A DNA stretch of 58,843 nt from Acidobacteriota bacterium (GTDB taxonomy: Bacteria; Acidobacteriota; Vicinamibacteria; Vicinamibacterales; UBA2999): NCBI GenBank assembly GCA_030650395.1, contig JAUSDY010000011.1, positions 1-58,843 on the forward strand, given 5' to 3'. The position numbers and the translations under genes were made by a program. Positions 1 to 58,843 of the stretch are shown here, one piece after another. How positions within the stretch are numbered: the stretch's first letter is position 1; each line of letters starts with the position of its first letter. The notes beneath the pieces were generated by a model, which made no database searches, was not told the origin of the DNA, and was given only the letters and a program-made list of their open reading frames with translations.

Positions 1-37
1 GGCACACGTTGGCGTTTCAGGTACACTGGGGCCAGTC

Positions 38-142
38 ATGTCCAGTTCAGGTCGGGCGCTCATCATCGAGGATCGGGTGGTCGTGCCGGACACCGCGTTC
101 GACCACACCGGATATCGCGCGTGGGTCACGTCGGACGCCTAG
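38..142 (+). pseudogene. Possible N-terminal remnant of a Uma2-like protein
   Basis: An ATG-led reading frame of 34 codons ends at a TAG. Its peptide (EDRVVVPDTAFDHTGYRAW, then VTSDA) faintly resembles the opening of Uma2/DUF820 nuclease-like proteins, where a similar stretch precedes a longer conserved domain. Nothing downstream continues it in any frame. It sits at the edge of an element-remnant region and could equally be chance. Confidence 0.2.
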
Positions 143-161
143 GCACCTTGGAGCGAGCGGC

Positions 162-420
162 TCATGTGCGGTTCTCAGACCCAGGCTGCTTGTGAATCAC
201 AAACGTGATCGCCTGTGGCACCAGCGGCTGATCCCCCGCGCCCGTGACTTGGAGCGGTAGCACCTTCCCCACCAGCGTCAGGAACGCCGTAGGATTCTTC
301 GTGGCCTGTGTCGTGAGATACGCCACGCCGCCCACGTCATCGAGCGCGACAAGATCATGTCTTTCAGCGCTGCGGTCACCTTGTTGCGCGTGCCCCTTTT
401 CCCGGAAAGTCCGAGCTTCG
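162..420 (-). pseudogene. Frameshifted small phage-type protein
   Basis: Two minus-strand frames together make one recognisable small protein of prophage and terminase-associated type. The first (about 418-350) reads KLGLSGKRGTRNKVTAALKD then MIL. The second (about 348-162) reads ALDDVGGVAYLTTQATKNP and then TAFLTLVGKVLPLQVTG. They join if one base is restored near 349-350, so a single-base deletion explains the break. The reading-frame end at 162 is a normal stop. Its start abuts the integrase remnant at about 420-430, so both look like pieces of one decayed element. Confidence 0.55.
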
Positions 421-429
421 CTGGCCGGT

Positions 430-864
430 GTGAAGACCAAGATTCAATTCGTGGAGCCCAAGTCGGCTCGGAGCCGGCGGACCATCGCGCTGCCCTCAAC
501 GGTGGTCAAGGCGCTGACCCGTCACCGTGTGCGGCAGCTTGAGGCAAGGCTCCTCGCGGGGAAACGCTGGCAGGAAGGAGCGCTCGTGTTCTCGACCCCG
601 ATCGGCACGCCACTCGACGGGCGCAACGTCACCCGCGCATTCAAGAGCATCTTGGTCAGTCAGGGACTTCCGACCATCCGGATTCACGATCTCCGGCACT
701 CCTGCGCCACGTTGCTGCTCGTGCAAGGCGTCAGCCCGCGTGTCGTGATGGAGACGCTCGGACATTCCCAGGTGTCGCTGACGCTCAACACCTACAGCCA
801 CGTCCTCCCGGCGCTTCAGGAGGACGCGGCGTCGAAGATGGACGCGATTCTCTCGCGTTCTTGA
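430..864 (+). pseudogene. Truncated tyrosine recombinase (phage-type integrase), C-terminal part
   Basis: The frame encodes the C-terminal half of a tyrosine site-specific recombinase. Visible features are the beta-hairpin KTKIQFVEPKSARSRRTIALP region, the HDLRHS box carrying the second catalytic Arg, LGHSQ with the catalytic His, and the nucleophile Tyr in NTYSHV. The N-terminal core-binding domain and the first catalytic Arg box are missing. Upstream sequence in this frame is antisense to the phage-type remnant, so the protein cannot work as it stands. The 3' end lies 86 bp from the 3' end of tRNA-Lys, the usual place for an island integrase. Confidence 0.75.
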
Positions 865-950
865 CGGTTAGCGTGTCAGTTAGTGTGTCAGCCGGTGAGA
901 TTCGCAGCGAATCGGAAGCGAACGATCGAGATTTCCTGAAGGAATTTTGG

Positions 951-1023
951 TGAGCCCGGTAGGAATCGAACCTACAACCAACAGATTAAGAGTCTGCTGC
1001 TCTGCCAGTTGAGCTACGGGCCC
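951..1023 (-). tRNA. tRNA-Lys (anticodon CTT)
   Basis: The minus strand folds as a cloverleaf. The acceptor stem is GGGCCCG with CGGGCTC and discriminator A. The D arm has GTAGCTCAACTGGCAGAGC, the anticodon stem is GCAGA/TCTGT with loop CTCTTAA (anticodon CTT), and the T arm has GGTTCGATTCC. CCA is not encoded. The 3' end faces the integrase remnant at 430-864, so this gene is the likely attachment site of the decayed element. Confidence 0.95.
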
Positions 1024-1202
1024 ACTTTGGGAGTGGCCGCACAGCGAGTGAAGCTGCACGACTGGCATGTCCGCGCTGAGGCGGACAAACTCTGACTATA
1101 ACATTCGCGCTTCACGCGGAGCAATGTTGGATCGGTTGCCCTGCTCTCCGTTGACGTAGAATGACGCCACTATCTGCACAGCATCGCCAACAGGGAGAAG
1201 CC

Positions 1203-2819
1203 ATGCGCACACGTGGACATTGGGGCCTTCAGTTGTTGCTCGCCGCGGCGGTGTCCGCGACGGCTTTGGCACAGACGACGTACCCGCCGAATGGACCGAA
1301 GATTCCGCCGGTGACGTTGACGGGAGGGGGATCGCCCCCACCCACCCCTGCGCCCGCTCCCGGGACCCGGGATCGCGCCTCCCAGTGGAACATGGAGCTC
1401 ATGGGCCATAACGATCTGCAGGGACGATCCGCCTACCAGCCGATCATCATCAACCAGGACGGAAAACAGATCGCCTACGTCGGCCACCACAACAACCAGA
1501 AGCCGATCATGAATCCGCTGACCGGCAGGCCGGAAACCAATGGCACGTCGATTGTCGACGTGACCGACCCGGCCAAGACCAAATATCTCGCGCACATTCC
1601 GACCGGCGACGACCGGGCTACCGGTGGCGCCCAGATGGTCCGCGTCTGTAGCGGCAACACGCTGCCGCGCGCCGTGAAGGGCAAGTGGTACTTGCTGCGT
1701 CCGCTTGGCGGGCGGGCACACGAGATCTGGGACGTCACCGATCCGTCGAAGCCGGCCAAGCTGACCACCGTCGTCGACAACCTCACCGGCACGCATAAGA
1801 GCTGGTGGGAATGCGACACCGGCATCGCCTATCTGGTGGCCAACAACTCGAAGGAAGGCTGGGCGGGCGGCAACCACCTCAAGATCTACGACCTGAGCGA
1901 CCCGGCCAAGCCGGTCTACATCCGCGACTTCGGGATGGTCGGCACGCAGCCCAACGCGGGCGGGTCTGGAGAGGGGGAAGGCATTCATGGCGCGATTTCC
2001 GCCGGGCCCGAGAAGAACCGCGTCTACATCGCCTACGGGACCGGCAGCGACGGTGTGGTCTCGATCGTGGACCGCAAGAAGCTGCTGACCGAGTTCAAGA
2101 ATCCGCTGACGCCGACGGCCGCCGAGCTGCTCGCGCCGCAGGTGGGCTACCTGCACATGTCTCCCGACCAGGGCGCGCACACGACCTTCCCGATCTTCGA
2201 CGTGCCGATCCCCGGCTTCCAGGGGCATCAGGCGCTCCGGAAGCGCGATCTGCTCCTGGTCGTGTCCGAGGCGGGCCGCTCGGACAATTGCGGCCAGAAC
2301 TTCCCGTCCGATCAGCTGACACAGGGTCGTCCGGCGCCGCATCTCGCGTTCCTGCTCGATATCACACACGAGCCCACGCCGTGGCCGCTGTCGACGATCC
2401 GTGTTCAGGAAACCCAGGGCGACTATTGTGGACGAGGCGGGCGGTTCGGCGCGCACTCCTCCGCGGAATCGTTCTATCCCCCCTACTACGGCAAGATCGC
2501 GGTCCTGGCGTGGTTCAATGCGGGCGTGCGCATCTGGGACATTCGCGACCCGTTTGCCATTCACGAGGTCGGCTTTTTCGTTCCGCCGGCCAATCAGAAC
2601 ACCGTGCCGACCTGCTCGAACGCCGAGACGAGAGAGGGCGGCGAGTTCGGCACGAAGACGGCGACCACGACGTGCAAGAGCGCTGGCGTCACGAACAACG
2701 TGGAGATTGACGACCGCGGCCTGATCTTCGGAGCGGACCGCGCCGGTGGCGGGCTTCACATCCTGAGGCTCACTGGGCATGCGGCCCAGATCGTCGGGAA
2801 ACGGCCGGGCTCGAACTAG
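1203..2819 (+). CDS. Secreted LVIVD-repeat beta-propeller protein
   Basis: A 538-residue secreted protein. The chosen ATG at 1203 follows GGGAGAAG and opens a clear signal peptide ending ATALAQ; an earlier in-frame start would hide it. A Pro-rich segment (about 35-55) precedes repeats of the LVIVD beta-propeller type, such as NGTSIVDVTDPAKTKYL and HEIWDVTDPSKPAKL, and a C-terminal VRIWDIRDPF blade. Function is unknown; the family is extracytoplasmic and repeat-bearing. It is clearly paralogous to the protein at 44093-45619 (both have NDLQGR, NPLTG or NPITG, and NGTSI.D.TDP) and more distantly to the one at 6393-8264. Confidence 0.85.
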   Translation: MRTRGHWGLQLLLAAAVSATALAQTTYPPNGPKIPPVTLTGGGSPPPTPAPAPGTRDRASQWNMELMGHNDLQGRSAYQPIIINQDGKQIAYVGHHNNQKPIMNPLTGRPETNGTSIVDVTDPAKTKYLAHIPTGDDRATGGAQMVRVCSGNTLPRAVKGKWYLLRPLGGRAHEIWDVTDPSKPAKLTTVVDNLTGTHKSWWECDTGIAYLVANNSKEGWAGGNHLKIYDLSDPAKPVYIRDFGMVGTQPNAGGSGEGEGIHGAISAGPEKNRVYIAYGTGSDGVVSIVDRKKLLTEFKNPLTPTAAELLAPQVGYLHMSPDQGAHTTFPIFDVPIPGFQGHQALRKRDLLLVVSEAGRSDNCGQNFPSDQLTQGRPAPHLAFLLDITHEPTPWPLSTIRVQETQGDYCGRGGRFGAHSSAESFYPPYYGKIAVLAWFNAGVRIWDIRDPFAIHEVGFFVPPANQNTVPTCSNAETREGGEFGTKTATTTCKSAGVTNNVEIDDRGLIFGADRAGGGLHILRLTGHAAQIVGKRPGSN

Positions 2820-2867
2820 GAGCCTTTGACCCCAAGAAGTATGACTGTTTGAGGTCTGCTCGGTCCT

Positions 2868-3248
2868 TCACTTGCGAGGCTCGGAAATCCGACCTTTACG
2901 CTCGCCGAGCCGCTCGAATTCCTTTTTGAGCGCCTCGAGCTGGTTCTCGTCAAGCTCCTCGAGATTCATCAGCTGAGGCCGGGCGCCGGCCGTGCTTCTG
3001 ATCAGCTCATCGAGCTTCAACTGCAGTGCCCGCGTATCGCGGTTCTGGGTGTTCTGCAGCAGGAACGCGATCAGAAACGTCACTTGCGACGCTGCGGTGT
3101 TCATCGTCAATTGCCACGTATCCGAGAATCGAAACACCGGACCGAGCATCAGCCACAGTGCCGTTAACGCGAGCGTCGCCGTGAACGTCCACGGAGAGCC
3201 GACCACGGACGCGGTGCCGTCAGCAATTCGCCTGAATCCATTCATCAT
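2868..3248 (-). CDS. Low-affinity iron permease family protein
   Basis: A 126-residue membrane protein resembling the low-affinity iron permease family (PF04120). Two hydrophobic segments at about 21-37 and 52-68 (TLALTALWLMLGPVF and VTFLIAFLLQN) flank the short FSDTWQLTMNT loop. A charged C-terminal tail follows, with DTRALQLKLDELIR and a predicted coil around ENQLEALKKEFERL. Bacterial members are much shorter than yeast Fet4 and transport has rarely been shown for them, so the iron role is a family label. It is divergent from the gene at 3346. Confidence 0.7.
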   Translation of the reverse strand: MMNGFRRIADGTASVVGSPWTFTATLALTALWLMLGPVFRFSDTWQLTMNTAASQVTFLIAFLLQNTQNRDTRALQLKLDELIRSTAGARPQLMNLEELDENQLEALKKEFERLGERKGRISEPRK

Positions 3249-3345
3249 GAGTCCCCCACTGCCGGGACGACGATATCAGGTCGGCGTGACTGGACAGTAT
3301 TGGGGTCTCTAACACCTCCCACTCGTGGCAGGATTGACGCTGATC

Positions 3346-4233
3346 ATGCTTCGGGTTCTGGGCATCTGCACTCTCGTCGCAGTCACCGTGCAAGTCGCGC
3401 CGGCCGATCCACGGTCGGTCGTCGCCGATCGCGTTACCCGGCTGACACGGGACACGGCGTGGACCCGCGTGCGATCGGTGCCCATCACGTTCAGGACATT
3501 TCATCCGCAAGGACTGGTGAAAATCGGCGACACGTTCTTCCTCTCATCCGTCGAGGTCCTCGATCGCGACGCCGGGCAGGGCACCGGACATCTGTTCAAG
3601 ATGGATTCGTCGGGCCGGCTCCTCGCCGATCTCAAACTGGGCGAAGGCACGATCTATCACCCGGGCGGCCTCGATTACGACGGCAAGAACATCTGGGTTG
3701 CGGTGGCCGAGTACCGGCCCAACAGCCGATCGATCATCTACCGTGTCGATCCCGACGCGATGACCGCGGTCGAAGTCTTTCGCTTCGCCGATCACCTCGG
3801 CGCCGTCGTCCACGATACCGACGACGATGCGCTTCACGGCGTCAGTTGGGGCTCGCGGCGTTTCTATCGGTGGCCGATCGGCCGCGATGGACGCGTCACC
3901 AACGCGGCCGCGCTCGGCACGCTCAATCCCTCACACTACGTCGACTATCAGGACTGTAAATACGCGGGCCACCACCGCATGCTCTGCACAGGGGTGACGG
4001 AGATTCGACAATCAGCCGACGCGCCGTCCTTCCGCCTTGGCGGGCTCGAGCTGATCGACCTGCGCGACGGCCGGCCGCTGCATCAGGTGCCAATCCTGCT
4101 GTGGACCGACAGTGGTCTCGACATGACCCACAACCCCGCGTGGATCGAGTCAACCGCAACAGGCCTGTGGGGTTATTTCATCCCCGAAGACAACCTTTCG
4201 ACGCTCTATGTTTACGAGGCCGCAACGCCGTGA
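3346..4233 (+). CDS. Secreted propeller-like protein (DUF6454-like)
   Basis: A 295-residue exported protein. I chose the ATG at 3346 because it gives a compact signal peptide (MLRVLGICTLVAVTVQVAPA), whereas the GTG at 3325 adds seven residues with no better ribosome site. Repeated blade-like segments include FHPQGLVKIGDTFFLSSVEV, YHPGGLDYDGKNIWVAVAEY and LHGVSWGSRRFYRW. The opening HPQGLV and the layout recall DUF6454 proteins, for which no function is established. It ends near YFIPEDNLSTLYVYEA. The family assignment is from memory of its motifs. Confidence 0.55.
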   Translation: MLRVLGICTLVAVTVQVAPADPRSVVADRVTRLTRDTAWTRVRSVPITFRTFHPQGLVKIGDTFFLSSVEVLDRDAGQGTGHLFKMDSSGRLLADLKLGEGTIYHPGGLDYDGKNIWVAVAEYRPNSRSIIYRVDPDAMTAVEVFRFADHLGAVVHDTDDDALHGVSWGSRRFYRWPIGRDGRVTNAAALGTLNPSHYVDYQDCKYAGHHRMLCTGVTEIRQSADAPSFRLGGLELIDLRDGRPLHQVPILLWTDSGLDMTHNPAWIESTATGLWGYFIPEDNLSTLYVYEAATP

Positions 4234-4278
4234 CGTGGCCTCTGCTGCCGAAGCGAAGTAGCGTCCTTGCCAAGGTCC

Positions 4279-4701
4279 TTAGCGGGAACTTGCTGAATCC
4301 CTGACGGGCACGACGTCCTCGACGGTGAACGACCACAACACGTTGGCCGATTCCACCAGGAAGTCGTAGGTGCGCGGGGAGTCGGCGAAGTCGACGACGC
4401 CGGCGCCGTCGCCCTGGTGATCGGCCGCGACCTGCAGCGTGCGGCCGCTGACGCCGCTTCGGATGGTGAGACGGAACCGGCCGGCGCCTTTCGGATCCTC
4501 ACCGTGCGTTTCCCACCGCAGGCGGAATTGGCCTTCGCTGTTGACGTCGCCCAGCGTCATGTCACCCTTGCCCTGCCATGAGCCCACCAGGCGATACGCG
4601 CCGACGGTGGCGGGTCTGGCAGCGGGTGCGGACGATCCACACCCGCTCAGGATGGCGGCACTTGCAAACACGAGCGCGCGGCAGAAGGGGGGCCGAAGCA
4701 T
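4279..4701 (-). CDS. Putative lipoprotein, unknown function
   Basis: A 140-residue protein with a type II signal peptide: a hydrophobic stretch ending in the lipobox LSGC puts the lipidated Cys at about residue 21. The mature part is short and soluble (AYRLVGSWQGKGDMTLGD, then a FRLTIRSGVSGRTL segment). It probably forms a small beta-rich domain anchored to a membrane. I do not recognise a family. The palindromic element at 4715-4738 separates it from the beta-barrel gene just upstream on the same strand. Confidence 0.6.
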   Translation of the reverse strand: MLRPPFCRALVFASAAILSGCGSSAPAARPATVGAYRLVGSWQGKGDMTLGDVNSEGQFRLRWETHGEDPKGAGRFRLTIRSGVSGRTLQVAADHQGDGAGVVDFADSPRTYDFLVESANVLWSFTVEDVVPVRDSASSR

Positions 4702-4714
4702 GGGCCCCCATTAT

Positions 4715-4738
4715 CGCGGAACTAAAGTTCCGCGCTAC
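4715..4738. repeat. CTAAAG-centred palindrome, type B (copy 1)
   Basis: CGCGGAACTAAAGTTCCGCG at 4715-4734 is a perfect palindrome of 9-base arms around a two-base centre, followed by CTAC. Read on the minus strand, the GTAG at its head supplies the TAG stop codon of the beta-barrel gene ending at 4735. The same unit recurs at 8282-8305 and 46822-46868. Confidence 0.85.
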
Positions 4739-5403
4739 CCTCCGAAGCGGAAGGTGATGCCGATGGTGCCGCGCCAGAAGTTGAAGACGTCGGTGGCGAG
4801 TTCCTGGTCGAAGAACGGGTTGTCCGTAATCGGATCTTCGTCGTCCAGCGATTCGAGCTCGCGGAAGTAGCGAACATCGGCGCGCAGGCCGAAGTGATCG
4901 CCGAAGAACATATTGGCGCCGGCCCCGAAGTTGTAGCCGGTGTCGTTGCTCGTAATGTCGTCAAACAGATCGCTCGCGCTTCTCAGCTGGGTGCGGATCG
5001 TCCCGGCGCCGGCCGTCACATACGGACGAAAGCCGCCGCCGGTCGAGCCGCCAATGGGAATGGCGAGAATGACATTGGCCATCAGCGTCTGGACGCTCGA
5101 GTCGAGATTGAGGATGTCGAAGTTGTTGGTGCCACCCGTGAACTGGAAGAAATTGGGCGCGACACTGTAATCGACCTCGACCCCGAAAATCCCCTTGCTC
5201 ATGTAGCCGAAGCTGCCGCCAAAGCTGACACGCTGCTCGAACTGGTCGTCAAGGTCGTTCAGCACGAACTGATTGGATGCGCCGCCGAACACCACGCCCA
5301 GATACGGGGTCAACAGCCAATCAGCGCGCGCGGGCGTTGCGGCCGCGCCAAGGAACAGGACCATCAGTCCCGCTCGCAGTAGGTATGTCACTCCGGATTT
5401 CAT
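4735..5403 (-). CDS. Outer-membrane beta-barrel protein
   Basis: A 222-residue protein with a cleavable signal peptide (ending TPARA) and the alternating hydrophobic pattern of an OmpA-like or OmpW-like small barrel. WLLTPYLGVVFGG opens the first strand, VSFGGSFGYMSKGIFGVEVDY is another, and the protein ends with an aromatic-rich last strand (WRGTIGITFRFGG). AAGGAGAA precedes the ATG. The terminal TAG comes from the GTAG head of the palindromic element at 4715-4738, so the present C-terminus may have been fixed by that insertion. Substrate unknown. Confidence 0.7.
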   Translation of the reverse strand: MKSGVTYLLRAGLMVLFLGAAATPARADWLLTPYLGVVFGGASNQFVLNDLDDQFEQRVSFGGSFGYMSKGIFGVEVDYSVAPNFFQFTGGTNNFDILNLDSSVQTLMANVILAIPIGGSTGGGFRPYVTAGAGTIRTQLRSASDLFDDITSNDTGYNFGAGANMFFGDHFGLRADVRYFRELESLDDEDPITDNPFFDQELATDVFNFWRGTIGITFRFGG

Positions 5404-5562
5404 TTACAGTTCTCCTTGGGTGAGCAGGCTGCAAATGGGAGGCCAATGACAGCTTTGGGCGAAGACGACGCGAATTGAAAGAAACCCGGCGCGTCCGGAT
5501 GTCAAATAGCGCCGTCCGCCCTGCAAATCCGATCGGTACGAGCCTTGCTCCGACGCGCCGCC

Positions 5563-6392
5563 ATGGAGAGAGTGCTCCCCGCGCCAACCCGCCTGTACGA
5601 GCGGCTGAGAAGCGTCACGCCCAACCTTGGCCGCATCGAGGCGGTAAACAAGGAGCTGTGGCTGCTGCTGTCGCTGTTCTCGCTCGGGCTGCTCTTCAAC
5701 TACCTGGTGGCCTCGCAGCGGATGGTCCTCAGCTTCTACACGTTCCCGACGCTGCTGTCGGCGTACACCTACGGCCGCCGGCACGCCACGCTGACCGCGT
5801 TTGCCAGCGTCCTGATCGTGGTGTTGATGTCGATGCAGAATCCGGCGCTGGTGGGCGCGAACGAGGGGGCGCGGGCGTGGCTGGATCGGTGGCTCGACGT
5901 CACGGCCTGGGGCGGCACGCTGGTCCTCACGGGCTACTTGATGGGCACGCTCTACGAGCACCGCACCGCGCAGCTGCGCGAGCTGCGCGAGACCTACGAC
6001 GGCGTGCTGCTGCTGCTGCGCCACTTCATTTCGAAGGACAAGTACACCGAGAACCACTCGTATCGTGTCTCGGTGTATGCCGCGCGCATCGCCGCGGGGC
6101 TGCACCTGAGCGCGTCCTTCCGATCATCCTGGCCCACCATGACAAGTTCGACGGCAACGGCTACCACCCGCTGCGCGGCGAGGAGATTCCGCTCGAGGCC
6201 CGGGTGATCTCGGTCGCCGACGTCTACGATGCGCTGACGAGCGATCGCCCCTATCGCAAGGCGATGTCGCCCTACGACGCCAAGGAGATCCTTCTGAAAG
6301 GGTCCGGCACCGACTTCGACCCACGCGTGATCGACGCCTTCATCGACGCCTTCAAGAAGGGCGAGATGGAAATCACCGCGGTGCAGGTGTAG
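5563..6392 (+). pseudogene. HD-GYP domain gene with out-of-frame internal deletion
   Basis: The first part (5563 to about 6115) encodes several membrane helices (LLLSLFSLGLLFNYLVA and onward) and the start of an HD-GYP domain, KYTENHSYRVSVYAARIAAG. The end of such a domain (AHHDKFDGNGYHPLRGEEIP, then VADVYDALTSDRPYRKA) resumes at about 6120 in another frame and runs to 6392. Compared with the intact HD-GYP domain at 23231-24844, about 60 residues are missing at the junction, including the catalytic HD motif. The gene cannot make a working c-di-GMP phosphodiesterase unless this is an assembly error. Confidence 0.75.
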
Positions 6393-8264
6393 CTAGCGCA
6401 GCCGCGCAGCCCTTCCCTTCAACGTTTCCGCGAGCGCGTTCAGCCGGGTTGCGTCGCGGCCTGTCGCCGCCTTCGCATCCCCTTCGAGCTGTGTCGCGAC
6501 CGCGTCGAGCGCGTCAAGCGCCGCCGCGGCGCTGCGTTCCTTGCCGGTGCGCAGCTGATCGACCTTGTCGAGGCCGTCACGCACCGCGCGCGCACGCTCG
6601 GGACGAATCGCCTTGTTGCGGTTCAGCTGATCGAGATACGCCTTGGCGACCACCGACACGGCGGGCCACACGATTTTCGGCTGGTTCTGGGAATTGAACT
6701 GCGTCGAGCGCACCAGGATGGCCGCATCGATCTCGTTCTGTGTCAGATGCTCGCCCGGCTTCAGCTTGAAGACGTCGATGCCGCGGGCGATCTCCGCGCC
6801 GTAAATGAAGCCGTTGTACCAGTAGCTTGACCAGTAGCCGCCGCCAACCAGCTCGGTCGGGTTGATCGGACCGCGATCGAAGAACGCGATCTCCGTCGGC
6901 CTGGTTGAATCGGTAAAGTCGAACACCGACACGCCGCCCTGATACCACGACTGCACCATGATGTCGCGCCCCGGCACCGGGATGAGCGATCCGTTGTGCG
7001 CGACACAGTTCTCCTGGTCGGTCTGCGGCGCCGGCATCTTGTAATAACCGGCGAACTTCAGTTTGCGATCCGGCGTGATGTCGAAGATCGCATCCGCGCC
7101 CCAGTTGAGGAGGTCCGTCGACCGGCAGCGCGGCCGCGAGCCGCCGCCCCACTCATCGGTGAACAGCACCTTCGTCCCGTCGTTGTTGAACGTGGCCGAG
7201 TGCCAGTAGGCGAAGTTCTTGTCCGCCACGAAGTCCAGGCGCACCGGGTTCTTCGGATCGCGAATGTCCATCAGGATGCCGTTGCCCGAGCAGGCGCCCG
7301 CAGCGAGGCCGATCTCGGAATACACGGTGATGTCGTGGCACTGATTGGTGGTGCTGGTGCGCTGCGTGCCGGGGCCGTGATCGCCGCCCGCCCACAACGC
7401 GGCAATGTTGCCGGCGGTGTCGGCAAACACGCGCGGCCGGTTGACGATCTTCGCCTGCGACGGGTTGGCGAGCGGCACCTGGATCACGTCGATGCTGAAG
7501 AGCGCGGTCTCCTTGTCTTCTTTCGGATCGCCGCCCGAGCACCCGGTGAGCTCTTCGCCGGACCGCACCCGGCCGGTGCCGGAGCCATACACATAGATGT
7601 TGGCCTGGTCGCTCGGATCGAGGATCAGCGTGTGCGTGTGCGAGCCACGGCAGGTCTGCACCGCCGCGACCTGTTTCGGATTGCGCATGTCGCTGATGTC
7701 GAAGATCCGTATGCCGAGGAAGCGCTCGGCGCTCACCGGCGCCGCGACGCCCTGCAGGCCGCAGTCGAGACGCCCGCGCGTCTGCTCAACCGACATGAAC
7801 AACAGGTTGCCGTGGATCGACACGTCACCCTGCCCGCCGGGGCACACAATCGACGCCAGCAGGCGCGGCTTGTCGGCGCGCTCGACATCGTAGGTATTGA
7901 AGCCGTGGTAGTTGCCGACCACGACGTTGGTGCCGCTGAAGGCGAGGTCGGAATTGGTATAGCCGGAACCCGGCGGTGGCGGCGGAGCCGGCGCATTCGG
8001 ATCGCGCGCCGGGGGCGGCGTGGCCGGCGTGCCCGGCGGCGGTTCCGGTGGCGTGACTGAACCGGCCGGCGCCTTGGGGTCGAAGAACCCCTCGGGCTTG
8101 GGCAGGTTGGCGACGAGCTCCATGTTCCAGGCGGCCTGCCCGCCGTCGCGGAAGCCCGGCTTCAGCCCGATGCGCGGGTCCCTCGGGTTGGGCGCGGGTT
8201 GTTGCGCCGAGACCGCGAGCACGGCGGTGATCGCGATGGCCAGGACGCTGAACAGTTTCCTCAT
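6393..8264 (-). CDS. Secreted LVIVD-repeat beta-propeller protein with C-terminal helical tail
   Basis: A 623-residue exported protein. The ATG at 8264 follows GGAGAG and opens a signal peptide ending AVSAQQ. A Pro-rich low-complexity segment (about 70-100) leads into propeller repeats of the LVIVD type (FNTYDVERADKPRLLASI, IRIFDISDMRNPKQVAAV, VSVFDFTDSTRPTEIAFF). The last 100 residues are helical and charged. Several Cys residues suggest disulphides. It shares QAAWNMEL near the N-terminus with QWNMEL of the protein at 1203-2819. Function unknown. It lies downstream of the S9 peptidase gene, separated only by the type B palindrome at 8282-8305. Confidence 0.8.
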   Translation of the reverse strand: MRKLFSVLAIAITAVLAVSAQQPAPNPRDPRIGLKPGFRDGGQAAWNMELVANLPKPEGFFDPKAPAGSVTPPEPPPGTPATPPPARDPNAPAPPPPPGSGYTNSDLAFSGTNVVVGNYHGFNTYDVERADKPRLLASIVCPGGQGDVSIHGNLLFMSVEQTRGRLDCGLQGVAAPVSAERFLGIRIFDISDMRNPKQVAAVQTCRGSHTHTLILDPSDQANIYVYGSGTGRVRSGEELTGCSGGDPKEDKETALFSIDVIQVPLANPSQAKIVNRPRVFADTAGNIAALWAGGDHGPGTQRTSTTNQCHDITVYSEIGLAAGACSGNGILMDIRDPKNPVRLDFVADKNFAYWHSATFNNDGTKVLFTDEWGGGSRPRCRSTDLLNWGADAIFDITPDRKLKFAGYYKMPAPQTDQENCVAHNGSLIPVPGRDIMVQSWYQGGVSVFDFTDSTRPTEIAFFDRGPINPTELVGGGYWSSYWYNGFIYGAEIARGIDVFKLKPGEHLTQNEIDAAILVRSTQFNSQNQPKIVWPAVSVVAKAYLDQLNRNKAIRPERARAVRDGLDKVDQLRTGKERSAAAALDALDAVATQLEGDAKAATGRDATRLNALAETLKGRAARLR

Positions 8265-8281
8265 CGGTCTCTCCAATAAAC

Positions 8282-8305
8282 CGCGGAACTAAAGTTCCGC
8301 GCTAC
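8282..8305. repeat. CTAAAG-centred palindrome, type B (copy 2)
   Basis: CGCGGAACTAAAGTTCCGCG at 8282-8301 followed by CTAC. It is identical over these 24 bases to the copy at 4715-4738 and fills most of the gap between the S9 peptidase stop (8310) and the next start codon (8264), so it would lie in any shared transcript. Confidence 0.85.
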
Positions 8306-8309
8306 ACCG

Positions 8310-10661
<2,352 letters not shown>

Positions 10662-10701
10662 AGGGGTTCCCGGGGACATCTTAGTGGAAATGCCATACTA
10701 A

Positions 10702-10728
10702 TGGAGCGTATCAACGACTTTGCAACTA
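10702..10728 (-). promoter_or_regulatory. 27-base upstream motif shared with 17333-17359 (copy 1)
   Basis: Read towards the S9 peptidase gene, the motif begins TAGTTGC and ends TTGATACGCTCCA. It differs at two positions from the motif at 17333-17359, which points at the peroxiredoxin-like gene. Here it lies about 40 bp before the start codon at 10661. The shared orientation relative to the downstream gene suggests a promoter or leader element. Confidence 0.5.
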
Positions 10729-10874
10729 GCGACCAACATGCGCCTTGTCGCAGCCACTGGGATTCTCGTCACAGAGTTTGTCACCGCCGGCGCATCAACC
10801 CGATCGGATCTGTTGACCATGAGGTCGGGGAGTTGATTGGGTAGGGAAGGACCTGCCATGAGCGAGTCGCATGG

Positions 10875-10948
10875 TGCGCCCAGCAAGACTTGAACTTGCA
10901 ACCTTTGGCTTCGGAGACCAACGCTCTATCCAATTGAGCTATGGGCGC
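10875..10948 (-). tRNA. tRNA-Arg (anticodon CCG)
   Basis: Minus-strand cloverleaf. The acceptor stem is GCGCCCA with TGGGCGC and discriminator A. The D arm is TAGCTCAATTGGATAGAGC. The anticodon stem is TTGGT/GCCAA with loop CTCCGAA (anticodon CCG, reading CGG). The T arm is GCAAGTTCAAGTCTTGC. CCA is not encoded. Confidence 0.93.
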
Positions 10949-11255
10949 ACGAACCCAAATCATATCAGCTTGGGTTCGCGCGCCTCACTACGACGGCGAC
11001 CGGTTGGAGTTGAGCTCCTCATTCCTTTCGACGGGCCCCTACCAAACTTGAGTAGCTGAAGTGTCGAGTATGGCAACCTCCTGCTCGTCCTTGCGAGCGA
11101 TTTAGTCGCTCCTGCGGGAGAAATTTGGCGACCCTTTTGCACAGTTGGGTCGCATGAATCAGGAATTATTCGCGGATCAGTAGGAGCCCCGAGGTGGAGG
11201 CGTCCAGGCGACACGGTACTGTGAGCGGCGCGATGCCGATGCGACCGACGACCCA
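10949..11255. other. Gene-free stretch containing a degenerate CTTTAG-type palindrome
   Basis: No convincing gene is seen. At 11095-11111 GAGCGA, TTTAG and TCGCTC form a short hairpin that fits the CTTTAG-centred plan with one base lost (arms GAGCGA/TCGCTC). It is flanked by GC-rich inverted words. The frame of the next gene is open from a TAG near 11180, so its true start may lie in this stretch. Confidence 0.4.
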
Positions 11256-11612
11256 GTGCGACTGATCGGGCGCAGCCCACAGGTTGCGGCCCTGCGGGCC
11301 GAGATCGAGGTGTTTCTGCAAACGCTCGGAAAGTATCTCGAGCACCGCGCCGATCGCGATCTGATCGACGACCGCTACGAGTATGCCGGCGCGGTGTTGT
11401 TGCGCTGGGCGCGATGGATGTGCGTGGCCGAGCGGCCGTACCTGGACACTCCGAGCCGCCTGGAACATCCCAACGAAACGTGGGCGGCACAGGATCTCCG
11501 CAAAGCCGCCGTTTTCGAGTTCGCGGCCCGGCACACACAGGACGAAGGGGACTACGCGTCCTTCCTCGCGCGGGCCGATGGCTTTGTCGTCAGCGCGTGG
11601 TGCGAAGATTGA
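11256..11612 (+). CDS. Hypothetical protein, 118 residues
   Basis: A soluble, Arg/Glu-rich protein without signal peptide; GTG start. I do not recognise the family. Central and C-terminal parts (YEYAGAVLLRWARWMCVAE, then DLRKAAVFEFAARHTQDEG) look helical. The first residues, RLIGRSPQVAALRAEIE, resemble the opening of sigma-54 interaction domains, yet no Walker motif follows. It may therefore be a remnant fused to another sequence or a coincidence. The frame is open upstream to about 11180. Its stop overlaps the start of a tiny membrane peptide (TGATG). Confidence 0.45.
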   Translation: MRLIGRSPQVAALRAEIEVFLQTLGKYLEHRADRDLIDDRYEYAGAVLLRWARWMCVAERPYLDTPSRLEHPNETWAAQDLRKAAVFEFAARHTQDEGDYASFLARADGFVVSAWCED

Positions 11613-11674
11613 TGTGGGCGGGCGCGGGGCTGTCGGCCGCCGCGCTCGCCGTCATCGTGCTGCTCATCTCCTAA
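11612..11674 (+). CDS. Possible 20-residue single-helix membrane peptide
   Basis: ATG at 11612 overlaps the TGA of the preceding gene by one base (TGATG), a layout typical of translational coupling. The predicted peptide MWAGAGLSAAALAVIVLLIS is almost entirely hydrophobic and would span a membrane once. No homologue is known to me; the length is short enough for chance. Confidence 0.3.
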   Translation: MWAGAGLSAAALAVIVLLIS

Positions 11675-11781
11675 GGTCAAAAAAGAGGCACCTAAGGGGA
11701 CTTTTGTCCGCTTGGAATACACGTTTTCACTCCATTTGTGGCATTCACTACACGGAATGGGCGGCGTGAACTTTGCTCTGC

Positions 11782-13902
11782 ATGGTAGCGATGGCGTCTT
11801 CGAACGGTCACGGCGTGCCACTCCTGCTCCTGATTGAAGGCCGATCAACCGATCGGCCGACGACGCAGGAGGTTCTGGCCGACGCGCAGGGTGTGCTGAA
11901 CATTGAATGGGTGGGCACACTGGCCGAGGGGATTGCCAAGATCAAGGACCACTTCGTCAGCGCCGTGTTGCTCGACCTTTCCTTACCCGATTGCCGTGAC
12001 CTGTCCGCCGTGGATGAGCTGCGCAAGGCGTCGCCGACTGTCGCCATCCTGATCCTGGCCCGGGCGACCGACCAGGCGCTGGCGCGCCGCGCCGTCGAGC
12101 GCGGGGCCAGCGACTATGTGGTCACCGACCAGTTGGACGCGCGATCGTTCCTGCAGCTGATCGCGATGATGTTCGAGCGCCGGGCGGTCGAAGAACAGAA
12201 GTTCGTCGAACGCGAGCGCGCCGAAGTCACCCTGAATTCGATCGGCGACGCGGTCATGACGACCGACACGCTGGGCCATGTCACCTATCTCAACGCCGAG
12301 GCCGAGACGCTGACCGGGTGGACGCGCTCGGAAGCCTTCGCCCGTCCGCTGGCCGAAGTCTTCGACGTGATGGATGCGCTGACCGGGCAGGTCGCGCAGA
12401 ACCCTTCCGAACTGGCCATCGAGCACAAGAAGAAGGTCCGGCTCAAGGGCAGTTATATCCTGGTGAGCCGGGAAGGCGCCGAGACGGCGATCGAGCATTC
12501 GGCCGCGCCGATCCAGGACCGGCAGGGCAACATCCTGGGCGCGGTGATCGTGTTCCGGGACGTCGTGGTGTCGCGCGAGCGCTCGCGCAAGATGCTGCAC
12601 CTGGCCGAGCACGACGCGCTGACCGATTTACCGAACCGCCTGTTGCTGAACGATCGGCTGACGCGCGCGCTGGCGATCGCCCGCCGCTACGGGCGCCGCG
12701 TGGCCATATTGTTCCTCGACTGCGACCGCTTCAAGCACATCAACGACACCCTGGGCCACGCCATCGGCGACCAGGTCTTGAAGTCGATCTCGCGGCGGAT
12801 CCAATCCGCGGTCCGCGACTCCGACACCGTCAGCCGCCACGGCGGTGATGAGTTCATCATCCTGCTGTCGGAAGTGGAGCACGCGGAGGACGCCGGCACC
12901 ATCGCCCACAAGATCATCGCGGCGATCGCCGAGCCGCACTTGATCTCGGGCCATGAGCTGACGCTCACGGCGAGCATCGGCGTCGCCATGTATCCCGAAG
13001 ATGGCCCGGATGCGCAGACGCTGATCTCGCGCGCCGACACGGCGATGTATCACGCCAAGTCGTCGGGCCGGAACCAGGTTGGGTTTTACCGATCCGACAT
13101 GGAAGCGCCGGCGGTGAAGCGGCTGTCGCTCGAGACGGAGCTGCGCAACGCCATCGAGGCCGAGGAATTCGTCCTTCACTACCAGCCGACGATTTGCCTC
13201 GAAACCGGGGCGATTACGGGCGCCGAGGCACTGATGCGCTGGAAGCACCCGTCGCGCGGGCTGGTGCCGCCCGATCAATTCATCCCCGCGGCCGAGGCGT
13301 CTGCCTTGATCATCCCGATGGGACGCTGGGCGCTGGGCGAAGCGTGCCGGCAGGCGAAAGCCTGGCAGGATATGGGGCTGCCGCCGATTCCGATCGCGGT
13401 GAACGTGTCGGCACTGCAGTTTAGAACCGCGGGTTTTCTCGACGACATCCAACGGTTCTTGCGGGAAACGCCGCTGGCGTCCAAGTATCTCGAGCTCGAG
13501 CTGACCGAGAGCGCGCTGATGGTCGATACGGCCACCTCCACCAAGCTGCTCGAGCTCCTCAAGGACGCCGGCGTGATCCTGAAGGTCGACGACTTCGGCA
13601 CCGGGCCGTCCAGCCTCAGCTACCTGCAGCACTGCCCGGTGGACGTCCTGAAGATCGATCAGTCATTCGTCCAGGAGATTACGCCGTTCCCCGACGGCGC
13701 GCCGCTCCTGCGCGCGGTGATCGCCATGGGCAAGAGTCTCGGCTGCCGCATCGTCGCGGAAGGCGTCGAGACGCGTGACCAGCTCGCGTACTTGCGCTCT
13801 GAACTCTGCGATGAGGGCCAGGGCTACCACTTCAGCCCTGCGGTTGATGCCGAAGCCTTCGAGAAGTTGCTGTCGATGGCGCCGTTCGCGGTGCCGTCTT
13901 AA
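11782..13902 (+). CDS. REC-PAS-GGDEF-EAL protein, c-di-GMP turnover
   Basis: About 706 residues. A receiver domain (about 12-130) has its likely phospho-acceptor Asp in [12 protein letters not shown] domain (about 150-265) contains [20 protein letters not shown]. The GGDEF domain (about 275-430) keeps the signature [13 protein letters not shown]. The EAL domain (about 455-695) keeps EAL, the DDFGTG loop, LKIDQSFV and VAEGVE. Both catalytic signatures are intact, so it may make and break c-di-GMP, tuned by phosphorylation and the PAS ligand. ATG 11782 or 11791 are both possible; no strong ribosome site is seen. Its end overlaps by four bases the end of the convergent gene. Confidence 0.9.
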
Positions 13903-16241
13903 GCAGACGACTGACGCCGGCCGTCTTTGACAAGCGCGATCAGCCTCGCGGTGGAGCTGTCGTGTTCGCTCACCGCACCTGCCGAGTCGAGATCCTTCAC
14001 GACCGTGGCGGCGAGCTGCTTGCCGAGCTCCACGCCCCACTGGTCGAACGAATTAATCTGCCAGATCGCACCCATCGTGAACACCTTGTGCTCGTACATC
14101 GCGAGCAGCATGCCGATGGTCCGCGGCCCAAGCTTGTCGTAGAGGATGGTGGTCGACGGCCGGTTGCCCGGGAACACCTTGTGCGGGACCAGCCGCTCCA
14201 ACGCCTCGCCCTTGTAGCCTTGCGCCTCGAGCTCGGTGCGAACCTCGGCTTCCGTCTTGCCTTTCATCAGCGCCTCGGTTTGCGCGATGCAATTGGCGAG
14301 CAGCAGCCGATGATGATCGCCGATCTCGGTGTGGGAGCGGATGCCGGCGAGGAAGTCGGTCGAGATCAAGCGTGTACCCTGGTGCAACAGCTGAAAAAAC
14401 GCGTGCTGCCCGTTGGTGCCGGGCTCGCCCCACACCACCGCGGCGGTCTGTCCGGCCACCACGCGGCCTTCGCGATCGACCCGCTTGCCGTTGCTCTCCA
14501 TGTCGAGCTGCTGCAAGAAGGCGGGCAAGCGGTGCAGGTACTGCTCGTACGGCAGCACCGCGTGGCTTTCGGCGCCGAGCACGCTCGCATACCAGACGCC
14601 GAGCAGGCCGAGCGTGATGGGCACGTTCTGTTGGATCGGCGCGGTGCGGAAGTGCTCGTCCATCAGGTGCGCGCCGTCGAGCAACTGCTCGAAGCGGCCG
14701 TAGCCGACCGCCAGCGCAATCGGCAGCCCAATCGACGACCAGAGCGAGTAGCGCCCGCCGACCCAGTCCCAGAACACGAACATGTTGTCCGGTGCGATGC
14801 CGAACTGTCGCACCTCCGCGTCGTTGGTCGAGATGGCGACGAAGTGCTTGGGGATGGCCTTCTCGTCTTTCGCCCGCGCCAGGAACCAGTCACGCGCCGA
14901 GCGCGCGTTGGCCATCGTTTCTTGTGTGGTGAATGTCTTTGATGCGATCGTGAAGAGCGTGGTGGCCGGGTGCAGCGAACGCAGCGTCTCCGCCAGGTGG
15001 GTGCCGTCGACGTTCGAGACGAAATGCACGCGCGGACCTTCGCGTCCGTACGGCACCAGCGCCTGCGTCACCATCGCCGGGCCGAGATCCGACCCGCCGA
15101 TCCCGATATTCACGACGTCGGTGATGCGCAGGCCGGTGTAGCCGGTCCAGCTGCCGCTTCGGACCGCTTCCGAGAACCGGCGGATGTGCTCGAGCGCGGC
15201 GAGCACGCCGGGCATCACGTCATGGCCATCCACGAGCATGGGCCGGCCCGATCGGTTGCGCAGCGCCACGTGCAGAACCGCGCGGCCTTCCGTGTTGTTG
15301 ATCGGCTCGCCGGCCAGCATCCGGTCGCGCAGCGCTTCGACGCCGGTCTTGCGCGCCAGGCCGGCAAGCGCCGTCATCACGTCGGTCGTAATCAGGTTCT
15401 TTGAGTAGTCGACAAAGAGGTGCTCGCCGACCTTGAGCGAAAAACGATCGGCGCGCCCCGGATCGGCGGCGAACAGATCGCGCAAGTGCTGACGCGGCGC
15501 GAGCGCTGCCAGATTCTCAAGTGGGGACCAACCTTCGTGTGGCGACAAACCTTCGTGTGGCGACAAACCTTCGTGTGGCGACAAACCTTTAGGTTTGTCG
15601 TTCCAAGCCCGAAAGCCGCCATCGAACGCCTTGTCGTTATGCCCGCGCCGAAACGGCGCAGACAGATCCTTGATCAGCCGGACGTTACCGCCGCCCAGCA
15701 CGACATATTCGGCGGCGACCGCGGCGCGCAGCAATTCCGCGCCCTCGAGCACCACGGCGCGCCATTCCTGCTCGCCAAGCTCCTTCAGGCCGCGCTGCCC
15801 GAGCAGATCCTCGAAGGTCTTGTCGCGGAAGGGCAGGTGGGCGAGCTCGAGCGACACGAGGTTGCCCTCGTCCACGAGCGCGGTGCCAAGCCCGGAGCCG
15901 AGGCCGAGGAACAGCATGCGGCCGCCCTCGTAGCTGCCCAGTGCCTGCATGGCGGCGTCGTTGATGACCTTGACCGGCGCGCCGAGGGCGGCCGACCAGT
16001 CGAACCCCACCCAACCTGCGCCGAGATTCCAGGGTTCTTCGAACACCGCGCCGCGAATCACCGGGCTGGGAATGCCAATCGCGACCGCGTCGTAGGTCCA
16101 GTCGGCGGTATGTTGCTTGACGCCCGCCACCACCTGCTGAGGCGTGAACCCGTCGCCCGAATCAAACTTTCGCACTTCGGGGCCGCCCGAGTGCATCAAC
16201 TTGACATGGCTGCCACCGACGTCGATGACCAGGACCTGCAT
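13899..16241 (-). CDS. pgi: Fused polyphosphate-glucokinase-like kinase and glucose-6-phosphate isomerase
   Basis: A 780-residue fusion. Residues 1 to about 213 are a ROK/PPGK-type sugar kinase: phosphate-binding [20 protein letters not shown] and a final VVLGGGN segment. Residues from about 237 are a complete glucose-6-phosphate isomerase with both family signatures ([14 protein letters not shown] and the [15 protein letters not shown] region) and [12 protein letters not shown]. One polypeptide could turn glucose into glucose-6-phosphate and then fructose-6-phosphate. Whether polyphosphate or ATP is the donor is not visible. The two halves are joined at 215-236 by peptide from an inserted element (DKPKGLSP then GLSPHE repeats, DNA 15533-15600). 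Transaldolase diverges from it across 70 bp. Confidence 0.9.
15533..15600. repeat. CTTTAG palindrome type A with 18-bp tandem repeat (copy 1, in the kinase/PGI fusion)
   Basis: Three perfect 18-bp units CTTCGTGTGGCGACAAAC (15533-15586) run into the palindrome GACAAACCTTTAGGTTTGTC (15580-15599). On the coding (minus) strand this is in frame and reads [10 protein letters not shown], then GLSPHE units. It lies exactly between the kinase and isomerase domains. Confidence 0.9.
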
Positions 16242-16244
16242 GGG

Positions 16245-16310
16245 AAATAAAGAATAACGAATAACGAATTACCAAAGGTTTCTTTATTGCTAATTGGTTA
16301 TTCTTTATTT
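16245..16310. promoter_or_regulatory. Mirror-image divergent leader between the kinase/PGI fusion and tal
   Basis: The 70-bp gap is AT-rich and carries a perfect 14-base inverted repeat: 16245-16258 against 16297-16310. As a result both divergent genes are preceded by nearly the same leader, GTTATTCTTTATTT, immediately before their ATG codons (16241 and 16312), and neither has a Shine-Dalgarno sequence. The left side also has GAATAAC in 7-base tandem phase. It may hold two short or leaderless promoters. Confidence 0.6.
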
Positions 16311-16311
16311 C

Positions 16312-17277
16312 ATGTCCTTGCTCGACTCTCTCAAACAGGTCACCACCGTGGTTGCCGACACCGGCGACATCGAGGCGATGCGGCAGTTCAAGCCCCAGGA
16401 CGCCACGACCAACCCGTCGCTGCTCTTGAAGGCGGCACAACAGCCGCAGTACCGGCCGCTCGTCGACGCGGCGCTGGCCGACTCGGATCGGCTGGGCCTG
16501 CCGGAGGTGCAGCGCACCGAGGCCTTCATGGATCGGCTCGCGGTCAACTTCGGCCGCGAGATCCTGAAGATCGTGCCGGGCCGGGTCTCAACCGAGGTCG
16601 ATGCGCGTTTGAGCTTCGATACCGCGGGCAGCGTCGCCAAGGCGCGCGAGATCGTCGGCCTCTACGAGAAGGCCGGGATCGATCGCGAGCGGCTGCTGAT
16701 CAAACTCGGCAGCACGTGGGAGGGCATTCAGGCCGCGGCGCAGCTGGAGCGCGAGGGCATTCACTGCAACCTCACGCTGCTGTTCAGCTTTGCGCAAGCC
16801 GTGGCGTGCGCGGAGGCCGGCGTGACGTTGATCTCGCCGTTTGTCGGCCGCATCTACGACTACCACCGCAAGGAGCGCGGCACCGAGATCCCTGCCGAGG
16901 AGGACCCGGGCGTTCAGTCGGTGACGCGCATCTACAACTACTACAAGAAGTTTGGATACAAGACGCAGGTCATGGGCGCGAGCTTCAGAAAGATCGAGCA
17001 GATCCTGAATCTCGCCGGCTGCGATCTCTTGACGATCAGCCCCGATCTGCTGGAGACGCTCCAGCGCACCGACGGAGAGGTGACGCCGCGCCTCACGCCC
17101 GCCGCCGCCCGCGCATCGGCGGGAGAGAAGCTGATGCTCGACGAAAAGGCCTATCGGTTCCTGCACAACCAGGACCCGATGGCCGTCGAAAAGCTGTCGG
17201 ATGGCATCCGCCGCTTCTATGACGATGCGCGCAAACTGGAGCAGTGGGCTACTAGTGGAGTGTATGTTCGAGTGTGA
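16312..17277 (+). CDS. tal: Transaldolase
   Basis: A 321-residue cytoplasmic enzyme of the non-oxidative pentose phosphate pathway, moving a dihydroxyacetone unit between sedoheptulose-7-phosphate and glyceraldehyde-3-phosphate. It has [12 protein letters not shown] near the N-terminus, the Schiff-base Lys in [14 protein letters not shown] (about 132), [19 protein letters not shown] and [11 protein letters not shown]. Length fits the TalB type. The product fructose-6-phosphate is shared with the divergent glucokinase/isomerase fusion. A perfect hairpin follows the stop (17282-17304). Confidence 0.95.
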
Positions 17278-17281
17278 AAGC

Positions 17282-17304
17282 GGGCCGTTCCGTAGGAACG
17301 GCCC
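17282..17304. terminator. Perfect hairpin after tal
   Basis: GGGCCGTTCC and GGAACGGCCC pair perfectly (10 bp) around a three-base loop GTA, five bases after the tal stop codon. It could act as a terminator, but no T-run follows (CCAAAAC), so it may be another palindromic element with different centre bases. Confidence 0.45.
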
Positions 17305-17332
17305 CAAAACGTTGTTCGAGCTATGATCCTCG

Positions 17333-17359
17333 TAGTTGCGAAATCGTTGATACGCTCCA
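17333..17359 (+). promoter_or_regulatory. 27-base upstream motif shared with 10702-10728 (copy 2)
   Basis: Begins TAGTTGC and ends TTGATACGCTCCA, 13 bp before the GTG start at 17373. Twenty-five of 27 bases match the copy upstream of the S9 peptidase gene, in the same orientation relative to the gene. Confidence 0.5.
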
Positions 17360-17372
17360 GTAAGGTAGCCGT

Positions 17373-17882
17373 GTGATCCTGCCGTCCGGTTCACCGCTGC
17401 ACGCCCTCACCGACAAGCCCGCCCTCGTTGTGTTCTTGCGCTCGTTTGGCTGCACGTTCTCTCGCGAGGCGATCGCCGATGTCGCGGCGGCCCGGGCCGA
17501 GATCGAAGCGGCCGGTGCCTCGATCGTGTTCGTGCACGGCGGTACTCGCGCGGAAGCGGAGGCCTGGTTCTCGAAATACGGCATGAGCGGCGTCGCGCAG
17601 ATCAGCGATCCCGGCCTCGAGCACTACGTCGCCTTCGGGTTGGGACGAACCGGAATCCTGTCCCTGATCGATCCCCGGGTCTGGGTGCGCGGCGCCGGTT
17701 GCGCGCGCTCGCACGGCTTCGGCCCGCAGTCCGCGGCGATGATGGGGCAGCTGCCCGGCGTATTTGTTGTGCAAGGCGGCGGCGTGCTCGCCTCGTTTCG
17801 TCACGGCACGCCGGCGGACCGTCCCGACTACGTCCGCCTCGTTCGCGACGGCATCGCGGGCGTTACAATGTCTTCTATCTGA
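17373..17882 (+). CDS. Peroxiredoxin-like (AhpC/TSA family) protein
   Basis: A 169-residue thioredoxin-fold protein of the AhpC-TSA_2/PRXL2-like type. FLRSFGCTFSREA holds the probable peroxidatic Cys; the second position of the usual CxxC is Ser. Later segments (QISDPGLEHYVAFGLGR, LPGVFVVQGGGVLASFRHG) fit the family fold. A role in peroxide or lipid-peroxide reduction is inferred from the family only. Starts with GTG, 13 bp after the shared 27-base motif. The receptor gene starts 20 bp after its stop. Confidence 0.7.
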   Translation: MILPSGSPLHALTDKPALVVFLRSFGCTFSREAIADVAAARAEIEAAGASIVFVHGGTRAEAEAWFSKYGMSGVAQISDPGLEHYVAFGLGRTGILSLIDPRVWVRGAGCARSHGFGPQSAAMMGQLPGVFVVQGGGVLASFRHGTPADRPDYVRLVRDGIAGVTMSSI

Positions 17883-17902
17883 TTCTCCCCCACGGAGGCT
17901 TT

Positions 17903-20059
17903 ATGAAAGCTCGTCGTTTGGTTCTCTTAATCGCGCTGGCGCTGGCCGGCCCGACCGCCGTATTCGCCCAGGCTGGATCGCAACCCCCGCAGCAACCGCC
18001 GCCCAAGCCGGACGCACCGCCCGTCTACGAAGAACAAGTCGTGGTCACCGCGTCGAAAGTCGAGCAGCAGCTCGTCAACGCGCCTGCCACGGTGTCGGTG
18101 GTGACCTCGGATGTGATCCAGTCGACGCCGGCGACCAACTATGCGGAGCTGTTCCGATCGGTGCCCGGCGTCAACCTGACGCAAACCTCCGCGCGCGATT
18201 TCAACATCACGATGCGCGGCGCGACCTCGACCCTGGCGACCTCGACGCTGGCGTTGCTCGATGGCCGCAGCCTCTATCTCGACTTCTTCGGCTTCGTCGC
18301 CTGGGATCTGCTCCCGGTGAACCCCAACGAGCTGCGGCAGATCGAAGTGATTCGCGGGCCGGCATCTGCCGTGTGGGGCGCCAACGCGATGAACGGCGTG
18401 GTCAACTTCATCTCGAAGACGCCGCGCGAGTTGAACGGCAACAGCGCCACGATCACCTTCGGCTCGTTCGACCGCGACACCAAGGGCGAGCAACTGGGCA
18501 GCGGCTCGTTGTTCGGGATCAACGCCACGCACGCCCGCGCGGTCAACGACCGCTGGGCCTACAAGATCTCCGCCGGCGGCTACACGCAGGATGCGTTTGC
18601 GCGCCCGACCGGCGTGATCCCCAACGGCGCGGTGCCGCCCACGCCGTATCCGAACTTCGCCAATCAGGGCACGACCCAGCCGAAGTTCGACACCCGCATC
18701 GACTTCGACGCGCCGGAAGGCAAGTACAAGCTGGTGTTCGCAGCCGGCTACGCCGGCACCGACGGCATTTTCCACACCGGCATCGGACCGTTCGACGGCA
18801 CCGGCGTCGGCGTGGGCTACGGCACCATGCGCTACACGCGCAACGCGCTGAAGGTCAGCTTCTTCACCAACCTGTTGAACGGCGATGCGTCAGGCCTGCT
18901 GGCGATTGGCGTCGACGGCAAGCCCATCCTCTTCAAGTTCAACACCCAGACCTACGACGTCGAGCTGGGCAACATCAACACCGTCGGCACCCGCAACGTG
19001 ATCAGCTACGGCGGCAACCTGCGCTTCAACTCGTTCGATCTGTCGATCGCGCCGCGTGGCGACAACCGGACCGAGATGGGCGGTTACATTCAGGACGAAT
19101 TCTTCCTGAACAATCATGTCCGCCTGAGCCTCGGCGCCCGGATCGACAAGTTCGACAACATCGAAGACCCGGTGTTCTCGCCACGTGCGACGCTCATCCT
19201 CAAGCCGGCGGCCGACCATGCGCTGCGGGTGTCGTTCAACAAGGCGTTTCGCTCGCCCTCGCTGATCAACAACTACCTCGAGACGGCGATCGTCAATCAA
19301 CTGAACCTCGGCGCGATCAACCCGGCGCTGAACGGCGTGAACTACAACTTCCCGGTCCGCGCCATCGGCAACGAGTCGCTCAAGGAAGAATCCACCCAGT
19401 CGTTCGAGGTCGGCTACACGGGCATCGTTCGTAACCGCGCGACTGTCTCGGCTGCGGTCTACTTCACGACCAATCACGACGAGATCTTCTTCACGCAGAC
19501 GGGCCGCTACCGCGCCACGACGCCGCCGCCCGCATGGCCGCTGCCCGCGGTGGTGTTGGAGCTGCTCCCGCCCGCCTGCACGACCGCGGTGTGCACGACC
19601 GGCGGGCTGCCGTCGGAGTTCAGTTACCGCAATCTCGGCACCGTGAAGAACAGGGGCGTCGAGCTGGGCGTCGACGGCGCCGTGACCCAGGCACTGAATG
19701 TCTTTGCGAACTATTCATTTCAGGCCGAGCCCGAGCCCGACTTCGCGCTGTCGGAAGTCAACCTGCCGCCGCAGAACCGCTTCAACGTCGGCATGAGTTA
19801 CAACCAGGGCCACTTCCTCGGCAACGTCTCGGTCAGCTACGTCGGCGACGCGGTGTGGCAGGACGTGCTGGACGCGCGGTTCAGCGGACCCACCGAGGCG
19901 TTCACGCAGGTCAACGGCGCGTTCGGCGTGAAGTTCGCGGGCGACAAGGTGACGGCGACGATCAAGGGGATCAACCTGACCAACGAAGAGATCCAGTCGC
20001 ACGTGTTCGGCGACATCGTGAAGCGCCAGGTGATCGGCGAGTTACGGGTGACGTTCTAA
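17903..20059 (+). CDS. TonB-dependent outer-membrane receptor
   Basis: A 718-residue receptor. ATG follows GGAGG, and a signal peptide ends TAVFAQA. A TonB-box-like EEQVVVTASK precedes the plug (about 60-170; SVPGVNLTQTSARDFNITMR, IEVIRGPASAVWGANAMNGV). A long beta-barrel then ends with the characteristic aromatic C-terminus GELRVTF. It lacks the CarboxypepD_reg domain of the two Oar-type receptors further on. Substrate unknown; vitamin B12 or siderophore-type plugs are similar, but nothing nearby identifies a ligand. Confidence 0.9.
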   Translation: MKARRLVLLIALALAGPTAVFAQAGSQPPQQPPPKPDAPPVYEEQVVVTASKVEQQLVNAPATVSVVTSDVIQSTPATNYAELFRSVPGVNLTQTSARDFNITMRGATSTLATSTLALLDGRSLYLDFFGFVAWDLLPVNPNELRQIEVIRGPASAVWGANAMNGVVNFISKTPRELNGNSATITFGSFDRDTKGEQLGSGSLFGINATHARAVNDRWAYKISAGGYTQDAFARPTGVIPNGAVPPTPYPNFANQGTTQPKFDTRIDFDAPEGKYKLVFAAGYAGTDGIFHTGIGPFDGTGVGVGYGTMRYTRNALKVSFFTNLLNGDASGLLAIGVDGKPILFKFNTQTYDVELGNINTVGTRNVISYGGNLRFNSFDLSIAPRGDNRTEMGGYIQDEFFLNNHVRLSLGARIDKFDNIEDPVFSPRATLILKPAADHALRVSFNKAFRSPSLINNYLETAIVNQLNLGAINPALNGVNYNFPVRAIGNESLKEESTQSFEVGYTGIVRNRATVSAAVYFTTNHDEIFFTQTGRYRATTPPPAWPLPAVVLELLPPACTTAVCTTGGLPSEFSYRNLGTVKNRGVELGVDGAVTQALNVFANYSFQAEPEPDFALSEVNLPPQNRFNVGMSYNQGHFLGNVSVSYVGDAVWQDVLDARFSGPTEAFTQVNGAFGVKFAGDKVTATIKGINLTNEEIQSHVFGDIVKRQVIGELRVTF

Positions 20060-20073
20060 TCGATGCCGGGGGA

Positions 20074-20183
20074 TTGAAAGTTGAAAGTTGGAAGTTGAAA
20101 GTTGAAAGTTTCAGTTTTGAGAACTGAAACCAAAAACTGAAACTTAATACTGAAACTTACAACTTTCAACTTTCAACTTTCAA
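20074..20183. repeat. Heptamer hairpin between convergent genes (TTGAAAG word)
   Basis: The left arm is TTGAAAG repeated in exact 7-base phase (20074-20108, one unit TTGGAAG). The right arm is CTTTCAA in the same phase (20163-20183). Between them TTTCAGT and ACTGAAA words also pair. The whole gap between the receptor stop and the ligD stop is one long imperfect hairpin, a plausible two-way terminator. The ligD stop codon touches its edge. Confidence 0.75.
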
Positions 20184-20184
20184 C

Positions 20185-22272
20185 TCATTTCCGGAGCTTG
20201 TCGATTGCGCCCAGCAGATCCGCGCCTTGGTGTTTGCGCATCGCTTCCCACAGGTCGCCGACTCTCTTCACCCTCGTTTCGATGCTGTCGATGGTGAAGT
20301 CCTGCGGCTTCGGCGAGCCGTGGACTTCCTTCCAGGTCAGAGGCGTCGACACGCCGGCAAACGCCGAGGCACGTGCGCTATACGCGCACGCGAGCGTCTT
20401 GCCCTGGATGTTCTGCAGGTAGTCCACGTACACCGTGCTGTCCTTCCGCCGGCGAACGGTCCGCTCGACGGTCGCGACCTTCGGATGCTTGGCCGCCACC
20501 ATGGTCGCGATGATCTGGCAGAACAGCATGCCCGCGGTATACGGCGTGCCCGGCGGCAGCGGGATGAAGATGTGCAAGCCCTCGGACCCTGACGTCTTGG
20601 GGAACCCTTGCACCTTCACCCGATCCAGCTCCTCTTGCACCCAGCGGGCGACGTCGAGAATCTGCGAGAACGTGGTGCCGGGCTGGGGGTCGAGATCGAT
20701 CGCGACCTGATCGGCGTCGTCCAGTGAATCCACTTTCGAGAAGAACGGGTCCATCGAGATCGACGCCAGCTGCGCCATGTAGAGCAGGGTCTTGAGCGAT
20801 CCACCGATCAGCCGCGCCGGCACGTCGTCAACCGGCAGCGTCTCGATGCGCACGCCCGGCGGCACCGGCTCCGGCGCGCGGTGCTGGTAGAACGACGGGC
20901 CCTCGACGCCATTGGGCAGCCGCTTCATCACGAGCGGCCGCTCGTCGATGACCGGCAGGATGCAAGACGCGACGCGCGCGTAGTGGCGAAGCAGATCGCC
21001 CTTCGTCTTCTTGATCTTCGGCCAGAAGATCTTGTGAAGGTTGGTGACTTCGAGGGTGTCGCCGTCGGGCAGCTTCAGCAGTCCATTCTTGCGCGCCTTC
21101 TCGAGATCGCTCAGTTGTGTGAGTAACGAATCCACGTCGCTCTTGCTGAGCGGCTTTTGCGTCGACGCACCTCTGGCACCCTTGGCACGCACCGTTGGCC
21201 CGCCTTCGCTCGCCGGGTTTCGCGCGAGCTTCGGCGAGGTCTCGCCGTAGCGGCCTTTGGCCGCGGAGGCGGACACTGTGGCGGCAACATCGTCGCGTAA
21301 ACCAAGGTAAGTGGGATGACGGAGCCTCCCTTCGTCCGTGATTTCCGTGTATCGAATCTGCGCGACCAGCACAGGCCTAACCCAATGCGGCGTTCCCTTG
21401 GGCGTCTTCGGCGCAATCTCGAATGGGCATGTCGGCGTCTCGACGCGCGCGAGTAACGCCATCAAGCGGTCGAGCTCGGCGCCGCTGAATCCGGTGCCGA
21501 CGTCGCCGGCGTACTTCAGCGGTCCGGCGGGTGTCGGCGTGCCGAGCATGAGCGCGCCGAAGTGCACGCGCGTGCCCTTGGGAGCGGTCCAGCCGCCGAT
21601 CACGAACTCGTCCTGCTTTTGGAGCTTCAGTTTGAGCCACTCGGGGCTGCGCTTGCCGGTGCGATACACCGAGCGGGCGGATTTCACGAGCAAGCCTTCC
21701 CAGCCTTCCTGCTGGGCCCGCGCCATCAACGAGCGTCCGTCGCCGACCGCCTGTTCCGTCAGACCAATGAGCGTTGATGAAGACGGGTGTGCCTTGAACA
21801 ACTGCTCCAGCCGCTGCCGTCTTTCGGCAAGCGTCTTCGATCGCAGATCGTCGTCGCCGACGCGAAGCAGGTCGAACACGATCAGCGCGGCCGGCTGTTC
21901 CTCCGGCGCGAGGATGTGTTTCTTCGAGTTGTAGCCAGGCACGCTGATGTGAATGCGGTGCTGCAGACGTTGAAACCCGGCGGGCCGCAGCTCCTCGTCG
22001 AGCGCCACGACTTCGCCGTCGAGCACGACGGGCCCCTTCAACTTCCGGCCCCACGCACCGAGCGCGTCGACGATGTCTGGAAATTGAGCGGTCTTCTCGT
22101 TGCCGAGGCGCGACCACAGCCGGGCACTCGCGACAGGTTTCCCTGGCAATACCTCAACGATCGCGCGGATGCCGTCGTACTTCGGCTCGTAGACCAGCGC
22201 CGGATCGGTCAGCGGCGGCGCAGCCTCTGGCAACGTCGCCAGCATCGGCCGGAGGTCCTTCGCGACGAACAC
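20185..22272 (-). CDS. ligD: LigD: ATP-dependent DNA ligase fused to primase/polymerase domain
   Basis: A 695-residue NHEJ enzyme. The ligase domain comes first: adenylation motif EPKYDGIRA with the catalytic Lys, GPVVLDGEVVALDE, and EGLLVKSARSVYRTGKRSPEW. The LigD polymerase/primase domain occupies about 420-690 (VTNLHKIFWP, QVAIDLDPQPGTTF, KTSGSEGLHIFIPL). No phosphoesterase domain is present. GTG start. No Ku gene is in this window. Oddity: the inter-domain linker contains a low-complexity insert at about 336-361 (GRYGETSPKLARNPASEGG) whose DNA carries palindromes (21228-21264). Confidence 0.9.
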   Translation of the reverse strand: MFVAKDLRPMLATLPEAAPPLTDPALVYEPKYDGIRAIVEVLPGKPVASARLWSRLGNEKTAQFPDIVDALGAWGRKLKGPVVLDGEVVALDEELRPAGFQRLQHRIHISVPGYNSKKHILAPEEQPAALIVFDLLRVGDDDLRSKTLAERRQRLEQLFKAHPSSSTLIGLTEQAVGDGRSLMARAQQEGWEGLLVKSARSVYRTGKRSPEWLKLKLQKQDEFVIGGWTAPKGTRVHFGALMLGTPTPAGPLKYAGDVGTGFSGAELDRLMALLARVETPTCPFEIAPKTPKGTPHWVRPVLVAQIRYTEITDEGRLRHPTYLGLRDDVAATVSASAAKGRYGETSPKLARNPASEGGPTVRAKGARGASTQKPLSKSDVDSLLTQLSDLEKARKNGLLKLPDGDTLEVTNLHKIFWPKIKKTKGDLLRHYARVASCILPVIDERPLVMKRLPNGVEGPSFYQHRAPEPVPPGVRIETLPVDDVPARLIGGSLKTLLYMAQLASISMDPFFSKVDSLDDADQVAIDLDPQPGTTFSQILDVARWVQEELDRVKVQGFPKTSGSEGLHIFIPLPPGTPYTAGMLFCQIIATMVAAKHPKVATVERTVRRRKDSTVYVDYLQNIQGKTLACAYSARASAFAGVSTPLTWKEVHGSPKPQDFTIDSIETRVKRVGDLWEAMRKHQGADLLGAIDKLRK
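21228..21264. repeat. Palindromic insert in the ligD linker
   Basis: Two hairpins lie side by side: GCTTCGGCGAGG/TCTCGCCGTAGC (21228-21251, one mismatch) and GCGGCCTTTGGCCGC (21250-21264), with GTAG at their junction. On the coding strand they encode KGRYGETSPKLAR. Placement in an inter-domain linker parallels the type A insertions. Only one copy is present here, so membership of the family is tentative. Confidence 0.4.
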
Positions 22273-22292
22273 GGGAAGATGGTACAGCTTTC

Positions 22293-22387
22293 GGGGATCA
22301 GGGATCAGGGATCAGCGCATCACGGGGATCACGGCACCGGGCCTTTTGTGCGCTGACCCCTGATCCCTGACACCTGGTCTCTGAGCC
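22293..22387. repeat. Heptamer hairpin (GGGATCA word) between ligD and the sulfite-oxidase-like gene
   Basis: The left arm GGGATCA is repeated three times in 7-base phase (22294-22314). The right arm is CTGACCC CTGATCC CTGACAC CTGGTCT CTGAGCC, also in 7-base phase (22353-22387). The arms are inverted copies. The right arm ends directly at the stop codon of the gene at 22388. Confidence 0.7.
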
Positions 22388-23200
22388 TTAAGAATACCGA
22401 TCGTCAAACCACGGTTCGGCCGTGTCAGAGTAGCCGCGCTCTTCCCAGAAGCCTGGCCGATTCGCCGGGAGGAACTCGATCTTCCGGATCCATTTCGTGC
22501 CTTTCCACGCGTACAGCTTCGGCGTGATCATCCGGCACGGGCCGCCGTGCTCTTGCGGCAACGGCGCGTCTTCCCACGTGTGCACCAGCAAGACGTCGTC
22601 TTCGACGGCGCGCGCGAGCGGCAGGTTGGTCGTGTACCGGATCCGCGTTCCGGGCATGTGGTCATAGCCCGTGCACATCACGAAGCTCGCGTCTGCGCCC
22701 GGGACCGCGGCTTCAGCGATGGTGCGAAAGCGCACACCTTTCCAGCGATTGTCCATCCGGCTCCACGTCGTGACGCAGTGGAAGTCGCTGACGTCCTCTG
22801 CCTGGGGCAGTGCCAGAAACTCCTGCCACCCGATCGTGAATGGATTCTCACAAAGGCCGGCCACTTCGAGCCGCCATTCGTCGAGTGGAACGACGGGGGC
22901 TTCCCCAAGATCGAGCACCGGCCAGTTCGGGACCTCACGCTGGCCCGTTGGCAGCTTGGGCATGCCGTGTCGATTGGTGGGACCGGTGCCCATCGGTTGC
23001 CTGGCTGCCGGATCCCCGGACAAACCTTCCGCCTTCGCGCCAGGCGCTTCCACCTTCGCGCGAAGCGCTTCCACCTTCGCGCGAAGCGCTTCGGCGGACA
23101 AGTCGGCGGACAAGGCCCGGTCCCCAGGCGTCAGGAGCGCGCGTTGCCGCTCGATGTATCTCAGGCGTTTGGCGACCAGGCTGTTGTCGGAATCTGGCAA
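22388..23200 (-). CDS. Sulfite-oxidase-like molybdenum-cofactor oxidoreductase
   Basis: A 270-residue protein with the oxidoreductase molybdopterin-binding fold (PF00174). The Mo-ligand Cys is in DFHCVTTWSRMDN, with CTGYDHMPGTRIRYTTNLP and EHGGPCRMITPKLYAWKGTKW typical of YedY/MsrP-like and plant-type sulfite oxidase-like proteins. No Tat signal is visible, so it is probably cytoplasmic. The substrate is not evident. Oddity: residues 31-62 (SADLSAEALRAKVEALRAKV and onward) are a repeat-derived insert near the N-terminus (23019-23114). It is divergent from the FHA/HD-GYP gene with a 30-bp gap. Confidence 0.8.
   Translation of the reverse strand: MPDSDNSLVAKRLRYIERQRALLTPGDRALSADLSAEALRAKVEALRAKVEAPGAKAEGLSGDPAARQPMGTGPTNRHGMPKLPTGQREVPNWPVLDLGEAPVVPLDEWRLEVAGLCENPFTIGWQEFLALPQAEDVSDFHCVTTWSRMDNRWKGVRFRTIAEAAVPGADASFVMCTGYDHMPGTRIRYTTNLPLARAVEDDVLLVHTWEDAPLPQEHGGPCRMITPKLYAWKGTKWIRKIEFLPANRPGFWEERGYSDTAEPWFDDRYS
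23019..23114. repeat. Type F module with 21-bp tandem repeat, beside a type A half-arm
   Basis: Three 21-bp units (23026-23046, 23047-23067, 23068-23088; consensus CTTCCACCTTCGCGCGAAGC plus G, the first with three changes) are followed by CTTCGGCGGACAAG and a partial second copy. In frame on the minus strand they encode EALRAKV units and two SADL. The plus-strand left edge is GACAAACCTT, the half-arm of the type A palindrome, as if the module had entered at that palindrome's centre. Confidence 0.75.
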
Positions 23201-23230
23201 TCAGGGCTCCATCTTCATTATCATCTGGCG

Positions 23231-24844
23231 ATGCGATTCGAGTTCGTCGTCCGCTCCGGCAAAGAGGTCGGGCGGACCGTGGCCCTCTCCACCGGGCAGA
23301 CCATCACGCTCGGGCGGCTCAAGGGCTGCGATGTCGTGTTGGACGATGAAGCCGCGTCGCGGCGTCACTGCACCATCACTGCCCGCGAAGACGTGTGCGT
23401 GTTGACGGACTTGCAGTCGGCCAACGGCACTTTCCTCAACGAAAGCCGGATTGCCACGAACGAGCTGGCCAAGGCGGACAAGATCCGCATCGGCTCGACC
23501 GTGATTGAGATGCTGGCCACCGATGTCGCAGAGATCCCCGGCTTCCACAGCACGACGTCGCTCAGCCTCGTCGAAGCTCGCAGCCACACCCTCGTGCAGC
23601 GCGCCGTCGACCCGACCAAGCTCGAGTTCCTGTCGCAGGTCTACAAGCGGAAGGGCGAGAACGAGCTGCTGATATCCGCGCAGCGCTACCTGACGACGCT
23701 GCACAAGGTGTCCGAGATTCTGTCGCGCGCCAGCTCGGTCGAGGCGCTGTTTGATTCGATTCTGTCCGCCATCCTGGAGGTGAGCGGCGGCGACCGCGCC
23801 GCCATCCTGATGCGCCCGGCGGGCGCGACCGGCAACGAAGTCGACATGGTCGCCGTGCGCACGCGCGACGAAGGCAAGAGCCCGGGCCAGGTGATGCTGT
23901 CGCGCACGGTCGTGAACGACGTGATCGAGAAAGGCATGTCAGCCTTCACCGATGACGCGCTGGCAGACGAGCGGTACGTCGGCGGCGAAAGCATCGTGCG
24001 GCAAAAAATCCGGTCGGTGATGTGCGCGCCGATGCGCACCACCGAGACCATTCTCGGCGTGTTGTACGTCGACAGCCAGCAGGCCAAGGAGTTCAGCGAA
24101 GCGGAACTGGAGCTGCTCGCCGCCGTTGGTAACCAGGCCGGCATCGCCATGCACCGGGCGAAGCTGATGGCCGAAGTCGAACGCCTGTTCCTGGACGTGA
24201 TGAAGGCCATCGCGTCGATCATCGACGCCAAGGACGGCTACACGCACAAGCATTCGGAGCGCGTGGCGGCGTTCGGCGTGCGGCTGGCGCAGCAGCTCGG
24301 CTTCGACGCTGACGGCCGCGCCGTCGTCGAGCTGTCGGGGCTGCTGCACGATGTCGGCAAGATCGGCGTGCCCGACGCGATTCTCAACAAGCCAGGCAAG
24401 CTGACCGATGCGGAGTTCGCCGAGATGCGTATGCATCCGTTGCACGGGGCGCGCATCCTGTCGAACATCCAGAGTCAGAAAGTCGTCAACCTGCTTCCCG
24501 GCGTGAAGTACCACCACGAGCGCTGGGACGGCAAAGGGTATCCAGAAGGGTTGAAAGGCGAGGAGATTCCGCTGCTCGGCCGGTTGCTGGGCGTCGCCGA
24601 CTTCCTCGATGCGCTGACGTCGGATCGCTCCTACCGCAAGGGCCTGAAGCTCGAAGAGGCGCTGGCGATGGTGGTTGATCTCGAGGGGAAGGCGTTCGAC
24701 CCGGTCGTGGTCAAGGCGGCGGTGGAGCTGCACTCGCGAGGACAGCTGGCGCTGCCGACCACGCCGAATCCGAAAACGAAGTCGGATCTTGCGATCCCCG
24801 CCGAGATCGCCGAGGCGATCAAGGCAATCAAGCCCGCCGGATAA
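23231..24844 (+). CDS. FHA-GAF-HD-GYP protein, likely c-di-GMP phosphodiesterase
   Basis: 537 residues from the ATG at 23231. An FHA domain (about 1-97) has GRLKGCDVVLDDEAASRRHC and SANGTFLNES, which bind phosphothreonine. A GAF domain (about 150-305) follows. The HD-GYP domain (about 325-500) has the catalytic LLHDVGKIGVPD, the HHERWDGKGYPEGLKGEEIP motif and VADFLDALTSDRSYRKG, so it looks active. It probably links a Ser/Thr kinase signal to c-di-GMP breakdown; no kinase gene is adjacent. The frame is open far upstream, but that part is antisense to the sulfite-oxidase-like gene. Confidence 0.88.
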   Translation: MRFEFVVRSGKEVGRTVALSTGQTITLGRLKGCDVVLDDEAASRRHCTITAREDVCVLTDLQSANGTFLNESRIATNELAKADKIRIGSTVIEMLATDVAEIPGFHSTTSLSLVEARSHTLVQRAVDPTKLEFLSQVYKRKGENELLISAQRYLTTLHKVSEILSRASSVEALFDSILSAILEVSGGDRAAILMRPAGATGNEVDMVAVRTRDEGKSPGQVMLSRTVVNDVIEKGMSAFTDDALADERYVGGESIVRQKIRSVMCAPMRTTETILGVLYVDSQQAKEFSEAELELLAAVGNQAGIAMHRAKLMAEVERLFLDVMKAIASIIDAKDGYTHKHSERVAAFGVRLAQQLGFDADGRAVVELSGLLHDVGKIGVPDAILNKPGKLTDAEFAEMRMHPLHGARILSNIQSQKVVNLLPGVKYHHERWDGKGYPEGLKGEEIPLLGRLLGVADFLDALTSDRSYRKGLKLEEALAMVVDLEGKAFDPVVVKAAVELHSRGQLALPTTPNPKTKSDLAIPAEIAEAIKAIKPAG

Positions 24845-25567
24845 TCAGCCCGCGAATAAACTTCGCGCCGTTAGCGACTCGGGCCGCAGGCGCGACGCGC
24901 GCGCGAGGCGCTTCACGATCATCGGCGGATCGAACCGGAACCGCCATTCATCCGCCCGCCCGCCCATCGCGGTGAACGCATCGGCCCACTGGTTCCACCA
25001 CGGCGAGATGCGCAGGGAAATCGGCTCGACCACCAATACCGAGACGCCGCGCGCGACCGCCGCTTGCAGCGATTCGAGCAGCGCGCCGCGATCGCTGTCG
25101 GTCAATTCGTTCACCACGAACGCGGCGACGACAAACGATGCGTCGTGCGGAATGCGCGTCCGTGCCGCGCTGCCTCGGCGCACGTCGGCCGAGAGGCCGA
25201 GCTCGCGGTAGGTGAAGCGGGCCTCATCAAGTGCCCACGGGTGCGTATCGATGCCCGTGACGCGCGCGGGTGGGGTCGTGGCTGTCGCCACGGCGGCGCC
25301 GGCAACGCCGGTGCCGCATCCCAGGTCGACCACCAGTCCGGGTGATTTCGGCATGCCGACCTCGGCGAGGATGTTCTGGACGAGGACGAAATGAATCGGA
25401 CCGTAGTACAACGCAAAGGCCGCGCGCTTGCCGGCGCCATCGAGCGCCTTCTGCGCCGGTAGAGCCGTGGTCCGCCGCTCGACGTAGGTCGACGACAGCG
25501 CCCGCAGCGCACGCGTGACCTCGCTGAAACGCAGGTCGGTGAAGTGGCGCTCTTCGAGCGCCTCCAA
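24845..25567 (-). CDS. Class I SAM-dependent methyltransferase
   Basis: About 240 residues. The SAM site is VVDLGCGTGVAGAAV followed by VTGIDTHPWALDEARF. An acidic motif IV-like region reads FVVNELTDSDRGALLE. The acceptor is not evident; the overall layout is that of small-molecule or ribosomal-type methyltransferases. The start is uncertain: only TTG codons exist (25567 or 25585), and the latter lies inside the adjacent heptamer hairpin, which seems to have invaded the 5' end or replaced the original start. Confidence 0.7.
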   Translation of the reverse strand: MEALEERHFTDLRFSEVTRALRALSSTYVERRTTALPAQKALDGAGKRAAFALYYGPIHFVLVQNILAEVGMPKSPGLVVDLGCGTGVAGAAVATATTPPARVTGIDTHPWALDEARFTYRELGLSADVRRGSAARTRIPHDASFVVAAFVVNELTDSDRGALLESLQAAVARGVSVLVVEPISLRISPWWNQWADAFTAMGGRADEWRFRFDPPMIVKRLARASRLRPESLTARSLFAG

Positions 25568-25570
25568 GAA

Positions 25571-25731
25571 GAGTTGAAAGTTCAAAGTTGTAAGTTGAAA
25601 GTTTCAGTTAGAAGTTCAGTTACAAGTTCAAAGTTTGAAGTTTGAAGGTGTCGCAACTTGCCTCAAAACTGGGAACTGAAACTTCGAACTTTCAACTTTC
25701 AACTTTCAACTAGGCGAGAAGTTCAAAGTTG
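25571..25731. repeat. Heptamer hairpin (TTGAAAG word, second locus)
   Basis: The left side is GTTGAAA GTTCAAA GTTGTAA GTTGAAA in 7-base phase (about 25574-25601). The right side CTTTCAA is repeated (about 25688-25711). It uses the same word as 20074-20183 but with a different loop. It fills the gap between the methyltransferase and tRNA-His. Confidence 0.7.
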
Positions 25732-25732
25732 G

Positions 25733-25805
25733 GGTGAGTGACGGGATTTGAACCCGCGACCACCGGAGCCACAGTCCGGCGCTCTACCCCTGAGCTACAC
25801 TCACC
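25733..25805 (-). tRNA. tRNA-His (anticodon GTG)
   Basis: Minus-strand cloverleaf. The acceptor is GTGAGTG with CACTCAC, plus the His-specific extra G(-1) at 25805 opposite C73. The anticodon stem is CCGGA/TCCGG with loop CTGTGGC (anticodon GTG). The T arm is CGGGTTCAAATCCCG. It is flanked on both sides by heptamer hairpins. Confidence 0.95.
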
Positions 25806-25833
25806 ATCAGGGTCGGAAACTCCAATAATATCA

Positions 25834-25930
25834 GTTCAGAGTTTAGAGTTCAGAGTTAAGAGCGAAAAACACGGCATTCTAAACTCTGCACTCATAACTC
25901 TGCACTCTTAACTCTGCACTCTTAGCTCTC
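25834..25930. repeat. Heptamer hairpin between tRNA-His and aat
   Basis: The left arm is TTCAGAG TTTAGAG TTCAGAG TTAAGAG (25834-25861). The right arm alternates AACTCTG and CACTCTT in 7-base phase (about 25881-25923). The right arm ends four bases before the aat start codon, so the gene has no visible Shine-Dalgarno site of its own. Confidence 0.7.
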
Positions 25931-25934
25931 CCGC

Positions 25935-26627
25935 ATGATCCCTTTTCTAGGCCCCGCCGATCGTTTTCCGCCGGTGGACCAGGCGCTCGACGAGCCTGAT
26001 GGCCTGCTCGCCGCTGGCGGCGGGCTCTCGGTCGACCGGCTGGTGGAGGCCTACGGCCACGGCATTTTTCCCTGGTACAGCGCGGGCGATCCGGTGTTGT
26101 GGTGGTCGCCCGATCCGCGCATGGTGCTCGCGCCGCGCGAGCTGCACGTGTCGCGATCGCTTCGCAAGCGCCTGCGCAAACGCGATTATCGGGTGACGGT
26201 CGACACGGCGTTTGCGCTGGTGCTGCGCGAATGTGCCGCGCCGCGCCTGGGTGACACGGCTACATGGCTGCTGCCCGACATGCGCCGCGCCTACCTGGCC
26301 ATGCACCGCGCCGGCCTGGCGCATTCGATCGAGGTGTGGATCGGTGACGATTTGGCCGGCGGCATTTACGGCGTCGCGCTCGGGCGGATGTTCTTCGGCG
26401 AGTCGATGTTCTCGCGCCGCACCGATGGCTCCAAGATCGCGATGGCCCACCTGGCCGCCCAGCTCGATCGGTGGGGATTTCCGCTGATCGACTGCCAGAT
26501 GGAAACCGGGCACCTGGTGTCGCTCGGCGCCACGGCGATGTCGCGCCGCCGCTTCGTGGCCGAGGTCGCGCGGCTGGTCCACGAGCCGGCGCCGGCGTGG
26601 CTGCTCGACGCGGATCTTGCTCTATGA
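25935..26627 (+). CDS. aat: Leucyl/phenylalanyl-tRNA--protein transferase
   Basis: A 230-residue cytoplasmic enzyme that adds Leu or Phe to proteins with N-terminal Arg or Lys, marking them for ClpS/ClpAP. Family motifs are EPDGLLAAGGGLS, AYGHGIFPWYS, VLWWSPDPRMVL, GESMFSRRTDGSKIA and IDCQMETGHLVSLGA. Length is normal. It overlaps no gene, but clpS begins eight bases after its stop, so the two are probably cotranscribed with clpA. Confidence 0.95.
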   Translation: MIPFLGPADRFPPVDQALDEPDGLLAAGGGLSVDRLVEAYGHGIFPWYSAGDPVLWWSPDPRMVLAPRELHVSRSLRKRLRKRDYRVTVDTAFALVLRECAAPRLGDTATWLLPDMRRAYLAMHRAGLAHSIEVWIGDDLAGGIYGVALGRMFFGESMFSRRTDGSKIAMAHLAAQLDRWGFPLIDCQMETGHLVSLGATAMSRRRFVAEVARLVHEPAPAWLLDADLAL

Positions 26628-26634
26628 TCGGTCT

Positions 26635-26967
26635 GTGGCAGATCCGAGGGTGCGGGAAGGCGTCGAGACCGAGTCGCGCTCGGAGGAACGCACGGAAAAC
26701 CCGCGGTTGTGGCGGGTGCTGCTGCATAACGACGATTTCACCACCCAGGACTTCGTGGTCTGGATTCTCGAGACCGTATTTCACATGCCCCATGCTGAAG
26801 CGTTTGCGGTGATGCTGCACGTGCACCAGGCCGGTGTCGGCGTCGCCGGACTGTTCACCCGCGACGTCGCCGAGACCAAGGTCAAGGCGACCCGCCAGCT
26901 GGCCGAGCAGCACGAGTTTCCGCTGCTCGTCACGCTCGAGCCCGACCGGCAGGAGGCGGGCGCATGA
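26635..26967 (+). CDS. clpS: ClpS, N-degron adaptor of ClpA
   Basis: A 110-residue adaptor. A disordered N-terminus of about 25 residues precedes the core WRVLLHNDDFTTQDFVVWIL, with the NDD loop that forms the N-degron pocket, then HMPHAEAFAVMLHVHQAG and the FPLLVTLEPD strand. I chose GTG 26635; a TTG at 26617 would overlap aat. Its stop overlaps the clpA start by four bases (ATGA), so the two should be translated together. Confidence 0.93.
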   Translation: MADPRVREGVETESRSEERTENPRLWRVLLHNDDFTTQDFVVWILETVFHMPHAEAFAVMLHVHQAGVGVAGLFTRDVAETKVKATRQLAEQHEFPLLVTLEPDRQEAGA

Positions 26968-29285
26968 GCCGCACCCCCGTCCCCTTTGCCCCCGATACGC
27001 TCGAAAGCATCCGCCGGGCGTTTCGCGTCGCGGCCGACCGCCGCCACGACCTGGTCAGCCTCGAGCACATGCTGCACGCGCTCAGCGAGGATCCGCAAGC
27101 GCGCGAGATCCTGGCGCGCTGCCGGATCGACCTGACGATCCTGCGGACCGATCTCGAAGAAGTGCTCGACCGCGCGTTCACGCCCGTGCCCGGCCGCAAG
27201 GCCGTCAAACCGGAATCAACGCTCGGCTTCGACCGCGTCGTCGAACGCGCCGTCGTGCATGCGGCCTCCTCCAGCGCGCAGCAAGTCGAGAGCGGCGCGC
27301 TGCTGGTGTTCCTGTTGCAGGAAGAGGAAAGCCACGCGGCCTACTTCCTCCGCAAGCAGGGACTCGATCGGCTGACGTTGCTGAAAGCGATTGCGCATGG
27401 CGGGCCGAAGGAAGGCACGGCGCCCGGCGCCCCCGACGGCGGTGAGTCCGGCGTGCGCGATCCGCTCGAAGCCTACGCGACGGATTTGATTGCGAAGGCC
27501 GCCAAGGGCGCGATCGATCCGCTGATCGGCCGGCAGCTCGAGCTCGAGCGAATGATCCAGGTGTTGGGGCGCCGCCGCAAGAACAACCCGTTGCTCGTCG
27601 GCGAGCCCGGGGTGGGAAAGACCGCGCTGGCCGAAGGCCTGGCGCTGCGGATTCATCACGGTGATGTGCCGGAGTCGTTGCGCGGCGCCAGGGTATTCGC
27701 CCTGGACATGGGCGCGTTGGTGGCCGGCACCCGCTACCGCGGCGATTTCGAAGAGCGCGTGAAGCAGGTGCTCGACGCGCTCGACAAACACGAGCACGCC
27801 ATCCTGTTCATCGACGAAATTCACACGCTGGTCGGCGCGGGATCGGCCTCGGGCGGCACGATGGACGCCGGCAACTTATTGAAGCCGGCCCTGGCGTCGG
27901 GCACCTTGCGCTGCATCGGCTCGACCACCTTCGCCGACGTGAAGCAGTCGTTCGACAAGGACCGCGCGCTCTCGCGCCGCTTCCAGAAGATCGAGGTGCT
28001 CGAGCCGTCGGAAGCTGAGACGATCGAAATCCTCAAGGGCCTGCGGACGGCATACGAGGATCACCACAAGGTGAAGTACTCGGACGAGGCGCTCGAGGCC
28101 GCGGTCTCGTTGTCAAATCGTCATTTGAAAGATCTGCACTTGCCCGACAAGGCAATCGATGTGATCGATGAGGCGGGATCGGCCGCGAAGCTGGCCGACA
28201 AACCTAAAGGTTTGTCGCCACCTGACGGCGTGGGGCCACCTGACGGCGTGGGGCCACCTGACGGCGTGGGGACAAACCTTCAGGTTTGTCCGGAAATCAG
28301 TGTCTCCGACATCGAGCGGGTCATAGCCAAGATGGCGCGCGTGCCGGTGCAGGCCGTGTCGAGCGACGACAAGGTGGCGCTGCGCAACATCGAGACCGAG
28401 CTGCGGGCCGTGATTTTCGGCCAGGACGCCGCGATCGACGAAGTCGCGTCGGCCATCAAGCTGTCGCGCTCCGGGTTGCGGGATCCGAAAAAGCCGATGG
28501 GCAGCTTCCTGTTCGCGGGCCCGACCGGCGTCGGCAAGACGGAGCTCGCGCGGCAGCTCGCGCGCGTGCTGAAAGTGGAATTCCTCCGCTTCGACATGTC
28601 GGAGTACATGGAGAAGCATGCGGTGTCGCGCCTCATCGGCGCTCCGCCGGGCTACGTCGGCTACGAAGAGGGCGGCTTATTGATCGACGCCGTGCGCAAG
28701 GCGCCGCATGCAGTGCTGCTGCTCGACGAGATCGAAAAAGCGCATCCTGACTTATTCGCGATCCTCTTGCAGGTGATGGACCACGCCACGCTGACCGACA
28801 CGCACGGACGGCAGGCCGACTTCAGGCACGTGATCCTGATCATGACGACCAACGCCGGCGCGCGCGATCTGTCGGGCCGCAGGCTCGGCTTCAGCGATTC
28901 CGCGCAGGGTAACAGCAAGGCGACCGGCGTGCTCGAGCGCGCGTTTTCGCCGGAGTTTCGTAACCGGCTCGACGCCACCGTGCACTTCCTGCCGCTCGGC
29001 ACCAGGGCAGTCGAGCTGGTCGTCGACAAGCACGTCGACGAGCTGCGCGCGCTGGTGGCGGCCCGGCGCATTGAGATCGTGCTGGAACCCGCCGCCCGCG
29101 CGTGGCTGTCGGAGAAGGGCTTCGACCGCGCGTTCGGCGCGCGGCCGATGGCGCGGCTGGTTGAGAAGAGCATCAAGAAGCCGCTGTCGGAGCTGCTGCT
29201 GTTCGGCGAGGTCAAGGACGGCGCCCGCGTCGTGGTCCGCCTGGAGGACGGCGCCCTGCGTCTCGCCGTCGACGGCGCCCCATAG
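26964..29285 (+). CDS. clpA: ClpA, ATP-dependent unfoldase subunit
   Basis: A 773-residue Clp ATPase. The Clp N domain spans about 1-150. AAA1 has Walker A GEPGVGKTALAEG and Walker B ILFIDEIHTLVG. AAA2 has Walker A GPTGVGKTELARQ and Walker B VLLLDEIEKAH. RLGF near 637 occupies the position of the ClpP-binding loop. It unfolds ClpS-delivered N-degron proteins into ClpP, which is not in this window. Oddity: residues 412-442 are an in-frame insert made by two type A palindromes around three 18-bp repeats ([19 protein letters not shown] and onward), placed in the variable loop between the first AAA small domain and AAA2. Confidence 0.93.
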   Translation: MSRTPVPFAPDTLESIRRAFRVAADRRHDLVSLEHMLHALSEDPQAREILARCRIDLTILRTDLEEVLDRAFTPVPGRKAVKPESTLGFDRVVERAVVHAASSSAQQVESGALLVFLLQEEESHAAYFLRKQGLDRLTLLKAIAHGGPKEGTAPGAPDGGESGVRDPLEAYATDLIAKAAKGAIDPLIGRQLELERMIQVLGRRRKNNPLLVGEPGVGKTALAEGLALRIHHGDVPESLRGARVFALDMGALVAGTRYRGDFEERVKQVLDALDKHEHAILFIDEIHTLVGAGSASGGTMDAGNLLKPALASGTLRCIGSTTFADVKQSFDKDRALSRRFQKIEVLEPSEAETIEILKGLRTAYEDHHKVKYSDEALEAAVSLSNRHLKDLHLPDKAIDVIDEAGSAAKLADKPKGLSPPDGVGPPDGVGPPDGVGTNLQVCPEISVSDIERVIAKMARVPVQAVSSDDKVALRNIETELRAVIFGQDAAIDEVASAIKLSRSGLRDPKKPMGSFLFAGPTGVGKTELARQLARVLKVEFLRFDMSEYMEKHAVSRLIGAPPGYVGYEEGGLLIDAVRKAPHAVLLLDEIEKAHPDLFAILLQVMDHATLTDTHGRQADFRHVILIMTTNAGARDLSGRRLGFSDSAQGNSKATGVLERAFSPEFRNRLDATVHFLPLGTRAVELVVDKHVDELRALVAARRIEIVLEPAARAWLSEKGFDRAFGARPMARLVEKSIKKPLSELLLFGEVKDGARVVVRLEDGALRLAVDGAP
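28197..28290. repeat. Two type A palindromes around three 18-bp repeats (copy 2, in clpA)
   Basis: GACAAACCTAAAGGTTTGTC (28197-28216), then three perfect units GCCACCTGACGGCGTGGG (28217-28234, 28235-28252, 28253-28270), then GACAAACCTTCAGGTTTGTC (28271-28290). It is in frame; the first palindrome again encodes DKPKGLSP. It is the only copy with a palindrome on both sides. Confidence 0.92.
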
Positions 29286-29291
29286 AGTGAC

Positions 29292-29316
29292 GGCACCCCA
29301 TAAAGGGGTGCCCTAC
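29292..29316. repeat. TAAAG-centred palindrome, type D, after clpA
   Basis: Arms GGCACCCC and GGGGTGCC surround ATAAA, followed by CTAC as in type B. It lies six bases after the clpA stop and could serve as its terminator. Confidence 0.7.
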
Positions 29317-29334
29317 AGGTAAAATAGCGCCGCT

Positions 29335-29538
29335 ATGGAGATTGCCCGGGAACGCTTCCTCGACGAGTCGCGCGCCTATCACCTCAGCATCGGCGTGCGC
29401 AGCTGCACGACGGAAGCGCACAGCCTGTTGTCGGCCCTTACCGCCGAGGAACGGGAACGGGTGAGCAACGCCATCGTGCAGGCCCTGAACGAAATCGAGC
29501 AGATCGTCCGGCCTCATATGGGCGCCAAGCCCAGATAG
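29335..29538 (+). CDS. Small hypothetical protein, 67 residues
   Basis: A short, soluble, helical and acidic protein (RERFLDESRAYHLSIGVRSC, TAEERERVSNAIVQALNEIE) with one Cys. I do not recognise a family. Spacing and codon use look like a real gene: ATG at 29335 after the AT-rich GGTAAAATAGC, and the next gene begins 67 bases after its stop. It could be cotranscribed with the BNR protein that follows. Confidence 0.5.
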   Translation: MEIARERFLDESRAYHLSIGVRSCTTEAHSLLSALTAEERERVSNAIVQALNEIEQIVRPHMGAKPR

Positions 29539-29605
29539 GATGGCGCGCGCATTCTTCGGCGTGGTACATTTCCCGCCCCTGTTCTGGTCTGAGGAGGACC
29601 CCGGC

Positions 29606-32600
29606 ATGTTGCGAAAGTCTGTTTTGTTTGTCACGTTAGCCACCTTGATGACGACGGCCGTGAGCGGCCAGGCCCCGCAGAGAACACCGCCGGCAGCCAC
29701 AGCAGCCGCCGATCAGTTCCCGGGTCTCGTGTTCCGCAACATCGGCCCCGCCACAATGGGTGGGCGCGTCGACGACCTGGCCGTGCTCGAGTCGAACCCC
29801 GCGGTGTTCTACGTCGGGACGGCGACCGGCGGCTTGTGGAAGACGGTCAACAACGGCACGACCTGGACCGTGCTCTTCGATGACATCGAAGATGCCGTCT
29901 CGATCGGCGACATCGCGATCAACCCGAACGACGCCAACACGGTCTGGGTCGGCAGCGGCGAGAACAACAATCGCCAGAGCGGGTCGTGGGGCAACGGCAT
30001 CTATAAGTCCACCGACGGCGGCGTGACCTGGAAGCACATGGGCCTCGCCACCTCGAAGCACATCGCCCGCATCGTGGTCGATCCGGTGGATCACGACGTC
30101 GTGTATGTCGCGGCGCTTGGCAGCGTGTGGGGCCGTGGCGGCGAGCGCGGTGTCTACAAGACCACCGATGGCGGCCTGACCTGGGCGCGCGTGCTTCACG
30201 TCGATGACGATACCGGCGCCACCGAGCTGGTGATGGATCCGCAGAACAACAAGGTCATGTACGCGGCGACCTACCAGCGCCGCCGCGCCACGTGGGGCTT
30301 CAACGGCGGCGGGCCCGGCAGTGCCATGTGGAAGTCGAGCGACGCGGGTCGCACCTGGACCAGGCTCACGCAGGGTGTGCCGGCCGGTCCGCTCGGCCGC
30401 ATCGGCATGGACGTGTATCGCGCCAACCCCAACATCGTCTACGCGCGCATCGAGCACGACACCGAGAGCGGCACCTATCGATCCGACGACGCCGGCTTGT
30501 CGTGGCGGAAGATGTCGAGCACCAATCCGCGCCCGATGTACTTCAGCCAGATCCGCATCGATCCGACCAGCGACGCCCGCATCTACGTGCTTGGCGTGCA
30601 GCTCCACATCTCCGACGACGGCGGCAAGACGTTCATCGACAACGGCGCCATGCATTCGGATCACCACGCCATGTGGATCAATCCCGCGAACCCGAACCAC
30701 ATTCTCGACGGCAACGACGGCGGCATCGGCGTCAGCTACGACAGGGGCAAGAACTGGGAAGGCATCTACAACATGGACCTCGGGCAGTTCTACCACGTCA
30801 CCTACGACATGGAGACGCCCTACAACGTCTACGGCGGCCTGCAGGACAACTACACCTGGGGCGGGCCGAGCGCCGTCCGCAGCCGGCAGGGCATCCCCAA
30901 CGATCAGTGGTTCTCGATCCATGGCGGCGACGGCTTCGAGGCGCAGGTCGACCCGAAGAATCCACGGACGATTTACGCCGAGTCGCAGGACGGCAACATC
31001 TCGCGTGTCGATCGCCTGACGAACGAGCGGAAGTCGATCCGTCCGCTCCCGGCCAAGGGCGAGCCGCCGCTGCGCTGGAACTGGAACACGCCGATCCTGA
31101 TCTCGCCGCACGACTCGAACACCATCTACGTGGGCGCGAACAAGGTCTTCAAGTCCGCCGATCGCGGGCAGAGCTGGACGGCCATCAGCCCCGACCTCAC
31201 GGAAGCCACCGATCGCGAAGGCTTGTCGTTAATGGGCGCGGCGGCGAAAGACATCAAGATCGCCAAGAACGACGGCGTGCAGTCGTACGGCAACATCGTC
31301 CAGCTCGTCGAATCGCCGAAGCAGCCGGGCGTGTTGTACGCCGGCACCGACGACGGCCAGGTGCATATGACGAAGGACGGCAGGACCTGGACCAACATCA
31401 CGAGCAAGTTTCCGAACGTGCCGAAGAATGCCTACGTCTCGCGGCTGTCGGCTTCCGCTCACGAAGTGAATGTCGTGTATGCGAGCTTCGACAACCACCG
31501 TGCCGACGACATGGGCACCTACGTCTACGCCAGCGTCGACGGCGGCAACAACTTCCGATCGATCGGTGAAGGCATTCCCAAGGGCCACACCGTGACCGCG
31601 ATGACCGAGGATCCGAAGAACCCCAACGTCCTCTACTCGGGCACGGAGTTCGGCTTGTTCGTGAGTCCCGATCGCGGCGGCAAGTGGATCCGGATCAAGT
31701 CCAACCTGCCGACCGTGCCGATCCACGAGATCGTGTTCCACCCGCGCGACAACGACATGATTGTCGCGACCCACGGCCGCAGCATCTGGATCCTGGATGA
31801 TGCGACGCCGCTGCAGCAGGCGGCCGAGGCGATGAAAGCCGACGCCTACCTGTTCGAGATGCGCGGCGCCATGCAGTTCAACCCGGCCAACGATCGCGGC
31901 TTCGTCACCGACAAGCCGTTCTTCGGGAAGAACCCGACCTACGGCGCGCCGATCAGCTATTACCTCTCGAAGCCGCAGACCAACGTGGCGCTTCGCATCC
32001 GCGACGCGGCCGGAACGCAGGTCCGCGAGATCATCGGCAACGACTTGCGCGACGCTCGCGGTGCGGGCGTCAACCGCGTCTACTGGGATCTGCGTCACCA
32101 GCCGCTCACGCCATTGGCGGGGCAGCCGCAAGGCGGTGGCGGCGGGGGCGGCGGCTTCGGTGGCGGCGGCAACAACGGTCCCAATGTGATGCCAGGTGAC
32201 TATCGCGTGACGCTCGTCGTTGACGGCAAGGACGTGGTGACCAAGACGGTCCGCGTCAACGGCGACAAGGACATGCCAATGACCGATGCGGAGCGCAAGA
32301 CCTGGCACGACACCGGGCTGGGCTTGCACGAGCTGCAGCGGGTCGCCAACGCGGCGGCTGAAGCGGTGACGACGCTCGGCACGCAGGTCACGGCAGCAGA
32401 AGCCATGATCAAGACGGCCGCGAATGTTCCGCCGGCGGCGAAGACCTCGCTCGCCGACATCAACACCAAGCTGACCGATCTGCGGCGCCGGCTCGGCGTC
32501 GGCCAGGGCCAGGGCGGCGGCGGTGGTGGTGGCGGATTTGGCGGCCAGCAGGGCAACGTGCGCGGCCAGGTCGGCCAGGTCAAGGGGCAGATCATGGGAT

Positions 32601-32785
32601 CGACCTCGACGCCCACCGCGCAGCAGGTTCGCGCCGCAGCGGAAGCGCGCGAAGACATGATGAAGCTCGTCACCGACACCAACGACCTGATCGCGGCCGT
32701 CCCCGCGCTCTACGACGCGCTCGGCGCGTCGGGCGCGAAGCCGGCGGCGCTCAAACCCGTGGGTCCGCTGCCCGCGCCGCGATAA
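29606..32785 (+). CDS. Secreted sortilin/VPS10-like BNR-repeat protein
   Basis: A 1059-residue exported protein. ATG 29606 follows GAGGAGGA and opens a signal peptide ending AVSGQA. About 40-780 holds many BNR/Asp-box repeats (YKSTDGGVTWKHMG, YKTTDGGLTWARV, WKSSDAGRTWTRL), the ten-bladed propeller of sortilin-type and glycosyl-hydrolase-like proteins. A beta-sandwich region (about 850-920) and a Gly-rich linker (GGGGGGGGFGGGG) precede a helical tail. Such proteins are abundant in Acidobacteriota. Catalytic activity is unproven, and I see no diagnostic active site. It lies just upstream of a broken hybrid kinase gene. Confidence 0.85.
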   Translation: MLRKSVLFVTLATLMTTAVSGQAPQRTPPAATAAADQFPGLVFRNIGPATMGGRVDDLAVLESNPAVFYVGTATGGLWKTVNNGTTWTVLFDDIEDAVSIGDIAINPNDANTVWVGSGENNNRQSGSWGNGIYKSTDGGVTWKHMGLATSKHIARIVVDPVDHDVVYVAALGSVWGRGGERGVYKTTDGGLTWARVLHVDDDTGATELVMDPQNNKVMYAATYQRRRATWGFNGGGPGSAMWKSSDAGRTWTRLTQGVPAGPLGRIGMDVYRANPNIVYARIEHDTESGTYRSDDAGLSWRKMSSTNPRPMYFSQIRIDPTSDARIYVLGVQLHISDDGGKTFIDNGAMHSDHHAMWINPANPNHILDGNDGGIGVSYDRGKNWEGIYNMDLGQFYHVTYDMETPYNVYGGLQDNYTWGGPSAVRSRQGIPNDQWFSIHGGDGFEAQVDPKNPRTIYAESQDGNISRVDRLTNERKSIRPLPAKGEPPLRWNWNTPILISPHDSNTIYVGANKVFKSADRGQSWTAISPDLTEATDREGLSLMGAAAKDIKIAKNDGVQSYGNIVQLVESPKQPGVLYAGTDDGQVHMTKDGRTWTNITSKFPNVPKNAYVSRLSASAHEVNVVYASFDNHRADDMGTYVYASVDGGNNFRSIGEGIPKGHTVTAMTEDPKNPNVLYSGTEFGLFVSPDRGGKWIRIKSNLPTVPIHEIVFHPRDNDMIVATHGRSIWILDDATPLQQAAEAMKADAYLFEMRGAMQFNPANDRGFVTDKPFFGKNPTYGAPISYYLSKPQTNVALRIRDAAGTQVREIIGNDLRDARGAGVNRVYWDLRHQPLTPLAGQPQGGGGGGGGFGGGGNNGPNVMPGDYRVTLVVDGKDVVTKTVRVNGDKDMPMTDAERKTWHDTGLGLHELQRVANAAAEAVTTLGTQVTAAEAMIKTAANVPPAAKTSLADINTKLTDLRRRLGVGQGQGGGGGGGGFGGQQGNVRGQVGQVKGQIMGSTSTPTAQQVRAAAEAREDMMKLVTDTNDLIAAVPALYDALGASGAKPAALKPVGPLPAPR

Positions 32786-32789
32786 AAGA

Positions 32790-32850
32790 GACCACGAAAT
32801 AGCTTTCGTGACCTTCGTGGTGCTCTTCGTGGGCTTCGTGGTGTCCTGCG
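32790..32850. repeat. CTTCGTGG word repeat with a short inverted arm
   Basis: ACCACGAAA (32791-32799) is followed by TTCGTG words in loose 9-base phase (about 32804-32842), forming a hairpin between the BNR gene stop and the broken kinase. It has the same general build as the heptamer hairpins. Confidence 0.5.
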
Positions 32851-34129
<1,279 letters not shown>

Positions 34130-34135
34130 GCTGAG

Positions 34136-35251
34136 CTATCGCTTGAGCGTGACCTTCTGCGCACGCCAGTTCCACACCTCGCCCACCCAGAGATCGTTTT
34201 CCGTCCGGCAATCGATGGCGTTCACCATGCCAAACTCTTTTGGCAGCTTGCCCGCCTTGCCGAACTGTCCGACCACCTGACCGCTCAACTGCACTTTGTA
34301 AATCTGGCCGCCGTCCATGCTTTCCGGATCGTTCGAGTTCGAGCTGTAGAGAAACTGCGTAGCGCCTGCGGAGATGCAAATTGCCTGCGGAGTCCCGATG
34401 TTGGCGATCTGGGACTTGAACGTCCCTTCGCCATCGAACACCTGGACGCGCTTGTTCCCCGCGTCGGCGACGTAGATATTGCCGGACGCATCGCTGGCAA
34501 TCCCGCGAATCTGGTTGAACTGGCCTGGTCCCGAACCGGTATGGCCCCAGGTCTTGACGAAATTGCCGTCCTTGTTGAACTTCGCGATGCGGCTATTCGC
34601 CCCGAACCCGTCGGCGATGTAAATGTTGCCGGCGCGATCCCACGTCACGTCTGACGGCCGGTTGAAGTTGTCGCCATTGATCCCGGATCCGGCCGGGCGC
34701 CCGGTGTTGCCCCCGCCGCCACCACCACCACCACCACCACCAGCGGGTGCAGGTCCTCGAGTCGCGACAAACGCCGCGTCGGCGGCCGTCGCCGACACGC
34801 CAGGGCCGGGCCGCAGCGTGATGTTCTCGGGCTTCCGGCCGAGCACCATCTGGAATCGCCCGTCGGCGTCGAACTTGACGACCTGGTTCGAGCCGGCGTC
34901 AACGATCCAGATGTTGTCCTGAGGATCGACCCGGACCTGCTGCGCGAAATTGACGGCGTAGACGCCCTGTCCGATCTCTTTCACGAACTTGCCGCTCGGA
35001 TCGAATTGAAACAGCCGTGAGCCGCCGTGGTAGAACGTGCGCTCGTCGCCGAGCGTGGCTACCGCGTGACCGGTGCGCGCGTAGATGAAGACGTGGCCCC
35101 GTGAATTCGTTGCGACCCCGGCAACTTCACCGTAGGAGGGCAGCGAGATGATGTCGGCGACCGCGTCGTAGTTGATCTGCGGCACCGACTGGGCGGCCAG
35201 CGCAGTGCCCAGGACGGTTGCGCAGGCGACAAGGAGAAGAGTGCGCTTCAT
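34136..35251 (-). CDS. Secreted NHL-repeat beta-propeller protein
   Basis: A 371-residue exported protein. ATG 35251 follows GGGAGAA and opens a signal peptide ending GTALAAQ. NHL blades include GVATNSRGHVFIYARTGH, QQVRVDPQDNIWIVDAG, SDVTWDRAGNIYIADGFG and GIASDASGNIYVADAGN, each with a Lys/Phe-x-Phe-Asp return (VVKFDADGRFQ). A run of Gly (about 200-212) interrupts the propeller. The closing VWNWRAQKVTLKR resembles the end of its upstream neighbour. It forms an operon-like pair with the gene at 35262. The ligand is unknown; NHL folds also occur in peptidylamidoglycolate lyases, but no metal site is obvious here. Confidence 0.82.
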   Translation of the reverse strand: MKRTLLLVACATVLGTALAAQSVPQINYDAVADIISLPSYGEVAGVATNSRGHVFIYARTGHAVATLGDERTFYHGGSRLFQFDPSGKFVKEIGQGVYAVNFAQQVRVDPQDNIWIVDAGSNQVVKFDADGRFQMVLGRKPENITLRPGPGVSATAADAAFVATRGPAPAGGGGGGGGGGGNTGRPAGSGINGDNFNRPSDVTWDRAGNIYIADGFGANSRIAKFNKDGNFVKTWGHTGSGPGQFNQIRGIASDASGNIYVADAGNKRVQVFDGEGTFKSQIANIGTPQAICISAGATQFLYSSNSNDPESMDGGQIYKVQLSGQVVGQFGKAGKLPKEFGMVNAIDCRTENDLWVGEVWNWRAQKVTLKR

Positions 35252-35261
35252 GATGTTCTCC

Positions 35262-36317
35262 CTATCGCTGTGCCGAGGTCTTGGCCGTCTGTGGGCGCAG
35301 GATGATCTTCTGCACGCGCCACGCGGTGATTTCAGACACGTACATTTCGTCGGGGTTGCGGCAGTCCATCTGATGCACGCTGCTGAACTCCTTGAAGCCA
35401 TGTCCCGCCTTTCCGAATCGGCCGAGCACGGTGCCGTCGAGCTCCATCTTGTAAATCTCTCCGGTGATCGGCGCCTGGTCGAAGTTGTTGCCGGTCGGGA
35501 ACGAGTTGGAGCTGTACAGGTATTGGTGCGGCCCCGCTGAAATGCACACCGCCCAGGGCGCGCCGACGTGGTCGTAGACCGCCTTCTGGTTCAGATCGTT
35601 GTCGAGCACGACGATGCGGCGGTTGCCGCGATCGGCGACATACACCATCCCCTTTGCGTCAACCGAAATCGCGTGGGGCGTGCTGAACTGCAGCGGCCCG
35701 TCGCCGCGAGTGCCGACCGCCTTGACGTAGCGGCCGTTCTTGTCGAACTTCACGACGCGCGAGTCGCCGTAGCCGTCCGACACGAAAATGTTACCCCGCG
35801 GGTCCCAGCCGATGTCGGTTTGCCTGTGGAACGTGTACGGCCGGTTGGTGCCGGCGTACTGCCCGCCGCCCGGCGTCAGCGTCAGCTGATCGAGCGGGTC
35901 GGGACGCTTGCCGAGCACCATCAGGAGCTTGCCGTCTGGGCTGAACTTCTGAATCACGTTGGTGCCTTCATCGACCGCCCAGATGTTGTCGTCCGTGTCC
36001 ACGCGTACCGCATGCGCGAAGGAGAAGCCGTAACTGCCGGCGCCAAACTCCTTGACGAACGCGCCGTTCTGGTCGAATTCAAACAGGCGCGTCTCGCCGC
36101 TGCGCACGTAGACGAACACGTGCCCCTTCGAATTGGTGGCGACGCCCGTGCCTTCACCCATGTAGAGACCGGTCGGCAGCTTGAAAAAATTGGGAACCGA
36201 GTCGAACGGTATCTCCGGCGCGGTGGCCTTTGCTTTCGCGGGTCCCGGGACGGGCTGGGCGACCGCGGGCCCGGCGATGATGAGAAGACCGACGACTAGC
36301 AGGATTCGGGTGCGCAT
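35262..36317 (-). CDS. Secreted NHL-repeat beta-propeller protein
   Basis: A 351-residue paralogue of the gene just downstream (34136-35251), with the same order of blades (GVATNSKGHVFVYVRSGE, HAVRVDTDDNIWAVDEGTN, TDIGWDPRGNIFVSDGYG, HAISVDAKGMVYVADRGN) and the same closing ITAWRVQKIILRPQ. ATG 36317 follows AAGGAGAG and opens a signal peptide ending GPAVAQ. The gap to the next gene is 10 bp, so both are surely on one transcript. They probably arose by tandem duplication. Confidence 0.82.
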   Translation of the reverse strand: MRTRILLVVGLLIIAGPAVAQPVPGPAKAKATAPEIPFDSVPNFFKLPTGLYMGEGTGVATNSKGHVFVYVRSGETRLFEFDQNGAFVKEFGAGSYGFSFAHAVRVDTDDNIWAVDEGTNVIQKFSPDGKLLMVLGKRPDPLDQLTLTPGGGQYAGTNRPYTFHRQTDIGWDPRGNIFVSDGYGDSRVVKFDKNGRYVKAVGTRGDGPLQFSTPHAISVDAKGMVYVADRGNRRIVVLDNDLNQKAVYDHVGAPWAVCISAGPHQYLYSSNSFPTGNNFDQAPITGEIYKMELDGTVLGRFGKAGHGFKEFSSVHQMDCRNPDEMYVSEITAWRVQKIILRPQTAKTSAQR

Positions 36318-36472
36318 CGTGACTCTCCTTCTGACGGATGCGCAGATTGTATCTATGGCATCCGGGCCGCTAGACAATTCGGCGACAAACTCTAGACATC
36401 CTTTGACACCGGGGCTCGCAGGTTGGCGATACGCTCGCGCGAGTTCAACTCGTTTTGAGAAGAGGGGTTCCC

Positions 36473-39409
36473 ATGCGCCCTATTGTTCGCCTGATCCTGC
36501 TGAGTACGTGTGTGTTTTTCGCGGCCCTGTCGCCGGCACTTGCCCAGCAACGAGGTTCGATTTCGGGGAAGGTCCTTGATCCGTCCGGCCTGGCGCTCCC
36601 CGGCGCGACCGTGACCGTCACGAACCAGAACACCGGTTTTACGCGCACGGTCGTGACCGCTGCGACCGGCGGCTATTCCATTCCCAGCCTCGATCCGGGC
36701 ACTTACTCCCTGGGGATCGAGATGGCCGGGTTCGCGTCGCTGGCGCGGCCCGATCTCACGTTGACCTCCGGATCGGAGCTGACGCTCGACTTTACGCTGC
36801 GGCTCTCGGGCGTGGCGGAAACCCTGACGGTGACCGGGGCCGCGCCGCTCGTCGAGCGGTCGAGCAATAGAATCGGGGGCACCCTGTCGAGCAGGGAAAT
36901 CGAGGAAGTGCCGGCGAACTTCCGGCACATCGGGGCGCTGACCCAGCTCGTCCCTGGCATGACGCCGAACCCGGCGGCATCGACGTTCGAAGGCGGCCAG
37001 GTGGTGGCCAACGGGACGCCCGCCCAGTCCAACCTGTACCTGGTCGACGGCATGTACAACAACGACGATCGCCTCGGTGGCAGCCAGGGCACGCAGGTGC
37101 GCGTCGTGTTGGACAACATCGAGGAATACCAGGTGCTGGCGAACCAGTACAGCGCCGAGTACGGCGGCGGCGCCGGCGCGATCATCAACATGGTGACCCG
37201 CGGCGGTACCAACACCTTCTCGGGCCGCGCCTATACGTATTTCCGCGACGACAAGTTCAACGCGCGCAATTCCTTCCTGTCGAGCACCGCTCCGAAACCG
37301 GAAGAGCGCACGATGCAGGCCGGCATCGCGATCGGCGGCCCCATCGTCAGAGACCGCGCCCATTTCTACTTCACGTTCGAGCGCGACCATGAGGACATCG
37401 CAGGACTGAAGAAGTTCCCTGCCCAGGCGGCACCGCTCGCGCGCGACTTCGTCGGCACGTTCAGCGTCCGGGCGACCAACTACTTCGGTCGCGGCGATGT
37501 GCAGCTCAACGATCGGAACTTTGTCAACGCGCGCTGGGTGTTGGAGACGGCGCCCTCGCGCGGCGAGGACTTCAACATCAGCAATGAGACGATCGACGCG
37601 CAAGGGTGGGAGCAAGACTGGGACCATCTGTTCAACGTCGCGTACACGAGCGTGCTGAGCGACCGGGCGTCCGCGGTCGTTCGCCTGGGGCGGATCGGCG
37701 AGCAACTCAATACCGGTGCGCAGGCGTTCTTCAACGACGATGTCGGCTGGAGGGGATTTGACGGTCGCAGTCCGTTCGCGATTGGCCAGCGGAATGTGCA
37801 TCCGGACTATATCGCCGGCAAGGGGGGCACCGGCGGGTATACGACGATCCGCACCTACACGGCGGACACGGTGTTCAGCTACTTCGTCCCCGACTGGGGC
37901 GGCGAGCACACGATGAAGGCCGGCGTCGGCTGGAGCTACAACGCCGCGCCTGGCCGGGGGAGTCCGGATACCGGCACGTTCGACTTCGCGGGCAACCTGC
38001 CCTACGATCCAAGCAATCCCGCGACCTTCCCGCGCGAGTTCACGGTCCGCATGGGACCGCCCAATTCGAATTACGAAGTCGACAGCTACGATCGGCGCTT
38101 CAGTCTCTTCTTCGAGGACAAGTGGCGGGCGAGCAACCGGTTGACGATCAACTTCGGGGTTCGCCACGACCGGCAGCAATCGGTGCCGGGCGCCAAGGAC
38201 GACATCAGTCCGCGGGTCGGCTTTGCCTGGGACGTGTTCGGGAAGGGGAATACGGTCGTGCGGGGCGGCGTCGGGCGTTTCTACGCCTACATGCCCATTT
38301 CGGTTGGCGTCAATCTGGCCGCCAACGCCGTGAAGACGCGCTATCCGGTTCTGACCATCACGCCGGCCAACGACACGTGCAACTGCGTGCTTCGGCCCGA
38401 CCGGATTAACGACTCGGCGGGTAACCCCGGCGTGGCCGTCCTGAGCGCGGCGGGTGTTGCCGACCTCGAGCGGCGGCGCGATGCCATTCTCTCTGGCGCC
38501 ACGTTCGCGTCCGACAGCGTCCGAGTGGACGATCCCGACCGGGAGATGCCGTATCAGGACTCCTGGAGCCTCGGGTTGGCCCACCAGATCGGCGCCCAGA
38601 CAGCCGTCACGGTCGATTACGTCGCGAACGTGTCGCGTGACCAGAACGGCGTCGTCGACATCAACGAGCCGGTGAACCGCGTCCGGCCGGGCGTCAATGC
38701 GTTCGATCCAAACGGCGTTCTGATTCCGGCCGAGGCGCGCGGAGTGAACTTCCGCCGCGTGCTGCAGAACCAGTCGAACCCGGCGTTCGACGGCGACTAC
38801 AAGTCCCTGCAGCTCGGCGTCCAAAAGCGGATGTCGAACCGGTGGAGCGGGCGTCTGGCGTACACCCTGCAGAAGGCCAACTACGTTGGCCTCGGCAACC
38901 CCGACGTGAAGCGAGTCTGGCTCGACAACGACATCCGGGCTGACTACGGGACCTTCGCGAGCAACCGCACGAATGTGCTGGCGATGACCGGTACGTTCAA
39001 CGTGTGGCGGACGCTGAACATCGCGGCGGTCGTCAGCGCGATCTCCGGCGCGCGCATCAATGAGACGACCGGTGCGGATGGCAACGGCGACGGCGACCGC
39101 ACCGACCGGCCGATCAAGGGCGTTGACGATCTGACAAGGCCGATCCTCTCCGCCGTGGACTCGCAGGGGCGCGCCGTGATCAACGGGCTGGAAGGGCCGG
39201 GATCGTTCCTGCTCGACATGTCGTTGCGGTACCAGATTCCGCTGGGCCGCCGGGCCACGAGCTTGGACCTGTTCTTCGATGTGTTCAATCTGACCAATCG
39301 CGAGAATCTGCTGAATCCGACGGGCAACCGGAGCTCGTCGAACTTCATGGTGTCGACGGGCTCGCAGTTCCCGCGGCAGAGCCAGTTCGGCGTGCGCGTG
39401 CGTTTCTAG
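36473..39409 (+). CDS. Oar-type TonB-dependent receptor with CarboxypepD_reg domain
   Basis: A 978-residue outer-membrane protein. ATG 36473 opens a signal peptide ending ALAQQ. A CarboxypepD_reg-like domain (about 25-110; GSISGKVLDPSGLALPGATV) is followed by a plug (about 115-230; LYLVDGMYNN, SAEYGGGAGAIINMVTRGG) and a large barrel ending FGVRVRF. Oar-like receptors take up large or unknown substrates and are multiplied in Acidobacteriota. The stop is seven bases before the start of the CarboxypepD_reg/TPR/ModA-like fusion, implying cotranscription. Confidence 0.9.
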   Translation: MRPIVRLILLSTCVFFAALSPALAQQRGSISGKVLDPSGLALPGATVTVTNQNTGFTRTVVTAATGGYSIPSLDPGTYSLGIEMAGFASLARPDLTLTSGSELTLDFTLRLSGVAETLTVTGAAPLVERSSNRIGGTLSSREIEEVPANFRHIGALTQLVPGMTPNPAASTFEGGQVVANGTPAQSNLYLVDGMYNNDDRLGGSQGTQVRVVLDNIEEYQVLANQYSAEYGGGAGAIINMVTRGGTNTFSGRAYTYFRDDKFNARNSFLSSTAPKPEERTMQAGIAIGGPIVRDRAHFYFTFERDHEDIAGLKKFPAQAAPLARDFVGTFSVRATNYFGRGDVQLNDRNFVNARWVLETAPSRGEDFNISNETIDAQGWEQDWDHLFNVAYTSVLSDRASAVVRLGRIGEQLNTGAQAFFNDDVGWRGFDGRSPFAIGQRNVHPDYIAGKGGTGGYTTIRTYTADTVFSYFVPDWGGEHTMKAGVGWSYNAAPGRGSPDTGTFDFAGNLPYDPSNPATFPREFTVRMGPPNSNYEVDSYDRRFSLFFEDKWRASNRLTINFGVRHDRQQSVPGAKDDISPRVGFAWDVFGKGNTVVRGGVGRFYAYMPISVGVNLAANAVKTRYPVLTITPANDTCNCVLRPDRINDSAGNPGVAVLSAAGVADLERRRDAILSGATFASDSVRVDDPDREMPYQDSWSLGLAHQIGAQTAVTVDYVANVSRDQNGVVDINEPVNRVRPGVNAFDPNGVLIPAEARGVNFRRVLQNQSNPAFDGDYKSLQLGVQKRMSNRWSGRLAYTLQKANYVGLGNPDVKRVWLDNDIRADYGTFASNRTNVLAMTGTFNVWRTLNIAAVVSAISGARINETTGADGNGDGDRTDRPIKGVDDLTRPILSAVDSQGRAVINGLEGPGSFLLDMSLRYQIPLGRRATSLDLFFDVFNLTNRENLLNPTGNRSSSNFMVSTGSQFPRQSQFGVRVRF

Positions 39410-39416
39410 GGTCGGC

Positions 39417-41075
39417 GTGACGGATCGATTCCGCGTCACTCGCGTCGTACGCCGAGGAACGGTGGCTCTCGCGGTCATGGGGGCGCTGCTCTGCAGCGCC
39501 CCCGCGGCGTTCAGCCAGATCGAGTTAGGCGTGATCCAGGGCGTCGTCACCGACGAGGCCGGCACTCCGCTCGACGACGTGACGTTCCGGATCCGCGACA
39601 CGGGTCGCGGGCGTGAGTTCACGATCAAGAGCGACAAGAGCGGGCGCTTCTATCGCCGCGGCCTGCCTGCCGTGGAGTACGAGATTACGGTCGAGAAGGA
39701 AGGGTACCAGCCGATTCACGACAAGGTGCGCCTGAACGCCGGTGTGGACCGCCGGTTCAGTTTCAAGCTCGTGCGGGCGGCTCCGCCGGGAGCGGAGGAG
39801 TTTGCCCAGGGCGTCGAGGCCTTCGGCAGGGGCGACCACGCGACGGCCGCAAAGGCGTTCGAGGCCGCCGTCGACAAGGCGCCCGATCTGCCCGAGGTGC
39901 GGGTGAACCTCGCCATGGCCTACCTGCGCCTGCAGCGCACGGCCGACGCCGTTGCTCAGATCGAGAAGGCAGCGACGCTCTCCTCGGAAGTGCCGAGCGT
40001 GCTCTTTCAGCTGGGGGGCGTCTACGTCGAGGCGAATGAGCTGGATAAGGCCGCTGCCGCGTTCGAAAAGGGGTTAGCCAAACAGCCGGATCTAAACGAC
40101 GCCCTGGCCTACGATGCGACGGTCACTCTGGGGGCGGTTTACTTCGCCAAGGGGCGGAACGATCAGGCGATGGCGCAGTTCGAAAAGGCCCTCGGCGCCC
40201 GGCCAAACGCCCCCGCCCCCACGCTGGGCCTGGCCAAGGTCTACTTCAGTAAGGGCGATGCGGCGACGGCCTTGGAGCTTTTCCGTCTCGTCGTAGCGTC
40301 GGCGCCGGGCACGCCGGAAGCCACCGAGGCCGGCGCGTTCGTAACGGCACTCAGCAAGGGCCCCCCTTCCGCGACCGTGGCCGCCGCGGCGAGTCTTAGC
40401 GTTCTAAGCGCCGGCGCCGTTGAAGAGGCGGTGCTCAGGCTCGCCCGGCAGTACAAGCAGGATGCCGGACACGAGGTGTCGCCGCACTTCGGCACGGCGC
40501 CCGAGATCGAGAAGCGCCTCTCGTCCGGCGAGGCGGCGGATGTGCTGATCGCGCCAGCCGCCGTCGTGGACCGAGGGTTGAAAGCCGGCGCGCTCGTCGC
40601 CGGCACCGAGACGCCGATCGGACGCGTTGGCGTCGGCGTCACGGTGCGACGCGGAGTGGCCGCCCCTGATGTCTCAACCGTCGAGGCGCTGAAGGCGGCC
40701 CTCCTGCGTGCGGATTCGGTGGTCTACAACCAGGCCTCCACGGGGGTGTATCTCGAGTCGCTGTTCGCGCGTATGGGCATCCTCCATCATTTGAAGCCTC
40801 GCACGACGCGGTACCCGAATGCCGCCCAAGTGATCGAGCACGTGATCGCGGGCCAGGGCAACGAGATTGGCTTCGGGCCGATTACCGAGATCAAATCCTT
40901 CGAGCCGAAGGGCGCGGTCCTCGTGGCGCCGCTGCCCGAGAGCATCCAGAACTACACGACGTACGTCGCGGCGGTGACAACACGCGCCACCGCGCCTGAT
41001 GCCGGTCGGGCATTTATTGGTTACCTCACGGCGGCGGGGGCGCGGCAGGTGTTTCTGGCAACCGGCGCGCGGTAA
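39417..41075 (+). CDS. CarboxypepD_reg, TPR and ModA-like substrate-binding fusion protein
   Basis: A 552-residue exported protein with an unusual domain chain. A signal peptide ends AAFSQ. A CarboxypepD_reg-like sandwich follows (about 36-120; GVIQGVVTDEAGTPLDDVTF), then TPR units (about 125-300; AKAFEAAVDKAPDLPEVRVN, AAFEKGLAKQPDLNDAL). The last part is a periplasmic binding domain of molybdate-binding (ModA) type (about 325-552; LSVLSAGAVEEAVLRLARQ, EIEKRLSSGEAADVLIAPA). GTG start, seven bases after the receptor stop. It probably works with the flanking Oar-type receptors, perhaps binding a ligand delivered through them. No ABC permease gene is nearby, so classic molybdate import is not supported. 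Confidence 0.75.
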   Translation: MTDRFRVTRVVRRGTVALAVMGALLCSAPAAFSQIELGVIQGVVTDEAGTPLDDVTFRIRDTGRGREFTIKSDKSGRFYRRGLPAVEYEITVEKEGYQPIHDKVRLNAGVDRRFSFKLVRAAPPGAEEFAQGVEAFGRGDHATAAKAFEAAVDKAPDLPEVRVNLAMAYLRLQRTADAVAQIEKAATLSSEVPSVLFQLGGVYVEANELDKAAAAFEKGLAKQPDLNDALAYDATVTLGAVYFAKGRNDQAMAQFEKALGARPNAPAPTLGLAKVYFSKGDAATALELFRLVVASAPGTPEATEAGAFVTALSKGPPSATVAAAASLSVLSAGAVEEAVLRLARQYKQDAGHEVSPHFGTAPEIEKRLSSGEAADVLIAPAAVVDRGLKAGALVAGTETPIGRVGVGVTVRRGVAAPDVSTVEALKAALLRADSVVYNQASTGVYLESLFARMGILHHLKPRTTRYPNAAQVIEHVIAGQGNEIGFGPITEIKSFEPKGAVLVAPLPESIQNYTTYVAAVTTRATAPDAGRAFIGYLTAAGARQVFLATGAR

Positions 41076-41141
41076 CCGCGCGTGTTGACCTTCTCCGATG
41101 AGCACTCGATCACTTTGACCACGGCCACGAAGGGGTTCCTT

Positions 41142-44081
41142 ATGCGAAGAATCGTTGTAACTCTTGTTCTCCTGTTCGGCGGCGCTTTTGTGTCTCACGC
41201 GGTAGCCCAGGGTGGTAACGGCAGCCTCCGCGGAACGGTGAACGACGCCCAGGGCGGCGCGCTGCCGGGCGTCTCCGTCACGGCCACGAGTCCCGCGCTG
41301 CTCGCCTCCAGCCTCGCGGTCAGCGATGCCACCGGGGCCTACCGGTTGGTCAACCTGCCGCCGGGCACGTACACCATCACGGCGGAGTTGTCCGGCTTCT
41401 CGGTATTCCGCCGCGAAGGCATCCTGCTGCGCGCCGGCGCGAACTTCCAGGTCGACATCACGATGGCGCTCGGCACGCTGTCGGAAACGATCACCGTGAG
41501 CGGTGACTCGCCGATGCTGGAAGTGTCCAGTCCCAGCAACGTGCTGAATATTGAAGCCGCCTTCCAGAAGAGCCTGCCGCTCGTCGAGGGCAAATACTGG
41601 AGCGACTTTCTCCACATGACGCCGGGCGTGATGTCGCGGCCGCACAACGACGGCAGCGGGCGGCAGAACTACTTCGGCAACGCGGTCGACCACCGCGACG
41701 CCGTCGTCGACATGGAAGGGATGATGGCGAGCAACTATAACGACTCGAACATCAACCGGACGGCCCTGAGCACCGAAGCGGTGCAGGACGTGCAGATCAA
41801 GACCGGCGGCGTCGACGCGGCCTCGCCGATGGGGTACGGCCTGGTGGTCAACATGATCAGCAAGAGCGGGGGCAACCAGGTCAGTGGCTCGGGGGGGTGG
41901 ACCTTCCAGCCCTTCGAGTGGAACGGCGACAACACTGGGGGCAACGGCACGCCGGCCACGAGGGCCATTAACCAGGCCGATTTCTCACTGGGCGGACCGA
42001 TTCGGCGCGACCGCGCGTGGTTCTTCGGCGCCTACCGCTGGCAGAACAACGAGACCACACCCAGCCGCATTCCGGCCGTGGTGGCGGCCCTCAAGGCGCT
42101 CTACCCCAACGAACCATTCCAGAACACCTCGCTCAAGAGCCAGCAACCGTATGCCAAGGTCACGACGCGGTTGGGAACCAACCACACCCTGGCCGGGATT
42201 TATCAGGGTGACCGGTTGCACATGCTCAACGTCGGCCAGACGATGGCGACGTTTGACGAAGTCCTGTCGACGGGCGGGGCGCTCTACGGGGCCAAGCTGA
42301 CGTCGGTGTGGGGGAGCAATCTCACGACGAACTTCACGGCCAGTTACAACAACAAGGGGGGCAACGGTCTCGACAGCTACGACGGGCGCCTCATCCCGGG
42401 ACCGAGCATCGACGTGCACCCGGCGTTCACGGTGGCGCAGGGCCGGGCCACGGGCACCGGCCTGCTCGTGACGACCGGGGGTAACCGGTCGGTGGGCTGC
42501 GACGGGTGCATGCTGCTGGACGATTCGTCGGTCGCCATGCTGCGCGGTGACGTCACGTGGTTCAAGGACAACCTGGCCGGGTCGCACGAATTCCAGTTGG
42601 GGTTCCTGGCGATGCCGGCGAACAATTTCGACCAGGAGACCGTGTACCTGAACGATGGTTTCATCTTCGAGGAGCAGCGGTTGCGGGATCGGAACAACCC
42701 GGCCGCCGGGACGGTGCCGTTTCACCGGCAGTACATCACGGGCGATCTGAGCCTTCTGTCCGCCTCTGGTCGCGACAAGGACATCGGTTTCTACATCCAG
42801 GACACCTGGAAACCGGGCGCGCGGTTGACGGCGACGCTGGGCGTCCGGGTGGACCTCGTGCGACGCTACGACGCGCAGCGGGGCTTCTCGCGGCAGTCGA
42901 GCACCGAAGTGGGCCCGCGGCTGGGCTTTTCGTATCTGCTGACGAGTGACGCGAAGAACGTGCTGCGGGGCACCTTCGCGCGGGTGCACGAGCAGTTGCA
43001 AGGAGGGCGGCATGGTGTCTCGTCGTTTGGCGGCGCCGACAGGGCTGCCAGCCGGGACACCTACGACCTCGATGGCGACGGGACCTTCGAGTCGGTGTTC
43101 GATACGCCGGCCCGCACCTCCTCGCTGTCGGCCGCGCAGTTCGATCCCGGCATGAGCCAGCCGATTATCGACGAATGGATCGTGGGTTACCGGCGGCAGT
43201 TCCCCGGGCAGGTGAGCGTCGATGTGGGCGGGATCTATCGCAAGGTCCACAACATGTTCGCGCAGACGGACATCAACGGGATCTATCCCAGCGGTCCGAA
43301 CCAGCCGTTCGGCGGCTTCGGCCTGGTCGATCCGAACCAGGGCATCGTCTACCGGCTGACCAACGCCGACTGGCACGCGATGCACTATCAGGCGCTGCAG
43401 ATCACGGTCGCCAAGAATTTATCGAACAACTTCCAGGCGATGGCGGCGATCCACCGCCAATGGCAGCAGGACAAAGGCACGTGGAATCCGACCGACCCCG
43501 CGCGCTTCATCCAGCCCGACGCGTTCGCCAACAACAGGATGCTGTGGCGGACGCGCGACCCGAACGATCACAACAGCTACCCCGGCAGCACCACCGCGCC
43601 GATGTGGAACCCCTTCTCGTACCGGTTCAACGGGACGTGGCACGCGCCCTACAACATCCTGGTCGCGGGCAGTTATTCGATCGTGTCTGGGGGGTGGAGC
43701 AGCTGGATCGTAAAGCAGTTGCCGGCGAACAGCCCGGAGATCGCGGTGTTCGGTCCGGCGACAGTGGTCTCGTCGACGGGCGTGCGCCAGTCGAATCCGC
43801 TGGCGACCCGAATCCGCTTCGTGTACCCGACGCGCGGTGAAGGACAGGTCTTGCTCGCGGCGACTCACACGGTGGGCTTCAAGCTCAGCAAGCGCATCAA
43901 ACTCGGCGGTGCCCGCGACGTCGAAGTCGCGACCAACATGCTCAACCTGCTCAACGCCGGCCGCGGCACCGAATACGCGCGCGGCGGGGCCAACCGGCAG
44001 TACAACACGGTGGCGTATCTGCAGCCCGGCAACCTGCAGGCCGCGCGGTCGTTCCAGGTGGATTTGCTGTTCCGGTTCTGA
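41142..44081 (+). CDS. Oar-type TonB-dependent receptor with CarboxypepD_reg domain
   Basis: A 979-residue receptor. ATG 41142 opens a signal peptide ending HAVAQG. The CarboxypepD_reg domain (GSLRGTVNDAQGGALPGVSV) is followed by a plug with VDMEGMMASNYNDSNI and PMGYGLVVNMISKSGGN, and a barrel ending FQVDLLFRF. It is only distantly similar to the receptor at 36473. A DGDGTFES loop at about 650 may bind calcium. The LVIVD gene starts 11 bases after its stop, so receptor and propeller are probably expressed together. Confidence 0.9.
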   Translation: MRRIVVTLVLLFGGAFVSHAVAQGGNGSLRGTVNDAQGGALPGVSVTATSPALLASSLAVSDATGAYRLVNLPPGTYTITAELSGFSVFRREGILLRAGANFQVDITMALGTLSETITVSGDSPMLEVSSPSNVLNIEAAFQKSLPLVEGKYWSDFLHMTPGVMSRPHNDGSGRQNYFGNAVDHRDAVVDMEGMMASNYNDSNINRTALSTEAVQDVQIKTGGVDAASPMGYGLVVNMISKSGGNQVSGSGGWTFQPFEWNGDNTGGNGTPATRAINQADFSLGGPIRRDRAWFFGAYRWQNNETTPSRIPAVVAALKALYPNEPFQNTSLKSQQPYAKVTTRLGTNHTLAGIYQGDRLHMLNVGQTMATFDEVLSTGGALYGAKLTSVWGSNLTTNFTASYNNKGGNGLDSYDGRLIPGPSIDVHPAFTVAQGRATGTGLLVTTGGNRSVGCDGCMLLDDSSVAMLRGDVTWFKDNLAGSHEFQLGFLAMPANNFDQETVYLNDGFIFEEQRLRDRNNPAAGTVPFHRQYITGDLSLLSASGRDKDIGFYIQDTWKPGARLTATLGVRVDLVRRYDAQRGFSRQSSTEVGPRLGFSYLLTSDAKNVLRGTFARVHEQLQGGRHGVSSFGGADRAASRDTYDLDGDGTFESVFDTPARTSSLSAAQFDPGMSQPIIDEWIVGYRRQFPGQVSVDVGGIYRKVHNMFAQTDINGIYPSGPNQPFGGFGLVDPNQGIVYRLTNADWHAMHYQALQITVAKNLSNNFQAMAAIHRQWQQDKGTWNPTDPARFIQPDAFANNRMLWRTRDPNDHNSYPGSTTAPMWNPFSYRFNGTWHAPYNILVAGSYSIVSGGWSSWIVKQLPANSPEIAVFGPATVVSSTGVRQSNPLATRIRFVYPTRGEGQVLLAATHTVGFKLSKRIKLGGARDVEVATNMLNLLNAGRGTEYARGGANRQYNTVAYLQPGNLQAARSFQVDLLFRF

Positions 44082-44092
44082 CGGTTACGGAG

Positions 44093-45619
44093 ATGAAGGC
44101 CATGAGAGATCGCCGAGATCTGAGTCGCATGCCTGCCGCGTCCGCGCTAGCCCTGTTGGTGGCCGCGGGACTCGTGCTTTCACTTTCCGGGGCGGCGTGC
44201 GCCCCCGGAGCCACGCCCGCCGCCGCGCCGCCTGCGGCGGATCCGCTGTCGGACGGCGCGGAAAACGTCCGGCTCGTCGGCTACAACGACTTGCAAGGGC
44301 GCACGGCGCTGGTCACCACGACCAAGTCGGATCCGGCCAACGGCAACTGGGTCTACATCGGACATCACGACTCCTTCCGCGACGAGAAGCCGCTGCTGAA
44401 CCCCATCACCGGGAAAATGGAGTTCAACGGCACGTCGATCCTTGACATCACCGATCCCGCCAAGCCGAAGTACGTCTGGCACATTCCCAACCAGACCAAC
44501 AAGAACTCACGCAGCACCTCGGTGGTCTACGATTACAAGTTCGATTCATCGGGACGCGACTATCTGATCCGCAACTCCGAAGCACTGACGCAGGGCGAAA
44601 CGGGAGTCGACCTCAAGTACGAGATCTGGGACATTACCTCGCGCGATACCGACCCGTCGAAGATCGCCTTGGTCTCCGAGATCACGGGCACGCAGCCGAA
44701 CTCATGCGGTCGCGGCTGCGGCGGCAAGTTCATCATGCGCGCGCATAAGGGCTGGTGGTCACAGGAGACGGGGTATTTCTACGCCGCCTCAGGCGAACCG
44801 GGGTTCCGCAACATCATCGTGCAGATCTTCGACCTCAAAAACCCGAAGGAGCCGAAGCTGGTGGGCCGCGCCTGGATTCCCGGGTTGAAGGACGGCGAGC
44901 CCGGGTACGAGGGACAGTACACGCATCATCCGATCGTCGACGAAGAGAACAACCGGCTCTATGTCGGCTACCGCAATGCCGGCGGACAGGCGGCGTCGTT
45001 CGACATTTCCGACCCGGCGAAGCCGAAGTTGGTGTGGTCGATTGACATGAACCCGCCGCACCGCGGCCCGCACACCGTGTCGCCGATTGTCTATGACACC
45101 GTGCCCAACTTCGGGAAGGGCGCCCTGCCACGGACGTATGCCTTCATCGTGGATGAGGCGGGCGGCGGCGCCGACATGAAGCCGTGCAACAACCCGGTGC
45201 GGTCGGGGTCGTACATGGTCGACATCACCACCGAGACCAAACCCTTTCCGGTCTCGGTCTGGCAGGTGCCCGTCGGCAACTTCTGCGAGAAGGGAGGGCG
45301 GTTCGGTCCGCACCAGTCGGCCGAGACGGTCAACGGCAAGATCAACCGGTTCACCGACAAGATCGCCTGGATCGCGTACTTCAACGCCGGCGTCCGGGTC
45401 GTCGACCTTTCGGATCCCTACAACCTGAAGGAGATCGGCTACTACATTCCAAAGACCAACAAGAACTCGTACCCGATCTCCGAGGGCCAGCCCGTCGCGA
45501 TCCAGATGAACGACGTCGACATCGATCATCGCGGCCTGGCCTACGCTGTGGACCGCGTCGGCACGGGCCTGTTCATTCTCGAATACACCGGCCGCAAGAA
45601 CGCCAAGTCGACGAACTAA
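44093..45619 (+). CDS. Exported LVIVD-repeat beta-propeller protein
   Basis: A 508-residue paralogue of the protein at 1203-2819 (shared NDLQGR, NPITGKMEFNGTSILDITDP, FNAGVRVVDLSDPYNLKEIG). The N-terminus has a hydrophobic segment ending GAACAPG, which may be a weak lipobox, then an Ala/Pro stretch. Cys pairs occur in SCGRGCGGKF. ATG 44093 or 44102 are both possible. Its place directly after an Oar-type receptor and before three NHL genes points to a shared extracytoplasmic role that cannot be named from sequence. Confidence 0.82.
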   Translation: MKAMRDRRDLSRMPAASALALLVAAGLVLSLSGAACAPGATPAAAPPAADPLSDGAENVRLVGYNDLQGRTALVTTTKSDPANGNWVYIGHHDSFRDEKPLLNPITGKMEFNGTSILDITDPAKPKYVWHIPNQTNKNSRSTSVVYDYKFDSSGRDYLIRNSEALTQGETGVDLKYEIWDITSRDTDPSKIALVSEITGTQPNSCGRGCGGKFIMRAHKGWWSQETGYFYAASGEPGFRNIIVQIFDLKNPKEPKLVGRAWIPGLKDGEPGYEGQYTHHPIVDEENNRLYVGYRNAGGQAASFDISDPAKPKLVWSIDMNPPHRGPHTVSPIVYDTVPNFGKGALPRTYAFIVDEAGGGADMKPCNNPVRSGSYMVDITTETKPFPVSVWQVPVGNFCEKGGRFGPHQSAETVNGKINRFTDKIAWIAYFNAGVRVVDLSDPYNLKEIGYYIPKTNKNSYPISEGQPVAIQMNDVDIDHRGLAYAVDRVGTGLFILEYTGRKNAKSTN

Positions 45620-45643
45620 GCGTAGGGACGACCTATACGTGGG

Positions 45644-45663
45644 GACAAACCTTTAGGTTTGTC
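45644..45663. repeat. CTTTAG palindrome type A (copy 3, intergenic)
   Basis: GACAAACCTTTAGGTTTGTC, identical to the copy at 15580-15599. It lies between the LVIVD gene and the NHL gene, 15 bases before a GTG start and just ahead of the ribosome site GGGAGGAGG. A stem-loop here could affect translation of the NHL gene. Confidence 0.85.
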
Positions 45664-45678
45664 CGGGAGGAGGCATCA

Positions 45679-46809
45679 GTGACCAGAGCACTCAGCGCCG
45701 CAGTGGCGGTTATCGCACTCGGGTTGTCGGCCGGCAGCTTTGCCCAGCAGAAGGGCGGCGGCGACGAGACGGGGCCGTACGACTTGGTGGCCGGCTGGCC
45801 GCAGAACTACTGCGGAGCCGGGCACATCATCGGATCCACGGCCGGCATCTGGGCCGAGAGTCCCGACCGCGTCTACATCTTCAGCAGAGGCTGTCTGCCC
45901 GAGCTCAAACCGACCGGTGGCGGCGGGGGCGGCAATTTCATCCCGGAGAGAAACGCCTCGGGCTACGACCTGTCGCAGAAGGATCCGACGCGCCATCCGC
46001 GCTGGGACCACGTCTTCAACGTCGTCGATCGCAACGGCAAGCTGATCGAGTCGTGGGAGCAGCACAACAAGCGGTTCGTCCGGCCGCACCGCATCCTTGT
46101 GAACCCGTATGACCCGGACCGGCATGTGTGGCTGGTCGATGACGGCGCGCACGCGATCTACAAGTTCACCCGCGACGGCAAGCAACTCGTCATGACGGTG
46201 GGCACGCCCATGCAGCCCGGCAACGACGCCACACACTTCAACCGGCCGACCGATATCGCCTGGCTGCCCGACGGAACCTTCTTCGTCAGCGACGGCTACG
46301 TCAACACCCGCGTGGTCAAGTTCGACAAGGACGGCAAATTCATCATAACGTGGGGACAGAAGGGCAACGAGCCGACCGAGACCCGGCCCAGCTATATGAA
46401 CACCGTCCACGCCATCGTGATCGACAAGAACCGGAAAATCTACATCAGCGACCGGGCCAACTCGCGCATCCAGGTCTTCGATGAAAACGGTAAGTTCCTC
46501 GACGCATGGCCGAATGTGCGCCGGCCGTATTCGCTCCTGTTATCCGAAGATCAGCATCTGTGGGTGGCGGACGGCATCACGCAGAAGTTCACCAAGTTCG
46601 ACCTGGCCGGGAAGCTGCTCTACTCGTGGGGCACGTTCGGCGCGTTCCCGGGCGGTTTCTGGGGCGTGCATCAGTTCCACACCGATACGGAAGGCAATCT
46701 CTACACGGCCGACGTGCATGTCGGCCGGCCGCAGAAGTTCAGTCCGAAGAAGGGCGCCAACCCGGCGCATATCATCGGCCGCTACTTTCCGCGTGGGGGC
46801 ACGAACTGA
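45679..46809 (+). CDS. Secreted NHL-repeat beta-propeller protein
   Basis: A 376-residue protein. GTG 45679 follows GGGAGGAGG and opens a signal peptide ending AGSFAQ. Blades include HRILVNPYDPDRHVWLVDDG, TDIAWLPDGTFFVSDGYVN and HAIVIDKNRKIYISDRANS, with KFDKDGKFI returns. It is closely related to the protein at 48050-49261 (shared PYDPDRH or PYDPEKHVW, RPTDIAWLPDGTFF.SDGY) and begins a run of three NHL genes on one strand. Confidence 0.82.
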   Translation: MTRALSAAVAVIALGLSAGSFAQQKGGGDETGPYDLVAGWPQNYCGAGHIIGSTAGIWAESPDRVYIFSRGCLPELKPTGGGGGGNFIPERNASGYDLSQKDPTRHPRWDHVFNVVDRNGKLIESWEQHNKRFVRPHRILVNPYDPDRHVWLVDDGAHAIYKFTRDGKQLVMTVGTPMQPGNDATHFNRPTDIAWLPDGTFFVSDGYVNTRVVKFDKDGKFIITWGQKGNEPTETRPSYMNTVHAIVIDKNRKIYISDRANSRIQVFDENGKFLDAWPNVRRPYSLLLSEDQHLWVADGITQKFTKFDLAGKLLYSWGTFGAFPGGFWGVHQFHTDTEGNLYTADVHVGRPQKFSPKKGANPAHIIGRYFPRGGTN

Positions 46810-46814
46810 CGGCG

Positions 46815-48035
46815 TTGCGGGATCGCGGAACTAGCGGGCGTTATCGCGGAACTAGAGTTCCGCGCTACGGGACGCTGGTGGTAATCGCCGTCGGGCTCGC
46901 GCTCGTCGCCCACGCGTTCGCGCGGGTGACGGGCGCGCAGCCTGCGGTGCAAGTGCCGACGTTCGAGGTCGATCCATTGTGGCCCCGACCTCTGCCCGAA
47001 CGCTGGCTGGTGGGCGCCGTAGTCGGCGTTCACGTCGACGCGCGCGACCACGTCTGGATCGTCCATCGGCCCGGGACGCTGCAGCCGAACGAGACCCGTT
47101 CGATCTGGCATGCCGCACCGCCGGTGATCGAGTTTGACCCGGCGGGTAACGTCGTGTCGTCGTGGGGTGGTCCAGGGGAGGGTTACGAATGGCCCGATCT
47201 CGAGCACGGCATCTACGTCGATGACACCGATCATGTCTGGCTGGGCGGCGGCGGCGAGAAGGATGCGCACATCCTGAAGTTCACGCGCCAGGGCAAGTTC
47301 GTGATGCAGATCGGCCGCAAGGGCCAGGGCACCGGCAGCAACGACGTCCGTAATTTGGGCGGCGCGGCCAACATGACGCTCGACCGCGAGGCGAACGAGC
47401 TCTACGTTGCCGACGGCTACGTCAATCACCGCGTCATCGTCTTTGATGCGACAACCGGGGCGTACAAGCGGCACTGGGGCGCGTACGGCAAGAAACCCGA
47501 CGACGCGTACTTCACGAAAGCCGGCGAGAAACTGCCGAGCCCGTTCAGCGGCGCGGTACAGCACGAGAACCGCCCGAGCAATTACGATCCGGCCGGCCCG
47601 CCACCGCCGCAATTCCGGATCGTGCATGTGGTGCGCATCTCGCGCGATGGCCTCGTCTACGTTTGCGATCGCACCAACGATCGCATCCAGGTGTTCCGCA
47701 AGGACGGCACGTTCGTGAAGGAAGCGTTCGTGGCCCGCCAGACCCTTGGCAGCGGCTCGGTCTGGGACATCGGCTTTTCGACGGACCCTGCGCAGACATT
47801 TCTCATGGTTCCCGACGGCACCAACCAGCAGATCTGGATCCTGCGACGCGACACGTTGCAGGTGATGAGCGCGTTTGGACGCGCCGGCCGATGGGCCGGG
47901 CAGTTCTACGGCGCCCACAATCTTGCCGTGGATTCGAAGGGCAACCTCTTCATCACGGAAACCTATGAAGGAAAGCGGGTCCAGAAGTTCGTGTCTCGAG
48001 GCATGGGACCCGCCTCAGCGCCGTTGCTTCAGTGA
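46815..48035 (+). CDS. Secreted NHL-repeat beta-propeller protein with repeat-derived N-terminus
   Basis: About 406 residues. Blades include HVDARDHVWIVHRPGTL, IYVDDTDHVWLGGGGEKD, NMTLDREANELYVADGYVNH and HNLAVDSKGNLFITETYEGK. The hydrophobic core of its signal peptide (LVVIAVGLALVAHAFA) comes directly after a type B palindrome. There is no ATG; candidate starts are TTG 46815, which would translate the palindrome as RGTRVPRYG and give basic residues before the hydrophobic core, or GTG 46878, which lacks them. The insertion may therefore have created the present signal peptide. Its stop overlaps a GTG of the next frame. Confidence 0.78.
   Translation: MRDRGTSGRYRGTRVPRYGTLVVIAVGLALVAHAFARVTGAQPAVQVPTFEVDPLWPRPLPERWLVGAVVGVHVDARDHVWIVHRPGTLQPNETRSIWHAAPPVIEFDPAGNVVSSWGGPGEGYEWPDLEHGIYVDDTDHVWLGGGGEKDAHILKFTRQGKFVMQIGRKGQGTGSNDVRNLGGAANMTLDREANELYVADGYVNHRVIVFDATTGAYKRHWGAYGKKPDDAYFTKAGEKLPSPFSGAVQHENRPSNYDPAGPPPPQFRIVHVVRISRDGLVYVCDRTNDRIQVFRKDGTFVKEAFVARQTLGSGSVWDIGFSTDPAQTFLMVPDGTNQQIWILRRDTLQVMSAFGRAGRWAGQFYGAHNLAVDSKGNLFITETYEGKRVQKFVSRGMGPASAPLLQ
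46822..46868. repeat. Type B palindrome plus a partial copy (copy 3)
   Basis: A partial arm CGCGGAACTAG (from 46824) is followed by the full unit CGCGGAACTAGAGTTCCGCG (46845-46864, centre changed from AA to AG) and CTAC. It lies in the gap after the first NHL gene and is open in the frame of the next one, so it may encode that protein's N-terminus (RGTRVPRYG). Confidence 0.75.
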
Positions 48036-48049
48036 AAAGGAGAGTCACG

Positions 48050-49261
48050 ATGCTCGCTAGACGTTGGTCGTTCTCGGTGTTGTTCCTCATGGCACTGGCC
48101 GCGGTCGTGGTCATGCCGCAAGAAAAAGGCGGGCAGGAAGAGTTCGGCCCGTACGAGCCCGTGCCCAACTGGCCGCAGCCGTTGCCCGACGGTCCTGACG
48201 GCGTCAAGCACGACGGCTGGACGTGGGGCTCGGTCGGGGCGGTCTACGCGGAGACCCCGGATCGGATCTGGATTGCGCAGCGCGGCGAGTTGCCGCTGCC
48301 GGCCGGCGCCGCGCCGTGGACGCCGTATGCGCTGCTCAGTCCGTCGCGCGGCAGCGCCACCGGCAATGACGATGGGCTGAGCGCGACGTGCGAGCCGACC
48401 GCTGCCAAGCGTGGGTGGCAGCGCCGCTATCACCACGTGATTTTCGTCGTCGACCGCGCCGGCAAGACGGTGCAGTGGTGGCCGCAGCATGACAAGCTGT
48501 TCGAAGCGCCGTGCGGCCGCGGGCCCCACAAGATCAAGATGAGCCCCTACGATCCCGAGAAGCACGTCTGGGTCTTCGACGATCAGCTCCACGTCATCCA
48601 CAAGTTCACCTACGACGGCAAGCTCGTCATGACTCTTGGGACCAAGGGACAGCGCGGGCGCGATGCCGGCCGGTTGTTCGATCGGCCCACCGACATTGCC
48701 TGGTTGCCCGATGGCACCTTCTTCATCAGCGACGGCTATGGCGGCACGCGCGTGGCCAAGTTCAACAAGGACGGGAAGTTCCTGATGGACTGGGGCACGG
48801 CGCCCAAGGACCCGAAGAAACCCGGGCCGAACGAGTTCAATACGGTGCACAGCATCGACATCAGCAAGGATGGCCGCCTGTTCGTCGTCGATCGTGGTCA
48901 CCGCCGCTTCCAGGTGTTCGACCAGAACGGCAAGTTCCTGGACATGTTTACCACCGGCGTGCGGTCGTCCCCGTACGCGCATTACATCTCGACGGATCAG
49001 TTCCTCTGGGTGGCCGACGGCGGCACCATGAGGATGCTCAAGTACGACCTGAACGGGAAGTATTTGTACGGCTGGGGCGCGCCGGGTGGGCAACCCGGGC
49101 AGTTCAACGGCCCGCATTCGCTCACCGTCGACCAGGACGGCAACATGTACACGGCCGAAGTATTCGGCGGCCGCGTGCAGAAATTCCGTCCCAAGCCCGG
49201 CGCGGATCCGGCCAAGGTCATGGGCCAGGAGTTGCGGTACAGAGGCAAAACCGGCAACTGA
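48050..49261 (+). CDS. Secreted NHL-repeat beta-propeller protein
   Basis: A 403-residue protein. ATG 48050 follows AAGGAGAG; the GTG at 48032 adds six residues. A hydrophobic signal segment ends VVVMPQEK. Blades include HKIKMSPYDPEKHVWVFDDQ, DIAWLPDGTFFISDGYGGTR and HSLTVDQDGNMYTAEVFGGR. Its N-terminus (GPYEPVPNWPQPLPD) resembles GPYDLVAGWPQNY of the gene at 45679. Last gene of the receptor/propeller cluster; a perfect inverted repeat follows at 49280-49312. Confidence 0.82.
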   Translation: MLARRWSFSVLFLMALAAVVVMPQEKGGQEEFGPYEPVPNWPQPLPDGPDGVKHDGWTWGSVGAVYAETPDRIWIAQRGELPLPAGAAPWTPYALLSPSRGSATGNDDGLSATCEPTAAKRGWQRRYHHVIFVVDRAGKTVQWWPQHDKLFEAPCGRGPHKIKMSPYDPEKHVWVFDDQLHVIHKFTYDGKLVMTLGTKGQRGRDAGRLFDRPTDIAWLPDGTFFISDGYGGTRVAKFNKDGKFLMDWGTAPKDPKKPGPNEFNTVHSIDISKDGRLFVVDRGHRRFQVFDQNGKFLDMFTTGVRSSPYAHYISTDQFLWVADGGTMRMLKYDLNGKYLYGWGAPGGQPGQFNGPHSLTVDQDGNMYTAEVFGGRVQKFRPKPGADPAKVMGQELRYRGKTGN

Positions 49262-49279
49262 TTCGCCGCCCTACCTGAA

Positions 49280-49312
49280 TGAGGGTGTCAAGCGCGCGGC
49301 TTGACACCCTCA
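49280..49312. repeat. Perfect 14-bp inverted repeat after the NHL cluster
   Basis: TGAGGGTGTCAAGC and GCTTGACACCCTCA pair perfectly around GCGCG. It begins 18 bases after the stop of the last NHL gene. There is no T-run, so a Rho-independent terminator is only one reading; an operator upstream of the kinase gene is another. Confidence 0.6.
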
Positions 49313-49348
49313 TCGCACCCGCGTAACGTGCTCGATCAGCGTGCGGCC

Positions 49349-51034
49349 ATGAGGCTGGTCCAAATTTCCTGGCGAGCGCACCCCATGGTGTTCGCGATCA
49401 CGGCGACCATTGGCGCCGCGGGGCTCGTCCTCTTTCTCCAGCATCGCGCCATTACCACGCTCCAATCCCAGAACCAGGTAATCGTCCGCCAGATCAGCGA
49501 GCAGACGGCGGTCGACATTGCGGTTGAGTTGCGGCGCACCCTCGACGGGCCGGTCTTCGATACCCTCACCGCCGTCAATCATCCGGATCTTCGCGCCGGC
49601 CGGCTCGATCTGGTCACGCAACAGTTTGCCAAAGGCCTCGAAACCTACCCGCACGTCGACCGGTTTTTCGCGTGGAGCAGCAACACCGAAAGGACGACAC
49701 CGGGCGAGGTGTTGTTTTACGGCCGCGACCAGCGTTTCGCTCGCGATCCCGCGCTCGGCCGGGCCGTCATCGATCTGGCGCGTCGCTACGCGCCGACCCA
49801 GCACATTTACGTGGCGGCCGATGACGCCGGATCCGGCAAGCGGCAGCAGATCTTCCTGAGGCTGTTCTGGACCGACGCGCAGCGGCTTGAGTACTTCGCC
49901 GTGCTCGGCTTCGTCGTCGACCCGTCCGACATGCGCCAGCGGTTGTTCGACGGGCTGCCGCGCGCACGTCTGGATGCCCTGCTGGCACGGCGTGCCGGAG
50001 ACCTGCCGCTGAAGCTGCGCGTGACCGACGAGCAGGGCGCGCTGGTGTATGGGAGCGCGAACGCGGGGACGGTGATCGGCCGCGTTGAATTCCCGATGCT
50101 GTTTTATCCCGCCGACGATATTCAATCGCGGCTGGCCATCGGCGTGGCGCCACGGCCATGGTCCATCGAGGTCGGCGCGCCGGAGCCTGCCGGCGCTCTT
50201 GCGAGCATCAGCCAGGGCTATTGGCCCAGCTTGCTGTCGGTCGGTCTCATGCTCGTGGCGCTGGGCCTGACCCTGCAGGCGCATCGGCGCGCCGCGGAAC
50301 TGGCGCAGATGCAGACCGACTTCGTGGCGCACGTCTCGCACCAGTTGAAGACCCCGTTGTCGCTGCTGAGCGCGGCGACCGAGACGCTGCAGATGGATCG
50401 GATCCGGTCACCGGAGAAGCTTGGCGAGTACCTCGACACCATTCGCGCCGAGGCTTCCCGCCTGTCAACGCTGGTGCAACGCGTGCTCGAGTTTTCGCGC
50501 GTGCAGCAGCAACGCAGCTACGAGTTCGAGCACGTCGACTTCGGCGCGCTGACGCGCGAGACGGTGGACGCCTTTGCCCACGGGCTCTCGGGCTGGAACT
50601 TCAGGTTTGAGGCCCACCCGGCCGGGCCCGGACCCCACGTCCGGGCGGATCCGGCCGCCCTCGAACAGGTGATTGCCAATCTGCTCGACAACGCGGTGAA
50701 GTACTCCGGCCCGATCAAGGAGATCACCGTCCGTGTTCGCGCCGAGCGCACCGTGGCGATCGTCGAGGTGGCTGACCGCGGCGTAGGTATTTCAGCCGCG
50801 GATCAGGCCCGGATCTTCGAACGGTTCTACCGGGCTCCGAGCGCGTCGCATCGGCCCGGGTTCGGCCTTGGGCTTCCCATTGTTCGCGAGCTCGTGCACG
50901 CGCACGCCGGACAGGTATTCCTGACGAGTACTCCGGGCGCCGGCAGCACGTTCCGCGTATCGCTGCCGCGCGTCGCCGCGGTGCCCGTGGTGACGCCGTC
51001 GCCCGCATTAGACTCACCGGAGGCGGCCTCATGA
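49349..51034 (+). CDS. Sensor histidine kinase
   Basis: A 561-residue membrane kinase. A first membrane helix (about 13-32), a periplasmic sensor of about 250 residues, and a second helix (SLLSVGLMLVALGLTL, about 293-308) are followed by HisKA with the phospho-acceptor His in FVAHVSHQLKTPLS. The ATPase domain has NLLDNAVKYSG, VADRGVGIS, FERFYRA and GFGLGLPIV. It is complete. ATG 49349 is chosen over TTG 49301, which would run through the inverted repeat region. It overlaps the regulator gene by four bases (ATGA), so the pair is one two-component system. Confidence 0.9.
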   Translation: MRLVQISWRAHPMVFAITATIGAAGLVLFLQHRAITTLQSQNQVIVRQISEQTAVDIAVELRRTLDGPVFDTLTAVNHPDLRAGRLDLVTQQFAKGLETYPHVDRFFAWSSNTERTTPGEVLFYGRDQRFARDPALGRAVIDLARRYAPTQHIYVAADDAGSGKRQQIFLRLFWTDAQRLEYFAVLGFVVDPSDMRQRLFDGLPRARLDALLARRAGDLPLKLRVTDEQGALVYGSANAGTVIGRVEFPMLFYPADDIQSRLAIGVAPRPWSIEVGAPEPAGALASISQGYWPSLLSVGLMLVALGLTLQAHRRAAELAQMQTDFVAHVSHQLKTPLSLLSAATETLQMDRIRSPEKLGEYLDTIRAEASRLSTLVQRVLEFSRVQQQRSYEFEHVDFGALTRETVDAFAHGLSGWNFRFEAHPAGPGPHVRADPAALEQVIANLLDNAVKYSGPIKEITVRVRAERTVAIVEVADRGVGISAADQARIFERFYRAPSASHRPGFGLGLPIVRELVHAHAGQVFLTSTPGAGSTFRVSLPRVAAVPVVTPSPALDSPEAAS

Positions 51035-51741
51035 ACCGGCCGGCGCTGCATCAGGACGATGCCAGGCACGTCCTGGTGATCGAGGACGAACCGCAGTTGC
51101 GGTCGATGCTGACTGACAACCTCGAATTCGAAGGGTATCAAGTGACCGCGGTGGCCTCGGGCGAGGAGGGCTTGAGCGCGTTTGACAACCACGCCTTCGC
51201 GTTGTTGCTGCTCGACATCATGTTGCCGGGCATGAGCGGATTCGAGGTCTGCCAGTCGCTGCGCGCGCGCGGCACCCGCGTTCCGATCATCGTGCTGACG
51301 GCCCGCACGCACGAGCGCGATCGCGTGAAGGGCCTGGACCTCGGCGCGGACGACTACGTGAGCAAGCCGTTCAGCGTGCGCGAGTTGCTGGCGCGGGTCC
51401 GTGCCCAGGTCCGTCGAGACGACTGGCACTCAGTTCCAGGCGAGAACTTCTCGTTCGGCGACGTGGTGGTCAAGCCGCAGCAGCGGCTGGTGACGCGCAA
51501 GGGCCGGCGCGTCGCGCTGTCGGCGCGCGAGTTCGAGCTGCTCCGCTACCTGTTCGCCCATCGCAACGAAGTGGTGAGCCGCGAACAGCTCTTGCGCGAC
51601 GTCTGGGGTTACAGCCAGTTGTCGGTCACGCGCACGGTCGACAACTACGTTGCCAAGCTTCGGACGCAGTTGGAGCCCAAACCGCACGAGCCCCGCTACA
51701 TCGTCACGGTGCATGGCACCGGCTATCAGCTCCTGGTCTGA
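51031..51741 (+). CDS. OmpR-family response regulator
   Basis: A 236-residue regulator. The receiver has VIEDEP, the phospho-acceptor Asp in LLLLDIMLPG, and Lys in YVSKPFS. The winged-helix DNA-binding domain (about 140-235) has LSAREFELLRYLFAHRNEVVS, RTVDNYVAKLRTQLE and IVTVHGTGYQLL. Partner of the kinase just upstream. Targets are not visible; the transglycosylase that follows is separated by a long repeat and may be independent. Confidence 0.92.
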   Translation: MNRPALHQDDARHVLVIEDEPQLRSMLTDNLEFEGYQVTAVASGEEGLSAFDNHAFALLLLDIMLPGMSGFEVCQSLRARGTRVPIIVLTARTHERDRVKGLDLGADDYVSKPFSVRELLARVRAQVRRDDWHSVPGENFSFGDVVVKPQQRLVTRKGRRVALSAREFELLRYLFAHRNEVVSREQLLRDVWGYSQLSVTRTVDNYVAKLRTQLEPKPHEPRYIVTVHGTGYQLLV

Positions 51742-51756
51742 CGTTCTGCCCAATAA

Positions 51757-51908
51757 GGTGCGTACGGTGCGTACAGTTCCTAAAGTGCGTACTGTGCACC
51801 TGTACCTAGGGTGCCCAAGGTGCCAGGGGACGCCGAGCACCCCTTTAGGCACCCTTGTAACCTCTGCACTGTGCGCACCTAAGGCACTGTACGCACCCCC
51901 AGGCACCT
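51757..51908. repeat. GGTGCGTAC-word hairpin, left of the transglycosylase gene
   Basis: GGTGCGTAC is repeated in 9-base phase, followed by AGTTCCTAAAGTGCGTACTG and GTGCC words. The far side has GCACTGTGCGCACC and CACTGTACGCACC as the inverse. The first 40 bases closely match the start of the repeat at 52597, so the intervening gene is flanked by direct copies. Confidence 0.7.
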
Positions 51909-51953
51909 AGTTTTTGTGGTACGCGCGTTGCAGCCGTCCGATGTGGGTAAACG

Positions 51954-52595
51954 ATGACACCGCCATTCAACAGTTCAGGCGTGCTGGGAGGTCCCGAACG
52001 GCGGCACCTCGACCGTCGCGGCCGGGAACGGAGCGGCCCCGATCGGCGCAAACAAGCCCGGCGGAGACGCACTCGGACCGTGCTGCTGGCGGCGGCCATG
52101 TCATCGGCGCCCGGCCTTCGGCCCATGATCGCCCTCTTCCCAGTCGGCAGTGTCGTCAAGCCGATGGTTGATGTGTCCACCGAGTTCGAAGTCGTGCCCG
52201 CAAAGAAAGCCTACGAAGACATCATCCAGGAAGCGGCCAAGACCTACAATATCGATCCGGCGCTGATCCGTGCCGTGATGCAGGCCGAGTCGGCCTTTCA
52301 TCCCTACGTGGTCTCTCGTGCCGGCGCCGAAGGACTGATGCAACTGATGCCCGATCTCGCCGACGAAATGGGCGTGACCGACTCGTTCGATCCGCGCGAG
52401 AACATCATGGGCGGGGCGCGCTATCTGAAGCAGTTACTCGATCAGCACAACGGCAACATCGCGTTGACCCTGGCGAGTTATAATGCCGGCCCCGGCAACG
52501 TCAAGCGTTACGGCGGCGTGCCGCCTTTCAAGGAAACGCGCACCTACGTCAAGAAGATCAAAGCCATCCTCAAGCGCGATCAACCCGCGGATTAG
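51954..52595 (+). CDS. Lytic transglycosylase (SLT domain)
   Basis: A 213-residue protein. A basic, disordered N-terminus (about 15-42) and one hydrophobic segment (about 43-65, TVLLAAAMSSAPGLRPMIAL) suggest membrane anchoring. The SLT goose-lysozyme-like domain follows, with the catalytic Glu in VMQAESAFHP, then GLMQLMPDLADEMG, GARYLKQLLDQHNGN and LASYNAGPGNVKRYGG. It should cleave peptidoglycan between MurNAc and GlcNAc. It is bounded on both sides by related hairpin repeats. Confidence 0.88.
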   Translation: MTPPFNSSGVLGGPERRHLDRRGRERSGPDRRKQARRRRTRTVLLAAAMSSAPGLRPMIALFPVGSVVKPMVDVSTEFEVVPAKKAYEDIIQEAAKTYNIDPALIRAVMQAESAFHPYVVSRAGAEGLMQLMPDLADEMGVTDSFDPRENIMGGARYLKQLLDQHNGNIALTLASYNAGPGNVKRYGGVPPFKETRTYVKKIKAILKRDQPAD

Positions 52596-52596
52596 A

Positions 52597-52733
52597 GGTG
52601 CGTACGGTGCGTACCGTTCCTAAGGGTGCGTACTGTGCACTGGTGCAGAGGGTGCAGAGGTGCAGCGGTACCCGGCACTGTTGGCACCAAAGCACCGCAC
52701 GCACCCTTGGAACAGTACGCACCGTACGCACTT
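52597..52733. repeat. GGTGCGTAC-word hairpin, right of the transglycosylase gene
   Basis: It starts one base after the stop codon: GGTGCGTAC twice in 9-base phase, CGTTCCTAAG, GGTGCGTACTGTGCACTG, then GGTGCAGAG units. The inverse is GTGCGTACTGTTCC read from the far end. It is very similar to 51757-51908 in the first 40 bases and different in the loop. Confidence 0.7.
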
Positions 52734-52754
52734 TTGAGTAGATACTAGGCGGCC

Positions 52755-54425
52755 ATGAGCACTACTGCGGCCGCAGTCGCGCGAGCCTTAGCTAACGCGG
52801 GGATCGAGCGTGTCTTCGGATTGCCGGGCGGGGAAGTCCTGGTCCTGATCGACGAGTTGCGGCGCGCGGGCGTGGACTTCGTCCTGATGCGTCACGAGGC
52901 CAACGCCGGCATCGCGGCGGCGGTCTACGGAAAACTGCGCGGCCAGCCTGGTGTGGTGCTGGCCACGCTCGGTCCGGGCGCGGCGAACCTGATGCTGCCG
53001 CTCGCGAGCGCGCATCTCGATCAGGAGCCGCTGCTGGCGATCAGCGCGCAACTGCCGGACGAGTTCCCCCCCAGCCACACGCACCAGCTGCTGCCGTTAC
53101 ACGACGCCTATCGCCCAATCTGCCGGCTGGCGGGAAAGATCACAAGCGAGAATGCCGGCGATCTCGTACCGCAAGCCCTCGCCGCGTGCATGGAGAGGCC
53201 CCACGGCGCCGCATACCTGACGCTGTCCGCCCGAGAAGCCGTGAAGCCCTTCACAAGTGGCGACAACCCCATCTTGTCCGCGGACTTGTCCGCCGAAGCG
53301 CAAGGCGCGAAGGTGGACGCGCGCACGCACGCCGCCGATCTGCGCCGCCTGCTGCAGAAGGCGGAGCGTCCTCTGGTGCTGATCGGGCTTGGCCTCAACA
53401 CGGCCAACGCGTCGCGCCTCCGTCAATGGCTCAATGACTGGAACCTGCCCGTCGCCGTGACGCCGAAAGTGAAAGGCATCGTCGACGAGACCGCCGCCAA
53501 CTTCGTCGGCGTCATCAGCGGGATGGCCGCCGACGGCTTGATGGTTGATGCCTTGAAGTCCTCGGACTTGCTGATTGGCTTCGGCCTCGATCCCGTCGAG
53601 GTCGACAAACTCTGGCACGCCGAGCTGCCGATTCACTGGGTGCTCGAAGCGCCGAATGTCGGCGGCATCGTCCCGGCCGGTGTCGAGCTCGTCGACCATG
53701 CGGAGATACTCGAGGTGCTGACCTCGTACCCCCCGCCGCGGCGGTGGGCCGAGCCGTTCGCGGAAACTCAGAAGAAACGCCGGGACTTGTTGACCGCGTC
53801 ACCCGGTGCCGCGCCGCGTAGAGGCGGGTCTTCCACCTTCGCGCACAGCGCTTCGGCGGACAGGTTAGACCCGCCTTCAACGATGTGGCCGGGCGAGATC
53901 ATCACGTCGCTCGCTGACGCGGTGCCCTCATCCACGATCGTGACAACCGATGTCGGCTCGCACAAGTATCTGTTCGGGCAGTTCTGGCCGAGCCGTCATC
54001 CCGGGACGTTCTGGATGTCGAACGGCTTGTCGGGCATGGCCTACGGACTGAGCGCGGCGATCGGCGCGAAGCTCGCGTGCCCCGATGTGCCCGTGCTGTG
54101 CGCGGTCGGCGATGGCGGCTTCTCGATGAACGCGCAGGAACTGGAGACGGCCGAGCGCGTCGGCGCGCCGTTTGTGACTGTCGTACTCGAAGACGGCAGC
54201 TATTCGCTGATCAAGCTGGCACAGGAAGGCAGGAAGCTCGAGCCGTACCGCATGGACTTCCGGCCGATCGATACCGTGAAGATGGCGGAGGCCTGCGGCG
54301 TCGCGGCGCTTCGTACCGCCAATCCTGACGAGCTCGCGACGGCGGTGCGTAGCGCGGTCGAGAGCGGCCGCAGCCTGGTCGTGGCCGTGCCGGTCAATTA
54401 CGAGGACTACCGCCTGCTGTTTTGA
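52755..54425 (+). CDS. Thiamine-diphosphate enzyme, acetolactate-synthase-like
   Basis: A 556-residue ThDP enzyme. The N-terminal PYR domain (about 1-165) has the catalytic Glu in RHEANAGIAAAVYGK. A central domain (about 190-330) and a PP domain with GDGGFSMNAQELETA and then VVLEDGSYSLI (the ThDP/Mg site) follow. It resembles acetolactate synthase large subunits and related decarboxylases; without ilvN or ilvC nearby the reaction is uncertain. Oddities: residues 173-190 (ILSADLSAEAQGAKVDAR) and 357-375 (SSTFAHSASADRLDPP) are repeat-derived, from the same module in opposite orientations, and fall at the two domain linkers. Confidence 0.8.
   Translation: MSTTAAAVARALANAGIERVFGLPGGEVLVLIDELRRAGVDFVLMRHEANAGIAAAVYGKLRGQPGVVLATLGPGAANLMLPLASAHLDQEPLLAISAQLPDEFPPSHTHQLLPLHDAYRPICRLAGKITSENAGDLVPQALAACMERPHGAAYLTLSAREAVKPFTSGDNPILSADLSAEAQGAKVDARTHAADLRRLLQKAERPLVLIGLGLNTANASRLRQWLNDWNLPVAVTPKVKGIVDETAANFVGVISGMAADGLMVDALKSSDLLIGFGLDPVEVDKLWHAELPIHWVLEAPNVGGIVPAGVELVDHAEILEVLTSYPPPRRWAEPFAETQKKRRDLLTASPGAAPRRGGSSTFAHSASADRLDPPSTMWPGEIITSLADAVPSSTIVTTDVGSHKYLFGQFWPSRHPGTFWMSNGLSGMAYGLSAAIGAKLACPDVPVLCAVGDGGFSMNAQELETAERVGAPFVTVVLEDGSYSLIKLAQEGRKLEPYRMDFRPIDTVKMAEACGVAALRTANPDELATAVRSAVESGRSLVVAVPVNYEDYRLLF
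53273..53317. repeat. Type F module, sense copy in the ThDP enzyme
   Basis: From CTTGTCCGCGGACTTGTCCG to GCGCGAAGGTGGA. It encodes SADLSAEAQGAKVD, matching SADLSAEALRAKVE of the sulfite-oxidase-like gene (23019-23114). It lies between the PYR and central domains. Confidence 0.75.
53823..53875. repeat. CTTTAG-type palindrome (type I) with a type F module nested at its centre
   Basis: Outer arms GGCGGGTCT (53823-53831) and AGACCCGCC (53867-53875) are perfect, with GTAG just to the left. If the inner sequence is removed they meet as arm-TT-arm, the standard plan. The inside, CCACCTTCGCGCACAGCGCT then TCGGCGGACAGG, is a type F module, antisense to the gene. It stays in frame. Confidence 0.75.
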
Positions 54426-54609
54426 CGAAATTCTCCTCGTATTCACGCCGGACAACCGGCCGTCGACCGGCCATTCTCCAAGGCGCTAAATCGGCCGAAA
54501 ACCGCACCGGAATATGGTAGGGTAACGTCGGTTGACGGGTCGGTACTTATAGAGACGGCCTGCGTGGTCCGGCGTCGCCGGTACCGCTCCAGATGAAAAC
54601 GACCGGCGT

Positions 54610-57216
54610 ATGGGGAAACAGATGCGCTTGGCCCAGAACGGGATCCGTGGTCTGCTTGGACTGCGCTCGCACGCGCGGCGTGTATCTGTTTTTGCGCTCG
54701 TCCTGATCGGCGTCGCCGCGGTCGCGCTCACCAGCGTTCAGATTTCAGCCAGGCAAGCCCCGTCGATCTCTCCCTCCACCGCTGCGGCGGTTGCGCCTCA
54801 AGCGGTCTTGGAGAAGTACTGCATCGGCTGCCACAATCAAAGACTCCGTACTGGCGGGCTCGCGCTCGACAGTCTGGACACGACAAAGCCTCAGGCCAAA
54901 TCGGAGGTGTGGGAGCGTGTGGCCTCCAAGCTGCGCGCGGGATCGATGCCCCCGCCGGGGAGACCGCGGCCAGACGCGGCCACCTCTGACGCCGTGGCCG
55001 GCTGGTTGGAGACCGAAATCGATCGGGCATGGGTCGCCAATCCGAATCCTGGCCGGACCAACGCGGTCCATCGTCTCAATCGTACGCAATACAACAACGC
55101 CATCCGTGATCTGTTCGCGCTCGATCTCGACGTGAAGACGCTTCTTCCCGGAGATGACACCGCAGATGGGAGTTTCGACAACTTCGCGGATGTCCTCACC
55201 GTGTCCACGTCCCATCTCGAACGCTACCTGTCGGTCGCGCGCCAAGTGACGCGGCTTGCGACCGGTCTGCCTCCCGTCAACCCGGGGCTCGAGACATTCG
55301 AGATTCCTCTCCATGTCGTGCAAGACGACCGCCAGAGCGAGGACCTGCCCTTCGGGTCTCGTGGCGGCATCGCGATTCGCTACCACTTCCCGGCCGCGGG
55401 CGAGTATCTCGTCAAGGTTCGGCTCCGGCGGCAGTATCAGGACTACCTCATGGGGATGGGGTGGCCGCAGCAACTCGACGTGCGCCTGGACGGCAAGCTG
55501 CTGAAACGGTTCACCGTCGGCGGCGGCGCCAAAGGCCGGCCCGCCGCGGCCAGCTACGCGGGCGACGGCGAACCCAATTTCGCGGGCGACCCCTCGTGGG
55601 AGGAATACATGCAGGTCGGCGGCGACGCCGGCCTCGACGTGCGGGTGCAGGCCGTCGCCGGCCCCGGCGTGATCGGCGTCTCGTTCGTGCGGGAACTGTG
55701 GGAGCCGGAAGGGCTGCCGCAACCCGAGCAGCGCGGACGCGTCCTCACCAACGATGAGGTGTACATGGGGTACGCGAGCGTCGGCAAGGTCGACATCGCG
55801 GGGCCGTACCGGGTCTCCGGGCCGGCGAAGGACACGCCGAGCCGCCGCGCGATCTTCGTCTGCGAACCGCGGCTGGTGTCGGACGAGCGCGCCTGCGCCA
55901 CGAAAATCCTGACGCGGATGGCCCGGTTCGCCTATCGTCGTCCCGCGACCGCGCCGGACGTGCAAACGTTGCTCGAGTTTTTCGCCAATGGCCGACAGGA
56001 GGGCGGCAGCTTCGACGCCGGGATTCAGTTCGCCTTCGAGCGCATGCTCGTGGACCCGGACTTCCTGCTTCGTGTCCATCGGGATCCGCCCTCGTCACGA
56101 CACGACAAACCTAAAGGTTTGTCGCCACCTGGACAGGGCGCCCGACAGGACGGGACGGGACACGCCGCGTATCACTTGAGCGACATCGATCTCGCGTCCC
56201 GCTTGTCGTTTTTCCTGTGGAGCAGCATCCCCGATGAGACACTGCTCGAGGTCGCCGAGCGCGGACAACTCACGCGCCCGGCGGTGCTCGAACAGCAGGT
56301 CCGGCGGATGCTGGCCGATCGCCGCGCCGCCGATGCACTCCTGCACGATTTCGCCGCGCAGTGGTTGAACCTGCGCCGTCTCGGCGACGTCGTCGTCCAT
56401 CCGGATTTCTATCCCCTGTTCGACGCCAGCTTGCTGCAGGCGTTCGAACAGGAAACGGAACTGTTTGTGGCCAGCACCATCCGCGAGGACCGCAGCGTGC
56501 TGGATCTGCTGCGCGCCAACTACACCTTCGTCAACGAGCGGCTGGCGCGCCACTACGGCATTCCAGGCATCTACGGCAGCCGTTTTCGGCGGATCACCCT
56601 GACGAATCTCGACCAACGCGGCGGATTGCTCGCGCACGGCGCGCTCCTGGCGACGACGTCATACCCCGATCGCACCTCGCCGGTGCTGCGCGGCAAGTGG
56701 CTCCTGGACAATATCTTCGGTCAGCCCGTGCCGCCGCCCCCGCCGGGTGTGAACACCACGCTGCCGGAAGCAAAGCCCGGCACCGTGCCGCCCACCATTC
56801 GCGAGCGCCTGGCCCAACACCGGCAAAACCCCACGTGTGCCAGTTGTCATGCCGTCATCGATCCGCCGGGCTTCGCGCTGGAGAATTTCGACGCGATTGG
56901 CGGCTGGCGGACGAAGGACGAAATGGGCAGGCCCGTGGATGCGCACGGCACCACGGTGAACGGTGCCAGCATCGAGGGGCTGTCCGGCCTCCGCGCGGCG
57001 TTGCTCGATCGGCCCGGGCGCTTCCCCGGCACCGTGACCGAAAAGCTCCTGGCGTACGCGCTGGGACGCCCGCTCGACTACTACGACCGAACGACCGTAC
57101 GCAGAATCGTGCGCGACGCGGCGGCGACCGACTACCGCTGGTCGTCGCTCATCCTGGGAATTGTCAAGAGTCCCACGTTCCAGATGCGGGCGGCGGCGCC
57201 AGCGGCGACTCACTGA
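54610..57216 (+). CDS. Cytochrome c protein of the DUF1587/1592/1595/1588/1585 family
   Basis: An 868-residue exported protein. A hydrophobic segment (about 26-43) is followed by a cytochrome-like heme site CIGCH at 71-75, DUF1587 (about 135-200; HRLNRTQYNNAIRDLFALDL), a carbohydrate-binding-like stretch, DUF1595, DUF1592 (about 520-640; DIDLASRLSFFLWSSIPDE), DUF1588 with a second CxxCH (CASCHAVIDPPGFALENFDA), and DUF1585 at the end. The family is common in Planctomycetes and Acidobacteriota and is usually paired with DUF1552, as here; its role is unestablished. Oddity: a type A palindrome adds DKPKGLSP at 499-506, just before DUF1592. Confidence 0.88.
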   Translation: MGKQMRLAQNGIRGLLGLRSHARRVSVFALVLIGVAAVALTSVQISARQAPSISPSTAAAVAPQAVLEKYCIGCHNQRLRTGGLALDSLDTTKPQAKSEVWERVASKLRAGSMPPPGRPRPDAATSDAVAGWLETEIDRAWVANPNPGRTNAVHRLNRTQYNNAIRDLFALDLDVKTLLPGDDTADGSFDNFADVLTVSTSHLERYLSVARQVTRLATGLPPVNPGLETFEIPLHVVQDDRQSEDLPFGSRGGIAIRYHFPAAGEYLVKVRLRRQYQDYLMGMGWPQQLDVRLDGKLLKRFTVGGGAKGRPAAASYAGDGEPNFAGDPSWEEYMQVGGDAGLDVRVQAVAGPGVIGVSFVRELWEPEGLPQPEQRGRVLTNDEVYMGYASVGKVDIAGPYRVSGPAKDTPSRRAIFVCEPRLVSDERACATKILTRMARFAYRRPATAPDVQTLLEFFANGRQEGGSFDAGIQFAFERMLVDPDFLLRVHRDPPSSRHDKPKGLSPPGQGARQDGTGHAAYHLSDIDLASRLSFFLWSSIPDETLLEVAERGQLTRPAVLEQQVRRMLADRRAADALLHDFAAQWLNLRRLGDVVVHPDFYPLFDASLLQAFEQETELFVASTIREDRSVLDLLRANYTFVNERLARHYGIPGIYGSRFRRITLTNLDQRGGLLAHGALLATTSYPDRTSPVLRGKWLLDNIFGQPVPPPPPGVNTTLPEAKPGTVPPTIRERLAQHRQNPTCASCHAVIDPPGFALENFDAIGGWRTKDEMGRPVDAHGTTVNGASIEGLSGLRAALLDRPGRFPGTVTEKLLAYALGRPLDYYDRTTVRRIVRDAAATDYRWSSLILGIVKSPTFQMRAAAPAATH
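56104..56128. repeat. CTAAAG palindrome type A (copy 4, in the DUF1592 cytochrome)
   Basis: GACAAACCTAAAGGTTTGTC at 56104-56123 followed by GCCAC, the same 25-base unit as in clpA and the kinase/PGI fusion, and in the same reading frame (DKPKGLSP). There is no tandem repeat at this site. Confidence 0.9.
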
Positions 57217-57217
57217 G

Positions 57218-57256
57218 CCGGGGCTTGAGGCCTGGGCCTTGGGGCTTGGGCTTGTC
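57218..57256. repeat. Heptamer word repeat (GGCTTGG)
   Basis: GGCTTGA GGCCTGG GCCTTGG GGCTTGG in 7-base phase between the DUF1592 and DUF1552 genes. It has no clear inverted arm, so it looks like a half of the hairpin class. Confidence 0.45.
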
Positions 57257-57288
57257 GTAAGAAACACAGCGTTGAGGAGACCGAACCG

Positions 57289-58629
57289 ATGACTTTTCTG
57301 ACGTCGAAACCGTTGCCGCGTCGCACTGTTTTGCGGGGGCTCGGCGCCACCATCACGCTGCCGTTCCTCGAGGCGATGCTGCCCGCCTTCTCGCTGCGCG
57401 CCGGCGCCGCCACGAAGCGGCCGCATCGCTTCCAGACCTTCTATGTGCCGAATGGCATGGCGATGGAGTACTGGACACCGAAGGGCGAGGGCCGCGCGTT
57501 TGAGCTGTCGCCCATTCTGGAGCCGCTCGCGCCGTACCGGGATCAGATGCTCGTCTTGTCGGGCCTCAAGGCCAACTGGAACTATATCCACGCCGGCGCC
57601 TCGGGGTCGTTCCTGACCGGCACGACGCGCGGCGGACGCAACGAAGTCGAGATTATCGCGGACGTGTCGATCGACCAGTTGCTCGGCCGCCGTTTCGCCA
57701 GGGACACGCAGCTGGGATCGCTGGAGCTCTCCATGGACGCACCGGCCAACGCGGGAGCGTGCACGGGCAACCTCAGTTGCGCCTATACGCACACCATCTC
57801 GTGGCAAAGCCCGACCCAGCCCTTGCCGATGGAGTACAACCCGCGGGCCGTCTTCGAGAAACTGTTTGGCGACAGCGGCAGCACCGAGCGCTCGGCTCGC
57901 GAGAAGCGGTTGCGGCAGCACAAGAGCATTCTGGATTCGGTGTCGGCCAAGCTGGCCGGCATCAAGCGCGAGCTGGGGCCGCAGGATCAGGGCAAGGTCG
58001 ATGACTACGCCGAATCGATCCGCGACGTCGAGCGCCGCATCCAGAAGGCCGAGGAACAGAGCGACCTCGAGCTGCCGTCGTTCGACCAGCCGCAAGGGGT
58101 GCCCCCGGTCTTCGAAGACCACCTGGCACTGATGCTGGATCTGCAGATCCTGGCGCTTCAGTCTGACCTGACGCGCGTGATCTCCTTCATGCTCAGCAAA
58201 GAGCAGAGTGCGCGCCCCTACCCGCAGATTGGCGTGCCCGAGGCGCACCATCCGCTCTCGCACCACGGGGATGTGCCGCACCTCATCGCGCACATGTCGA
58301 AGATCAACCGCTATCACACCGAGCTCTTCGCCAAGTACCTGGCGAAACTCCGGGCGACTCCGGACGGCGACGGGTCGCTGCTGGACAACATGACGATTCT
58401 GTATGGCTCGGGTATTTCCAACAGCAATGCGCATTCGGGCGACAACCTGCCGTTGATGGTCGTCGGGGGCGGAGCCGGACGGCTCAAGGGCGGCCAGCAT
58501 CTCGTCTACTCCGACAAGCCGACGATGGCCAACCTGCTGGTGACGCTGATGGACAAGCTCGACGTGCCGGTCGAACGGCTGGGCGGCAGCACCGGCAGGC
58601 TGCCGATCGATACGCTGTCCGGTATGTAA
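57289..58629 (+). CDS. DUF1552 family protein, Tat-exported
   Basis: A 446-residue protein. The N-terminus PRRTVLRGLGATITLPFL is a twin-arginine-type signal. DUF1552 motifs follow: FYVPNGMAMEYWTPKGEG, SYTHTISW-like CAYTHTISWQSPTQPLP, and a His-rich VPEAHHPLSHHGD near 325 that could bind a metal. A helical stretch with LRQHKSILDSVSAKLAGI lies mid-protein. It is always found beside DUF1592-type cytochromes and its function is unproven. The start is 73 bp after the cytochrome gene. Confidence 0.88.
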   Translation: MTFLTSKPLPRRTVLRGLGATITLPFLEAMLPAFSLRAGAATKRPHRFQTFYVPNGMAMEYWTPKGEGRAFELSPILEPLAPYRDQMLVLSGLKANWNYIHAGASGSFLTGTTRGGRNEVEIIADVSIDQLLGRRFARDTQLGSLELSMDAPANAGACTGNLSCAYTHTISWQSPTQPLPMEYNPRAVFEKLFGDSGSTERSAREKRLRQHKSILDSVSAKLAGIKRELGPQDQGKVDDYAESIRDVERRIQKAEEQSDLELPSFDQPQGVPPVFEDHLALMLDLQILALQSDLTRVISFMLSKEQSARPYPQIGVPEAHHPLSHHGDVPHLIAHMSKINRYHTELFAKYLAKLRATPDGDGSLLDNMTILYGSGISNSNAHSGDNLPLMVVGGGAGRLKGGQHLVYSDKPTMANLLVTLMDKLDVPVERLGGSTGRLPIDTLSGM

Positions 58630-58639
58630 GGGACGAGAA

Positions 58640-58843
58640 ATGCGATCGACCCCTCGCCGCGCGCTCGTCCCGCTGCTGGCGGTGTTGCTCATCGCCGCCG
58701 CGGGCCGCGGCATCGCGCTCGTGGACGCCGCCCGTACCGCCGACCACGTGACGGTGCGAGCGCTGCTCAAACAGGGAGCGAACGTCAACGCGGCAGAGGC
58801 GGACGGTACGACGGCGCTGCATTGGGCGGCCTACCGGGACGAT
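58640..58843 (+). CDS. Exported ankyrin-repeat protein, cut by the window end
   Basis: ATG 58640 lies 10 bases after the DUF1552 stop and the frame is open to the last base (68 codons). A signal peptide (RALVPLLAVLLIAAAGRG) is followed by the start of ankyrin repeats: DHVTVRALLKQGANVNAAEA and DGTTALHWAAYRDD. A periplasmic ankyrin protein in third place after DUF1592 and DUF1552 is a recurrent arrangement in Acidobacteriota, which supports cotranscription. Confidence 0.85.
   Translation, partial: MRSTPRRALVPLLAVLLIAAAGRGIALVDAARTADHVTVRALLKQGANVNAAEADGTTALHWAAYRDD

Follow-up and report, generated by a model that had tools for sequence, protein, structure and literature searches.

The mechanisms by which REPs are disseminated are described as poorly understood (Corneloup et al. 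2021, PMC8266576), and several described systems bear on the locus considered here, where a 33-nt hairpin module, designated F, lies within palindromes of other families (hosts A, G, H and I). The GTAG REP families surveyed by Di Nocera et al. (2013, PMC3733652) resemble the present elements: they are short palindromes with a tag, many of them have TY-type loops of two bases, and copies lie within genes. In the relevant sections of that survey, GTAG-23 elements of T. roseum are placed within small palindromes, many A. variabilis GTAG-15 and all H. neapolitanus CGTC-1 dimers within longer palindromes, and GTGG is a stated variant of the tag. However, those sections do not describe the outer palindromes as REPs of several families, nor do they show bare and nested orthologs or a REP within itself, and the tag of F is CTTG or CCTG as against the GTAG or CGTC of the surveyed REPs. 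The palindromic elements of Rickettsia, as cited in PMC3733652, are, like some copies here, found in frame in genes likely to encode functional proteins, whereas nesting in other palindromes is not mentioned in the citing passages.

In the REPtron, or TnpA-REP (RAYT), system described in PMC8266576, an unpaired tetranucleotide precedes the hairpin, as it does here, and REPs take two shapes, bulged (like F) or short and perfectly palindromic (like hosts A, G, H and I). TnpA-REP acts on single-stranded hairpins, and the E. coli enzyme cleaves at C|T. The present case differs in that an enzyme is tied to the REP there and none to F here, and in that the F junction is not exactly C|T; insertion into the tip of another REP is not described for TnpA-REP in the corresponding parts of that article.

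REP palindromes also serve as landing sites for insertion sequences, among which Tobes and Pareja (2006, PMC1525189) list IS1397, IS621, ISKpn1, ISPpu9/10 and ISRm22. The choice of target is shared with F, ISRm22 entering at the symmetry axis, but in the account given there these insertion sequences are gene-bearing, whereas F is a 33-nt hairpin and itself REP-like. The GC clusters of yeast mitochondria, as presented in PMC4478555, are likewise short mobile palindromes with an AG target and with merger and shuffling of units; they differ in belonging to eukaryotic mitochondrial DNA, and the pertinent text of that paper gives no link to REPs. REPs inside other palindromes (PMC3733652) and REPs as targets of insertion sequences (PMC1525189) are already known from these sources, and the portions of the literature that were searched yielded no case, with orthologs, of one REP lodged at the tip of another. 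The addition made here is a REP-like hairpin that resides in itself and at the tips of four or more REP-like families, both states being seen at orthologous sites and a gene carrying in-frame copies.

F inside a host palindrome of an acetolactate-synthase-like gene

The window, that is, the whole stretch of 58,843 nt that was analysed, is contig C139 (G000:C139) of the source genome G000 (5.41 Mb, 180 contigs), and the closest relative compared is designated G001; further G, C and L numbers denote genomes, contigs and loci, respectively. The features of the gene that carries the nested palindrome are as follows.

52755..54425, + strand: intact 556-codon gene of the TPP-enzyme / acetolactate synthase large-subunit kind, with two intragenic insertions, both in frame
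53273..53284, + strand: left half of an F, CTTGTCCGCGGA, which reads as degraded F-in-F
53285..53317, + strand: F module in another linker of the gene, exact copy (L104)
53818..53821, + strand: GTAG tag, 5' of the outer hairpin at its foot and separated from the left G arm by one base; the same tag stands before many G copies
53823..53831, + strand: left arm of host palindrome G, GGCGGGTCT
53832..53864, - strand: F module of 33 nt, inserted here and missing at the corresponding site of G001; on the - strand it reads as CCTG plus an imperfect hairpin
53865..53866, + strand: two-base apex (nn) of host palindrome G, here TT
53867..53875, + strand: right arm of host palindrome G, AGACCCGCC

An initial annotation of this DNA had described 53823-53875 as an F module inserted into the loop of another palindrome, whose arms would meet if the inner sequence were removed, and both statements are borne out. 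The G arms are perfect, 9 nt each, and enclose 35 nt, namely F (33 nt) and TT; when the 33 nt are taken out, GGCGGGTCT-TT-AGACCCGCC remains, the G form that is present in G000 in 48 bare copies (GGCGGGTCT-nn-AGACCCGCC; reversed control, 0). The F copy at this site is a variant (CAGG for CAAG) and stands outside the set of 30 exact copies considered below. By DNA folding, the composite is predicted to form one hairpin, of which the centroid structure retains only the outer arms and the inner stem.

In G001, whose ortholog of the gene is 78 percent identical, the site is occupied by a bare palindrome, CGTAGAGGCGGGTCT-TC-AGACCCGCC, and the arm spacing differs from that of G000 by exactly 33 nt, or 11 codons; this bare palindrome supports insertion. 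Four further species were aligned at the site: G005 and G007 are without a palindrome, G008 is without a recognisable one, and G002 carries a palindrome with a related core and other stem letters. F would have landed in a G palindrome already resident in the acetolactate-synthase-like gene, and post-hoc nested insertion of F is regarded as very highly probable.

The product of the gene matches Pfam TPP_enzyme_N, _M and _C, all above cut-off, and its top NCBIfam match, under the curated cut-off, is acetolactate synthase large subunit. The F codons, 360-370, fall between the central and the C-terminal domain matches. Another linker of this TPP enzyme (53258-53330) holds F (53285-53317) in G000, and in G001, G005 and G002 it carries palindromes of another kind (GGGCCCCCC-type or similar); it is an insertion-tolerant spot that has been used repeatedly. 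Large compound palindromes of GGTGCGTACTGT / ACAGTACGCACC with GCACC units lie at 51757-52731 of the window, and no likeness of these to hosts A, G, H and I or to F was seen.

Structure, hosts and junction of F

Read on the other strand, F has the form CTTG-TCCGCC-GAA-GCGC-nnn-GCGC-GAA-GGYGGA, with single changes in a few copies, and DNA folding predicts four unpaired bases, a 6-bp stem, a 3x3 internal loop, a 4-bp stem and a triloop. The tip triplet takes 17 different forms among 30 exact copies. F shares with REPs an imperfect hairpin after a conserved tetranucleotide; its tag, CTTG or CCTG, is not of the GTAG or CGTC kind, and it is for this reason called REP-like and not a GTAG or CGTC REP. 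The hosts other than G have the forms GTGG-SGACAAACCT-nn-AGGTTTGTCS (A), GTAG-CGCGGAACT-nn-AGTTCCGCG (H) and GGAG-AGCGGGGGCT-nn-AGCCCCCGCT (I), and a bare host is predicted to fold as a plain hairpin behind an unpaired tag. With 114 bare copies of A in G000 (reversed control, 0) and the bare G copies counted above, A and G are repeated genome-wide in the manner of REPs, i.e., palindromes of 20-50 nt in many copies, and a REP-like tag, GTAG (G, H), GTGG (A) or GGAG (I), adjoins 22 of 23 nested hosts. Besides the gene described above, the window contains the following bare palindromes and one further array of F.

4715..4734, - strand: bare host H (CGCGGAACT-nn-AGTTCCGCG, GTAG tag)
8282..8301, - strand: bare host H
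9176..9197, - strand: bare GGAG-tagged palindrome, GGCGATGGCT-nn-AGCCATCGCC
15579..15600, + strand: bare host A, GTGG tag
23019..23027, + strand: left half-arm of host A, GACAAACCT; a whole bare A stands here in G001
23028..23114, - strand: serial F-in-F, with three left and two right F halves, the right arm of the host being lost
28196..28217, - strand: bare host A
28270..28291, + strand: bare host A, GTGG tag
45643..45664, + strand: bare host A, GTGG tag
46845..46864, - strand: bare host H
56103..56124, - strand: bare host A

No F was seen in members of the GGCGATGGCT-nn-AGCCATCGCC family. On the syntenic contig C77 of G001, four of the bare-host places (15579, 28196-28291, 45643 and 46845) have no such host, which indicates that the hosts themselves turn over. 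The left half of host A (GTGGCGACAAACCTTC...) is repeated in tandem in the window near 15530-15600 and in G000:C14:10650-10705, and GTGGGG-CCACC repeats lie between the two A copies at 28196-28291.

A genome-wide census covered all 30 exact copies of TTCGCGCNNNGCGCTTCGGCGGACAAG in G000. With an arm test, in which the 9 bases before the two preceding F are compared with the 9 after F and pairing at 8 or 9 of 9 counts as a pass, 23 of the 30 passed, against 16 of 20,000 random gap-33 positions in the same loci. Reading of the flanks assigned these 23 to hosts A (17), G (2), H (2) and I (2). Five of the 30 (L092, L094, L102, L103 and L112) lie inside another F, at CCGA|AGCGC or CCGG|AGCGC, and some of these form three-layer nests, such as F in F in G (L092, L094), bringing the nested exact copies to 28 of 30. 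The remaining two are L104 (the 53285 copy), which resembles degraded F-in-F, and L101, which has no assigned host. The inspection of F flanks proposed in the initial annotation therefore finds 28 exact copies nested, and unrelated flanks are not the majority. The two other places in the window at which F had been annotated also proved real: at 53273-53317 a half F stands directly before an F, and the array at 23028-23114 directly follows the half-arm GACAAACCT of type A, as had been claimed, at a site where the relative G001 has a bare type A palindrome. This array reads as four layers with parts lost. Beyond that annotation, it is found that F nests in itself, that it stands in frame in an intact gene, and that its hosts are tagged GTAG, GTGG or GGAG like REPs.

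The initial annotation had also named a TT|TA centre as the preferred insertion point. The preference for the apex holds, but the position named is displaced by about one base: with F read as CTTG...GGA, the junction follows the two apex bases on their 3' side (nn|AG). In the orientation of F, the host apex is TT in 22 of the 23 arm-passing exact copies and TC in one, and the A(F) composite is predicted to fold as one long hairpin with a 6-nt bulge. F lies in the tag orientation of its host in 22 of these 23 copies, one being undecided; for 4 of the 22 a loose reverse tag fits as well, and, judged by apex letters, 8 of the 29 listed G000 inserts in hosts G and A, including 53823, are opposite to the host tag. 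The orientation bias is thus not absolute.

Searches with host arms gave a consistent length. G arms (GGCGGGTCT..AGACCCGCC) stand 12-42 nt apart at 12 places in G000 and 12 in G001, with none in the reversed control of either genome; an F-type module lies between them at 9 of the 12 G000 places and 3 of the 12 G001 places, the remainder being neighbouring G copies. The G composites measure exactly 53 nt in 8 of 9 and 3 of 3 cases, respectively, and the exception, with a module related to F, measures 51 nt. Pairs of A arms with a spacing of 15-45 nt were found at 61 places in G000 and 34 in G001 (reversed control, 0), with F between them in at least 20 cases in G000 (41 of the 61 places listed) and in 10 in G001 (all 34 listed). 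All 30 A(F) composites among the places listed are exactly 53 nt with arms, and the other listed pairs (21 in G000, 24 in G001) are neighbouring A copies with common arms, not nests.

Other inner modules were also observed. At G000:C57:34244-34294, G also harbours a nested module that is akin to F yet distinct from it (51 nt with arms), and more than one family may accordingly use host tips. At L001 1501-1596 (G000:C1:12597-12692), the G arms exactly enclose another hairpin, AT-rich and 78 nt long (TAACAAATAACCAATAACCAAGT...); G001 has no G at this site.

Open frames of at least 250 codons, with at least 50 codons open on each side, span 21 of the 30 F sites, a figure to be taken as an upper bound for intragenic F because GC-rich DNA has long chance frames. 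The 9 sites without a frame open for 50 codons on both sides are all nested, so that tolerance by genes alone does not explain the nesting.

Orthologous sites in related genomes

Bare and nested states were compared between G000 and G001 at 17 sites, which were chosen where orthologous DNA was in hand and not at random. The comparison set 41 loci of G000 against 20 stretches of G001 and 10 named loci, with 10 pairs aligned; L114, L119, L121 and L122 were counted with G001, where nested F copies lie at matching places. In the reverse comparison, 7 nested G001 loci were sought in G000 (the G001 locus L176 being left out of the query), and 6 of the 7 gave a G000 ortholog, L178 giving none.

At 5 of the 17 sites one species has a bare host and the other a nested F. 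Four of these are nested in G000 and bare in G001, namely 53823, L096, L103 (= 23019), where the G000 side is rearranged, and L107, where the right flank is not alignable; one, L159/L184, is nested in G001 and bare in G000. The inter-arm difference is exactly 33 nt at 53823, L096, L107 and L159. Four sites (L088, L089, L097 and L071/L182) are nested alike in both species, and at one more, L170/L179, F is nested in both species in opposite orientation, for which two insertions or an inversion are needed. The whole composite is missing from one species at 4 of the 17 (L083, L086, L166 and L172). The last three have no clear class: L001, L008, with several G copies in G001, and L177/L183, with neighbouring A copies in G000.

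The direction of change can be approached at L096. Here both G001 and G002 are bare, and G003, G004, G006, G007 and G008 are empty. G002, taken as the outgroup by its lower identity (about 68-69 versus 76 percent), has a bare A-like palindrome (G002:C45) in which a change in the stem is compensated on the other arm (GGACCAACCT / GGGTTGGTCC), as would be seen had the hairpin been kept or had the copy come from a sister family. Because G001 and the more distant G002 are both bare, the simplest reading is that F was gained in the G000 line; gain is supported, from sequence comparison, at this one site. At the L184 site, where G003 and G007 also gave matches, the three outgroups aligned (G002, G004 and G008) are empty.

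A slightly wider F pattern finds 14 copies in G001, 3 in G004, 2 in G005 and 1 in G007, all of the same genus, and none in G002, G003, G006 and G008. Among these 20 F copies of other same-genus genomes, 12 pass the arm test. Of those that fail, L160, L161, L168 and L173 are solitary copies, whose flanks cease to agree with one another immediately beyond CTTG...GGA, and L162, L165 and L174 have something like one host arm; L171 fails as well. The nested motif occurs in 10 stretches of three named genomes (RIFCSPLOWO2_12_FULL_67_14b, 7; nzgw81, 2; Baikal-deep-G12, 1), which makes an assembly artefact of one genome unlikely. Other genera gave short F-like matches, and a tighter pattern applied to five loci found clear F only in the same-genus L054, nested in G.

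Candidate enzymes and alternative readings

The reading preferred here, which as a whole and with a RAYT-type agent included appears fairly probable, is that F is a 33-nt REP-like miniature mobile element that inserts at the apex of resident REP-like hairpins. The mobile unit would comprise a 5' unpaired tetranucleotide (CTTG/CCTG) and an imperfect hairpin whose internal loop is GAA/GAA and whose tip triplet varies. An HUH enzyme would insert it into single-stranded hairpin tips, at nn|AG of resident palindromes tagged GTAG, GTGG or GGAG; no target duplication was seen at F insertions. F may also enter the unpaired GA|AG of another F and thereby give telescoped hairpins. The product would stay one longer hairpin with a 6-nt bulge and, in genes, would add 11 codons with no frame shift. 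The nesting, the exact junction and the bare and nested orthologous states are directly observed; recognition of the target as an extruded hairpin's tip in single-stranded form is inferred.

Genes for Y1-type transposases occur in each of the 9 genus members that were searched. The single one of G000, G000:C1:102855, matches Pfam Y1_Tnp above cut-off, and its only family match, to NF047646 REP_Tyr_transpos, reaches 61.4 bits under a curated cut-off of 80; hence it is called RAYT-like. Copies of A occur within 1.5 kb of this gene and of two RAYT-like genes of G001, though not on both sides, and a scan of 30 loci out of 44 Pfam matches, which covered family cores and exact hairpins up to 1.5 kb away, found no RAYT with F on either flank at once. 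As no RAYT is firmly tied to F, insertion by an HUH enzyme is put forward as an interpretation, in which a transposase of the RAYT/TnpA-REP type is a credible candidate for the agent, held with slightly less than even confidence. Cleavage at C|T, as by the E. coli TnpA-REP, was considered as a junction rule and rejected, the F junction being CT|n on the other strand, one base off.

Two further RAYT-like loci were noted. The gene at L036 (G008:C10) is flanked by arrays of GGAG-tagged REPs at 810-1386 and 1965-2226, in opposite orientation on each side and with 12 and 6 exact hairpins; this GGAG-AGCGACGGCT REP has the core GCGACGGCT-nn-AGCCGTCGC and the same CT-nn-AG tip. L036 is a REPtron in form, and the REP there is not one of hosts A, G, H and I. 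At L024 (G006:C133), an F-like copy at about 323-372 is placed 111 nt beyond a RAYT-like gene's stop codon and outside the GGGTCTGGCACC / GGTGCCAGACCC inverted repeats near the ends of that gene, which is too little to tie a RAYT to F.

Other readings concern the unit that moves, the direction of change, the agent and the choice of site. A composite G(F) or A(F) might be one element moving as a unit, with the arms as its terminal inverted repeats. This agrees with the absence of whole composites from the relative at 4 of the 17 sites, and with the I(F) copies L090 and L091, which share an identical tip triplet and common bases just right of the host and look copied whole. It is opposed by the 5 orthologous sites at which the host is bare in one species and contains F in the other, and by the occurrence of identical F in four hosts with unlike stems, in itself and alone. 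At 53823 the bare G001 ortholog rules it out, and as an account of F in general it has little probability, even if a few composites (L090, L091) seem to have been copied whole. It is also improbable that F was ancestral in the hosts and that its precise loss left the bare palindromes. Excision by IS200/IS605-like enzymes can be precise, which fits such a loss; moreover, 4 of the 5 bare/nested sites are without an informative outgroup, and at 53823 and L159/L184 the aligned species other than G000 and G001 either have a different palindrome or are without the same host. However, the bare state of L096 in both G001 and the more distant G002 takes two losses as against one gain, and the opposite F orientations at one orthologous site (L170/L179) also speak against loss.

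The single exact junction and length across hosts that share little beyond CT-nn-AG, together with the biased orientation, look enzymatic and count against a spread of F by replication template switching between hairpins, or by gene conversion, without a transposase. Given that hairpins promote template switching, that no dedicated F enzyme was found (30 of 44 RAYT loci scanned) and that tandem half copies of host A are present near 15530-15600, this route is considered unlikely but far from negligible. Very little probability attaches to the suggestion that F inserts anywhere and that only copies in palindromes, as harmless places, survive. Both linkers of the 52755..54425 gene do tolerate several different palindromes across species, and 4 of the 20 F copies in other species stand alone; nevertheless, the 9 of 30 F sites without an open frame are all nested, the non-coding DNA of G000 outside palindromes is not used, and survival would not hold the junction to one base.

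Insertion of a mobile F at hairpin tips may, more tentatively, be extended to a view of F as a hyperparasite of REPs. Its own single-strand-specific enzyme, which is a candidate only, would recognise the extruded tip of any REP hairpin, irrespective of the stem sequence, as well as the stem of F itself, and REP hairpins would grow by serial tip insertion, with in-frame gain of peptides as a by-product.

For the movement of REPs, this genus supplies insertion events with exact junctions, several of them with the states before and after insertion. The use of hairpin tips as targets points to a mechanism that acts on folded single-stranded DNA, and the in-frame copies offer a natural route by which short peptides enter protein linkers with the reading frame unbroken.
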